Part shown: one piece after another, positions 1 through 41,353 of the stretch | Position numbering within the stretch: position 1 is the stretch's first letter | How the letters are laid out: each line of letters opens with the position of its first letter | NCBI GenBank assembly: GCA_943359455.1 | Contig: CALRHL010000008.1 | Location: 1-41,353 of the forward strand | Length of the DNA: 41,353 nucleotides | Direction: 5' to 3' | Source of the DNA: Candidatus Uhrbacteria bacterium RIFOXYB12_FULL_58_10 | GTDB taxonomy: Bacteria > Patescibacteriota > Patescibacteriia > UBA9934 > GWF2-40-263 | Position numbers and translations under genes: made by a program | The notes under the pieces: generated by a model | Database searches by the model: none | What the model was told of the DNA's origin: nothing | What the model saw: the letters and a program-made list of their open reading frames with translations, nothing else

Positions 1-483
1 CCTTCGACTCCCGTTGGTCGCCCAGGGAATAAAGGAACTTACCTATCTTTTCTTGCCGAAAAACCTGAAGACGAGGAACAGATGTGGAAACAGTTTTTGG
101 ATTGGACGGCTACCTTACCTGTCGGTGGTTATAAGGTTTATCACTATGCCGACTATGAACGGGCGCAGACATTGAAACTCGCAAAGCAGTACGGAACGTC
201 TGTCGCGTTTGAGCGATTTGCTTCAGAGTACGTGGATTTACTGAAGATCGTAAAAGACTCCGTTATTTTTCCGCTTTATTTTTATTCAATTAAAGACATC
301 GCGAAGTCAAAGTTTCTTCATTACAAATGGCGAAATAAAAAAGCAGGTGGTGCACAGAGTATTTTTTGGTATGAAGAATGGCTTGAGACAGGAGATCGGA
401 ACGTATTACAAGATATCATTGACTACAACGAAGACGACGTTGTGGCGACAGAATCTTTGCACAGATGGCTTGGGAAACAATGA
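1..483 (+). CDS. RNase H-like nuclease domain protein, C-terminal part (5' end outside window)
   Basis: The reading frame is open from base 1, so the start lies upstream. The visible 160 residues match the C-terminal RNase H-like domain of TM0106-type RecB-family nucleases and align with the end of the complete homologue at 21262-22656: FLAEKP/FLAEDP, VYHYADYE/IYHYGWFE, SVIFPLYFYSIKDIA/SVIFPLTFYSLKDIA and YNEDDVVAT/YNEDDVKAT. The acidic YNEDDV motif near the end is the expected metal-binding motif. The first 32 bases resemble an arm of the dispersed palindrome at 30115-30175, so the extreme left edge may be repeat-derived. The next gene starts 20 bp after the stop. Family assignment is good; the cellular role is unknown. 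Confidence 0.75.
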   Translation, partial: PSTPVGRPGNKGTYLSFLAEKPEDEEQMWKQFLDWTATLPVGGYKVYHYADYERAQTLKLAKQYGTSVAFERFASEYVDLLKIVKDSVIFPLYFYSIKDIAKSKFLHYKWRNKKAGGAQSIFWYEEWLETGDRNVLQDIIDYNEDDVVATESLHRWLGKQ

Positions 484-485
484 TC

Positions 486-494
486 TGGTATACT
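486..494 (+). promoter_or_regulatory. Extended -10 promoter for the LOG-family gene
   Basis: TGGTATACT is an extended -10 (TGn plus TATACT at 489-494). It sits 9 nt before the ATG at 504, so transcription would begin at or next to the start codon. No Shine-Dalgarno is present. This decides the start of the downstream gene against the upstream ATG at 465, which would place the promoter inside the coding region. Confidence 0.55.
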
Positions 495-503
495 TCTTGT
501 ACT

Positions 504-1241
504 ATGATCAAGAAATCAAAGAAGAAGGTTACGAAAAATACTCCGACGATTTGTCGAATTCCACTGACACCTGCGGATTGGAAGGATCGTAAATCTCCAG
601 CGGTCGCATTACATGAGATCACCTGGCGAATCTTTCGGATTATGGCGGAGTTTGTGGATGGGTTTCAGTTTTTGTCCGAGTTTAAGCGTGAGGTAACTAT
701 TTTTGGCTCTGCTCGGACGGCGGAATCGAATAAATGGTATCAGGAAGCGCGTAAACTTGGTGGAATGCTTGCGGATTGCGGGTTTACGGTGATTACAGGA
801 GGTGGTCCTGGGATCATGGCTGCTGCAAATCGTGGGGCTTCTGAACAAGGGGGAATATCGGTTGGATTGAATATCGAACTTCCTCGTGAACAACGTGTGA
901 ACGAGTATGTCACGCATGGTCGTGGATTTCATTATTTTTTCACTCGCAAAGTAATGCTTGCTGCTTCGGCGCAGGCGTATGTATTTTTCCCTGGTGGATT
1001 TGGAACGCTCGATGAGTTTTTTGAAATGGTCGTCTTGATTCAGACAGGGAAAGCTCAGAAAGTTCCGTGTATTTGTGTAGGAAAGGCATTTTGGCAACCG
1101 CTCAAGGAATACGTTGATATGGTGATTGTAAAAGAATTTGGGATGGTAACAAAAGAGGAAAATTCACTTTACAAAATTGTCGATTCGGCAGAAGAGGCTT
1201 TTGAAATGGTAGAAACGTCTTCAGAGCGCACATTTTTTTAG
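504..1241 (+). CDS. LOG-family (TIGR00730-type) Rossmann-fold protein
   Basis: 245 residues. Carries the two LOG signatures: GGGPGIM at about 99-105 followed by AAANRGA, and PGGFGTLDE at about 163-171. Characterised members hydrolyse nucleoside monophosphates such as cytokinin riboside 5'-monophosphate to free base plus ribose 5-phosphate (phosphoribohydrolase); in bacteria the physiological substrate is often unknown. The N-terminus (about 60 residues, Lys-rich start) is longer than in minimal LOG proteins. The ATG at 504 is chosen because an extended -10 box lies 9 nt upstream; an in-frame ATG at 465 would overlap the preceding gene. The following glycosyltransferase starts 1 bp after the stop, suggesting co-transcription. 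Confidence 0.85.
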   Translation: MIKKSKKKVTKNTPTICRIPLTPADWKDRKSPAVALHEITWRIFRIMAEFVDGFQFLSEFKREVTIFGSARTAESNKWYQEARKLGGMLADCGFTVITGGGPGIMAAANRGASEQGGISVGLNIELPREQRVNEYVTHGRGFHYFFTRKVMLAASAQAYVFFPGGFGTLDEFFEMVVLIQTGKAQKVPCICVGKAFWQPLKEYVDMVIVKEFGMVTKEENSLYKIVDSAEEAFEMVETSSERTFF

Positions 1242-1242
1242 T

Positions 1243-2598
1243 ATGAGTACACATTCGCACATCAACAAAGAGGGGACACGTAAAGCGTGGGTTGTTGATG
1301 TTAACATGGGATATGGACATTCTCGAGCAGCGTATGCACTTAAGGATTTATCTGGAGGAACGATTCTTTCTGCAAATGACTATCGAGGAATTCCTTCAGA
1401 AGATCGGAAAGTTTGGCGGCAGAGTCGTGAAATTTATGAAGCGATTTCACGCATGAAACCTGTTCCCATCATTGGTCCATTTTTGTTTGAAGCGCTCGAT
1501 AAGTGGCAGGAAATTCCACGGTTTTATCCGCGCCGCGATCTGTCCGATCCAAACATGCAGGTGAAGCAGTTGTACCGTCTCATGAAAAAAGGATGGGGAA
1601 AACATCTTATTGATTCCTGTGCGAAAGATCCCGTTCCATTTGTGACAACATTTTTTGCTTCTGCTTTTTTTGCAGATTATTACGATTATCCTGGAGACAT
1701 TTACTGTGTTACGACCGATGCGGATATTTCACGCAGTTGGGCGCCAATGGATCCAAAAAAAAGTCGCATTACGTATTTTGCTTCAAACGGTCGTGTCGTT
1801 GAGCGATTAAAACTGTATGGGGTACGCGAGCGAAATATTATCGCGAGTGGATTTCCAATGCCGAAGGAATTGATTGGCGGTTCAACGTCTACGATATTAA
1901 AGGATCAGCTTGCTTCGCGTTTGTGTAATCTTGACCCACAAGGTTTTTTTCGTGATCACTACAAACGAACGTTGCATGCGGAACTTGGTGCTGCACGTTG
2001 TCGTCAAACAGAAGCTGGTCACCCTCTTACGGTTACGTATTCGGTTGGTGGAGCAGGAGCTCAGCGACAGCTTGGCATCCAGGTTCTCGAAAGTCTCAAA
2101 CGGCGTATTGCGCGTCACGAAGTACGTTTTAATCTCGTTGCAGGAACACGAAAAGACGTTGCAGACTTTTATACAAAAGCGGCAATCGATCTTGGACTCA
2201 AAAAAGAGCTCGGAACGTGGCTCGTCATTCCAACGTTCAATTCTCGACCAGAATATTTTGCCGGGTTCAATCAGTTACTTGCAACAACCGACATTCTTTG
2301 GACAAAACCGTCAGAACTTTCCTTTTTTACCGGTCTTGGAATTGCCGTTGTCATGGCTCCACCGATTGGTTCGCAAGAAGAATTTAATCGTTTGTGGTTG
2401 CAATATGTGGGTGGAGGTATTCCACAAAATGATCCGCGTTACACAAACGAATGGCTATTCGACTGGATCAATTCTGGTGGAATGGCACGTATGGCTTGGA
2501 ACGGATATATCGAAGCACCAACACACGGAACGTACCGCATTGAGGATGTTGTGCTTGGAAGAAAATGTGAGATTCGTTCACTCCCGCTCATTGTTTAG
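1243..2598 (+). CDS. GT-B fold glycosyltransferase, MurG/MGDG-synthase-like
   Basis: 451 residues. The N-terminal GYGHSRAA (23-30) corresponds to the GxGHxxAA loop of MGDG synthases and MurG-like enzymes, and the C-terminal half has TKPSEL followed by a PPIGSQEEFN segment, the usual nucleotide-sugar donor site of this superfamily. The likely reaction is transfer of a sugar from a UDP-sugar to a lipid or cell-envelope acceptor at the inner membrane face; the acceptor cannot be read from sequence. It follows the LOG gene by 1 bp and precedes a histidine kinase by 42 bp. A 235-residue open frame inside it (1910-2617) is an overlap artefact. Confidence 0.75.
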   Translation: MSTHSHINKEGTRKAWVVDVNMGYGHSRAAYALKDLSGGTILSANDYRGIPSEDRKVWRQSREIYEAISRMKPVPIIGPFLFEALDKWQEIPRFYPRRDLSDPNMQVKQLYRLMKKGWGKHLIDSCAKDPVPFVTTFFASAFFADYYDYPGDIYCVTTDADISRSWAPMDPKKSRITYFASNGRVVERLKLYGVRERNIIASGFPMPKELIGGSTSTILKDQLASRLCNLDPQGFFRDHYKRTLHAELGAARCRQTEAGHPLTVTYSVGGAGAQRQLGIQVLESLKRRIARHEVRFNLVAGTRKDVADFYTKAAIDLGLKKELGTWLVIPTFNSRPEYFAGFNQLLATTDILWTKPSELSFFTGLGIAVVMAPPIGSQEEFNRLWLQYVGGGIPQNDPRYTNEWLFDWINSGGMARMAWNGYIEAPTHGTYRIEDVVLGRKCEIRSLPLIV

Positions 2599-2640
2599 AG
2601 CCTGTTTAGAATCTTAGGGGACGATAAATAATTTACTCGC

Positions 2641-4356
2641 ATGCAAAAGGCAGGAGGAGCCATTTCATGGATTGCCTGGATCACCATTACCATTTTTGTT
2701 TTGGTGTGGTGGTTGGTGTTGCAACTTGATACGAATCATGCGAATTTTTCGAATTTTTCTTTTAATCTAGGTTACGCCCTTCCGTATTTGTTTGCAGGTG
2801 GGTGGATGATCAAGCGCGGAGTTCTCTGGAGATTGAGTTCGTCTGTGGATGCGTTTGGATTATGGTTGCTTGGCATCAGTTTTTTGTGTTATGTGAGCGC
2901 GCAAGTGGGATGGACCTATGCAAATTTTCAGGGAATGGAAGTTCCGAGTGCAGGACCTGCGGATGTGTTGTATGTGATGGCATCTTTGTTTCAGTTAGGA
3001 GGATTTGGATGGTTATTGTTTCACCCTCATGGGGAACGGATGCGGCAGAGTGCGTTTGGTTTGATTCTTTTTATTCCAATTATTTCCTACGTTGTCGTTA
3101 CCCAAACGCCCGTTATTTCCTTGGATCAGATTTTTCTTGGTGCATCTGCTTGTTCGGGATTTCTTCTTTTCATGAATATTCACCGTGCGCGTCATCCTGA
3201 GTTACGAACCTTTTTCTTTTTAATGTTTCTTGCGGTCACCATTAATGCATTTGGAGACGTTCTCTACGCAATTCATGCAAATTCTGGAACGTATTGGAAT
3301 GGAGGCATGTCCGATGGGATGTATATGGTTTCCGGCCTGATATTTTTTCTTTCTTGTCTGTTTCTGTCGAAAGAAACGAGTCATGGTGCGCTCGGACAGT
3401 TGGATTCATTCAAACGTGAATGTGCCTCACCGCTCGTGATGCTTTTCTTCGGTTTTTTGCTCGCTGTTTGGTCGTCGAGTTTTGTCACAGGTTTACTGCA
3501 GTCAAGTGGAATGACAGGTCCAGATATGCTTGTCGGCCTTCATGCTATTTCTGTTGGGACGTTTCTCGCAATCTTTTTACTCATAGGCGCGTTTGCAACG
3601 GTGTTGTATCTCATTTTGTCCGAACGAAGTTTGCTTGCACGTGAGCTTGAACGAAAAACAGCAGCACTCTCGCAATTCGTTTCGCTTGTTGCTCATCAAC
3701 TACGCGCTCCCATGACACAACTTCGTTGGATGGCTGAGCATGTTGCGACACGACCGAAATTGCCAAAAGAGGTGCGCGAATCGTTGGTGCAGATGGAGCA
3801 AATGATTGGCGCAGAAGCGAAACTTGTTGGGAATCTTCTCAACGTGTCGCGGATTGAACGAGGAGTATTAAAACTTGATATTAAACAGGTTTTGGTCGCG
3901 GATATTTTAAAGCATGTTGTTGCCCCGTATCTTCATCAAGCGGAAATTCAACAAATTCAACTGCTTGTTTTGCCTGTTGATAAAAAATTAACCGTTCGTG
4001 TCGATGAAGAAAAAGTGGTAGAGGCCATTCGAAACTTGCTTGATAACGCGATCAAATACGCCCCCCATGGAAGCACGGTTCGTTTGAAAGTTTCAGAAAA
4101 ATCATCCCCAGATGTTGTTATTGAGTTAAACGATCAAGGACCAGGGATTCCTGAAGAACTTTTGCCTACGCTTTTTGATATCAAGCAATCTGCTTCGATG
4201 GCTGGTGGATCTGCTTCAACCGGACTTGGACTGTATTTAACGAAACAATTTATCACCGCGGTCGGTGGAGAGGTCTCTTATCAAACCTCCCAAAAAGGAA
4301 CGTCATTTTTTGTCCGTCTTCCACGACGCGTTGCATCATCTCCATCAAAAGACTAG
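2641..4356 (+). CDS. Membrane-bound sensor histidine kinase (orphan)
   Basis: 571 residues. The first ~335 residues are mostly hydrophobic with roughly eight or nine membrane segments and no recognisable periplasmic sensor domain. A HisKA dimerisation helix follows, with the phospho-acceptor H352 in AHQLRAP. The HATPase_c domain has the N box (NLLDNAIKYAP, N465/N469), the G1 box DQGPGIPEE and the G2 box GLGLYLTK. The protein should autophosphorylate on H352 in response to a membrane-sensed signal. No response regulator lies nearby, so its partner must be encoded elsewhere. The 5' gap of 42 bp is AT-rich (TAAATA close to the ATG) without a convincing Shine-Dalgarno. Confidence 0.9.
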   Translation: MQKAGGAISWIAWITITIFVLVWWLVLQLDTNHANFSNFSFNLGYALPYLFAGGWMIKRGVLWRLSSSVDAFGLWLLGISFLCYVSAQVGWTYANFQGMEVPSAGPADVLYVMASLFQLGGFGWLLFHPHGERMRQSAFGLILFIPIISYVVVTQTPVISLDQIFLGASACSGFLLFMNIHRARHPELRTFFFLMFLAVTINAFGDVLYAIHANSGTYWNGGMSDGMYMVSGLIFFLSCLFLSKETSHGALGQLDSFKRECASPLVMLFFGFLLAVWSSSFVTGLLQSSGMTGPDMLVGLHAISVGTFLAIFLLIGAFATVLYLILSERSLLARELERKTAALSQFVSLVAHQLRAPMTQLRWMAEHVATRPKLPKEVRESLVQMEQMIGAEAKLVGNLLNVSRIERGVLKLDIKQVLVADILKHVVAPYLHQAEIQQIQLLVLPVDKKLTVRVDEEKVVEAIRNLLDNAIKYAPHGSTVRLKVSEKSSPDVVIELNDQGPGIPEELLPTLFDIKQSASMAGGSASTGLGLYLTKQFITAVGGEVSYQTSQKGTSFFVRLPRRVASSPSKD

Positions 4357-4362
4357 AATAGT

Positions 4363-5949
4363 ATGGTTATGGATACATCCTTTGAATTTTTGTTGGGAGC
4401 GCTTAAAAAGGCGAAAGAACAGGCCGAAACAAAGCCAGAAGGCGAGCTGATTACGGTTTCTGAAACTGTTTCTGTTGCCGCGTCTGTCTATGAGACGATT
4501 CGCAATACATTGGAATACGACGAAGAACATCTTTTGCGTCGAAACGCGATTCGCCGTATTTTGAATCGTCGACTTGGAGAAGTTACAAGTGAAGTTCTTG
4601 CAGGCGATTTGATGCGTGAACTTATTTGGGCACGTTATTTACCGAATAAAACAGTTGCCGAAACGATGATTGGCACGGTCGCTGTTGTTGTTGAAAAATA
4701 TCAGGCTTTATTTGCGTGTGTTGATGGTTCGACAAAAGAGGGTCAGCACAAATTCGAATGGCTTTTGGACGTTGCTTCGACGGAGCTTGAGTATACCGTT
4801 GTTCCTCCGATTGCAGATGAGGCGCTCGCAAGTTTTGCCTATGCGCAGTTGAAATCACGGTTGTCCTGGTCTAGTCCCGTAATTGTCGAGGAGGATCGCG
4901 ATCTACAGCTGTATATCGCGGTGCACCGTGCGGTTCTTAAATCGAACATCGCGACACTTCGTTTTCGTGTTTTATCCTTGTTTTATCCTGAATGGACGCG
5001 CATGCAAGCAAAGAGCGAGGAGATCAACAGCATCTGTCAATCCATTCCACAAACGATCGAACGCATCGAACAGCACTTGCGTCATCCCGGACAAGACACG
5101 TTGTACATGCTCGTTCGACGACATGCGGTTGTGTTTCATGTGATTCGTGACGTTTCCGAGGAACAGGGAACAGGGATGACAAAAATGGTTGCAGAACGTA
5201 ATACCCTTGCCCTCGACGGATTAATCGCGTCGGCGGCCGGGTTGCGTTATGATCGATTTCGCGTGCGCTTAAAAAATTCAGTGTTTCGCGCGGTCACCTT
5301 TTTGTTCATTACCAAAATGATGCTCGCCCTACTCATTGAAGCTCCGTATGAACGTCTCGTTCTAAAGACAACCGAAATTACCCCACTACTTGTAAACATT
5401 ATTTTTCATCCAACGTTACTTGGAGTCATTGGGTTAACAGCTCGCCTTCCAGAAGCAGCAAATACGGAAGCTATTATCAAAGAAGCGCATGCATTCTTAG
5501 GAATCGGAGAAGAAATTGGGTTTACGTATAAACTTCGTCGGCCGTGGGCACAAGGAATGCTCGGAATTATTTTTAACACCATGTATGCGGTTGTGTTTTT
5601 TGGGATGGTCTTTGCGATTTCGGCCATCCTTCACCGGTTTGATTTTAATAGCCTTTCGATCGTCTTTTTTATTTTCTTCCTTTCGCTTGTCACCTTCTTT
5701 GGACTGAAAATTCGCAACACACGACGAGAACTCATGGTGGTGGAAACATCTACGGGTTTTTTTGGAACGATTGGGGACATTTTATTCTTGCCGATTGTCA
5801 GGTCCGGTCGCTGGATTGCCCTTCGCGCTCCAAGAATCAACGTATTCATTTTCTTTTTCGATTTCATCGTCGAAGCACCGTTTAAAGCAGCCATAAGTAT
5901 GGTCGAAGGTTGGCTTGCATTTTTGAAGGAAAAAAAAGAAGAGATTTAA
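4363..5949 (+). CDS. Large membrane protein of unknown function
   Basis: 528 residues, family not recognised. The first ~310 residues are soluble and mostly helical. Hydrophobic segments appear from about residue 315 onward (VTFLFITKMMLALLI, IIFHPTLLGVIGL, and a pair in GMLGIIFNTMYAVVFFGMV and LSIVFFIFFLSLVTFFGL), so the protein looks like a large N-terminal cytoplasmic domain followed by at least four membrane helices and a Lys/Glu-rich tail. An ATG at 4369 is an alternative start. It begins 6 bp after the histidine kinase and ends 3 bp before the glycosidase, so these three are probably one transcript. Confidence 0.7.
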   Translation: MVMDTSFEFLLGALKKAKEQAETKPEGELITVSETVSVAASVYETIRNTLEYDEEHLLRRNAIRRILNRRLGEVTSEVLAGDLMRELIWARYLPNKTVAETMIGTVAVVVEKYQALFACVDGSTKEGQHKFEWLLDVASTELEYTVVPPIADEALASFAYAQLKSRLSWSSPVIVEEDRDLQLYIAVHRAVLKSNIATLRFRVLSLFYPEWTRMQAKSEEINSICQSIPQTIERIEQHLRHPGQDTLYMLVRRHAVVFHVIRDVSEEQGTGMTKMVAERNTLALDGLIASAAGLRYDRFRVRLKNSVFRAVTFLFITKMMLALLIEAPYERLVLKTTEITPLLVNIIFHPTLLGVIGLTARLPEAANTEAIIKEAHAFLGIGEEIGFTYKLRRPWAQGMLGIIFNTMYAVVFFGMVFAISAILHRFDFNSLSIVFFIFFLSLVTFFGLKIRNTRRELMVVETSTGFFGTIGDILFLPIVRSGRWIALRAPRINVFIFFFDFIVEAPFKAAISMVEGWLAFLKEKKEEI

Positions 5950-5952
5950 ATT

Positions 5953-6930
5953 ATGCGTCCGAAACTTCGGGTAGGGCTTGCGTGCGTTGGAATTATCTTC
6001 ATCACTTTTTTTGTTGGATGGTTAAGTGAACGGCCGGTTGAGCAGAAACTTGGGGTGACTTTTTCTACAACCTATGCAGAGTGGCTTGGGTTGGATTCTG
6101 AACGTGTGTTTACCGAGTTGCTTGATGAGTTACAGGTAAGGCGGTTTAGGATTCCTGTGTATTGGAATGAGGTAGAACGTTTGCAAGGAGTGTTTGATTG
6201 GACGGATCTGGACAGAATAATGGCACAGTCAGAAGCGCGTGGAGCGGAAATAACCCTTGCGATTGGGGCGAAGGTGCCTCGTTGGCCTGAGTGTTACATT
6301 CCTGACTGGGCAAAAATTGATGGAGTGGCTATCGATAAGAATGCATTGAAAGAATTCTTACGAACGGCTGTTGAAAGATATAAAGGTTCAAAAGCTCTCG
6401 TGCGCTGGCAAATTGAAAATGAAGCGTTTTTTTCCTTCGGTTCTTGTCCAGAAGTTGATGCTGAGCTCATTGCTGAGGAAGTCGCGTTTGTTCGTTCAAT
6501 CGATTCGCATCCAATCCAAATGACGGCGAGTGGAGAGTTAGAGCCTTGGCTGTTGACAGGACGACTGACGGATGTACTTGGGACTTCGTTATATCGAAAA
6601 ACGCGAAATCCTTGGTTTGGAGATGTCACCTATCCAATCCCGGCATGGTTTTACCACGTACGTTCTTGGATGATTGGATTTTGGGTGGAAGATGTTGTTA
6701 TCTCAGAACTTCAAGCGGAACCATGGCGTGATGCGGATCCACTTGAACGGACCGCACAGGAGTGGGACGACCGTTTCGGGGCTGATGATTTACGCACAAA
6801 TGTGGAATACGCTTCTCGAACAGGAATTTCCGAAGCCTATTTGTGGGGAGTGGAGTGGTGGTACTTTATGAAACAGCACGGCGAATCAGGATTGTGGGAA
6901 GAGGCGAAGGAACTATTTTCTAATCTCTAA
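5953..6930 (+). CDS. Membrane-anchored GH-A clan glycoside hydrolase-like protein
   Basis: 325 residues. An N-terminal membrane anchor (about 7-25) precedes a TIM-barrel domain of the cellulase/GH-A clan. WQIENEAFF places the acid/base Glu at E157 (the NE motif at the end of strand 4). ISELQAEPW contains E252 and E256, one of which should be the strand-7 nucleophile. The predicted role is cleavage or remodelling of a beta-linked glycan outside the membrane. The exact GH family and substrate are not determined. It closes the 4-gene run that starts with the glycosyltransferase, consistent with an envelope-polysaccharide theme. Confidence 0.7.
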   Translation: MRPKLRVGLACVGIIFITFFVGWLSERPVEQKLGVTFSTTYAEWLGLDSERVFTELLDELQVRRFRIPVYWNEVERLQGVFDWTDLDRIMAQSEARGAEITLAIGAKVPRWPECYIPDWAKIDGVAIDKNALKEFLRTAVERYKGSKALVRWQIENEAFFSFGSCPEVDAELIAEEVAFVRSIDSHPIQMTASGELEPWLLTGRLTDVLGTSLYRKTRNPWFGDVTYPIPAWFYHVRSWMIGFWVEDVVISELQAEPWRDADPLERTAQEWDDRFGADDLRTNVEYASRTGISEAYLWGVEWWYFMKQHGESGLWEEAKELFSNL

Positions 6931-6949
6931 TCTCCAATCTCTCCTATGC

Positions 6950-6955
6950 TATACT
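6950..6955 (+). promoter_or_regulatory. -10 box for a leaderless start
   Basis: TATACT lies 9 nt before the ATG at 6965 in a short AT-rich gap, with no Shine-Dalgarno in between. The -35 is weak. The reductase mRNA probably starts at or very near its AUG. Confidence 0.45.
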
Positions 6956-6964
6956 ATATCTACT

Positions 6965-8377
6965 ATGCCCACGCCTCTTTTTGATGTCATCGTAATCGGT
7001 TCTGGATCGGCTGGGTTTGCCGCAGTAGAAGCGGCACGAGCCGAGGGAGCGAGTGTGTGTTTGGTTGAGAAAGGAATGCTTGGAGGCGAATGTCCGAACT
7101 GGGCGTGCGTGCCGAGTAAGGCTCTGTTGAAGGCAGCAAAGGTGAATCGAACGGTGCGGGATGCGCAGACATTTGGCGTCATTCTTGGAGGATGGTCGCA
7201 TGATTGGTCGAAGGTGATAGGATATCGGCATCAGGTTGTCTCTTCAATCACGGGAGGTGGAAAAAAAGGAGATCGGTATGTGAATATTCTCGAACGTCTG
7301 GGTGTCACCGTCTATTTTGGTTCTGCCCTATTTGAAGAATCAGATACGATTATGGTTGATGGGGTTCGTCTGCGTGGAAAAACGTTTGTGATCGCAACAG
7401 GAACGGTTGAGTATGTTCCTGCTATTCCTGGTCTTTCTGAAATCCCGTTTCTTTCAAGTCGTGAAGTTCTCGTGCGCGTACGGCAACCAAAAGCAATGGC
7501 GATTATCGGCGGTGGGCCAGTCGGATGCGAAGTTGCGACGATCTTTGCTTCATTTGGAACGCGTGTTTTACTCTTGCAAGGAGCATCACGGTTATTGCCT
7601 CGTGAAGATGAAGAAATTTCGTTGATGGTGAAAGAGTCTCTTGAACGATTGGGAGTTGAAGTGGTAACGGATGCTAGAATTTTGCAAGCGATTCATGCAC
7701 AAAGTGGTGTGTATGGCTTGAACGTACAAACGGATAGGGAAACCACAACGCACGCCGTCGATGTTGTCGTTGTTGCCGCAGGGAAACGTGCAAATGCCGA
7801 ACATCTTTCGTTGACGACTGCAGGCATTCATGTGGATGAACGAGGAAATATTATTTCCAATCGTGAGCAAAGAACAAGTGCGAGAAATGTGTTTGTGGCT
7901 GGAGACGTTGATGGTGGCATGTTGTTCACGCACACCGCGCATCACGAAGGAGTCGTTGCAGGTCATAACGCTGCGTTAACAGCAAAAGGAAAACGTAAAG
8001 GATTTTTCATGAGTCATGAACAGGTTGTTCCACGTGTCACGTTTGTCGATCCAGAAGTTGCCTCTGTTGGTCTGACGGCAGATGAAGCAAAACGTCGATT
8101 CAAAAAAGTCCTTGTTGGACGTTCCGTTCTTTCTGTTCTTGGACGATCGATGACGGATCATGCTGGACCAGGATTGATAAAAATTGTTGCTGACCCAAAA
8201 ACAAGAAAAATAATCGGTTGTTCAATTCTTTCTCCACACGCAGGTGAAATGATTCATGAAGCGGCACTCGCCATTCACCTAGGAGCAACGGTCGATAAAA
8301 TTTCCTCGCTGATTCATGCCTATCCTACGTATTCTGAAGGTTTGCTTGTAGCAGCAGCACAGGTTAAACTTGAATAA
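6965..8377 (+). CDS. Class I pyridine nucleotide-disulfide oxidoreductase (Lpd/MerA-like)
   Basis: 470 residues. FAD-binding GSGSAG (12-17), the redox-active pair C43/C48 in GGECPNWACVPSK, a second GGGPVG dinucleotide site near 180 and the C-terminal H451/E458 pair in HAYPTYSEG identify a flavin disulfide reductase. The motif CPNWAC differs from the CLNVGC of dihydrolipoamide dehydrogenase and resembles a subgroup usually annotated as mercuric-reductase-like. No E1/E2 2-oxoacid dehydrogenase genes and no mer genes are nearby, so the disulfide substrate is unknown. Leaderless start behind a TATACT box; the next gene begins 5 bp after the stop. Confidence 0.85.
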   Translation: MPTPLFDVIVIGSGSAGFAAVEAARAEGASVCLVEKGMLGGECPNWACVPSKALLKAAKVNRTVRDAQTFGVILGGWSHDWSKVIGYRHQVVSSITGGGKKGDRYVNILERLGVTVYFGSALFEESDTIMVDGVRLRGKTFVIATGTVEYVPAIPGLSEIPFLSSREVLVRVRQPKAMAIIGGGPVGCEVATIFASFGTRVLLLQGASRLLPREDEEISLMVKESLERLGVEVVTDARILQAIHAQSGVYGLNVQTDRETTTHAVDVVVVAAGKRANAEHLSLTTAGIHVDERGNIISNREQRTSARNVFVAGDVDGGMLFTHTAHHEGVVAGHNAALTAKGKRKGFFMSHEQVVPRVTFVDPEVASVGLTADEAKRRFKKVLVGRSVLSVLGRSMTDHAGPGLIKIVADPKTRKIIGCSILSPHAGEMIHEAALAIHLGATVDKISSLIHAYPTYSEGLLVAAAQVKLE

Positions 8378-8382
8378 AATGT

Positions 8383-8742
8383 ATGCAAACACCACGCTAT
8401 CACATTATTTTTGATCTGGATGGTTGTCGCCCAGAAGCGGTTCGTGACGTTGATGGATTAAAGAATTTTTTACGCGAAATGGTCGCGGCGATCGGAATGC
8501 ATATCTTGGTTGGACCAGAAATCGCGGAAGGAATTCCAGAAAATCCAGGACTATCCAGCTTTGCGATTATTGATTACTCACACGTTTCTGTGCATACATT
8601 TTCTCGTTACAACGAAGTGATGATTGATATTTTCTCTTGTAAACCATTCGATCGCGATATTGCACGAAAAAAATGTGAGGAATATTTTGGGACGGAAACA
8701 AGCTCGGTTCGAACACAAGAAATATGGTGGCAAATTTCATAA
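8383..8742 (+). CDS. speD: S-adenosylmethionine decarboxylase (SpeD/SpeH) family proenzyme
   Basis: 119 residues, typical of the short bacterial class. In this family the chain self-cleaves before a Ser that becomes the pyruvoyl cofactor. Here S66 in DYSHVSVHTF, H71 and C86 (DIFSCKP) keep exactly the spacing of the Thermotoga enzyme residues Ser63/His68/Cys83. The residue before the cleavage Ser is Tyr (Y65) instead of the usual Glu, and the usual WPE after HT is replaced by FSR. No spermidine synthase is in the window. SpeD homologues in some bacteria have become pyruvoyl-dependent arginine or ornithine decarboxylases, so the substrate is open. Overlaps the methyltransferase gene by 19 bp. 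Confidence 0.7.
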   Translation: MQTPRYHIIFDLDGCRPEAVRDVDGLKNFLREMVAAIGMHILVGPEIAEGIPENPGLSSFAIIDYSHVSVHTFSRYNEVMIDIFSCKPFDRDIARKKCEEYFGTETSSVRTQEIWWQIS

Positions 8743-9260
8743 TCCTTATCGTGCAGTTGTTGGTGCTTGCCATGGTTTTGTTTATGATTCACTGGCACAT
8801 TGTGGCGCTTACTTCCGTCCCATGGGTGCGAACACCAAGATGGAAAACAAAAAAAATTTTACAGTTTGCTGACCTGAAAGCTGACGAGCGAGTGGTGGAC
8901 TTTGGGAGCGGTGATGGCTCGGTTGTGATTGATGCCGCACGAGACTTTGGTGCGGTTGGAGTCGGTCTCGAAACTCAATTTGCTCTTGTCTGGTTTGCTC
9001 GCCTGCGTGTTCGTTTCCTTGGTTTGACGGAACGCATCCGGTTTATCCGTGGCGATATGTTTCGCACCAAAATGCCTGATGCAGACCTGATCTATTGCTA
9101 CCTGTTTCCCGAACTCAACGCATCTCTTGAACCAATTTTAAAAAGCCACTATCCTTCAGGAACCCGTGTTGTTTCTCGAACGTTTGCATTCAAAACTCTC
9201 CCACTTATTCGTTCTGAAAAGATTGGGAGTGAAACGATCTTTCTTTATCAAATTCCCTGA
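8724..9260 (+). CDS. Membrane-anchored class I SAM-dependent methyltransferase
   Basis: 178 residues. One N-terminal transmembrane helix (about 4-26) is followed by a Rossmann methyltransferase core with motif I VVDFGSGDGS (58-66), an acidic motif II region (VGLETQ) and DLIYCYLFPE as the post-motif/substrate segment. The arrangement (TM helix, RTPRWKTKKIL, GSGDG) resembles the FAM173/ANT-lysine-methyltransferase type. The substrate is unknown. It is translationally coupled to the SpeD homologue by a 19-bp overlap and followed 6 bp later by an exonuclease gene. Confidence 0.8.
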   Translation: MVANFIILIVQLLVLAMVLFMIHWHIVALTSVPWVRTPRWKTKKILQFADLKADERVVDFGSGDGSVVIDAARDFGAVGVGLETQFALVWFARLRVRFLGLTERIRFIRGDMFRTKMPDADLIYCYLFPELNASLEPILKSHYPSGTRVVSRTFAFKTLPLIRSEKIGSETIFLYQIP

Positions 9261-9266
9261 TTCGAT

Positions 9267-9833
9267 ATGACAAACGAAATCGTACTTGATATTGAAACGC
9301 AATCTGCGGCTGGGGCAGATTATGCACAAATGCGAATTTCTGTGATCGGGGTTTATTTTTATGCGACAGATGAGTATGTTGCGTATGAAGAGCATGAGTT
9401 TAATAAGCTTTGGCCTCGATTGGAGCATGGCGGACGGATTATCGGGTTTAACACGAAAAGTTTTGATCTCCCCATCATGAATAATTATTATCCTGGAGAT
9501 CTGCTGAACCTTCCGCAACTAGACATTCTTGAAGAAATAAAAAACTCTATTGGGTTTCGTTTGAAATTAGATCATGTGGCAGAGTCCTGTCTCGGTGTGG
9601 GAAAATCTGGTCATGGATTGCAAGCAGTGGAATGGTGGAAACAGGGCGAAATTGAGAAGATCAAAAAGTATTGTTTGGATGATGTACGGATCACAAAAGG
9701 TGTGTACGAGTATGGCGTGAAATACAACGCTCTCGCTTATGTAGATCGACTCGGAGGCCGCAAAGCGATCCCCGTGGATTTTAAACCAAAAATAGCGCAA
9801 AAAACAGCGATAAACCTCACGATGCCGTTTTAA
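9267..9833 (+). CDS. DEDDy-type 3'-5' exonuclease-like protein (RNase H fold)
   Basis: 188 residues. The motifs fit the DnaQ-like superfamily: Exo I D8-x-E10 (VLDIETQ), Exo II IIGFNTKSFDLP with N62 and D67, and Exo III YCLDD with Y135-x3-D139, which makes it the DEDDy variant. There is no polymerase domain, so it is a stand-alone exonuclease acting on DNA or RNA. It ends 22 bp before the nrdJ promoter and is the last gene of the 7-9.8 kb run. Confidence 0.75.
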   Translation: MTNEIVLDIETQSAAGADYAQMRISVIGVYFYATDEYVAYEEHEFNKLWPRLEHGGRIIGFNTKSFDLPIMNNYYPGDLLNLPQLDILEEIKNSIGFRLKLDHVAESCLGVGKSGHGLQAVEWWKQGEIEKIKKYCLDDVRITKGVYEYGVKYNALAYVDRLGGRKAIPVDFKPKIAQKTAINLTMPF

Positions 9834-9854
9834 GGGTGTGGATAACCACCCCTC

Positions 9855-9908
9855 TTGCAACACAATATGTAGTGGCATACAATACATTCAGACCACAATA
9901 TGTTGTGG
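9855..9908 (+). promoter_or_regulatory. nrdJ promoter with two NrdR-type boxes
   Basis: -35 TTGCAA (9855-9860), exact 17-bp spacer, -10 TACAAT (9878-9883). Box 1, ACACAATATGTAGTGG (9860-9875), lies in the spacer; box 2, CCACAATATGTTGTGG (9893-9908), covers the expected start site. The two boxes are 33 bp apart start to start, about three helical turns, as in known paired NrdR boxes. NrdR is the Zn/ATP-cone repressor of ribonucleotide reductase genes, so repression when dATP is high is the likely control. No nrdR gene is in this window. Confidence 0.8.
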
Positions 9909-9984
9909 TCTGGTGTGGGGGAGCTGAGGATACGAACGATCCCGAGCGGATTGTTTTTTAATCTAAAATCTCCCTGCGGTTTAC

Positions 9985-10056
9985 GTAAAAAGTAAAAAGT
10001 CAAATGTAAAAAGTTTGGAATTCCTCTCCTTTTACCTTTAACCTTTTACATTTTAC
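9985..10056 (+). repeat. Imperfect 29-bp inverted repeat in the nrdJ leader
   Basis: Left arm 9985-10013 and right arm 10028-10056 are both built from GTAAAA-type units and are complementary at about 24 of 29 positions. The 14-nt loop contains the palindrome GGAATTCC. The hairpin ends 10 nt before the nrdJ ATG and would be in the mRNA leader. The sequence right before the ATG is pyrimidine-rich (TTCTCTCCT) without a Shine-Dalgarno. Its role is unknown; it could be an mRNA control element or a remnant of a short repeat. Confidence 0.55.
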
Positions 10057-10066
10057 CTTCTCTCCT

Positions 10067-13000
10067 ATGTCCGAACCATTTGTACAAGTTTCGACTCGCC
10101 AAGGTTTTGCTCCACAGGTTGGAACAGAGCCTTTAACTCAGGGCATCTCCGATGCTGTCTGGGAGTTTGTCACTTCCGTGAAAGCGATTCATAAACGAGA
10201 TGGTTCCGATCAACCGTTCGATGGCGCAAAACTGCATCGTTCAGTTTTAGCGGCGATGCAAGGGGCTGGGATGAAGGATATCAAAGTGGCGGAAAAGGTT
10301 ACGGGAAATGTTATCACCCGTCTGACAAAAATTTTTGATGGGGTAAAGACTCCAGATTTTGCTGATGTCCGAGAAATCATCAATTTAACATTCATTGATC
10401 TCAACTTAGCCCACGTAGCAAAACGCTATATGGGTTTCCGTACATCCGAAGCACGAGCCGATCGACATCCGACGTATGGTAATGGAATTACGGTTAGCCG
10501 ATTTTTTACACGACTTGGTGTTCATCCGTATTCGATTTTGGAATGGGACAAGCGTGATGCACGTATCACAAATGAAAAAGGAAAGGTTGTTTTTGAGCAA
10601 CTTGACGTCGAAGTTCCAAAAACATGGTCACAATCTGCAACAAATATCGTTGTCTCTAAATATTTCCGTGGGCAGGTTGGGAAGTCTGATCGTGAAACAT
10701 CTGTGAAGCAACTGGTCGATCGTGTTGCGGTCACGATGGCAAACTGGGGTCGTAACGATGGGTATTTTCAAACAGCCGAGGATGCAGACACGTTTGAAGC
10801 AGAGCTCACACACATTTTGGTGAATCAAATGGCTGCGTTCAATTCGCCGGTCTGGTTTAACGTTGGTGTCTCGCCACATCCACAGTGCTCCGCCTGTTTT
10901 ATCAATTCTGTTCAGGACGACATGCGTTCTATTTTGAATCTTGCCGTGACCGAAGGAATGCTTTTTAAAGGTGGGTCTGGGGCTGGATCAAATCTGTCAA
11001 AACTCCGCTCGCGACAGGAATATCTAGGCGGATCGAACGGCCGTGCTTCTGGTCCGGTTTCTTTCATGAAAGGTCTCGATGCGTTTGCTGGCGTTATCAA
11101 ATCTGGTGGAAAAACACGTCGTGCAGCAAAAATGGTTATTTTGAACGTCGACCACCCAGACATCATGGAATTCATCACTTGTAAAATGGAAGAAGAAAAA
11201 AAGGCATGGGCGCTCATGGATGCTGGTTACGATGGCTCGATGGATGGCCCAGCGTATTCCTCCATTTATTTTCAAAACGCGAACAACTCCGTTCGTGTCA
11301 GTGATGACTTCATGCACGCCGTTGAAAACGATAGCGAATGGGTGACAAATGAGGTTATCACAGGAAAGCCATCTATTTCTTACAAAGCCCGTGAAGTTCT
11401 TCATGCCATTGCGGACGCAACATGGCAGTGTGGGGATCCTGGCATGCAGTACGATACGACGGTCAACAAATGGCACACATCAAAAAATACTGATCGTATT
11501 AATGCAAGTAATCCATGCTCGGAGTACATGTTTTTGGATGACACTGCGTGTAATCTTGCGTCGTTGAACTTGATGAAATTTCGTCGGAAGGAGAATGACG
11601 AGTACGTATTTGATATCGAGTCGTTTAAAAAGGCGAATGAGGTTATTATTACGGCGATGGAAATTGCTGTGGGAAATTCTTCCTATCCAACACCAGCCAT
11701 TGAACAAAATTCTTACGACTACCGTCCACTCGGAATTGGATACGCGAACCTCGGAGCGTTACTCATGAGTTTTGGTCTTCCATACGATTCAGACAAAGGT
11801 CGTAATTTGGCCGCGGTTATTTCTTCTTTGCAAAGCGGACATTGTTATTATCAATCATCAAAAATTGCAGAAAAAGTTGGGGCATTTGTGGGCTACAAGA
11901 AAAACGAAGAACCTTGTCTCGATGTTATGCGTATGCATCGTGATGCGTCATATCAAATTTCCGTTGATGGCGTTCCAACTGATTTGTTGTTTGAGGCACG
12001 TAAAGCATGGGACAACGCGGTCGCGAATGGAACACGATTTGGTTTCCGAAATGCACAAATTTCTGTGATCGCTCCAACGGGAACAATCGGGTTTCTTATG
12101 GATTGTGACACCACTGGCATTGAACCAGATATCGCGCTTGTGAAATACAAGTGGTTGGTTGGTGGAGGAATGATGAAAATTGTGAATCAAACCGTTCCAG
12201 AGGCGCTTCATCGATTGCAATATGGCGAAGCGCAAATTCGCGAGATTTTGGAATATATCGACAAGAACGACACGATTGAAGGCGCGCCACATTTGAAGGA
12301 AGAACATCTTGCTGTATTTGATTGCGCGTTTAAAGCCGCAAATGGAACGCGTACGATTCAGTACATGGGACATGTTCGCATGATGGCGGCGGTGCAACCA
12401 TTTATCTCTGGGGCGATTTCAAAAACCGTAAACATGCCGCATGACGCAACGATTGAAGATATTGAAAAAGCATATGTCGAAGCGTGGAAATTGGGGTTGA
12501 AAGCGATTGCGATTTATCGTGATGGGTCAAAGCGTCAGCAGGCGTTGACGACGTCGAAGGAAAAGGATGCGAAGGCGCAGAATACTGCTGAGAAGGTTGT
12601 TGAGGAGGTTAAGGTTGTTAAGGGGATTACCGTGGATGAGTACAAGCCGAGGCGACGACGATTGTCGGATGAACGAAAGGCGATAACGCATAAGTTTTCT
12701 GTTGGAAATCATGAGGGGTATATTACGGTCGGGATGTACGATGACGGGACACCGGGTGAGATTTTTATCACGATGTCGAAGGAAGGGTCGGTACTGTCTG
12801 GATTGCTCGATTCGTTTTCTGCGGCGATTTCTGTTGGGCTTCAGTACGGGGTGCCACTTCAGGTGCTTGTGAACAAATTTGTTCACATGCGTTTTGAGCC
12901 ATCTGGATATACATCCAATCCAAACATTCGTATTGCAAAATCAATTGTCGACTATATTTTCCGCTGGATGGCCATGAAGTTTCTATCCCTTGAAGCTCAA

Positions 13001-13267
13001 CGCGCCGTTGGAATTAATGCGATGGAGGAGATTAACGATGAATTAAAATCACCACACGTGTCAACGGAGCCACAAGATGTGGTGGTTCAACCAGATTTGT
13101 TTGCAACTTCGTCCCAAACTACCAACGACAAACTACCAACGAGCCTTACAGGCACCTTCGATAATCACGCCGATGCTCCTGCATGTGATACCTGTGGTTC
13201 GATGATGGTGCGCAATGCAGCGTGCTACAAATGTTTAAATTGTGGAAGCACCTCAGGATGCAGTTGA
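10067..13267 (+). CDS. nrdJ: Adenosylcobalamin-dependent (class II) ribonucleoside-diphosphate reductase with ATP-cone
   Basis: 1066 residues. An N-terminal ATP-cone (about 38-130, starting KAIHKRDGSDQPFDGAKL) provides activity control. The catalytic barrel has QCSACFINS (C274, C277), the GSGAGSNLSKLRS loop, NPCSEY with C484, and APTGTIG. A low-complexity charged linker (about 825-865) leads to a C-terminal domain and a zinc-ribbon-like tail with CDTCGSM and CYKCLNCGSTSGCS, which should regenerate the active-site disulfide. The family reduces ribonucleotides to deoxyribonucleotides using adenosylcobalamin. No cobalamin genes or B12 riboswitch are seen nearby, so the cofactor is probably salvaged. 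Regulated by the two NrdR-type boxes upstream. Confidence 0.93.
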   Translation: MSEPFVQVSTRQGFAPQVGTEPLTQGISDAVWEFVTSVKAIHKRDGSDQPFDGAKLHRSVLAAMQGAGMKDIKVAEKVTGNVITRLTKIFDGVKTPDFADVREIINLTFIDLNLAHVAKRYMGFRTSEARADRHPTYGNGITVSRFFTRLGVHPYSILEWDKRDARITNEKGKVVFEQLDVEVPKTWSQSATNIVVSKYFRGQVGKSDRETSVKQLVDRVAVTMANWGRNDGYFQTAEDADTFEAELTHILVNQMAAFNSPVWFNVGVSPHPQCSACFINSVQDDMRSILNLAVTEGMLFKGGSGAGSNLSKLRSRQEYLGGSNGRASGPVSFMKGLDAFAGVIKSGGKTRRAAKMVILNVDHPDIMEFITCKMEEEKKAWALMDAGYDGSMDGPAYSSIYFQNANNSVRVSDDFMHAVENDSEWVTNEVITGKPSISYKAREVLHAIADATWQCGDPGMQYDTTVNKWHTSKNTDRINASNPCSEYMFLDDTACNLASLNLMKFRRKENDEYVFDIESFKKANEVIITAMEIAVGNSSYPTPAIEQNSYDYRPLGIGYANLGALLMSFGLPYDSDKGRNLAAVISSLQSGHCYYQSSKIAEKVGAFVGYKKNEEPCLDVMRMHRDASYQISVDGVPTDLLFEARKAWDNAVANGTRFGFRNAQISVIAPTGTIGFLMDCDTTGIEPDIALVKYKWLVGGGMMKIVNQTVPEALHRLQYGEAQIREILEYIDKNDTIEGAPHLKEEHLAVFDCAFKAANGTRTIQYMGHVRMMAAVQPFISGAISKTVNMPHDATIEDIEKAYVEAWKLGLKAIAIYRDGSKRQQALTTSKEKDAKAQNTAEKVVEEVKVVKGITVDEYKPRRRRLSDERKAITHKFSVGNHEGYITVGMYDDGTPGEIFITMSKEGSVLSGLLDSFSAAISVGLQYGVPLQVLVNKFVHMRFEPSGYTSNPNIRIAKSIVDYIFRWMAMKFLSLEAQRAVGINAMEEINDELKSPHVSTEPQDVVVQPDLFATSSQTTNDKLPTSLTGTFDNHADAPACDTCGSMMVRNAACYKCLNCGSTSGCS

Positions 13268-13305
13268 GACTGCTTTACTCGCTCAGACAGTAGAGGTCTC
13301 AGTAT

Positions 13306-13330
13306 AAAAAAAAGACCTTATTCAGGTCTT
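13306..13330 (-). terminator. Intrinsic terminator of the minus-strand gene 13329-13889
   Basis: Stem AAGACCT (13312-13318) / AGGTCTT (13324-13330) with a 5-nt loop. On the minus strand it is followed by a run of T (A at 13306-13313 on the given strand). It overlaps the stop codon of the minus-strand gene. On the plus strand there is no T-tract, although the hairpin may still protect the nrdJ 3' end. Confidence 0.75.
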
Positions 13331-13889
13331 AGCGTTCTCGAGCCAGCGCCAGGAAAGTTGAGTGACGGCGAATTGGCGAGATTTGTGGAACTCCGGAATT
13401 TGCCGAGCTGATTGCTTGGCAGAGTTCCAGACTCCCAGAAGGAAATTGAAGATGCGCGGATGTGATCTCGTTTGGGGACATCCCACGGTGGAGGCAGACG
13501 AGAAGTCGTTCAAGCCAGATTTCAGGAAGAAGGCGAGATGGTTTTGGTCCAAAGACCGAAATTCGTTCTCGCCGTGGCATATTCACCTGGTCAACTGGCA
13601 CGTCATGAGTGATCGAAGACAGAACACGGGCGTGACGCAATTCACGAAGGACACCTGTTGGATTTCGGTCCGAGACGAGTTCTCGCGCAAGGACCATTGA
13701 AAGACTGACAGGAATACCGTTCAGATGCTGAATCGGTAGCGGCACAAGGGCACGCACACCGGGAAGCATCGCTGCTTGCTGGAGATGCTCGAGGAGCATA
13801 AGTTGAACACGGCTGAGCTTGAGCTTGAAAGGGTCAACGGTTGGCACGGATTGGTTCTCCAGATATCGAGCGGAATGCACGATTCGCAC
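13329..13889 (-). CDS. Hypothetical protein
   Basis: 186 residues from a GTG start; not recognised. It contains no obvious membrane segment or signal peptide, is rich in Leu, Arg and Pro, and has a central Arg-rich stretch (LARELVSDRNPTGVLRELRH). Support for reality is the intrinsic terminator placed exactly at its stop codon and its position 42 bp downstream of another minus-strand gene with its own terminator. The start is uncertain: no clear Shine-Dalgarno is seen before the GTG, and a later start is possible. A 112-residue open frame on the other strand (13362-13700) is the competing reading and looks less protein-like. Confidence 0.45.
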   Translation of the reverse strand: MRIVHSARYLENQSVPTVDPFKLKLSRVQLMLLEHLQQAAMLPGVRALVPLPIQHLNGIPVSLSMVLARELVSDRNPTGVLRELRHARVLSSITHDVPVDQVNMPRRERISVFGPKPSRLLPEIWLERLLVCLHRGMSPNEITSAHLQFPSGSLELCQAISSANSGVPQISPIRRHSTFLALARER

Positions 13890-13916
13890 AGGATGCCTGA
13901 ACTGCTGAAAAAAGTC

Positions 13917-13946
13917 AAAAAAACACGACGCTCAGGGAGTGTCGTG
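13917..13946 (-). terminator. Intrinsic terminator of the minus-strand gene 13932-14696
   Basis: Ten-bp stem CACGACGCTC (13924-13933) / GAGTGTCGTG (13937-13946), one G.T pair, 3-nt loop, followed on the minus strand by seven T (A at 13917-13923). It includes the stop codon of the gene it terminates, so 13329-13889 downstream probably needs its own transcription start or read-through. Confidence 0.8.
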
Positions 13947-14696
13947 AAAGTCGTCAGGAGTCCACAGTGAGCGGCTAGCAGCTCGTAACCGATCTGGGAC
14001 TTTCCACATCTGATTGATCGCATCCCTTGTCCATGAAGGATCTGTCGCGGTTCGAAGCATTGCCGCACCAGCCTCGAGCCAGTCGTTGTCTGAGCTCGTG
14101 ACAAGGTAATCGATCCACGGTTCGTGTCCAAACAGATCGCGCATGCGAGAATCGCGATGATTTTGAAGACGAATATCCGTAAAAATAGCACGGACTTTTC
14201 GCACACGCGTTGGTTCGCGAGATTTGAGAACGGTCATGAGACGAGCTTCCCAAAAACCAACGAGACTCGTGCGTGGGTATCCAGGAAAGGCGGAAGGAAG
14301 CGATGGATTCGGTTCCTCGACCCATGGGATGCCACCGTGCGGGCGAATCCAGATGAAGCATGGATCCCCAACATGAATATTGCCTTCATGTGTCCAACCA
14401 TTCAGGAAGTGCACTGGCGAGACGTCATAGGGAAATGGAGCGGGAGGCTCCTTTCCGTAAAACGGCCGGAAATGCGGACGCGATTCGAATGCATAGTCCG
14501 ACAAACGAACAGTTACTTCGTATCTACCATCCTGACGTCGAGTACCTCGACGATCAACTGATCCGCTCCATGGCCGATCGAACAGCTCGGATGGGACAGC
14601 AGGACCGGTGTAGTCAGAGCCTGGCGGAAGTCCATGGATCGTCACGAAACATGCCTCGCCATGAACAAGACCAGGAAACATTGATGAACCACGCAT
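13932..14696 (-). CDS. Hypothetical protein with own promoter and terminator
   Basis: 254 residues; family not recognised. It is rich in Trp, Pro and aromatic residues (for example PPGSDYTGP, VSPVHFLNGWTHEGNIHVG, HEPWIDYLVTSSDNDW) and has no signal peptide or membrane segment. The first half looks like a beta-rich domain, the second like a helical domain (DWLEAGAAMLRTATDPSWTRDAINQMW). The start is supported by AGAGGG 10 nt before the ATG and by a near-consensus promoter 36 nt upstream. It is the first gene of a two-gene minus-strand island between nrdJ and lexA, which may be acquired DNA. Confidence 0.6.
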   Translation of the reverse strand: MRGSSMFPGLVHGEACFVTIHGLPPGSDYTGPAVPSELFDRPWSGSVDRRGTRRQDGRYEVTVRLSDYAFESRPHFRPFYGKEPPAPFPYDVSPVHFLNGWTHEGNIHVGDPCFIWIRPHGGIPWVEEPNPSLPSAFPGYPRTSLVGFWEARLMTVLKSREPTRVRKVRAIFTDIRLQNHRDSRMRDLFGHEPWIDYLVTSSDNDWLEAGAAMLRTATDPSWTRDAINQMWKVPDRLRAASRSLWTPDDFHDTP

Positions 14697-14998
14697 GTGA
14701 AAGAACCCTCTGTGGCGAAAATGCCTAAATAATAATAGAGGATTAATTCACTCGGGTCAATCGTCCCACAATGTCACGGAAGAATCGTTTCATCTGTCTG
14801 CGAGAAACACGTAAACGCAAAGACCGTAGTACAGAAGAGACATGTCGAGATCGACGTTTTGGAAGGAAGGCGGTCGTAAAGGAGTGAAGATGAAGAGTGG
14901 ATGAGGACATAGAATTTGATTTTTGACAATCTGAAACCTGACGATGAGGCGCGTGATCCCTCCGCGTTCATCGACAGAATTCAGATTGCCAGATTGAA
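14697..14998. other. Gap between the 13932-14696 gene and lexA; promoter only
   Basis: Roughly 300 bp separate the two minus-strand genes. The left part holds the promoter at 14732-14760. In the remainder I see no convincing gene: a 38-codon open frame at 14771-14887 (+) encodes a short Arg/Lys-rich peptide without a ribosome binding site, and a 65-codon frame on the minus strand (14774-14971) has no family features. No intrinsic terminator for lexA is evident. Confidence 0.4.
14732..14760 (-). promoter_or_regulatory. Sigma-70-type promoter for the gene at 13932-14696
   Basis: On the minus strand: -35 TTGACC (14755-14760), exact 17-bp spacer, -10 TATTAT (14732-14737). Expected start about 14725, giving a leader of about 30 nt with AGAGGG before the ATG. 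One of the best promoter matches in the window. Confidence 0.75.
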
Positions 14999-15613
14999 TT
15001 AAACGGGTTGAAATTTTCGGATAACAGCTCGGACGACTCCTTGGATGATGCAGTCTTTTACATAGATAGGAGACATGGTGGAGTTTGCTGGTTGAAGACG
15101 AATGCGGTTGTGCTCGCGGTAGAATCGTTTGAGTGTTGCGTAAGCGTTATCGAGAAGTGCAACAACGACTTCACCATCACGCGGAGATGGGTTGCGCTCA
15201 ACAACGACGTAGTCTCCATCGAGAATGCCGTCTTCGATCATGGATTGCCCTTTGACCCGCAGGACATAGGAATTTGCGCCGTCGACGACAAATTGTGCTG
15301 GGACAGCCATCGTTTCTCGCTCTTCGATTGCTTCGATTGGAACACCTGCGGTAATGAGACCAGCAAGTGGAAGCATGATGGCGAATGTGTCGAGCGGTTG
15401 CTGATCGATAAGCCCGATAGAGCGCGCGGTCCCATCTTCCCCAAGCGATATCATTCCTTTTTCAGCTAATGACTGGACGTGTTGGTGGACGGTTGCGGGT
15501 GAAGAAAGGCCGAAGTGCTCGGCAATTTCCCGGTAACTGGGAGCGTATCCGACATCCTGGATATGATTTCGGATAAAAGTGAGAATCTCCGCCTGTTTTT
15601 TTGTAAGACTCAT
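14999..15613 (-). CDS. lexA: LexA repressor, SOS response
   Basis: 204 residues. An N-terminal winged helix (1-65, recognition helix region SSPATVHQHVQSL) is followed by the self-cleaving peptidase domain with the A89-G90 cleavage bond (LITAGVP), nucleophile S124 (KGQSMIEDG) and general base K162 (YATLKRF). RecA-stimulated autocleavage would derepress SOS genes. The start at 15613 gives the canonical MSLTKKQ.. N-terminus. The frame stays open upstream to 15727, but those codons come from an inserted repeat element (15623-15784) and are not LexA sequence. The element ends 9 bp before the ATG and supplies the only SD-like bases (AGAGG, 13 nt upstream). Confidence 0.93.
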   Translation of the reverse strand: MSLTKKQAEILTFIRNHIQDVGYAPSYREIAEHFGLSSPATVHQHVQSLAEKGMISLGEDGTARSIGLIDQQPLDTFAIMLPLAGLITAGVPIEAIEERETMAVPAQFVVDGANSYVLRVKGQSMIEDGILDGDYVVVERNPSPRDGEVVVALLDNAYATLKRFYREHNRIRLQPANSTMSPIYVKDCIIQGVVRAVIRKFQPV

Positions 15614-15622
15614 ATTGTTGTT

Positions 15623-15784
15623 GGGACCTCTGCAAAAGTCCAGTACGGCTCCAAATCGTCCATCTTCGCACCGGACACATTCACGCTTTTTCGACGATAT
15701 CTCTATATCGCCTTCAAAATCGTTCATGCGTCCGATACGAATCTGAATCGATTTGTCCTCGTACTGTACTTTTGCAGAGGTCCC
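15623..15784. mobile_element. MITE-like palindromic element, copy 1 (divergent), 5' of lexA
   Basis: 162 bp with terminal inverted repeats GGGACCTCTGCAAAAGT at both ends and flanking 4-bp direct repeat TGTT (15619-15622 and 15785-15788). Nearly the whole element is an imperfect hairpin. Its internal arm sequence differs from copies 2 and 3, but the changes occur in both arms, so pairing is kept. There is no transposase. It separates lexA from the twin GTTC-box control region. Confidence 0.85.
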
Positions 15785-15785
15785 T

Positions 15786-15831
15786 GTTCGCTTTATGTTC
15801 GTATATTACACCGAACAAAAACCGAACGCAA
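15786..15831 (-). promoter_or_regulatory. lexA promoter with two facing GTTC-N7-GTTC sites (putative LexA operators)
   Basis: On the minus strand: -35 TTGCGT (15826-15831), 17-bp spacer, -10 TAATAT (15803-15808). Site 1 reads GTTC-N7-GTTC on the plus strand (15786-15800); site 2 is the same pattern on the minus strand (15813-15827, GAAC-N7-GAAC as written). Together they form a symmetric array around the -10. GTTC-N7-GTTC is the LexA box known from alphaproteobacteria. Use here by LexA is inferred from position. The first bases of site 1 coincide with the element's target duplication (TGTT). Confidence 0.55.
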
Positions 15832-15864
15832 GAGTGACTGTGGATAACTTTTTTTCTGATGGAG

Positions 15865-15870
15865 TAAAAT
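15865..15870 (+). promoter_or_regulatory. -10 box for metK
   Basis: TAAAAT ends 9 nt before the metK ATG at 15880, pointing to a leaderless or nearly leaderless mRNA. No clear -35 is seen. There is no room for a SAM riboswitch between this box and the gene. Confidence 0.45.
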
Positions 15871-15879
15871 GCCGGGCGT

Positions 15880-16926
15880 ATGAGAAAAGCTTCTGAATCT
15901 GTCACCGCTGGTCATCCGGATAAAGTCTGTGATCAAATCGCTGATGGCCTTGTTGATGAATATTTGCGTCGAGATGAATCCGCAAGCGTCAATATTAAGG
16001 TGCTCGGATCAAATGGGATGGTTATGATTGGAGGAGAAGTACGGTCGTATGCAGATTTTGACGTCGCGCTTCTTGTGAAACAGATATACGCATCGGTTGG
16101 GTATCAAGATGAAATAGAGGTGTTCGCAAATATTCAAACGATGTCAGGAGAAACAAAAAAAGGTTTGCGAACTGCGATGGATGCCGTGGTTGTGAATGGA
16201 TATGCAACAGGGGAAACACGAGAGATGTTGCCGCGAGCACAGGTGTATGCAAATAATCTGGTGCGACGACTTGATGATGTTCGGAAGTCAGATCCCGCGT
16301 TGCAGTGGTTGCTTCCAGACGGGAAGGTGCAAGTTATTATGGAACGTGATCGCGTGTTATGCGTGACGGTACAGGCTGCCCATCTTGCCACCGTGAATCC
16401 GTCAGATATTCAGACCGCAATTCTTGACCGTGTTGTGACACCAATTACTGGAGAATCAGGAATCCAAGTATTTATTAATCCACTTGGAGCATTTACAAAA
16501 GCTGGGTTTGCATCTGGGGCTGGAATGAGCGGACAAAAAATGGCGTGTGATACGTATGGTGGGTTGATTCCCCATGGTGATTCCTCGCTTTCAGGAAAAG
16601 ATCCAAGTCGCGTCGATCGCGCAGGAGCGTACATGGCGCGTTTTGTCGCTCGATCGATTGTGAGTCGTGGACTCGCATCATCTGCACTTGTGAACGTCGT
16701 TTACTCACCCGGTCGTGCAGAACCAGTTCATCTTGAAGTTTCAGGAGTGCTCGAAAAATCTCGAGGGAGCAAAATGGATTTTACCAATCTCATTAAACAA
16801 GAATTTGATTTTCGTACAGATGCGATTGTTGAACGGTTTCAGTTACTCAAACCAATCTATCAACAGACGGCTGTTTACGGTCACTTCGGTCGTACTGGCT
16901 TTCCGTGGGAGGAAACGGTAGTATAG
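15880..16926 (+). CDS. metK: S-adenosylmethionine synthetase
   Basis: 348 residues, a little shorter than the ~384 of E. coli MetK. N-terminal ESVTAGHPDKVCDQIAD (ATP/methionine site), the central SGAGMSGQKMACDTYGG and the following GDSSLSGKDPSRVDRAGAYMAR are diagnostic. Makes S-adenosylmethionine from methionine and ATP in the cytoplasm; the SpeD homologue and the methyltransferase in this window would be consumers. Divergent from lexA across the twin-box control region. The C-terminus ends in GHFGRTGFPWE, typical of the family. Confidence 0.95.
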   Translation: MRKASESVTAGHPDKVCDQIADGLVDEYLRRDESASVNIKVLGSNGMVMIGGEVRSYADFDVALLVKQIYASVGYQDEIEVFANIQTMSGETKKGLRTAMDAVVVNGYATGETREMLPRAQVYANNLVRRLDDVRKSDPALQWLLPDGKVQVIMERDRVLCVTVQAAHLATVNPSDIQTAILDRVVTPITGESGIQVFINPLGAFTKAGFASGAGMSGQKMACDTYGGLIPHGDSSLSGKDPSRVDRAGAYMARFVARSIVSRGLASSALVNVVYSPGRAEPVHLEVSGVLEKSRGSKMDFTNLIKQEFDFRTDAIVERFQLLKPIYQQTAVYGHFGRTGFPWEETVV

Positions 16927-16931
16927 AAGAT

Positions 16932-17102
16932 ATGCTGTCTGTAAGTCTTGTTGCTCTTCTCATGGTCCTTGTTCTTGCAGGCGCAATTTTTGCCATTTGG
17001 ATTGATGTTCAAGAAAAAAATCATGATCAGCATCTCGAAAAACATCGTTGTAAAGGAAAAGATTGCAAAAATCATGTCGACGAATTTGAGAAACCATGGT
17101 AA
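16932..17102 (+). CDS. Small single-pass membrane protein
   Basis: 56 residues from the ATG at 16932, 5 bp after metK. One hydrophobic helix (about 3-24) followed by a charged tail with CKGKDC. Family unknown. The same frame stays open upstream inside metK, but that part is only overlap. Probably co-transcribed with metK. Confidence 0.5.
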   Translation: MLSVSLVALLMVLVLAGAIFAIWIDVQEKNHDQHLEKHRCKGKDCKNHVDEFEKPW

Positions 17103-17157
17103 AATTTCCTATGTAAATTTCTCACGTCAATTTCCCTAATTACTGTTCTTTATACAT

Positions 17158-17418
17158 ATGCCCACCAAAAAAGTTGTTGTTAAAAAAAAGGCTCTGGTGA
17201 CACAAGCGGTTGCAGACACACACGTCGTCTATCTTGCAGGATGTAAAAATTGCCATCATGTGCCACTTGGGGTAAATTCTGTTCTGACGATTCTCGTCGC
17301 TGTCATTTTTACTCTTGCAGCCATGTTGATGGCTTCAGCCGTAACGATGAATTCTCAGTCGTATCAACTTGAAGTTTTTAATCAATCCGGAAGCACACAC
17401 TCGGTTGCTTCCCGATAA
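17158..17418 (+). CDS. Small membrane protein with basic N-terminus and CxxC
   Basis: 86 residues. A Lys-rich N-terminus (KKVVVKKK), GCKNCHH (a CxxC-His motif near 29-34), then one hydrophobic helix (about 42-62) and a short polar C-terminus. Family not recognised. The CxxCHH could bind a metal, but with only one pair this is weak. Confidence 0.5.
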   Translation: MPTKKVVVKKKALVTQAVADTHVVYLAGCKNCHHVPLGVNSVLTILVAVIFTLAAMLMASAVTMNSQSYQLEVFNQSGSTHSVASR

Positions 17419-17448
17419 AATGCTACTCGTAGTGAGCGAAGTCGAACT

Positions 17449-18054
17449 ATGAAGAAATTTCCGTATCGCGTGGCGTTGTGTCTTTTTTCTCTCCTATTAC
17501 TCGGTGGAGGATGTACGACTTCTGAAACAGCTGTTCCAGAAGCAATGGTGATTGATAGCAAAACTATGATTGAAGAACCGAAATACGCATTTCCGGGAGT
17601 GCTGGATGCGGAAAAAATTGAAGGAAAGCAAATTCGTGTAAAAACGGAAAAAGGTGATATTGTGTTTGAGCTGTTTGCCGATACAGCACCAAAGACCGTT
17701 TCAAATTTTGTGTATCTCACCGAACTTGGATATTACGATGGACTTGTGTATCACCGACGTGAGGAAGGGTTCGTGATTCAAGGTGGTGATCCAAAAGGAA
17801 ATGGAACAGGTGGACCGGGCTATAAGTTTGAGGATGAATTGACTGACGACTACACCTATGAACGTGGAATTGTTGCCATGGCGAACTCTGGAAAAAATAC
17901 AAACGGTTCTCAGTATTTCATCATGTTGAAAGACACACCGTTACCGAAGCTCTACACCGTCTTTGGTCGTGTGACAGAAGGGATGGATGTGGTGGATAAG
18001 ATAAAAGTTGGAGATAAAATGGTTGAGGTGACGGTTGAGGATGAGAGTAAGTAG
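17449..18054 (+). CDS. Cyclophilin-type peptidyl-prolyl cis-trans isomerase, lipoprotein
   Basis: 201 residues. N-terminal lipoprotein-like signal ending LLLLGGGC (C22 as lipidated residue), a ~35-residue linker, then a cyclophilin domain with VYHRREEGFVIQGGDPKGNGTGGPGY, MANSGKNTNGSQYFI and LYTVFGRV. It would catalyse proline isomerisation in proteins outside the cytoplasmic membrane. It is followed 1 bp later by the DUF4015-like hydrolase, so the two are probably co-expressed. Confidence 0.9.
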   Translation: MKKFPYRVALCLFSLLLLGGGCTTSETAVPEAMVIDSKTMIEEPKYAFPGVLDAEKIEGKQIRVKTEKGDIVFELFADTAPKTVSNFVYLTELGYYDGLVYHRREEGFVIQGGDPKGNGTGGPGYKFEDELTDDYTYERGIVAMANSGKNTNGSQYFIMLKDTPLPKLYTVFGRVTEGMDVVDKIKVGDKMVEVTVEDESK

Positions 18055-18055
18055 T

Positions 18056-19195
18056 ATGGTTTCTAAACACGGGTGGTGGCTTTTGGCACTGCTCGTGTTT
18101 TTGGTTTTGGGGACGGTGGGGCTACAAATTATCCTGCGAATAACGAATCGGCTACCTATCATACAAATTGCTACGAATACGCTCGAGTCGGACATGTCGT
18201 TGCGAGGAATTGAAGACGACGTGGCAACCCCACTGCATGTTCCGTTGCCGGAGGAGGTGCGTGGGATTTACTGGACGGCTTCGACGGCGCGGACGGGGAG
18301 GGCGGAGGAGTTGATTGAGTATATGAGGGAGATGGAGTTGAATGCGGTTGTGATTGATTTGAAAATGGATAATGGGGAGGTTGTGTTGCCGTCCGTTGAG
18401 CTTTTGAGTCATCTCCGAGAGACGGTAATCTATCGGATTGCGCGGATCGCGGTGATGCGAGATAGCGCGTTTGCGGAGGCGAATCCGTCCGTTGCTCTTC
18501 ATACTGGATCTGGATCGTTGTGGAGGGACAAGACTGGGGCGGCCTGGCTTGATCCGTCCGCGACGGTCGTGTGGGACGAGGCAATCCGTCTTGGACGTGA
18601 GGCGTATGCGCTTGGATTCGACGAAGTGCAGTTTGATTACGTTCGATTTGCGTCGGACGGTGCGTTGAGCGCGATCGTGTATCCGTTGTATCAGTCGACG
18701 GAGAAAAAAACCGATGTCATGGCGCGATTTTTTCAAACCGTCGGATCCGCGATGCACGCAGACGGAATTCCTGTCTCGTTCGATCTGTTCGGCATGACAT
18801 TTGAAATAAGCGAAGATTTCGGTATCGGCCAGCGTCTTGTCGATGTCTATCCATACGCCGATTTTATTTCTCCCATGGTGTACCCATCACATTACGCAAA
18901 AAACTTTCAAGGATACGCGAACCCTGCACTGTATCCATACGAAGTCGTATCGCATTCTCTCACCCGTGGCACGGATATCATCGAATCCAACTTCGGCCTC
19001 CCCGAATCTGACATCACCCCAAAGTGGCGCCCTTGGCTCCAAGATTTCGACATCGGCGCGACGTATAGTGCTGACATGGTCGAAGCCCAGATCCGTGCTG
19101 TTCGCGATGCTGGGGCTTCTGGCTGGATATTGTGGAATGCGAGGAATGTGTATGAACCAGCAGATTACTTGTCAGAAAATACATCTGTGCAATAA
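18056..19195 (+). CDS. Membrane-anchored DUF4015-type putative glycosyl hydrolase
   Basis: 379 residues from the ATG at 18056, directly after the cyclophilin stop (an in-frame ATG at 18035 overlaps that gene). N-terminal membrane anchor (about 7-29), then a TIM-barrel domain beginning RGIYWTASTA with DLKMDNGEV, WLDPSATVVWDEAIRLGREA, GFDEVQFDYVRFASDG and FISPMVYPSHYAKNF, the conserved segments of the PF13200 (DUF4015) family, related to GH18/GH13-like barrels. The acidic residues in FDEVQFDYVRF are candidate catalytic positions. The likely substrate is an extracellular or cell-wall glycan. Codon use shifts to GC-rich codons around 18230-18640. Confidence 0.85.
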   Translation: MVSKHGWWLLALLVFLVLGTVGLQIILRITNRLPIIQIATNTLESDMSLRGIEDDVATPLHVPLPEEVRGIYWTASTARTGRAEELIEYMREMELNAVVIDLKMDNGEVVLPSVELLSHLRETVIYRIARIAVMRDSAFAEANPSVALHTGSGSLWRDKTGAAWLDPSATVVWDEAIRLGREAYALGFDEVQFDYVRFASDGALSAIVYPLYQSTEKKTDVMARFFQTVGSAMHADGIPVSFDLFGMTFEISEDFGIGQRLVDVYPYADFISPMVYPSHYAKNFQGYANPALYPYEVVSHSLTRGTDIIESNFGLPESDITPKWRPWLQDFDIGATYSADMVEAQIRAVRDAGASGWILWNARNVYEPADYLSENTSVQ

Positions 19196-19200
19196 TTCAA

Positions 19201-19361
19201 GGGACCTCTGCAAAAGTCATGTGCGAGGTCAAATCGAGACAGATTCGCACGACACGCATGAACGATTTCGAGGTGATATGCAGATATCATTGAGGAATCG
19301 TGAATGCGTGTCGTGCGAATATGGCCGATTTGAAGCCGTGCATGACTTTTGCAGAGGTCTC
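19201..19361. mobile_element. MITE-like palindromic element, copy 2
   Basis: 161 bp, ends GGGACCTCTGCAAAAGTC and (reverse complement) GAGACCTCTGCAAAAGTC, flanked by the 4-bp duplication TCAA (19197-19200 and 19362-19365). Almost identical to copy 3 (36376-36536) in the opposite orientation, with only about two differences. The complete element can fold into one long hairpin. No coding capacity beyond chance frames. Confidence 0.9.
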
Positions 19362-19369
19362 TCAAGTAT

Positions 19370-19723
19370 ATGGATATATTCAAACGAACAGAATCACCGT
19401 CTGAGTCTTTGATCAAGGAAAGGGAAGCGCAAGGTTGGCAATATGCAGGAAAGGAAGGATTGACGAAAACGCAATTTCAAACAGACGCAAGGTTTCTCGA
19501 AGTCCAATATCAAACCGAAGAGGATATTCGTCGACGATACGAAGAATGTGCACAAGCAGGAGATTTTTCAAAAAAAGTCGAAGTTGATCTTGTTTTAGAC
19601 ATTCACACAGACGATTTACAACGCCTACGAAAGCTACACACAGAGGAAGAATTTCAAACACTTCTCACTCAGTTGTACCCAAAACAAAAAAACTATTTTG
19701 TTTTTTTGCGGGAGGTCCATTAA
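19370..19723 (+). CDS. Small conserved-looking protein of unknown function
   Basis: 117 residues from the ATG at 19370. Charged and helical (FKRTESPSESLIKEREAQGW at the start, TEEDIRRRYEEC and HTDDLQRLRKLHTEEEFQTLL later), no membrane segment. The frame continues upstream into the MITE, but the ATG at 19370, 8 bp past the element, is the natural start; AGAGG from the element end lies 12 nt upstream. Family not recognised. Copy A of the 36-bp palindrome follows 8 bp after the stop. Confidence 0.55.
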   Translation: MDIFKRTESPSESLIKEREAQGWQYAGKEGLTKTQFQTDARFLEVQYQTEEDIRRRYEECAQAGDFSKKVEVDLVLDIHTDDLQRLRKLHTEEEFQTLLTQLYPKQKNYFVFLREVH

Positions 19724-19731
19724 GAAGATCT

Positions 19732-19767
19732 CACCCAATTTTTATTAAGCTTGATGAAATTTGGGTG
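19732..19767. repeat. 36-bp palindrome, copy A (upstream of the Cas2-like gene)
   Basis: Two 18-bp half-sites meet at AAGCTT; outer arms CACCCAA / TTTGGGTG. The arms pair except for one T-T mismatch and two T.G pairs. It ends 25 bp before the Cas2-like ATG. Sequence and length match copies B (20381-20416) and C (36285-36320). Confidence 0.8.
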
Positions 19768-19780
19768 TAAGTATGATCAG

Positions 19781-19786
19781 TAAAAT
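19781..19786 (+). promoter_or_regulatory. -10 box for the Cas2-like gene
   Basis: TAAAAT lies 6 nt before the ATG at 19793, indicating a leaderless transcript. It sits between palindrome A and the gene, so the palindrome would overlap the promoter's upstream half and is a possible operator. Confidence 0.45.
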
Positions 19787-19792
19787 GTATTT

Positions 19793-20362
19793 ATGAGATG
19801 GAAATATAACAAGCTTCCCTGGACACGAAAAGTGTTTACAGAGATCATCAAAGACCTTGATCGCCCGACGCCAGGGCGTTTGTACGGACTCTCTCTTCCA
19901 AATGCTCTTGCGGCGGCTGATTACCAAGCGTACGCAAGGAAACATGGAATCGTAAAAGAGCGCAAAGAAACCAGGCGTGCGTTGGCACGGCTTCAGGCAA
20001 AGAAGTTGCTCAAGCTTTCAAAACAAGGCGAGCAGTTGATGTTTTCGCTTTCACAAAAAGGAGTGGAAGAAGTTTTAAAACAACGGATTGTGGAAACGAA
20101 AAAACGACTTCCAAAAGGATGTTTGTGTTATGTCAGTTTTGATATACCAAAAAAGATGGTATCGGTCCGGTACATTCTTATGGCATTGTTGAAACGAGTC
20201 GAGTTTGTGATGGCGCATCAGAGTCTGTGGGTGACTCATAAAGATGTGGGTGAGGACTTGGCGAGTCTTGTACGATTAATGGGAGCACATGATTTGATCC
20301 ATGTAATGGTAGGCACAGCAAAAACAAAATTACCGAACGTACATGTTTCGGTTAAATCATAA
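19793..20362 (+). CDS. Winged-helix/Cas2-like (PaaX C-terminal-like) protein
   Basis: 189 residues. The N-terminal ~95 residues look like a winged-helix domain (LARLQAKKLLKLSKQGEQLMFSLSQKG forms the wing). The C-terminal part (about 108-189) has the ferredoxin-like Cas2 pattern: CYVSFDIPKK with the conserved Asp of strand 1, an R-x3-L-x3-L helix, and HQSLWVTH as strand 2. The same wHTH plus Cas2-like arrangement occurs in PaaX regulators. No cas1, effector or CRISPR array is present. The gene stands alone between two copies of a 36-bp palindrome, 25 bp upstream and 18 bp downstream. It could be an autoregulator binding the palindromes or a nuclease acting on them. Confidence 0.75.
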   Translation: MRWKYNKLPWTRKVFTEIIKDLDRPTPGRLYGLSLPNALAAADYQAYARKHGIVKERKETRRALARLQAKKLLKLSKQGEQLMFSLSQKGVEEVLKQRIVETKKRLPKGCLCYVSFDIPKKMVSVRYILMALLKRVEFVMAHQSLWVTHKDVGEDLASLVRLMGAHDLIHVMVGTAKTKLPNVHVSVKS

Positions 20363-20380
20363 ATACACACAAAAAACTTA

Positions 20381-20416
20381 CAACCAAATTTCATCAAGGT
20401 TGATGAAAATTGGTTG
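20381..20416. repeat. 36-bp palindrome, copy B (downstream of the Cas2-like gene)
   Basis: Outer arms CAACCAA / TTGGTTG, inner CATCAA / TTGATG around a GG centre. Compared with copies A and C, the third pair changes from C-G to A-T in both arms, a compensatory change that argues the hairpin itself is conserved. It starts 18 bp after the Cas2-like stop codon. Confidence 0.8.
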
Positions 20417-20477
20417 GATTGGGAGAGAAGGTGTTATTTATAAACATGATAGGGGGTGAACGATGGTTTGATTCGCA

Positions 20478-20504
20478 ATAAAAAAACTCACGTTGAAACG
20501 TGAG
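20478..20504 (-). terminator. Intrinsic terminator of the phosphatase gene
   Basis: Stem CTCACGT / ACGTGAG (20487-20504) with a 4-nt loop, followed on the minus strand by about nine T (A-run at 20478-20486). Overlaps the stop codon at 20488. Confidence 0.8.
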
Positions 20505-21189
20505 GAAGAATGTTTTTCCATGGCACGATGTAGTCGGTCGATGGGTCGTGTTGAAGGATGTGGCGGTTGATGACGGAGTTCCACTCGTTTCTGTAGATGA
20601 GCACAGAGGCGTTCTCGACGATTTCATCTGCGAGGTAGCGTCGCTCGGTTTCCTCAATGGTCCAGTGGTGAGTCAGCTTTTGCCAAAGAAGAATCCAGAA
20701 TCCATGGCCGAATACCACGACCGTTTTCCCTGGGTAACGGGAGCGAATGCTTCGTCGGAAGTCGCGGATACGCGATTCGATCATTGGCCAGTTTTCTCCA
20801 CCTGGCGGGCAGTAGTGGTACAAGCCATCTCGTTCACGACGTACTGTTTCCCACGGCATCTTTTCTTTGACACCGTTTGGACCAAGGATGGTATACACAC
20901 CACGATTTGCTTCTGCGAGGCGGGCATCCTCACGAACTTCCTCTTCGGGATAGCATAGTTTTGCAGTCTCAGCCGTTCGTTGGTAGTACGAACGGATCAC
21001 GCGGTCTGGGTTCGGAAAGTTCTTTTGAAGCCAATCGTGTGTACATGTGGCTTGGCGTCGACCTAGACTTGTGAGACGGTACGCGGTCGTTCCGATTTGC
21101 ATCTCGGCACGTTCTGCAACCGTGAGAACATTTCCTTCCGACTGAGCATGACGAACAAAAATGAGCGTTGGGTAAGGTTCAGAATTCAT
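20488..21189 (-). CDS. Histidine phosphatase superfamily (phosphoglycerate mutase-like) protein
   Basis: 233 residues. The N-terminal FVRHAQSEGN has the RHxxSxxN catalytic motif (phospho-His), RSYYQRTAETA the second Arg motif, a proton-donor Glu region in ARLAEANRG, and VVFGHGFW the second catalytic His. Members dephosphorylate small molecules or act as phosphoglycerate mutases; the substrate is not predictable. Single-gene minus-strand unit with its own terminator. Confidence 0.85.
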   Translation of the reverse strand: MNSEPYPTLIFVRHAQSEGNVLTVAERAEMQIGTTAYRLTSLGRRQATCTHDWLQKNFPNPDRVIRSYYQRTAETAKLCYPEEEVREDARLAEANRGVYTILGPNGVKEKMPWETVRRERDGLYHYCPPGGENWPMIESRIRDFRRSIRSRYPGKTVVVFGHGFWILLWQKLTHHWTIEETERRYLADEIVENASVLIYRNEWNSVINRHILQHDPSTDYIVPWKNILPHVST

Positions 21190-21226
21190 TGATCCTCTAA
21201 CGTTGTTCTAGCATCTTTTTTAGGTA

Positions 21227-21255
21227 TCGTCAATAGTATGAGCTTCTGCTATACT
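21227..21255 (+). promoter_or_regulatory. Promoter for the RecB/RNase H nuclease operon
   Basis: -35 TCGTCA (21227-21232), exact 17-bp spacer, -10 TATACT (21250-21255), then 6 nt to the ATG at 21262. It shows that the in-frame ATG at 21238, which lies inside the promoter, is not the start, and predicts a leaderless mRNA. Confidence 0.65.
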
Positions 21256-21261
21256 ATTTTC

Positions 21262-22656
21262 ATGCGACAGATCACTGAGAAAACGTTTTATCAATTCATC
21301 AAATGCCCGAATTGGGTTTATTTTGATGCGTGTGGGGGAGAAGCGAGACCGCATGATCCGCTTTTGCTTACATTGCTTGAAGAGGGATTGATTGATGAGC
21401 ATGAACGGACGTTGCTTACGGATCGGCCGGACGTTGCAGAAGTGACAGCTGAGGATCCTGAGCAGGCCTTTCAGCAAACGCTTTCATTCATGCGCGAAGG
21501 ACGACAGACGATTTATCGTGGAGTGCTTCTCGACAAACATTGGGTTGGACATCCGGATATTTTGGAGCGCGTGGAGGGACGGTCAACATTTGGTGACTAC
21601 TATTATGTGGCGGCGGATATTAAACGCGCGAGGGAGGTGCGGGATGATTTTAAGTTTCAAGGATGTTTTTATGCCGAGCTTCTCGCAAGAATTCAGGGAA
21701 CGAAGCCGACGCAAGGCTATGTGATTTCGCCAGATTCGAAAACACTTCCGTATCTCATTGAACAATTTGAAGCGCAATACAAATTGACGCTCGACGAAAT
21801 CGAATCGATCGTTGCAGGAAAACGTCCGGTGCATTTTGTGACGAGCGCCTGTAAGCAGTCGCCGTGGTTTTCGGAATGCAAGCAAGATTCGCATGCCTGC
21901 AATGAACTGTCGGTGCTAAATCGTGTGTGGAATGAAGAAGTGTTGCGACTGGAAGCGTCTGGGATTACGACGATCGATGTGCTCGCGTCGAAGTCTGTTC
22001 ACGATCTTTTGCGCATCTGTCCAGGACTCCATCAAGGACGCGTTGAAATGTTGCGTGATCAAGCGATTGCGATTCGAGACCACCATCATATCGTGAGACG
22101 CGCGGTGAATTTTCCTGCCGCCAACATCGAGATTTATTTCGATATCGAATCCGATCCGCTTCGTGACTTCGATTATTTGTTTGGAGCGATCGTCGTACAA
22201 AACGGAAAAGAAACGTATCACCCATTTCTGGCAGAAGATCCAACCAAGGAAGGTCTGATGTGGGCCGAGTTTGTCGGGTTTATTGAAAGTCATCTGGATG
22301 CACCGATTTATCATTATGGATGGTTTGAAACAGAAGTTGTCAATCGGTTCATTGCGAAATACGGGTGTTCCGAGATTGCGAAGGAAGCGCTCAAACGCAA
22401 CATGATTGATGTGATCGAGGTGATTCGCGCGAGTGTTATTTTTCCACTGACATTTTATTCGCTCAAAGACATCGCAAGCTACATCGGGTTCGAGTGGCGA
22501 ACAGCAGATGCGACCGGGGCGAATTCGGTGTTGTGGGTTGAGGAGTGGCTAAAAAATAAAGACAAGAAATTGATCGAGAAAATTTTAGCGTATAACGAAG
22601 ATGATGTGAAAGCGACGCGTCTTGTGAAGGAGTGGTTGGTAAAGCACACCCTATGA
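21262..22656 (+). CDS. TM0106-type RecB-family nuclease with C-terminal RNase H-like domain
   Basis: 464 residues from the ATG at 21262. The N-terminal half is a RecB-like PD-(D/E)XK domain: GHPDILERVEG supplies the metal Asp and AADIKRAREV the D-x-K motif. Cysteines in SACKQSPWFSEC and HAC (plus an N-terminal CP) could hold an iron-sulfur cluster as in RecB/Cas4-like proteins. A helix-hairpin-helix-like segment (VHDLLRICPGLHQGRVEML) leads into an RNase H-like domain: YFDIESDP, HYGWFE, IKDIA-type SLKDIA and YNEDDVKAT. Predicted DNA or RNA nuclease. Its C-terminal domain is paralogous to the gene at the window's left edge. Overlaps the next gene by 4 bp (ATGA). Confidence 0.85.
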   Translation: MRQITEKTFYQFIKCPNWVYFDACGGEARPHDPLLLTLLEEGLIDEHERTLLTDRPDVAEVTAEDPEQAFQQTLSFMREGRQTIYRGVLLDKHWVGHPDILERVEGRSTFGDYYYVAADIKRAREVRDDFKFQGCFYAELLARIQGTKPTQGYVISPDSKTLPYLIEQFEAQYKLTLDEIESIVAGKRPVHFVTSACKQSPWFSECKQDSHACNELSVLNRVWNEEVLRLEASGITTIDVLASKSVHDLLRICPGLHQGRVEMLRDQAIAIRDHHHIVRRAVNFPAANIEIYFDIESDPLRDFDYLFGAIVVQNGKETYHPFLAEDPTKEGLMWAEFVGFIESHLDAPIYHYGWFETEVVNRFIAKYGCSEIAKEALKRNMIDVIEVIRASVIFPLTFYSLKDIASYIGFEWRTADATGANSVLWVEEWLKNKDKKLIEKILAYNEDDVKATRLVKEWLVKHTL

Positions 22657-23132
22657 TGTCCGAACGATCTGTCCTGATCGCGTTTATGAGTACACTGTGT
22701 GCCGTGATTTTCACGGCCGTGATCGCGATGCAAAGACCAGTTGGTATTCCAGAACAGGTTGCAACAGAGGGGTTACCAAACTGTACGACCTGTGTGGACG
22801 ATCCTTCGATGGATCAGTGTCTGGAAAGTGGTGGAGAGGTGAAATACCGTCGATACACAGAATGTTTTTCCGAACCAAATGTGCACGACGCGTGCGGATT
22901 TGGGGTACCGTGTTTTACCTCTGGTGACGGATCGTATTGTCGAGAATCTAAAGCGCCATATTGTCATTGCGAAGCAGATGATCAATGTCCGGAAAATTAT
23001 TATTGCCAGTTTGATGAGCGTTCACCAGATGGTAAGACGTTTGTGCCGATTGTAGAATCAGGTCAGTGCTGGAGGATCGTTCCTGATTCAACAGAACCGA
23101 TCAAGGAGTTGCGTACCTACCCTTCACTATGA
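22653..23132 (+). CDS. Exported cysteine-rich protein
   Basis: 159 residues. An N-terminal hydrophobic segment (about 6-25) is a signal anchor or signal peptide. The exported part has about twelve cysteines in close pairs (NCTTC, YCHCEADDQC, YYCQF), consistent with disulfide-bonded or EGF-like folding. Family unknown. Translationally coupled at both ends: ATGA overlap with the nuclease gene and a 4-bp overlap with the C39-like protease gene. Confidence 0.65.
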   Translation: MMSERSVLIAFMSTLCAVIFTAVIAMQRPVGIPEQVATEGLPNCTTCVDDPSMDQCLESGGEVKYRRYTECFSEPNVHDACGFGVPCFTSGDGSYCRESKAPYCHCEADDQCPENYYCQFDERSPDGKTFVPIVESGQCWRIVPDSTEPIKELRTYPSL

Positions 23133-23971
23133 AAAACGCTGTTTGGTTCATCCGAGCACTCATCTTGATCATTCTTGCTGCTTGCGTTGGACTGTACACG
23201 CAACGCATTCAGATTCAAGATGTATTGTCAGAACTGTCCGCGCCGGAATTGCCGGAGGAGGTGGGGTACAGGGAGGTTGTTGAGGTGATTAAGGTGAGTG
23301 AGGGGGTTGAGGTATTACCCACTGAGCTTGCCTGCGGTGAGCTTTGCGAATCCGTCGCAGACCCTGAGGTTGTCGAAGAGGTCGAAGTGCCGTCTGCGGA
23401 GTTCAATCTCGCAGTCCCGTTCACTTCCCAAGCTCCGCATGCAAATTGGGATGAAGTGCACGAGGAAACGTGCGAGGAAGCATCGCTTTACATGGTGCAC
23501 GAGTTTTATCAAGGAACAATGGGAGTGATCGCGCCAGACACAGCGGAGGCAGAGCTTCAAAAAATTATCGCGCAGGAGATGGCGCAGTTTGGGTTTTATA
23601 AAGATACGACTGCGGATGAAACCGCAGAACTTATTAAAGCCCTGTATGGTTACACACGCGTCGACGTTCTAACCGATCCATCTGCTGACGATCTGAAAAC
23701 TCTCATCGCCACCGGCCACCCGATCATTGTCCCGGCTGCCGGTCGTCAACTCGGCAATCCAAACTTTTCCGGTCTCGGTCCGATCTATCACATGTTCGTC
23801 CTGCGCGGCTACACCGAAACGCAATTCATCACCAACGACCCCGGCACTCGTCGCGGCGAGGAATACGTTTACGACATCGATGTCATCATGAATGCGATGC
23901 ATGATTGGAATGGAGGAGATGTGGAGAGTGGCGCGAAGAAAGTGATTGTGGTGTATCCTAATTCTACCTAG
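23129..23971 (+). CDS. Membrane-anchored C39-like cysteine peptidase
   Basis: 280 residues. N-terminal membrane anchor (about 5-24), an acidic Val/Glu-rich linker (about 35-90) and a papain-like C39_2-type domain: VPFTSQAPHANW, then catalytic C115 in EETCEEAS, H221 in IYHMFVLRGY and N236-D237 in FITNDPGT. Proteins of this kind are exported or surface cysteine peptidases. Adjacent to the Cys-rich exported protein, which is a plausible substrate or partner (inference). Confidence 0.8.
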   Translation: MKNAVWFIRALILIILAACVGLYTQRIQIQDVLSELSAPELPEEVGYREVVEVIKVSEGVEVLPTELACGELCESVADPEVVEEVEVPSAEFNLAVPFTSQAPHANWDEVHEETCEEASLYMVHEFYQGTMGVIAPDTAEAELQKIIAQEMAQFGFYKDTTADETAELIKALYGYTRVDVLTDPSADDLKTLIATGHPIIVPAAGRQLGNPNFSGLGPIYHMFVLRGYTETQFITNDPGTRRGEEYVYDIDVIMNAMHDWNGGDVESGAKKVIVVYPNST

Positions 23972-23972
23972 T

Positions 23973-24440
23973 ATGGACTACATTCTCGGCACGGCAATTG
24001 GAGGGCTCACGGCAACGGTTTTTTCGATTCCGGCGATTTTACTTGAGTTGATGGAGCGATGGAAAGTTTCTAACGCTCCACTTCTCGTTGATGTGAAAAC
24101 AATTTTTGGTCGCAAACTTGATAAGCATGAAACGTTTCTTGTCGCGCTTTTGCTCCACATCGTGATCGGTTGTCTATTCGGCCTCATCTATATTCTTTTC
24201 GTCAAACAAGGCTGGCTTGTGTTCACAAACGCACCCTATTCGATCTCGTCCCTTCTCATCTATTCGTTTTGCGCGTTCATCGTGACAGGAACCGTCATTT
24301 TTCCCGCTCTGCGCATGGGTCTCTTCGGTCGCCGCGAAGGCCAACGCGTCTGGCTCGAAATGCTCGTCTCACACTACCTTCTCGGGCTCGGATTGTGGCT
24401 TATGGTGCAGTATTATCAACCGTTTTTCTTTGTTGGTTGA
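23973..24440 (+). CDS. Multi-pass membrane protein of unknown function
   Basis: 155 residues from the ATG at 23973, 1 bp after the preceding stop. About four membrane segments (residues ~5-25, 58-82, 92-113, 133-150) with a cytoplasmic-looking basic loop (GLFGRREGQRVW). Family not recognised. Last gene of the 21.2-24.4 kb run. Confidence 0.6.
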   Translation: MDYILGTAIGGLTATVFSIPAILLELMERWKVSNAPLLVDVKTIFGRKLDKHETFLVALLLHIVIGCLFGLIYILFVKQGWLVFTNAPYSISSLLIYSFCAFIVTGTVIFPALRMGLFGRREGQRVWLEMLVSHYLLGLGLWLMVQYYQPFFFVG

Positions 24441-24503
24441 GTCGATTTGTTCGCGTACGGTTTCTATGATATTGTTGGTTTATTGAGTGGTTTCAATCAT
24501 CGT

Positions 24504-24722
24504 ATGAATACTCTTACTGTTTCACTCCCATCAAAACTTTCAAACGAGCTCACTCGTTTTGTTCAACGTACGGAAGTGCCATATGATCATCTGATTCAAC
24601 GAGCTCTCCGTGAGTATTTTGATGACATGAATGAGGATGTAGTACGGTTCAAAAAAGCATACAAGAATCGAAAACAAAAAATGATTTCTCATGCAGATCT
24701 TAAGAAATCACTCGGATTATAA
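24504..24722 (+). CDS. Ribbon-helix-helix antitoxin-like protein
   Basis: 72 residues from the ATG at 24504. LTVSLPSKLSNELTRFV is a typical RHH DNA-binding strand and first helix; the C-terminal half is charged and would wrap the toxin. Directly followed by a RelE-type toxin whose GTG start abuts the stop, the usual antitoxin-first order. The longer open frame beginning at 24447 adds an unrelated N-terminus and is rejected. Confidence 0.75.
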   Translation: MNTLTVSLPSKLSNELTRFVQRTEVPYDHLIQRALREYFDDMNEDVVRFKKAYKNRKQKMISHADLKKSLGL

Positions 24723-25010
24723 GTGAGTTTTGTGTATCAAGTCATCTACCAATCACATGTCCAGCGAATCTTGAAAAAGTTGGATCGTGATACTCAAATA
24801 CAGATTTTCTCAGAGATTGATCAATTATCTAAAAACCCTTTCCGTCACCCAAATATCAAACGCCTTGAAGGAATATCACAACCTGGATTTCGTTTGAGGA
24901 TTGGAAGATGGAGGATTTTATATTTATTGTTTCATCCTCACAAGACTATTGAAGTGATCGATGTATTCATGAAAAAATCTGCAGCTGATTATCGTCGTCG
25001 GTTGCGTTAG
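24723..25010 (+). CDS. RelE/ParE-family toxin
   Basis: 95 residues from a GTG start. YQVIYQSHVQRILKKLD, NPFRHPNIKRLEG and FRLRIGRWRILYLL are the core strands and conserved Arg-rich segment of RelE/ParE toxins (mRNA interferase or gyrase poison). Forms a type II module with the RHH protein immediately upstream. Confidence 0.85.
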   Translation: MSFVYQVIYQSHVQRILKKLDRDTQIQIFSEIDQLSKNPFRHPNIKRLEGISQPGFRLRIGRWRILYLLFHPHKTIEVIDVFMKKSAADYRRRLR

Positions 25011-25023
25011 GTGAAAAGATTGT

Positions 25024-26784
25024 ATGCTTGAGAACGAAGTCGATCCGCGCGAGATGGGGCGAAAGACAAAAATTATTGAATATCTTGCCGAGACATTGCA
25101 CGGAGAGACACGGATTGAAACACGAATGCATTCTCAATGTGAAGTGTCCGTTGTCATTCCTGCGTATGCGGAGCGAGAGGGAATTTTTCGTCCACTTTTG
25201 TCGCTCGCACGGCAGGAAGGAGTGAAACCTGAACAGTTCGAGGTTATTGTTGTTGTAAATAATCCTCCATCTGAACCTGTCCGACAAGCGGATGAAACGC
25301 AAAAGGATTGGGAACGCAAGCGTGATTTGTATCTCATGGCGACGTATCAAAATGAGCAGACGCTTTTGTTGATTCGGTCATTGACAAACAGTACAATTTC
25401 TTCAGAGAGCACAGAAGATGAACGGGTTTTTCTTGATGAAATTCGATCTTCTGGACTAAAAGTATATGCGATTGATAAGGCGACCAATGGTCAGACACTT
25501 CCTGAGACGTTCGCAAACGTTGGTGGGGCTCGCAATCGTGGTGTCGCAGAAGCGGTTGCGCGTTTTTTTGAGCAAAAAGGAACAAACGGCATCGTGGCAC
25601 AATCTGATGCAGACGTCCGTTTTGCTCCCGATTATGTCGTGTCGCTGATTCGTGTCTTTGCCAACGATCCAGTGCTCATTGGAATTGTCGGAAGAATGGA
25701 GTTTGAAAAAACGGCCGAGATGGAAGCGTTAATCACATCGTCATCATCTTTTGCGCAACTACTCATGCACTATCGGTGGGTGACAGAATGTTTAAAATAT
25801 GGACGTACTGCCAAGCCCTTGTCGCGCGTGTGGTTTTCTGGTGGAAATATGGCGAGTCGTGCTTTCGAGGTAGCGATCGTAGGCGGTGTTCCAAAGATAG
25901 CGGGTGGGGAAGACCCGGCATTCGGATTCCGACTTGCGAAAATCGGGAAGGTTGAACAGGTAACGGAAGTTCTGAATCATCCACTTGATCGTTTTTCGGC
26001 GCGTACGGCTGCGTCAGCAGGACACGGTCAGCATCGATTAAAGTTGCGTGATCTTATTGAAAGTGGAGAAATGCTCGTTGAAAATCCTGATGCTGTTAAA
26101 AAATTTGGTGAAATGCAAGCTGAATTGAATAGATTGAAAACAGAAAAAATAGCAACGATTGAAAATATTCGGCGCGTAATCACGATCAATGGGAACGCAC
26201 TACTTTCAGATTCTGATATTGAATTGATGAGTCAAGCACTGTCGTCTGGCAAAGAAATGAATGACCTTGAGCACAGTTATCCACACATACGAACAATTCG
26301 TGCATCGGTTGATCAGAGGCTTGCGGAATTATACCCAAACATTCCTCTTGATATTGCTGTTGAAAGAATTTTAGTTGAGACCACAATAAACGATGTGATT
26401 CGAGAGGAATACGAGTATAAGCTTCGACAGTTGCGTGACGATGAAGTGAAAGCTCTCCATGGTCGAGAACAGTTTGTTCGTTTGCTTGCAAATCTTTTAC
26501 GTCAGACCGCAAATAGAAGCGAGATTACCAAAGATAATGCATCATTCGCAAATTTTATTTCAGAGCATGCAGAATTATTGGGTGAAGATGCGCAGAGATT
26601 TGCAAAGAAACGTGTGTCAGAAATGTTCACGTTTGTCAGAAATATTTATGCATTTGGTCCAGACGCAGACACCGCTGTGCGGGCTTTAAAAGAATCATAT
26701 CCAGCGCTATTCGATCTTCCTGAAAACGATCCGATCCGTTGGACACAAATGAAACTCTCCGCGCTTTCTCGTGCACTTGAATAA
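25024..26784 (+). CDS. GT2-family glycosyltransferase with long helical C-terminus
   Basis: 586 residues. After ~40 residues a GT-A domain begins (VSVVIPAYAEREG); AQSDADVRF provides the DxD-type metal/nucleotide-sugar site and GGEDPAFGFRL the acceptor-side ED motif. The domain ends near residue 340 and is followed by about 240 residues of charged helices (MQAELNRLKTEKIATIENIRR and onward) without a recognised fold. Predicted to transfer a sugar in envelope glycan synthesis. The following xseA starts 1 bp after the stop. Confidence 0.8.
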   Translation: MLENEVDPREMGRKTKIIEYLAETLHGETRIETRMHSQCEVSVVIPAYAEREGIFRPLLSLARQEGVKPEQFEVIVVVNNPPSEPVRQADETQKDWERKRDLYLMATYQNEQTLLLIRSLTNSTISSESTEDERVFLDEIRSSGLKVYAIDKATNGQTLPETFANVGGARNRGVAEAVARFFEQKGTNGIVAQSDADVRFAPDYVVSLIRVFANDPVLIGIVGRMEFEKTAEMEALITSSSSFAQLLMHYRWVTECLKYGRTAKPLSRVWFSGGNMASRAFEVAIVGGVPKIAGGEDPAFGFRLAKIGKVEQVTEVLNHPLDRFSARTAASAGHGQHRLKLRDLIESGEMLVENPDAVKKFGEMQAELNRLKTEKIATIENIRRVITINGNALLSDSDIELMSQALSSGKEMNDLEHSYPHIRTIRASVDQRLAELYPNIPLDIAVERILVETTINDVIREEYEYKLRQLRDDEVKALHGREQFVRLLANLLRQTANRSEITKDNASFANFISEHAELLGEDAQRFAKKRVSEMFTFVRNIYAFGPDADTAVRALKESYPALFDLPENDPIRWTQMKLSALSRALE

Positions 26785-26785
26785 T

Positions 26786-28000
26786 ATGACCGAACCTCAC
26801 ATTCTTTCCGTCACCCAATACCTTCAAATCATAAACACCGTTCTTCGAGAGCATGTTCCTTCTCAAGAAATTGTTGTCGAGGGTGAGCTGTCTGGATTCA
26901 CGATCAAGGATGGCAAATGGATTATTTTTGATTTGAAAGATGAGAATGATGCGAAGGCGAAGGTGGCTTGTTTTGCGACGACGTTCAAAGTGACAGGGGT
27001 GTTTGAAAATGGGATGCGGGTGCGGGTGTTTGGGTTTCCGAGTGTGAAGCCGTGGAGTACATTTCAGATTGATGTGCAATCGATTGAGCCTGTTGGGGAA
27101 GGGGCATTGAAGCGGGCGTATGAGATGTTGAAAAAGAAACTCGAGTTGGAAGGACTGTTTGATGTGGGACGCAAGCGAGCATTGCCGCGGTTTCCTGAGC
27201 GGATTGGGTTGATCACTTCGCGGGATGCGGCAGCCTACGGAGATTTTTTGCGGATTTTAAATAATCGTTGGGGAGGAGTCGAGATTTTGTTTTCGCACGT
27301 TCATGTTCAAGGAAAGGAATCCGTTCCAGAAATTTTGTCTGCGCTTGGTATGTTTTCTGACATGTCAGAGTCTGACCGTCCGGACATGATCGTCCTCACG
27401 CGCGGCGGCGGCTCTCTAGAAGATTTGCACGCGTTCAACGACGAAGCGGTCGCACGCGCTGTTTACTCGTCCAAGATTCCTGTCGTCTGTGGTGTTGGTC
27501 ACGAGCGTGACGAGTCGCTGTGCGATTTTGTCGCGGATGTTCGTGCGTCAACACCGAGCAATGCAGCGGAGCGCTGTGTTCCGTCGCGACAGGACGTTTT
27601 GTATGAAATGGAAATGATGACACGACAGATGGAACAACGATTGACGGACAGTCTGGCAGACAAGAAACTTGTCGTCGAACGCGCAACTCGTACTGTCCGA
27701 TCGGTGCTTGATCGTGAGAGTCAGCGTTTGCTCGTTTCCGCAAAGCGTTTGCGAGACGTATTTGGAACCTGGCACATCCGTTTGCGGGATCGGACAAGTA
27801 GTCTCGAAAAACTCCTTCGTCAAGTGGATCCAAAACGAATTCTTGCTCGAGGCTATTCGATCGTCACGGTTGCCGGACGAATCGCAACAGATGCAGGCAC
27901 CCTTTCCATCGGCACCGAAATCGCGGTACAATTGTCGCGAGGGACGTTTGATGCAGAGGTGGTGAGGACGAACGGGAAAGGAAAACAGAAACTGATCTAA
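26786..28000 (+). CDS. xseA: Exodeoxyribonuclease VII large subunit
   Basis: 404 residues from the ATG at 26786. N-terminal OB-fold (ILSVTQYLQIIN, GELSGFTIKDGKWIIFDLKDE), catalytic domain with PRFPERIGLITSRDAAAYGDFL, LTRGGGSLEDL and VGHERDESLCDFVADVRASTPSNAAE, then a coiled-coil C-terminus. With XseB it degrades single-stranded DNA from both ends. xseB follows 3 bp later. Confidence 0.95.
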   Translation: MTEPHILSVTQYLQIINTVLREHVPSQEIVVEGELSGFTIKDGKWIIFDLKDENDAKAKVACFATTFKVTGVFENGMRVRVFGFPSVKPWSTFQIDVQSIEPVGEGALKRAYEMLKKKLELEGLFDVGRKRALPRFPERIGLITSRDAAAYGDFLRILNNRWGGVEILFSHVHVQGKESVPEILSALGMFSDMSESDRPDMIVLTRGGGSLEDLHAFNDEAVARAVYSSKIPVVCGVGHERDESLCDFVADVRASTPSNAAERCVPSRQDVLYEMEMMTRQMEQRLTDSLADKKLVVERATRTVRSVLDRESQRLLVSAKRLRDVFGTWHIRLRDRTSSLEKLLRQVDPKRILARGYSIVTVAGRIATDAGTLSIGTEIAVQLSRGTFDAEVVRTNGKGKQKLI

Positions 28001-28003
28001 TAT

Positions 28004-28213
28004 ATGGCAACAAAAACTAAAATCAACTTTCAAAAAGCGTTCGAGGAACTCGAGTCGATCACCGAATGGTTCGAGAAAGGAGAGGTCGATCTCGATGAAG
28101 GCCTCAAAAAATTCGAACGGGGGTTGGAGTTAGCTGGTACATGCAAAGAAAAATTGTCGGAGTTTGAGAATAAAGTTAAAGAAATTAAAGCGAAATATGA
28201 AACTGATATTTAG
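28004..28213 (+). CDS. xseB: Exodeoxyribonuclease VII small subunit
   Basis: 69 residues. FQKAFEELESITEWFEKGEVDLDEGLKKFERG is the conserved antiparallel helical hairpin of XseB. It binds the XseA coiled coil. Its 3' end overlaps the next gene by 17 bp. Confidence 0.93.
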   Translation: MATKTKINFQKAFEELESITEWFEKGEVDLDEGLKKFERGLELAGTCKEKLSEFENKVKEIKAKYETDI

Positions 28214-28547
28214 GTGGCTCATCAACGCCGTGGCACTTTTGCTCGTTGCGAACATTGTTCCAGGATTCGGAGTAGATACGTTTTATACGGCGCTGATTGC
28301 GGCGTTAGTGCTTGGGCTTGTGAATGCGCTTATTCGTCCCATTTTATTAATTCTGACGTTGCCGATTAGTATTCTTACGCTTGGACTGTTTACGTTCGTT
28401 ATCAATGCCTTCATGGTGTGGCTCATGTCCACGATCGTGAAAGGCGTGACTATCACAGGTTTTATGGCGGCGTTTCTGGCAGCCCTATTTCTCTGGGTCG
28501 TATCCATGGGAACAAACTGGTTAATTAAACACGCCGAAGAATCGTAG
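28197..28547 (+). CDS. Phage holin family 4 / YvlD-type membrane protein
   Basis: 116 residues from the ATG at 28197, overlapping xseB by 17 bp. Four membrane segments; the sequence NALIRPILLILTLPISILTLGLFTFVINA is the hallmark of the PF04020 (YvlD) family. Despite the name, members are ordinary small membrane proteins of unknown function. Confidence 0.85.
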   Translation: MKLIFRWLINAVALLLVANIVPGFGVDTFYTALIAALVLGLVNALIRPILLILTLPISILTLGLFTFVINAFMVWLMSTIVKGVTITGFMAAFLAALFLWVVSMGTNWLIKHAEES

Positions 28548-28552
28548 TCTGT

Positions 28553-29260
28553 ATGTCTGTAGATGTTCGTAGGTTCGTATCCACCCTGGTTATTTCTGTC
28601 GGCGGCTCACTCGTTGTTCCAAACGGAGAAATCGATACAGAGTTTCTCAAAGGATTTAAAAAAACACTCGCGTCGCATATCGATAATGGATGGAAATTTG
28701 TGATTGTGGTTGGTGGGGGAGGAACGGCGCGGTCGTATCAGCGCGCGGCAAAAGCTGTGACGCATGTGACATCCGATGATTTGGATTGGATCGGGATTCA
28801 TTCGACACGGTTGAATGGTCATTTGATAAGAACGATTTTTCGAGACATCGCGCATCCAGTCATGTATAAAGACCCGACACGCGTTCCATCCCGATTCAAG
28901 GAGAAGGTGCTTGTTGCCGCTGGATGGAAACCAGGATGGTCTACAGATTATGTTGCCACACGGATTGCAAAACGCTTAGGAGCAAAAATGGTTTTGAATC
29001 TGTCTAACATTGATTATCTATGCGATAAAGATCCAAACAAACACAAGGACGCAAAACCAATCTGCGAAATTTCCTGGAAGGATTTTCGAAAAATGGTGGG
29101 GAACACCTGGGATCCTGGTATGAACGTTCCGTTTGATCCTGTCGCGTCAAGACTCGCGCACAATTCTGGAATTCAGGCTGTTCTATTAAACGGCAAGAAT
29201 CTTCAAAATATCGGAAAATTACTGGATGGAGAATCATTTATCGGCACAGTTGTCGGATAA
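28553..29260 (+). CDS. pyrH: UMP kinase, archaeal-like amino-acid-kinase family
   Basis: 235 residues. ISVGGSLVVP is the phosphate-binding N-terminus, VVGGGGTARSYQRAA the second Gly-rich loop, and GWKPGWSTDYVATRIAKRLGAKMVLNLSNIDYLCDKDPN the UMP/ATP region. The length and GxxPGxSTD motif are closer to archaeal-type UMP kinases than to the E. coli hexameric enzyme. Converts UMP to UDP. Followed by an intrinsic terminator. Confidence 0.8.
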   Translation: MSVDVRRFVSTLVISVGGSLVVPNGEIDTEFLKGFKKTLASHIDNGWKFVIVVGGGGTARSYQRAAKAVTHVTSDDLDWIGIHSTRLNGHLIRTIFRDIAHPVMYKDPTRVPSRFKEKVLVAAGWKPGWSTDYVATRIAKRLGAKMVLNLSNIDYLCDKDPNKHKDAKPICEISWKDFRKMVGNTWDPGMNVPFDPVASRLAHNSGIQAVLLNGKNLQNIGKLLDGESFIGTVVG

Positions 29261-29283
29261 AAATTGACAAGAAGTCGTTTGAC

Positions 29284-29309
29284 AAATACGCTGAGAGTAG
29301 CGTATTTTT
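29284..29309 (+). terminator. Intrinsic terminator after pyrH
   Basis: Stem AATACGCT (29285-29292) / AGCGTATT (29299-29306), 6-nt loop, then TTTTT. Two TTGACA sequences (from 29264 and 29278) overlap its upstream side and may serve as -35 elements for the next gene. Confidence 0.75.
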
Positions 29310-29348
29310 GTATTTATCCACAATTTTGAAGCGAATAAATAGTCATAT

Positions 29349-30107
29349 ATGAAAAAGAACGATATCTTGTCTCCTGAGGTGCTTGAGTTGCTTGGACTCA
29401 CCAAGAAAGATCTTGATGTGTACCAAGCGTTGCTCCGCCTTGGCTCTGCGCCACTTCGTCGGATTGCTGAGGAAGCGAATCTCAATCGCGGAACAGCATA
29501 CGATGCGCTCAAGCATTTGCTCGATGCGAATCTTGTTTCGTACGTGGATGCAAAAACACATCGGTATTTTACTGCCGAAGAGCCGCATAAGTTGCGAGGA
29601 CTTGCGACGCGTCGGGAAGTTGCGATGCGTGAGGCGAGTAAAACAATCGACGCGTTGATTCCATCGTTTGACGTTGTTCGCGGTGAGTCTGGTCACCGTC
29701 CTGCTGTTCGTTATTACGAAGGCGACGCAGGGGTGAAAGATATTCTTGAGGATGTTCTGACGATCACCGAGCGGTCTGAGACTCGAGAATATCGTGTGTA
29801 CTCGACGGCGGCGATTCGTGACAGAAAAGACGCAGCATGGCCGACCTTCTCAAAAGAGCGTGTCAAACGCGCCGTCCGTTGTCGAGCGATCGCGATCGGA
29901 AAAGGCGGTACGACCGCTGGACTCGACGAGCGCCGTTGGCTTTCACAGTCCGATTCTGGTCCATCATACATTGCGATCTATCATGGGAAGACTGCGTACA
30001 TTTTCATGGACAGCAAAAAGCGACTGTTTGGCGTCATTATCGAAGACAGCGCGATCTCAGCCATGCAGGAATTGATCTTTGACGCGCTCTGGAAATCGCT
30101 TGCGTAA
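29349..30107 (+). CDS. TrmB-family transcriptional regulator
   Basis: 252 residues. N-terminal winged helix: LLGLTKKDLDVYQALLRLGSAPLRRIAEEANLNRGTAYDALKHL, typical of TrmB/sugar-sensing regulators. The C-terminal domain (about 115-252) resembles the truncated phospholipase-D-like effector domain of TrmB-like proteins (RYYEGDAGVKDIL, and FGVIIED near the end). The ligand and regulon are unknown. Monocistronic, between the pyrH terminator and a palindromic repeat. Confidence 0.8.
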   Translation: MKKNDILSPEVLELLGLTKKDLDVYQALLRLGSAPLRRIAEEANLNRGTAYDALKHLLDANLVSYVDAKTHRYFTAEEPHKLRGLATRREVAMREASKTIDALIPSFDVVRGESGHRPAVRYYEGDAGVKDILEDVLTITERSETREYRVYSTAAIRDRKDAAWPTFSKERVKRAVRCRAIAIGKGGTTAGLDERRWLSQSDSGPSYIAIYHGKTAYIFMDSKKRLFGVIIEDSAISAMQELIFDALWKSLA

Positions 30108-30114
30108 TGGACCG

Positions 30115-30175
30115 TTATTCCCTGAGCTTGTCGAAGGGCACATATAGGTAACTCTTCGACAGGCTCAGGGAATAA
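30115..30175. repeat. Dispersed palindrome with 22-bp arms (CTGAGC..GTCGAAG type)
   Basis: Left arm 30115-30136 and right arm 30154-30175 are reverse complements with a single T.G pair; loop 17 nt. The core CCCTGAGC[T/C]TGTCGAAG is a repeat frequently met in environmental bacterial genomes. It lies between the TrmB-like gene and the DUF218 gene and could end transcription from upstream although it lacks a T-tract. Confidence 0.8.
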
Positions 30176-30208
30176 ATCTCGATTTTTCAACACGTTTCGG
30201 AGTAACTC

Positions 30209-30730
30209 ATGGAAGCAGAATTCGTCGTCGTATTGTGTGGACCGCACGCAAACGGTGCCCCGCAGTTTCATCGGATTCGAGCCGCGACGGAAATCGCGAA
30301 GTCTCGGCCTTGCGCGCGCTTGGTCATTTGTGGAGATGCCAATCGTGGAAAAGATGTCGACCAGTTTGCCGGCTTTGCTAAAGCACAAGGTGTAGAAACA
30401 GTCATTGGGTTGTACGATCCACAGATGAGTACGATCAGTGACGTGCAACGAGCCGTGGATTTTGTTGCTCAACATTCATTTGCGTGTGCAACGATTCACC
30501 TCGTCACTGATCATTGGCATCTTCCGCGAGCTGGAGAGATGTTGCAACGGACGCTCTCGAGTTCACCCGTCAAGGAGAAAGGCACGATCGTTCGAGGGGT
30601 TCCTGTGGTTGGTGGGGAACCTATCACCCTAGAACAAGAACAACGGGAACGTGAAGGTCTGCTCGCGTTCCGACGAGGCACGTATCAAACCGGAACCAAA
30701 CTCGGTTGGGGAAAACCCGACGACTCTTGA
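30209..30730 (+). CDS. DUF218/YdcF-like protein
   Basis: 173 residues. VVVLCGPHANGAPQ at the start, RLVICGDANRG in the middle and HLVTDHWHLPRAGEML near 105-120 match the three conserved segments of the DUF218 fold (SanA/YdcF/ElyC-like). Unlike many members it has no membrane anchor. GGAG 8 nt before the ATG supports the start. An intrinsic terminator follows directly. Confidence 0.7.
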   Translation: MEAEFVVVLCGPHANGAPQFHRIRAATEIAKSRPCARLVICGDANRGKDVDQFAGFAKAQGVETVIGLYDPQMSTISDVQRAVDFVAQHSFACATIHLVTDHWHLPRAGEMLQRTLSSSPVKEKGTIVRGVPVVGGEPITLEQEQREREGLLAFRRGTYQTGTKLGWGKPDDS

Positions 30731-30756
30731 CGCCACGGCTGGCGTCTTTTTCTTTT
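30729..30756 (+). terminator. Intrinsic terminator after the DUF218 gene
   Basis: Stem GACGCCA / TGGCGTC (30729-30746) with loop CGGC, then TTTTTCTTTT. It separates the DUF218 gene from the flavin cassette. Confidence 0.85.
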
Positions 30757-30796
30757 CCAACACATTTGGTAAGATGTCCCAGAATTAACTTTTTTT

Positions 30797-31408
30797 ATGG
30801 ATCTCAATTCTCAAAAACCGTCCTGGCTTCCTAAATTTCTTGTCTTACTTGCGGTTATTGTCGCCGGAGGAGTTGGTGCGTATCTTCAAAAGCAGTCCGA
30901 TTCTTCTGATTCGAAAGCGGCACCTGACCTCGCTGTCACTGGAATTAAATCGTCCGACGGTGAGCCTGTCACGGCCGTCGTGACTCCAGATAATGAATCA
31001 GAGCAGGATGACACGACGACAGACGCCAGTTCGACAGTAGCTTCCATCTCTCCTGCTCCATCGACCTCTTTAACCACAACAACAGCTTCAACGACCGCAC
31101 CAACCACGTCGGAATACACCAACGGAACGTACTCCGCGATTGGGGATTATACTTCTCCGGGTGGACCAGAAACGGTTGATGTCACTCTTACGGTTGTGAA
31201 TGGGCTTGTTGTTGATGCAACCGTCGAAGGAAATGCGGTGAATCCTATTTCCAAAAAATTTCAAGCACAGTTTATTGCTGGATACCGAGGTTTCGTCGTT
31301 GGAAAAATGATTTCTAGTCTTAGTTTAACGACCGTTTCTGGTTCGTCACTTACTCCAAAAGGGTTCAATGATGCCGTTTCGGATATTCGAACACAGGCAA
31401 AAGGATAG
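30797..31408 (+). CDS. Exported FMN-binding-domain protein (flavinylation target)
   Basis: 203 residues. One N-terminal membrane anchor (about 12-30), a Ser/Thr/Asp-rich low-complexity linker (about 33-105), then an FMN-binding domain (PF04205 type) starting NGTYSAIGDYTSPGG. The motif SGSSLT (S181-T186) corresponds to the [S/T/D]GA[T/S]xT sequence whose last Thr receives FMN from ApbE; the usual Ala is Ser here. It would be an extracytosolic electron carrier held to the membrane. First gene of a three-gene cassette with apbE (4 bp later) and the RnfD/NqrB-FNR fusion. Confidence 0.85.
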   Translation: MDLNSQKPSWLPKFLVLLAVIVAGGVGAYLQKQSDSSDSKAAPDLAVTGIKSSDGEPVTAVVTPDNESEQDDTTTDASSTVASISPAPSTSLTTTTASTTAPTTSEYTNGTYSAIGDYTSPGGPETVDVTLTVVNGLVVDATVEGNAVNPISKKFQAQFIAGYRGFVVGKMISSLSLTTVSGSSLTPKGFNDAVSDIRTQAKG

Positions 31409-31412
31409 TCGT

Positions 31413-32270
31413 ATGCCAACCACATTCGCCTTTCTGGCGATTGGAACTTCTTGGAAGATTATTATTGATAAGGAGCTGATCGAATCTGAATCGACAGCTC
31501 TTTTGCGTCTGATTGAAGCGCGGATTGAGCGATTCGATCAGACGTATTCGCGGTTTCGGATGGATTCGGTTGTGACACAGATGTCCCAACAGGCGGGCAC
31601 GTATAAACTTCCAGACGACGCTGTTTCAATGCTTCAGGTGTACAAACAATTGTATGAGGTGACAAATGGACAATTTACCCCTCTCATCGGTCAGACGATT
31701 TCTGATGCTGGATACGATGCAAACTATTCGCTCGTTTCAAAAAAACTGACGCATCCACCGCGATGGGAAGAGGTGATGGAATATCATGATTCTGTTTTGA
31801 CAATGAAACGTCCAGCACTGCTCGATTTTGGTGCGGGAGGGAAGGGATATCTTGCGGATTTGGTTGCACAGATTTTGTTGGACGCGGAACTCCTGTCGTT
31901 TGTTGTTGATGCGGGTGGGGATATTGTTTGTCGCGGACAGACGCGCGTTGGTCTGGAACATCCGATTCGAACAGACGAGGCGATCGGAATTGCGACCGTA
32001 ACAAACGGAAGCATCTGCGGCTCTGCAATAAATCGTCGCGCGTGGGGAGAGTTTCATCACATCATGAATCCTGTCACACTCACATCCACACGTCACTTGC
32101 TTGCGACTTGGGTGATCGCAGATTCTGGACTGATTGCCGACGCGCTCGCGACCTGTCTTTTTTTCTGCTCGCCAGAAGTGCTCAAAACCGTGTATGATTT
32201 CGAATACGTGATGATGTTTGCAGATGAGCACGTCGAGTTTTCACCAGACGGAAGGTTTGAATTGTTTTAA
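31413..32270 (+). CDS. apbE: FAD:protein FMN transferase (ApbE family)
   Basis: 285 residues from the ATG at 31413. IERFDQTYSRFRMDSVVTQM, GQFTPLIGQTISDAGYD, LDFGAGGKGYLADLVA, VDAGGDIVCRG and CGSAINRRAWGEFHHIMNP are the conserved FAD- and Mg-binding segments. It transfers FMN from FAD to a Thr of target proteins; the neighbouring FMN-binding protein is the obvious target. No signal peptide or lipobox is seen, unlike most ApbE proteins, which act outside the membrane; either export is non-standard or the modification takes place before export. Stop is 2 bp before the next gene. Confidence 0.92.
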   Translation: MPTTFAFLAIGTSWKIIIDKELIESESTALLRLIEARIERFDQTYSRFRMDSVVTQMSQQAGTYKLPDDAVSMLQVYKQLYEVTNGQFTPLIGQTISDAGYDANYSLVSKKLTHPPRWEEVMEYHDSVLTMKRPALLDFGAGGKGYLADLVAQILLDAELLSFVVDAGGDIVCRGQTRVGLEHPIRTDEAIGIATVTNGSICGSAINRRAWGEFHHIMNPVTLTSTRHLLATWVIADSGLIADALATCLFFCSPEVLKTVYDFEYVMMFADEHVEFSPDGRFELF

Positions 32271-32272
32271 AT

Positions 32273-33757
32273 ATGCTCACAAAAATCGATCAGTTCCTCA
32301 ACAACATCACGATGTACCGCCTTATGCTGTACGTTCTTGCGATGATGTCTGCCGTTGGAATCGTGCTTGGTTTTTTTGGACGCGTTTCTGGATCAGGTCT
32401 GTCGTTGATCGGATCGTTGATCTGTTTACTGTTTGTCTGTTATGTGTCGAATACCTTGTTTGCCCGCATGACAGGAGCGGCTGTTAATGAAGAATCTTCG
32501 GCGATTACGGCATTTATTTTATTCCTAATTTTATTTCCAGCCATTCAATTGACTGATTATGGATTTATCGCTTTTGCTGGGGTTGCGGCAATGGCATCAA
32601 AATATGTCATCACGATCTACAATCGTCATCTGTTGAACCCAGCTGCCGTCGGTGCTGCTGTTGCTGGCCTGACAGGATGGGGAGCAAGTTGGTGGGTAGG
32701 GAGTGCATGGATGCTTCCCGTGGTTTTGATCGGTGGATTGCTTGTTGTACGCAAAACACGACGTGGATATTTGTTTGGGACGTTTGTATTAGCGGCCATT
32801 GCGAGTGTCTTTGTCTCTGCTTGGTGGATGGGTCGCCCGCTGTCTGTCGATCTGTTGCAAGAAGCATTTTTGTCCTGGCCGATATTGTTCTTTGGAACGA
32901 TCATGCTGACAGAACCATTCACACTTCCGCCCTCTAAGTATTGGCAAATGTCAGAGGCGGCGCTTATTGGATTATTTTTTGCCATCCCATTTCATTTTGG
33001 GGAGATTTTTTCATCACCAGAATTACTGCTTATTTTTGGGAACCTGTTTGCATGCGCGGATGGGTTTAAGCGTTTGTATCGTTTGCGCCTTGAGAAAAAA
33101 ACCGAGATTGCTCCTCAAGTCCTTGAATTTGTTTTTTCAACAGAAACAAAACCGATGTTCACTCCCGGACAATATTTTGAATGGACACTTCCACATGAAA
33201 AACCAGATACGCGCGGGAATCGTCGGACGTTCACGGTCGCATCGTCTCCGCTGGAATCCACTGTCCGTCTCGGGATCCGCATGCCGACTGAGCCAAGCAG
33301 TTTTAAGCGTGCACTGTCCGCTTTGAAAATAGGTGATGTGATGTTTGCCTCAAACGTTGGCGGCGAATTCGTCCTTCCGCGCGATCCAAAATGCAAACTC
33401 ACGTTTATCGCAGGTGGAATTGGCATCACTCCGTTTCGAAGTATGGCACAGCATATGCTCGATCAAAACCAAAAGCGTGATGCCATGCTTTTTTATGCCT
33501 GCAAAACTCCGAGCGACTTTGCATTTCAAGATGTGTTCGACCGCGCCTCTGAGTCAGGTCTTCGCTGTCTGTACGTCGCGACAGATCGAGATGGATATCT
33601 CACGCAAGAAAAAATCAAACAAGAAACCCCCGATTTTCTCGAACGCTTCTACTATCTGTCTGGTCCGCCTGGTATGGTTCAGTCGTATCAAATGCTTTTG
33701 AAAAAATTGGACGTCCCCTCATCCCAAGTTTACACAGATTATTTTCCTGGATACTAG
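32273..33757 (+). CDS. RnfD/NqrB-like membrane domain fused to ferredoxin-NAD(P)+ reductase domain
   Basis: 494 residues. Residues 1-270 hold about 8-10 membrane helices with RHLLNPAAVGAA and MLTEPFTLPPS, the segments typical of RnfD/NqrB. Residues about 275-494 form an FNR domain: RRTFTVASSP (317-326) for FAD, GGIGITPFRSM (381-391) for NAD(P)H phosphate, and YLSGPPGMV (461-469). The fusion should take electrons from cytoplasmic NAD(P)H and pass them through the membrane domain to the exported flavinylated protein encoded upstream. No other Rnf or Nqr subunit is in the window. A TIR-like fragment (GCAGAGGTCTC) follows the stop at about 33765. Confidence 0.88.
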   Translation: MLTKIDQFLNNITMYRLMLYVLAMMSAVGIVLGFFGRVSGSGLSLIGSLICLLFVCYVSNTLFARMTGAAVNEESSAITAFILFLILFPAIQLTDYGFIAFAGVAAMASKYVITIYNRHLLNPAAVGAAVAGLTGWGASWWVGSAWMLPVVLIGGLLVVRKTRRGYLFGTFVLAAIASVFVSAWWMGRPLSVDLLQEAFLSWPILFFGTIMLTEPFTLPPSKYWQMSEAALIGLFFAIPFHFGEIFSSPELLLIFGNLFACADGFKRLYRLRLEKKTEIAPQVLEFVFSTETKPMFTPGQYFEWTLPHEKPDTRGNRRTFTVASSPLESTVRLGIRMPTEPSSFKRALSALKIGDVMFASNVGGEFVLPRDPKCKLTFIAGGIGITPFRSMAQHMLDQNQKRDAMLFYACKTPSDFAFQDVFDRASESGLRCLYVATDRDGYLTQEKIKQETPDFLERFYYLSGPPGMVQSYQMLLKKLDVPSSQVYTDYFPGY

Positions 33758-33771
33758 CGGCAGAGGTCTCC

Positions 33772-34170
33772 TTACATAATCCGAAAAAGTTTCGCGATCA
33801 GTCCCATTTTTTCTGGCTTTGCTGGAGTTAGTTCTTCTAACAACACGTACTCTCCCCGTGATAATCGATACTTGAGTTTATCAACCATGAGGAGGATACG
33901 CTTATTTTCCTCTTCCAAATTCGGATTCTTATACGCCCACACATACTTGTGATTTCCTTCGCCAAGGTTTGCTTGATCAAAATGCATGTTAATCGCAAAA
34001 CCGCCTTCCAGCATTTCATGCACCATCGCGTGAAATCGAGGAAAGGCGGCTTCATGAGCTTTTCGAACAAACGTAAGTCCCATACCGTCTGTGACATGTT
34101 CGGTATAACCGAAATGACGCATCAGCGTGCGAGCGTCGGTAGGAAGTGGCCCAGCGACTGTGCAGCGCAT
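33772..34170 (-). CDS. Conserved protein of unknown function (paralogue of 38233-38622)
   Basis: 132 residues from the ATG at 34170. The start is fixed by alignment with the paralogue, in which both proteins have six residues before GPL (MRCTVAGPL / MNTFIPGPL), and by a TTGACA promoter just upstream; a longer TTG-started frame to 34206 would use the -35 box as codons. Shared positions: ARxLxRxxGYxEH, FPRxHAxV, GGxxxNxHxDQ, ExxNxRI. His and Asp residues in NMHFDQ could bind a metal (inference). Short amphipathic C-terminus (MGLIAKLFRIM). No family recognised. Confidence 0.65.
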   Translation of the reverse strand: MRCTVAGPLPTDARTLMRHFGYTEHVTDGMGLTFVRKAHEAAFPRFHAMVHEMLEGGFAINMHFDQANLGEGNHKYVWAYKNPNLEEENKRILLMVDKLKYRLSRGEYVLLEELTPAKPEKMGLIAKLFRIM

Positions 34171-34178
34171 ATACTCAT

Positions 34179-34206
34179 AACGTACCTCATCGTGATTGTG
34201 TGTCAA
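34179..34206 (-). promoter_or_regulatory. Promoter for the gene at 33772-34170
   Basis: On the minus strand: -35 TTGACA (34201-34206, perfect), 16-bp spacer, -10 TACGTT (34179-34184), then 8 nt to the ATG at 34170. Predicts a leaderless mRNA. Confidence 0.6.
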
Positions 34207-34227
34207 GTATTCTGATGTGGATAAGGA

Positions 34228-34243
34228 GACTTTTGCAGAGGCC
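34228..34243. repeat. Solo terminal repeat of the MITE family
   Basis: GACTTTTGCAGAGGCC matches the right end of the 161-bp elements (GACTTTTGCAGAGGTCC) with one change. The rest of an element is absent. It lies between two divergent genes, just upstream of the -10 at 34251. A shorter similar fragment (GCAGAGGTCTC) sits at about 33765-33775, on the other side of gene 33772-34170. Confidence 0.55.
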
Positions 34244-34250
34244 TTTAGAG

Positions 34251-34256
34251 TATACT
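34251..34256 (+). promoter_or_regulatory. -10 box for the fatty-acid-hydroxylase-like gene
   Basis: TATACT, 8 nt before the ATG at 34265. No SD is present, so a leaderless start is likely. The upstream half of the promoter falls in the MITE-end fragment. Confidence 0.5.
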
Positions 34257-34264
34257 TGTTTTGT

Positions 34265-34984
34265 ATGATTCAACTCGCCATCATTTGTCTTGCAGCGATT
34301 CTCTTTTTTACGATCGAGCATATCCGTCCTGGTCGTGTTCTCCCCAATGCGCCTGGATGGTATGTGCGTGCAATTACTCTAAACGCGTTTCAGTTCTCTC
34401 TTGTCTTCATCGCGGGCTCCACATGGAATAAATGGTTTCAAGAATCCTCCCTATTTTCGTTCTCAGGATTCACTCATCCAATCCTCGAAGGCATCTTCTA
34501 CTGGTTCATCGGCACCTTCGTCTTTTACTGGTGGCATCGTCTCCGACATCAACCGGGTTGGTGGAAGGTTTTTCATCAAATTCATCACAGTCCAACGCGT
34601 ATTGAAACACTCACGGCTTTTTACAAACACCCTTTCGAGATGGTCGTGAACTCTGTTCTCATCAGTTTTATTATTTTCGTCATGTTCGGCGGATCCATCC
34701 AAGCGGCAGCATGGTACAACGTTTTCGCCGTGCTCGGAGAATTTTTCTATCACATGAACGTCCAGACGCCACACTGGTTCGGCTACTTCATCCAACGCCC
34801 CGAACACCACTCCATCCACCACGCCCGCGGCATTCACCACTACAATTTCGCCGACATCACCTGGTGGGACCGCTTGTTCGGAACGTTCCGCGAGACAGAC
34901 CAGTTTGCTGTTGCGTGCGGATTTGAAGATTATAAGGAAGAACGAATTGGTGAGATGATTGGAATGAGGGATGTCTTGAAATGA
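34265..34984 (+). CDS. Fatty acid hydroxylase / sterol desaturase superfamily membrane protein
   Basis: 239 residues from the ATG at 34265. About four membrane segments and the eight-His di-iron pattern: HRLRH, HQIHH and the EHHSIHH...HH cluster. The family hydroxylates or desaturates lipids with a di-iron centre and O2. If the organism is anaerobic, the reaction may differ. An in-frame ATG at 34196 would overlap the promoter and the MITE end and is not used. Convergent with the next gene. Confidence 0.88.
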   Translation: MIQLAIICLAAILFFTIEHIRPGRVLPNAPGWYVRAITLNAFQFSLVFIAGSTWNKWFQESSLFSFSGFTHPILEGIFYWFIGTFVFYWWHRLRHQPGWWKVFHQIHHSPTRIETLTAFYKHPFEMVVNSVLISFIIFVMFGGSIQAAAWYNVFAVLGEFFYHMNVQTPHWFGYFIQRPEHHSIHHARGIHHYNFADITWWDRLFGTFRETDQFAVACGFEDYKEERIGEMIGMRDVLK

Positions 34985-35005
34985 AAAACACACCAGTACG
35001 GTGCG
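34984..35005 (-). terminator. Intrinsic terminator of the gene at 35006-35545
   Basis: Stem CACACC (34989-34994) / GGTGCG (35000-35005), one G.T pair, 5-nt loop; on the minus strand followed by TTTTT (A at 34984-34988). Lies directly at the stop codon. Confidence 0.65.
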
Positions 35006-35545
35006 TTAGATGCGGTGAACTTGTTCGTCGATGTCGAACGTGATTTTGAGTTCGGCTGACCAGGGAATGTTGGCGTGAAGGATTTTTGCTGCTTCCTTGA
35101 TCCAGAGGTACTTATCGCGCAGAACATGTGACGGAAGGAATCGTTTTTCTGATCGGTCGTACGGCATACCAAGAAAAATCGTCACAGATCCGTCGTCATC
35201 GTATTCGAATCGAACCGCGGTGACTTCGTAGTCCAGAAGAGTCGTCTGGTTGAGAGCGTCAACCGCCTTACTCGCATCGATCGTCACCAGACAATCTAGC
35301 CAATGTCGGATTGCATGTTCCTCCGCGCTTTCTTCTTCCTGATCAGCCTTCCATCGCTTCTTCTTAGCTTTCAGATAGGCGGCGATTCGATCAGGAATCG
35401 ATATTTCGACCGATCGACGAGCCACCGTCCCATCCTCTTTCAGGACAGCCACTCCAGGTGGTTCAGATCGAGCAACCGTTCCAAACGGCGTTCGTTCAGG
35501 ATAGTGTGCGCCTACAAGTGGGGTCAAGCCGTAAGTTTTGGACAT
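35006..35545 (-). CDS. Hypothetical protein
   Basis: 179 residues from the ATG at 35545, with GAAGG 5 nt upstream as Shine-Dalgarno. Soluble, acidic/basic mixed; a helical middle (IPDRIAAYLKAKKKRWKADQEEESAEEHAIRHWLD) and a beta-rich C-terminal half (VRFEYDDDGSVTIFLGMPY). No family recognised. Own promoter and terminator, so a single-gene unit. Confidence 0.6.
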   Translation of the reverse strand: MSKTYGLTPLVGAHYPERTPFGTVARSEPPGVAVLKEDGTVARRSVEISIPDRIAAYLKAKKKRWKADQEEESAEEHAIRHWLDCLVTIDASKAVDALNQTTLLDYEVTAVRFEYDDDGSVTIFLGMPYDRSEKRFLPSHVLRDKYLWIKEAAKILHANIPWSAELKITFDIDEQVHRI

Positions 35546-35568
35546 GGAGCCTTCTTTGACTGAACAGG

Positions 35569-35597
35569 AGAATAGCAATTTGTAGAGAAAAAGACAA
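35569..35597 (-). promoter_or_regulatory. Promoter for the gene at 35006-35545
   Basis: On the minus strand: -35 TTGTCT (35592-35597), 17-bp spacer, -10 TATTCT (35569-35574). Start point about 35562, giving a ~17-nt leader that includes the GAAGG site. Confidence 0.55.
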
Positions 35598-35631
35598 CAC
35601 ATCTATCTGCCAACACTCAGTGTTGGACGAC

Positions 35632-36090
35632 TCAAAGTGCAACAGCATCCTCTGATAGGTGTTCTACAAATTCTTTTGCTGGAAGCGATCCAGTGCCTTC
35701 GGAAATTGCTTTTGTGAGACGATGCATTCCGTCGATGATAACCCTTCGATGAAGGAGAATAGGGAATTGGGTGTCGCTGTGCATTATTTTTTTAACGTGC
35801 TCTGTCCATGCAGGATAAATTTCACAAACTGTTTTCCAGTCACGATGGTTCTGTTCAAACGCTTCCAAAAGATCACTCGGACCAATCGATTCACCGTTTG
35901 CATCGTTCCAGTATCTGCCTTTCAGAATATCTTTCAATAGAGAACGATCAGACAAATCAAATCTCTGGACAGGAAGCGATTCACTTGCTGCAATGAGCTT
36001 GTAGACATCGTATTGTCGTCCGTCAAATTCAGCCGTATGTCGTTTTGTCTGAACAAGTTGATCAGGACACGGAGTTTGTGATTCAGTCAT
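35632..36090 (-). CDS. Protein with ParB/sulfiredoxin-like DGxHR motif
   Basis: 152 residues from the ATG at 36090. The C-terminal part HRRVIIDGMHRLTKAISEG carries the DGxHRxxA signature of the ParB/Srx superfamily (nucleotide-binding or nuclease domain). The N-terminal half (DVYKLIAASESLPVQRFDLSD and IGPSDLLEAFEQNHRDW) is compatible with that fold. The frame stays open to 36291, but that part is antisense to the degenerate tRNA. No ParA is present, so a plasmid-partition role is not supported. Confidence 0.6.
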   Translation of the reverse strand: MTESQTPCPDQLVQTKRHTAEFDGRQYDVYKLIAASESLPVQRFDLSDRSLLKDILKGRYWNDANGESIGPSDLLEAFEQNHRDWKTVCEIYPAWTEHVKKIMHSDTQFPILLHRRVIIDGMHRLTKAISEGTGSLPAKEFVEHLSEDAVAL

Positions 36091-36099
36091 AGTGATTTG

Positions 36100-36105
36100 A
36101 CTATA
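36100..36105 (-). promoter_or_regulatory. -10 box for the ParB-like gene
   Basis: On the minus strand TATAGT lies 9 nt before the ATG at 36090; TCGACC 18 bp further upstream is a possible -35. It overlaps a small hairpin (CGACC / GGTCG, 36114-36128). Confidence 0.45.
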
Positions 36106-36146
36106 ACATAAAACGACCTTATGGGTCGATTTTATCTGTGGCGGAG

Positions 36147-36170
36147 CCACGTCGTTCGCGAACGACGTGG
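36147..36170. repeat. 24-bp perfect palindrome at the 3' end of the degenerate tRNA-Ser
   Basis: CCACGTCGTTCG joined to its exact reverse complement. It is flanked on both sides by GGCGGAG (36140-36146 and 36169-36175), the latter being the tRNA 3'-end sequence CTCCGCC in reverse. This looks like a short palindrome inserted at or copied from a tRNA end. Confidence 0.6.
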
Positions 36171-36240
36171 CGGAGAGGGAGAAATTCGAACTCTTGGAAC
36201 CTTGCGGTTCACACGCTTTCCAAGTGTGCACTCTAGGCCT
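36168..36240 (-). pseudogene. Degenerate tRNA-Ser(GGA) fragment
   Basis: On the minus strand the region matches the intact tRNA-Ser (37654-37741) from the D-stem to the 3' CCA: GAGGCCTAG, anticodon loop TTGGAAA, variable arm GAACCGCAAGGTTC, TTCGAAT and CCTCTCCGCCA. The 5' acceptor strand is replaced by unrelated sequence, the anticodon stem has an A-C mismatch and the T-stem has a mismatch and a wobble. It cannot form an acceptor stem and is not functional as it stands. Confidence 0.75.
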
Positions 36241-36284
36241 CACCCAGATACCAACACCTGGTGTTGGATGGATTGTAAAAATTA

Positions 36285-36320
36285 TACCCAAATTTTGTTA
36301 AGGTTGATAAAATTTGGGTG
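36285..36320. repeat. 36-bp palindrome, copy C
   Basis: Arms TACCCAAATTTT / AAAATTTGGGTG with inner TTAAG / GTTGAT. Same length and layout as copies A and B around the Cas2-like gene 16 kb away, and like copy A followed by TGTA-type bases. It stands in a gene-free stretch next to the degenerate tRNA and MITE copy 3. Confidence 0.75.
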
Positions 36321-36375
36321 TAGTCGTTTTGAGATTGAAAACAAAACAGTTTCACTTTGTTGAGTTTTGTCTCTA

Positions 36376-36536
36376 GGGACCTCTGCAAAAGTCATGCACG
36401 GCTTCAAATCAGCCATATTCGCACGACACGCATTCACGATTCCTCAATGATATCTGCATATCACCTCGAAATCGTTCATGCGTGTCGTGCGAATCTGTCT
36501 CGATTTGACCTCGCACATGACTTTTGCAGAGGTCCC
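36376..36536. mobile_element. MITE-like palindromic element, copy 3
   Basis: 161 bp with both ends GGGACCTCTGCAAAAGTC, flanked by a TCTA duplication (36372-36375 and 36537-36540). Nearly identical to copy 2 read in reverse complement. It ends 6 bp before the stop codon of the LysM protein gene and may now serve as its 3' hairpin. Confidence 0.9.
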
Positions 36537-36542
36537 TCTACT

Positions 36543-37502
36543 TTATTCCGAGTCCAATGTGATTATTTCGTGAGTCCAGCTTTGATCGTCGTGTCTTGCA
36601 TCAAACGATATTGTCCCATTTTCTTGTTTCAAATTTTCGAGATAGTTGTATAGAAGGTCGTCTTGATGGTTTACAACAACTCGCCATTCACCATGTATTT
36701 GTGCTCGATAAACTAATGTTTGATCGTCGAACCAGAAGAGTGAATCGATGTAACTGTACAGCTGACTATTACCAATACTTGAAAGGATGAGAAATTGTTC
36801 AGGATCTGTGCCAATATTATTGCGAACAGCATACTGCGAGCCATCTGCACTGTATGTGAGCAGCTTGTAGTCGTAACCAGAGCCAAGGTATTCGTTTGCT
36901 TTTCCATTTACAACAAATTGATAACCATGAGTTTCTTCAGAATCGTTCTCATCCTGCAATTTAGCCAGATAGGAAATATTTCTTCCATCCGTACTTGCAC
37001 GCAAATGCTTCACAAATGCATAAGGTCCGGCATACATTTCATTTCCACTGTTTAAAACGCCGTCACCATTATAGTTTCTTGACCAAGTAATCAGTTGACC
37101 TGTGTTTGGATGTACAACAGCTGAGCCGTCTACGAAGCGATAATTCGTATGTGGAACAAGACGAGAAGTGTTGAAATTAATCTTTGTACCAATCTGCAGT
37201 TTTCGCGGATCAGCAAGATAATCCGTTACATTCCGTGTTCTTCGGTACTCGTATGAAACATCAAGTTCTTTCCATTTTGTACCAGATCCAAGATAGAAAT
37301 CTGAAATCGCCCATAACGTATCGCCTGATTCAACCGTATAGCAGACATTGTCCTCATCAAAGGAAGCATCAAAATCTTGTGGACCATGACAATAGGATAA
37401 ACCCTCAATCGGCACAGCAGCATGGACGGAATCAGAAAATATAAAAATTCCACAAAATAACAATGAAAATAGACCGCTTGTCCTTATCAACCAATTTTTC
37501 AT
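36543..37502 (-). CDS. Secreted LysM-domain protein
   Basis: 319 residues from the ATG at 37502. N-terminal signal peptide (about 1-28, ending SVHAA). LysM domain at about 54-110: YTVESGDTLWAISDFYLGSGTKWKEL and DPRKLQIGTKI, which binds peptidoglycan or other GlcNAc polymers. The remaining ~200 residues are beta-rich with repeated GxxxYxVxN-like segments (HGYQFVVNGKANEYLGSG, GSQYAVRNNIGTDPEQ, GEWRVVVNHQDD) suggestive of a beta-propeller-like fold. Promoter directly upstream. Confidence 0.8.
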   Translation of the reverse strand: MKNWLIRTSGLFSLLFCGIFIFSDSVHAAVPIEGLSYCHGPQDFDASFDEDNVCYTVESGDTLWAISDFYLGSGTKWKELDVSYEYRRTRNVTDYLADPRKLQIGTKINFNTSRLVPHTNYRFVDGSAVVHPNTGQLITWSRNYNGDGVLNSGNEMYAGPYAFVKHLRASTDGRNISYLAKLQDENDSEETHGYQFVVNGKANEYLGSGYDYKLLTYSADGSQYAVRNNIGTDPEQFLILSSIGNSQLYSYIDSLFWFDDQTLVYRAQIHGEWRVVVNHQDDLLYNYLENLKQENGTISFDARHDDQSWTHEIITLDSE

Positions 37503-37510
37503 AGGAACAA

Positions 37511-37539
37511 AAACTAGCATATTTTTGTTCCTCAGTCAA
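37511..37539 (-). promoter_or_regulatory. Promoter for the LysM gene, inside an 11-bp-arm hairpin
   Basis: On the minus strand: -35 TTGACT (37534-37539), 17-bp spacer, -10 TAGTTT (37511-37516), 8 nt to the ATG. The inverted repeat AGGAACAAAAA / TTTTTGTTCCT (37503-37532) covers the -10 and spacer and may be an operator. Confidence 0.6.
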
Positions 37540-37543
37540 GGCC

Positions 37544-37572
37544 TCGACAGATTTTCTGACCACAGTTATAAT
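37544..37572 (+). promoter_or_regulatory. Promoter of the tRNA-Ser gene
   Basis: -35 TCGACA (37544-37549), exact 17-bp spacer, -10 TATAAT (37567-37572), a near-consensus promoter pointing at the tRNA 82 bp downstream. Back to back with the LysM promoter. Confidence 0.75.
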
Positions 37573-37590
37573 CCTCCCAAGTCTCATTTT

Positions 37591-37653
37591 GGAGAGGTCG
37601 CATATCCCGCAAAGCGGGACCCCGCTTTGCGGGGGAGACCTCTGAACATTCAT
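37591..37653 (+). repeat. Duplicated tRNA-Ser 5' end followed by GC-rich hairpin
   Basis: GGAGAGGTCGCATA at 37591-37604 is identical to the first 14 nt of the tRNA at 37654. Between them lies a perfect 13-bp hairpin CCCGCAAAGCGGG / CCCGCTTTGCGGG (37606-37633) and GAGACCTCT, which can pair with AGAGGTC of the duplicated tRNA end. The unit of 63 bp thus looks like an insertion in a tRNA gene that duplicated its 5' end. Confidence 0.65.
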
Positions 37654-37741
37654 GGAGAGGTCGCATAGAGGCCTAGTGCGCACGCTTGGAAAGCGTGTGA
37701 ACCGCAAGGTTCCGAGAGTTCGAATCTCTCCCTCTCCGCCA
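37654..37741 (+). tRNA. tRNA-Ser (anticodon GGA)
   Basis: Class II cloverleaf: acceptor GGAGAGG / CCTCTCC with discriminator G and encoded CCA (37739-37741), anticodon stem CACGC / GCGTG with loop TTGGAAA (anticodon GGA, reading UCC/UCU), long variable arm GAACC-GCAA-GGTTC, and T-arm GAGAG-TTCGAAT-CTCTC. All stems are fully paired, so this is the functional copy. Confidence 0.95.
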
Positions 37742-37869
37742 CCCTACGCTAAAGCTTCGGGTGGCTTTCAGCCATCTGTTGAAGATTTAGCGTAGGGTGT
37801 CACCCATAGCCTTGGCGAAGGGTGGCATTGATTTGTACCCCGTTGGAGCTTCGGGTGGCTTTCAGCCAT
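37740..37869 (+). repeat. Structured repeats between tRNA-Ser and the GIY-YIG gene
   Basis: Inverted repeat CACCCTACGCTAAA (37740-37753) / TTTAGCGTAGGGTG (37786-37799) begins inside the tRNA CCA. The 23-bp sequence starting AGCTTCGGGTGGC occurs twice as a direct repeat (37753-37775 and 37847-37869), each time with an internal GGCT/AGCC hairpin. The second copy ends 15 bp before the GIY-YIG start codon. No T-tract follows. Confidence 0.7.
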
Positions 37870-37884
37870 TAACCGAATCCAAGT

Positions 37885-38124
37885 ATGCATCATGTTTACA
37901 TATTGAAGTTAGCAAACGGAAAATTTTACACCGGTTCTACTCCTGACATGAAACGAAGGCTACTGGAACACCAGTCAGGAAAGAACATTTCTACGAAAGA
38001 CTTTTGGCCACTAAAACTCGTCTGGTACTGTTCCTTTCCAACACGCTTACAAGCGAGACGATTTGAAAACTATCTCAAAGCCGGATCTGGCCACGCATTT
38101 AGAAATAAGCACTTGGTTTCGTAA
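37885..38124 (+). CDS. GIY-YIG nuclease domain protein
   Basis: 79 residues. HHVYILKLANGKFYTGST is the VYI...YTG version of the GIY-YIG motif; MKRRLLEHQSGK contains the catalytic Arg and the following His, and RRFENYLKAGSGHAFRNKHL the conserved Glu and C-terminal motif. A minimal stand-alone domain (UPF0213-like), presumed DNA endonuclease. It follows tRNA-Ser and its repeats by 144 bp. The relation to those repeats is an inference. Confidence 0.85.
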   Translation: MHHVYILKLANGKFYTGSTPDMKRRLLEHQSGKNISTKDFWPLKLVWYCSFPTRLQARRFENYLKAGSGHAFRNKHLVS

Positions 38125-38160
38125 TGCCACTCTCTTCGCGTGGTTATTTTGTAATGATAG

Positions 38161-38214
38161 TGTCGTGCGTATCTGTCTCGATTTGACCTCGCACATGACT
38201 TTTGCAGAGGTCCC
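38161..38214. mobile_element. MITE-like element, copy 4 (right half only)
   Basis: 54 bp matching the right third of copy 3 with one difference and ending in the intact terminal repeat GACTTTTGCAGAGGTCCC. The left part is missing, so this is a truncated copy. It abuts the promoter of gene 38233-38622. Confidence 0.85.
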
Positions 38215-38223
38215 TGCTACTAT
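38195..38223 (+). promoter_or_regulatory. Promoter partly formed by the MITE end
   Basis: -35 ATGACT (38195-38200) lies inside the element end; 17-bp spacer; -10 TACTAT (38218-38223); 9 nt to the ATG at 38233. The element therefore appears to contribute the -35 of this gene. Confidence 0.45.
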
Positions 38224-38232
38224 TTGATCATT

Positions 38233-38622
38233 ATGAACACCTTTATTCCAGGCCCACTTGCAGACAATGCACGCAACCTTCTTCGCAGGGCAGGCTACGG
38301 CGAGCATCGAGGACGAGAGGCGCAGTTGTCGTATACGAAACGGATTCAGGGGACGTTGTTTCCGCGGTATCATGCGTATGTGGAAGATCGCAATGGTGGG
38401 ATGCAGTTGAATTTGCATTTGGATCAAAAGGAGTCGTCACTTGGAAGTGCACACGCGCATAGTGGAGAGTATTCTGGACCGCTTGTAGAAAGGGAAAATG
38501 CGAGGATCGTGGCATTTGTGAAGTCACTAGATTGCGTAGAAGGCCAAGAGGCGTCGAGGCCAGAAGGCCAGAGGGAGACAAAGAAATCTGGTGGATTTTT
38601 TGGCTGGTTGTTTGGAGGTTAG
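38233..38622 (+). CDS. Conserved protein of unknown function (paralogue of 33772-34170)
   Basis: 129 residues from the ATG at 38233 (the frame also allows TTG at 38224, which lies between -10 and start). Aligns with the protein at 33772-34170 over its length: GPLxxxARxLLRxxGYxEH, FPRYHAYV, GGMQLNLHLDQ and ERENARIVAFVKSL. It ends in a Gly/aromatic tail (SGGFFGWLFGG) after a charged linker, in place of the paralogue's amphipathic tail. Function unknown. Both paralogues lie next to MITE ends. Confidence 0.65.
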   Translation: MNTFIPGPLADNARNLLRRAGYGEHRGREAQLSYTKRIQGTLFPRYHAYVEDRNGGMQLNLHLDQKESSLGSAHAHSGEYSGPLVERENARIVAFVKSLDCVEGQEASRPEGQRETKKSGGFFGWLFGG

Positions 38623-38667
38623 TCAGTTTTCGGATTTGATGCTTCGTATTTAGAATTTTCTTAACCT

Positions 38668-39309
38668 ATGGCGATGGAAGGCACTCACATTCGATTCGCT
38701 CGTGATCTGCTCGCGCAATCCTTGCTGTCTGTGACAGATCTGACGGCCTACTATTCTGGCGCAGTGTATCCGGACTCGCGGTATGTGACAGGGATTCCTC
38801 GTTCACAAACGCATGAAAATCAGTGTCCTCAGGATCCGTTCATGTCTGGCCTGACAGATTTCGAGAAAGGATGGGCGACACATCTTGTGTATGATGTACT
38901 CGCGTCGATCGAGAAACGAACAGCTCTTGCGACGATTCCCAATGAGTACCGTGAAGACGACTGGGCGTTTCATTCTGCAATCAAGCTTGTTGAGGATCAG
39001 CAGTCTGTCCTTCTTCTTGGCTCAGATACGCAGATTCTCCAAACACTTATTCTGACCGAACGCCCGCGCAATGAAGACTTGGAAAAAATGGTACAGTACT
39101 ATCAAAACCTGCGTGAAGCATACGGTTCGAATGGCACATTTGAAGACTATCACGCAACGTCTCTCAAATGGGGAATGCCTCGCACACGTGTTGATCGCCT
39201 GATTGAGCTTTCAAAAATTTTTTCAGAAGATCCCGCGGTTGTAGAAGTAATCCGCTTGATTTATCCAACCGTGTTTAACCGATATGTCCTTCGCTCCATT
39301 CACACATAA
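38668..39309 (+). CDS. Zinc-dependent phospholipase C-like protein
   Basis: 213 residues. MEGTHIRFARDLL, YYSGAVYPDSRYVTG, SQTHEN and FEKGWATHLVYDVLAS match the His/Asp metal-site layout of PF00882 (zinc-dependent phospholipase C fold). No signal peptide is visible, unlike secreted phospholipases, so a cytoplasmic phosphoesterase role is as likely. Its last 26 bp overlap the P-type ATPase start. Confidence 0.65.
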   Translation: MAMEGTHIRFARDLLAQSLLSVTDLTAYYSGAVYPDSRYVTGIPRSQTHENQCPQDPFMSGLTDFEKGWATHLVYDVLASIEKRTALATIPNEYREDDWAFHSAIKLVEDQQSVLLLGSDTQILQTLILTERPRNEDLEKMVQYYQNLREAYGSNGTFEDYHATSLKWGMPRTRVDRLIELSKIFSEDPAVVEVIRLIYPTVFNRYVLRSIHT

Positions 39310-41353
39310 ACCAACAGATGAAGTTTTAGAGATTCTTAAATGCTCATCCGCTGGATTATCTTTTGAGGAGGCACAGCGTCGTCTGGCAGAATTTGGCGCG
39401 AACGAATTGCCTCGGCATTCGGTTCGTTGGTACCGTATTCTCTTTCGTCAGTTCACTTCTCCATTTTTATATCTGCTTGCGGGAGCGGCAGGAATTGCGT
39501 TTTTGCTCGGGGAAATAATTGATGGGGCGATGATTACGGTGTTCGTGCTCATTAACGCAGGACTTGGATTTGCACAGGAATACCATTCTGAAAGGGCGGT
39601 TGAATTACTTCGTACGTTTGTGAAAGCGCGCTCGCGCGTGCGACGTGACGGTCACGAACTGCTCATCGAAAGTCGCGATCTGATTTCGGGAGATATTCTT
39701 ATTGTCGAAACGGGCGATGTCATTCAAGCAGACGTACGATTTATCGAAGCGGAAAATGTGAGTGTGGATGAGTCAGCTCTCACCGGAGAATCCGTTGCGG
39801 TTTCAAAAAAGGCTGATGCGTTAGAGGAAGAAGTCCATGAAGCGTATCAGGCTACGAACATTGGATTTGCTGGAACGACCGTTGTTTCTGGTCGTGGAGT
39901 TGCGGTTGTTTTTTCCACAGGTGTACACACTCAGATAGGGGAGGTAAGTGAATTGACAGGCCAAACAGAAGATCAAAGCGCGTTTGAAAAAAGTTTGGGA
40001 AAATTTAGTGTCTTGATTCTTCGGGTTATTCTCGTGACGTTGGGCATCGTTTTTCTTGCAAATGTTTTGGTCAAAGGAGCGTCCGTCGATCTTGCAGAGC
40101 TCCTTATTTTTTCGATTGCGCTCGCCGTCTCGGTCATTCCAGAAGCTCTTCCTGTTGTGACAACGATGACTCTTTCACGAGGCGCGCTTCGACTTGCAAA
40201 GGAGCATGTGGTTGTGAAACGACTTTCTGCAATCGAAGATTTGGGATCGATCGAGGTGTTGTGTACAGACAAAACAGGAACGATTACAGAAAATAAAATG
40301 GTCGTGGCAGATGTTTTGTCTGAACAAAAACAGAACTGCTTATTTCTTGCGGCCGCCGCTTCCTCATTTCTCGGGGAGAAACAGATGCAACCGAATAACG
40401 CGTTTGATATTGCGGTCTGGAATCGGCTTGACGAGGCAGAAAAAACGCGTGTGCAAGCAACGACGCGAACACATGAAGTTCCGTTTGATCCAGCCCGTCG
40501 ATGGAATTCGGTTGTTGTTGATGGTCAACTTGTCGTGCGAGGCGCGCCAGAGGAAGTTGGGTTGCTTTGTAAAGAATCAAGAAAGGATGAAAGTTGGATC
40601 AAGGCCGAAGGAGAGAAGGGACGGCGAGTGTTGGCGATCGCAACTGGTGAAGACGAACATCGTTTGAAAATGATCGGAGTCATTTCTTTTGAGGACCCGG
40701 TTAAATCAACGGCGGTGCAGGCGATTTTGCATGCAAAACAATTAGGGGTTCAGGTAAAAATTCTTACGGGAGACAGTGCAGAGGTCGCGGGTGCTGTCGC
40801 AAAGACCGTCGGTCTTATCGCAGATCAATCTGAGGTTGTGGCTGGTGAGGCATGGGAGCAACTTTCTGTGACAGATCGAGTTTTGAGTGCAAAGTCGCAT
40901 GCGGTATTTGTGCGTGTTTCTCCACAGCAAAAATATCTCATTATTCAAGCGTTGAGAACTGATCAGGAAGTTGGATTTTTAGGAGAAGGGATTAATGATG
41001 CTCCTGCACTCAAAATGGCGTCGGTTGGAATTGTCGTTGATGGGGCGTCGGATATTGCTCGCGAGGCAGCAGACATTGTTTTGCTCAAACACTCGCTTGA
41101 AGTCGTTATTGGTGGAATTCGTGAGGGGCGGGAAGTGTTCGCCAACACCGTAAAGTATATCAAAGCAACACTCGCATCAAATTTTGGAAATTTTCTTGCG
41201 GTCGCAACGGCGACATTGCTTGTCGACTATCTTCCCATGCTCCCTGTTCAAATTTTGCTCGTTAATTTACTGTCTGACTTTCCAATGATTGCGATCGCGA
41301 CAGACGCGGTAGATCCGGAGGAACTAAAAAGTCCGCGGTCCTACGATATCAAG
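39284..41353 (+). CDS. Cation-transporting P-type ATPase (MgtA/P3-like), 3' end outside window
   Basis: 690 residues visible from the ATG at 39284, overlapping the previous gene by 26 bp; the frame is open to the window end. Order: N-terminal cation-ATPase domain (STDEVL-like start), membrane pair, actuator domain with DESALTGES, phosphorylation site D329 in CTDKTGTIT, KILTGDSAEVAGAVAKTVGL, hinge FLGEGINDAPALK, then FANTVKYIKATLASNFGNFL and LPMLPVQILLVNLLSDFPMIAIATDAVD. The last segments resemble MgtA-type Mg2+ importers more than Ca2+ pumps. The hinge has GEG instead of the near-universal GDG. Confidence 0.88.
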   Translation, partial: MSFAPFTHKPTDEVLEILKCSSAGLSFEEAQRRLAEFGANELPRHSVRWYRILFRQFTSPFLYLLAGAAGIAFLLGEIIDGAMITVFVLINAGLGFAQEYHSERAVELLRTFVKARSRVRRDGHELLIESRDLISGDILIVETGDVIQADVRFIEAENVSVDESALTGESVAVSKKADALEEEVHEAYQATNIGFAGTTVVSGRGVAVVFSTGVHTQIGEVSELTGQTEDQSAFEKSLGKFSVLILRVILVTLGIVFLANVLVKGASVDLAELLIFSIALAVSVIPEALPVVTTMTLSRGALRLAKEHVVVKRLSAIEDLGSIEVLCTDKTGTITENKMVVADVLSEQKQNCLFLAAAASSFLGEKQMQPNNAFDIAVWNRLDEAEKTRVQATTRTHEVPFDPARRWNSVVVDGQLVVRGAPEEVGLLCKESRKDESWIKAEGEKGRRVLAIATGEDEHRLKMIGVISFEDPVKSTAVQAILHAKQLGVQVKILTGDSAEVAGAVAKTVGLIADQSEVVAGEAWEQLSVTDRVLSAKSHAVFVRVSPQQKYLIIQALRTDQEVGFLGEGINDAPALKMASVGIVVDGASDIAREAADIVLLKHSLEVVIGGIREGREVFANTVKYIKATLASNFGNFLAVATATLLVDYLPMLPVQILLVNLLSDFPMIAIATDAVDPEELKSPRSYDIK

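Follow-up and report, generated by a model that had tools for sequence, protein, structure and literature searches.

A three-gene NQR/RNF-like flavinylation cassette in Patescibacteria, with ApbE enzymes lacking an export leader and putative membrane reductases lacking a flavinylated partner

Introduction

Could three adjacent genes suffice to carry electrons from NAD(P)H across a membrane to an extracytosolic flavin, and what would take up the electrons outside? The question is raised by an operon at positions 30797-33757 of a 41,353-nucleotide stretch of DNA (the window) from Candidatus Uhrbacteria bacterium RIFOXYB12_FULL_58_10, a patescibacterial genome of 1.07 Mb that is 97.7% complete. 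Systems built around a fusion of an NqrB/RnfD-like membrane domain to an FNR domain have been described. Passages of the survey by Meheust (2021; eLife e66878, PMC8238504) report 127 NQR/RNF-like clusters with this fusion, mainly in Actinobacteria and CPR, and propose a one-way flow of electrons from NAD(P)H to extracytosolic FMN. Passages of Huang (2024; mSystems e00375-24, PMC11334425) describe the membrane domain of this class as having no covalent FMN site, and suggest that the flavin of the FMN-bind protein may visit a non-covalent flavin site within it.

Results

The operon comprises three contiguous genes on the + strand, arranged head to tail and separated by only 4 and 2 bases, as the preliminary description of this DNA had it. 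They encode an FMN-bind protein of 203 amino acids (30797-31408), an ApbE FAD:protein FMN transferase (31413-32270) and the fusion of an NqrB/RnfD-like membrane domain with an FNR domain (32273-33757). The survey of gene order in relatives that the description called for showed that 63 of 89 loci share the order FMN-bind, ApbE, fusion; this recurrence of gene content and order in dozens of genomes argues that the arrangement is not due to chance. A gene for a TrmB-type regulator (29349-30107, + strand), which lies likewise 5' of the cassette in two genomes of the same genus (loci L020 and L021; about 74% identity), is a possible regulator of the cassette. The window also encodes two mutually related small proteins to which no family was assigned, one directly behind the cassette (33772-34206, − strand) and the other at 38224-38622 (+ strand), and a cation P-type ATPase (39284-41353, + strand, cut by the contig end) that is about 34% identical to those near the cassette in L025, L026 and L030.

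The FMN-bind protein has an N-terminal membrane anchor (a single hydrophobic stretch at residues 14-30, positions 30836-30886 of the + strand, with a Kyte-Doolittle hydropathy of 2.5 over 17 residues), a linker rich in Ser, Thr, Pro and Ala, and a C-terminal FMN-bind domain (residues 98-203). It was identified from a family profile, an alignment and an AlphaFold model. A Pfam search with the single window protein gave no match even at an E-value of 10; PF04205 matched 19 of the 21 aligned members of its family, the window protein taken alone being unmatched, and the family profile found a solved FMN domain, 8p2a, at E 3.6e-16. AlphaFold models the domain with a mean pLDDT of 91.5, and a fold search placed 8p2a, 8p2b and RnfG near the top at E of about 0.05, mixed with unrelated folds; for the identity of this domain the sequence evidence outweighs the fold search.

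The same 21-member alignment, and an alignment with 8p2a, place S181-G182-S183-S184 of the window protein opposite S-G-A-T. According to passages of a review (PMC12052999), the attachment motif reads D-x-x-[S/T]-G-A-[S/T] and carries FMN at its final position. Because the flavinylated residue is the fourth of the aligned SGAT motif, the predicted acceptor is Ser184 (codon 31346-31348, + strand, within TTVSGSS, which aligns with DxxSGAT). T186, which had been named as the attachment site, is a separate conserved Thr two positions past S184, and both alignments rule it out as the acceptor. Nor is the SGSS motif the departure that it was taken for: the 84 members of the FMN-bind family include 46 with SGAT, 19 with SGSS, 13 with SGAS and two with TGAT, so that the window protein carries a common variant within its family.

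A hydropathy test found the membrane anchor in 80 of these 84 proteins. The positive charges flanking it are more numerous on the N side in 54 homologues, equal in 24 and more numerous on the C side in six, with a tie of 2 versus 2 in the window protein itself. From this charge bias and the composition of the linker we infer that the anchor is oriented N-in/C-out and that the FMN-bind domain is extracytosolic. The earlier view of an exported FMN-binding protein on a low-complexity tether thus holds for anchor, linker and family, while its outward face is a judgement from charge bias and linker.

The fusion consists of a membrane domain (approximately residues 1-262) and an FNR domain predicted to bind FAD and NAD(P)H (approximately residues 266-494). 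PF00175 matches the window protein at E 1.6e-13; PF03116 (NQR2_RnfD_RnfE) matches six of seven aligned fusions, the window member itself being unscored, and these six are 40-45% identical to it. A family profile of the membrane half matches the RnfD structure 8ahx_D at E 2.7e-5, and the nearest relative of the FNR half is NqrF. These matches bear out the proposal of a single-polypeptide RnfD/NqrB-FNR fusion. The FNR half contains two invariant motifs, R314-R318 and A380-F388. The AlphaFold2 model of the fusion has a pLDDT of 74, with the membrane half only moderately confident; the matches listed in a fold search lie almost entirely in the FNR half, the model being too uncertain in its membrane part. 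The [ST]GA[ST] motif of covalent FMN attachment occurs in the membrane half (first 280 residues) of none of 88 fusions, and PF02508, which represents the other Rnf/Nqr membrane subunits, is absent from the 97.7% complete window genome (4 of 14 control genomes were positive).

The window operon is, by its sequence features, an ordinary member of the published NQR/RNF-like flavinylation system: it has the fusion, an FMN-bind protein with its motif and an apbE gene, and it has neither a covalent site in the membrane half nor the other subunits. The published systems, among them the Ktedonobacter racemifer model, likewise combine an FMN-bind protein, ApbE and an NqrB/RnfD-PF00175 fusion, and no defining difference separates the window operon from them; the membrane half is without a flavinylation site in both, the class has been reported in CPR, and VIT1 is sometimes found near it. 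The preliminary description, which mentioned related flavinylated systems, was right about the kinship but understated it, since the cassette is the described system itself. Na+-NQR (NqrB, NqrC, NqrF) and RNF (RnfD, RnfG) share homologous membrane, FMN-bind and FAD/NADH domains with it, as well as maturation by ApbE. They differ in that the window genome encodes no RnfA/E or NqrD/E subunit, and hence no complete six-subunit NQR or RNF complex, in that membrane and FNR domains form one polypeptide, and in that the membrane part has no covalent flavin site; ion pumping is probably absent. Listeria-type extracellular electron transfer (FmnB, PplA) has in common with the cassette the ApbE-type flavinylation of a tethered extracytosolic protein, but uses another membrane module, and FmnB acts outside and needs outward trafficking of flavin, whereas the window ApbE appears to be cytosolic.

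This ApbE is the only one of the window genome. PF02424 matches it at E 4.5e-38, in keeping with the flavinyl transferase first proposed, and the closest solved ApbE to the family profile is 4xgw (E 5.3e-38). Translation from the best start, ATG at 31413, enters the core almost at once, and the longest frame, which begins at 31368 within the FMN-bind gene, adds nothing but hydrophilic residues. No signal peptide or lipobox was found by hydropathy at the N-terminus, that of the longest frame included; 12-residue hydropathy peaks at 0.92. An export leader is likewise absent from all 106 patescibacterial ApbEs examined, 76 from fusion loci and 30 from across the phylum. The test took the longest possible reading frame at every locus, which excludes a wrong start codon as the cause of the missing leader. 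In 58 of the 76, no more than 15 residues precede the core, and 12-residue hydropathy peaks at 1.53 among the whole 76; none of the further 30 has a 12-residue stretch above 1.93 in the N-terminal part examined. The leader-bearing controls reached 2.68 (E. coli), 2.94 (Leisingera) and 3.29 (Peptoclostridium). Leaderless ApbEs also lie beside exported FMN-bind proteins in Agrobacterium, Pseudomonas and on Mesorhizobium plasmids. A Sinorhizobium meliloti ApbE beside a nos cluster (L120:2998-3897) has no leader in its longest frame either, so that the absence may reach wider.

Given that these ApbEs lack a leader while their substrates are anchored and judged to face outward, FMN is probably attached to the substrate in the cytosol, before or during export. 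A different arrangement would follow if the FMN-bind domain itself faced the cytosol, were flavinylated there by the leaderless ApbE, and the cassette exported no electrons. The uniform lack of a leader and the even charges of the window anchor would suit such an arrangement, but we regard it as improbable: the bias among homologues favours N-in (54 versus 6), linkers rich in Ser, Thr and Pro are typical of exported tethers, and a membrane-spanning reductase would serve no purpose. The leaderless type of ApbE moreover adjoins FMN-bind proteins with a signal-peptide-like start in Agrobacterium (L116) and a lipobox-like start in Pseudomonas (L121). Flavinylation in the cytosol followed or accompanied by export is therefore the reading that we retain. 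Passages of the review cited above (PMC12052999) name cytosolic ApbE only with intracellular targets, and the published survey, in the passages considered here, demanded that one or more of the target genes encode a signal peptide or a lipidation site, a criterion by which a leaderless ApbE would not have stood out. No description of a leaderless patescibacterial ApbE was found in open-licence full texts on Patescibacteria with ApbE, RnfD or cupredoxin; the feature, which the preliminary description did not contain, appears to be unreported in the searchable papers.

One scan of genome contigs confirmed at least 446 encoded relatives. Among 380 genomes sampled across the phylum, 62 encode a full-length fusion, 85 an ApbE and 44 both, a co-occurrence with an odds ratio of 16.5 (p 6e-20, relatedness not corrected); the class sampling leaves out the Actinobacterial and Ktedonobacter members. 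At five loci (L023, L024, L027, L029, L031) the fetched stretch contains FMN-bind and ApbE genes without a fusion, and several of these adjoin a two-component system and a small exported protein. The cassette is also carried by the Mesorhizobium plasmid pB2-1-1 (L115) and by a metagenome-assembled genome named Devosia (L110). Together these are nested within the patescibacterial tree (a quick tree, 99% SH-aLRT), which suggests a likely transfer of the cassette from Patescibacteria to Hyphomicrobiales.

ApbE is absent from 18 of the 62 fusion genomes, and a genome-level search with the family profile found no FMN-bind domain in 16 of these 18 either. Fusions with neither partner gene nearby (L169-L173, L175-L184, L038, L042, L046, L054, L068, L086 and L088) retain the invariant core residues of both halves. 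On a quick tree they form one group of 11 and scattered singles, requiring nine changes, at least five of them forced by well-supported branches, which implies that partners were lost or replaced several times. T213 (MLTEP, in the membrane half) is nearly invariant in partnered fusions (87 of 88) but conserved in only 13 of 22 partnerless ones; it is a candidate contact point with the outside flavin. A small, membrane-anchored cupredoxin is encoded within 3 kb of 7 of 21 distinct partnerless loci, as against 2 of 93 partnered ones (p 1e-4, computed with 22). Two partnerless fusions have a VKOR-DsbA pair at a distance of up to about 4 kb. As judged from gene content, the putative membrane reductase can therefore occur without a flavinylated partner. 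No mention of the partnerless class was found in open-licence full texts, and it appears to be unreported in the searchable papers; passages of PMC12931201 describe a plastocyanin-like carrier in some Patescibacteriota and do not name the fusion.

The genes that follow the fusion bear on the terminal acceptor. An NRAMP gene lies directly 3' on the same strand in five genomes (L025/L107, L026, L030, L049, L099), four of the Uhrbacteria group and one other, and at further loci this position is taken by VIT1 (L081), ZnuA with ABC genes (L083), or Fur with ZnuA and ABC genes (L098); VIT is also near the Mesorhizobium cassette. Among 60 relatives, 10 genomes have the fusion and 6 of these have NRAMP, compared with 8 of the 50 without it (p 0.007, with no correction for relatedness). 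These recurrent metal-uptake neighbours make metal reduction the likeliest task of the class, although we hold this only tentatively, at somewhat less than an even chance. They extend the hint given by VIT1, which passages of PMC8238504 record beside six NQR/RNF-like clusters, and beyond that hint they appear to be unreported in the searchable papers. Leaderless ApbE, Ser acceptor variants, NRAMP or ZnuABC/Fur neighbours and partnerless fusions are undiscussed in the passages of the Meheust and Huang papers considered here. The window cassette has no adjacent metal transporter; in the window genome NRAMP and FeoB_C were not found, and a VIT1 homologue is present, unlinked to the cassette.

Other neighbours suggest that the FMN-bind protein might instead reduce a periplasmic protein, in methionine sulfoxide repair or as a cupredoxin or thiol oxidoreductase. 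MsrA and MsrB genes follow the fusion in L062, L090 and L102, cupredoxins are neighbours in L054, L065 and L042, that of L065 lying beside the cassette, and the partnerless fusions adjoin cupredoxins or lie close to the VKOR-DsbA genes. Yet among the recognisable genes downstream in partnered loci those for metal uptake form the commonest class, the MsrA of L102 shows no leader and so looks cytosolic, and the window has no such neighbours, so that we consider a protein acceptor unlikely, if worth keeping in mind. A third proposal comes from the window itself. Diiron membrane hydroxylases require an NAD(P)H-fed electron donor, and a gene of the fatty-acid hydroxylase superfamily (34196-34984) lies 0.4 kb 3' of the cassette on the same strand; its product could be the acceptor, with the FNR domain supplying the electrons from the cytosolic side. 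However, an opposite-strand gene (33772-34206) intervenes, a survey of conserved neighbours did not single out any such gene, and the FMN-bind protein and ApbE would be left unexplained, which makes this proposal very hard to credit. For the class as a whole, an extracytosolic metal remains, tentatively, the acceptor that we favour.

Discussion

Our analysis suggests that the operon is very probably a minimal one-way electron exporter of the NQR/RNF-like class. In the model that we propose, NAD(P)H would reduce the FAD of the cytosolic FNR domain, NADH being favoured over NADPH because this half resembles NqrF. The NqrB/RnfD-like domain would then take the electrons across the membrane, probably by way of a non-covalent flavin, since the domain is without the NqrB/RnfD flavinylation site. 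The next carrier would be the FMN that ApbE, loading it in the cytosol before or during export, may place covalently on Ser184 of the FMN-bind protein, tethered outside the cytosol. The electrons would finally pass to an outside acceptor, the likeliest, given the gene neighbourhood in relatives, being an oxidised metal, for instance Fe(III), whose reduction would serve its uptake. The preliminary proposal of transfer from NAD(P)H to an extracytosolic flavin without other Rnf/Nqr subunits agrees with the homology, the published model and the absence of PF02508; the path itself we infer from these.

Flavinylation by a cytosolic ApbE would have a simple consequence for cofactor supply: with the flavinylated chain itself moved across the membrane, export of FAD would be unneeded. 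No FAD synthase domain (PF06574) was found in the 97.7% complete window genome, which carries FAD-dependent proteins, so that FAD would need to be imported and the organism is a probable FAD scavenger. We put forward, with some reserve and at rather less than even odds, the joint reading that cytosolic ApbE flavinylates before or during export across Patescibacteria and that the fusion is a self-standing reductase with an exchangeable outside partner, this partner being a flavinylated FMN-bind protein in most genomes and, elsewhere, a cupredoxin or nothing recognisable.

The genomes of most Patescibacteria are tiny and encode few obvious respiratory enzymes, and a transmembrane reductase present in about one sixth of the sampled genomes would be a simple means of disposing of electrons or of reducing metals on the outside. 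The main interest of the locus lies in the by-products of its comparison with relatives, namely the site of flavinylation and a membrane reductase without a flavinylated partner. The leaderless ApbE poses a clear, testable question of where extracytosolic flavinylation takes place, and the partnerless fusions that adjoin cupredoxins suggest a route of electron export that would have escaped surveys built around flavinylation genes.
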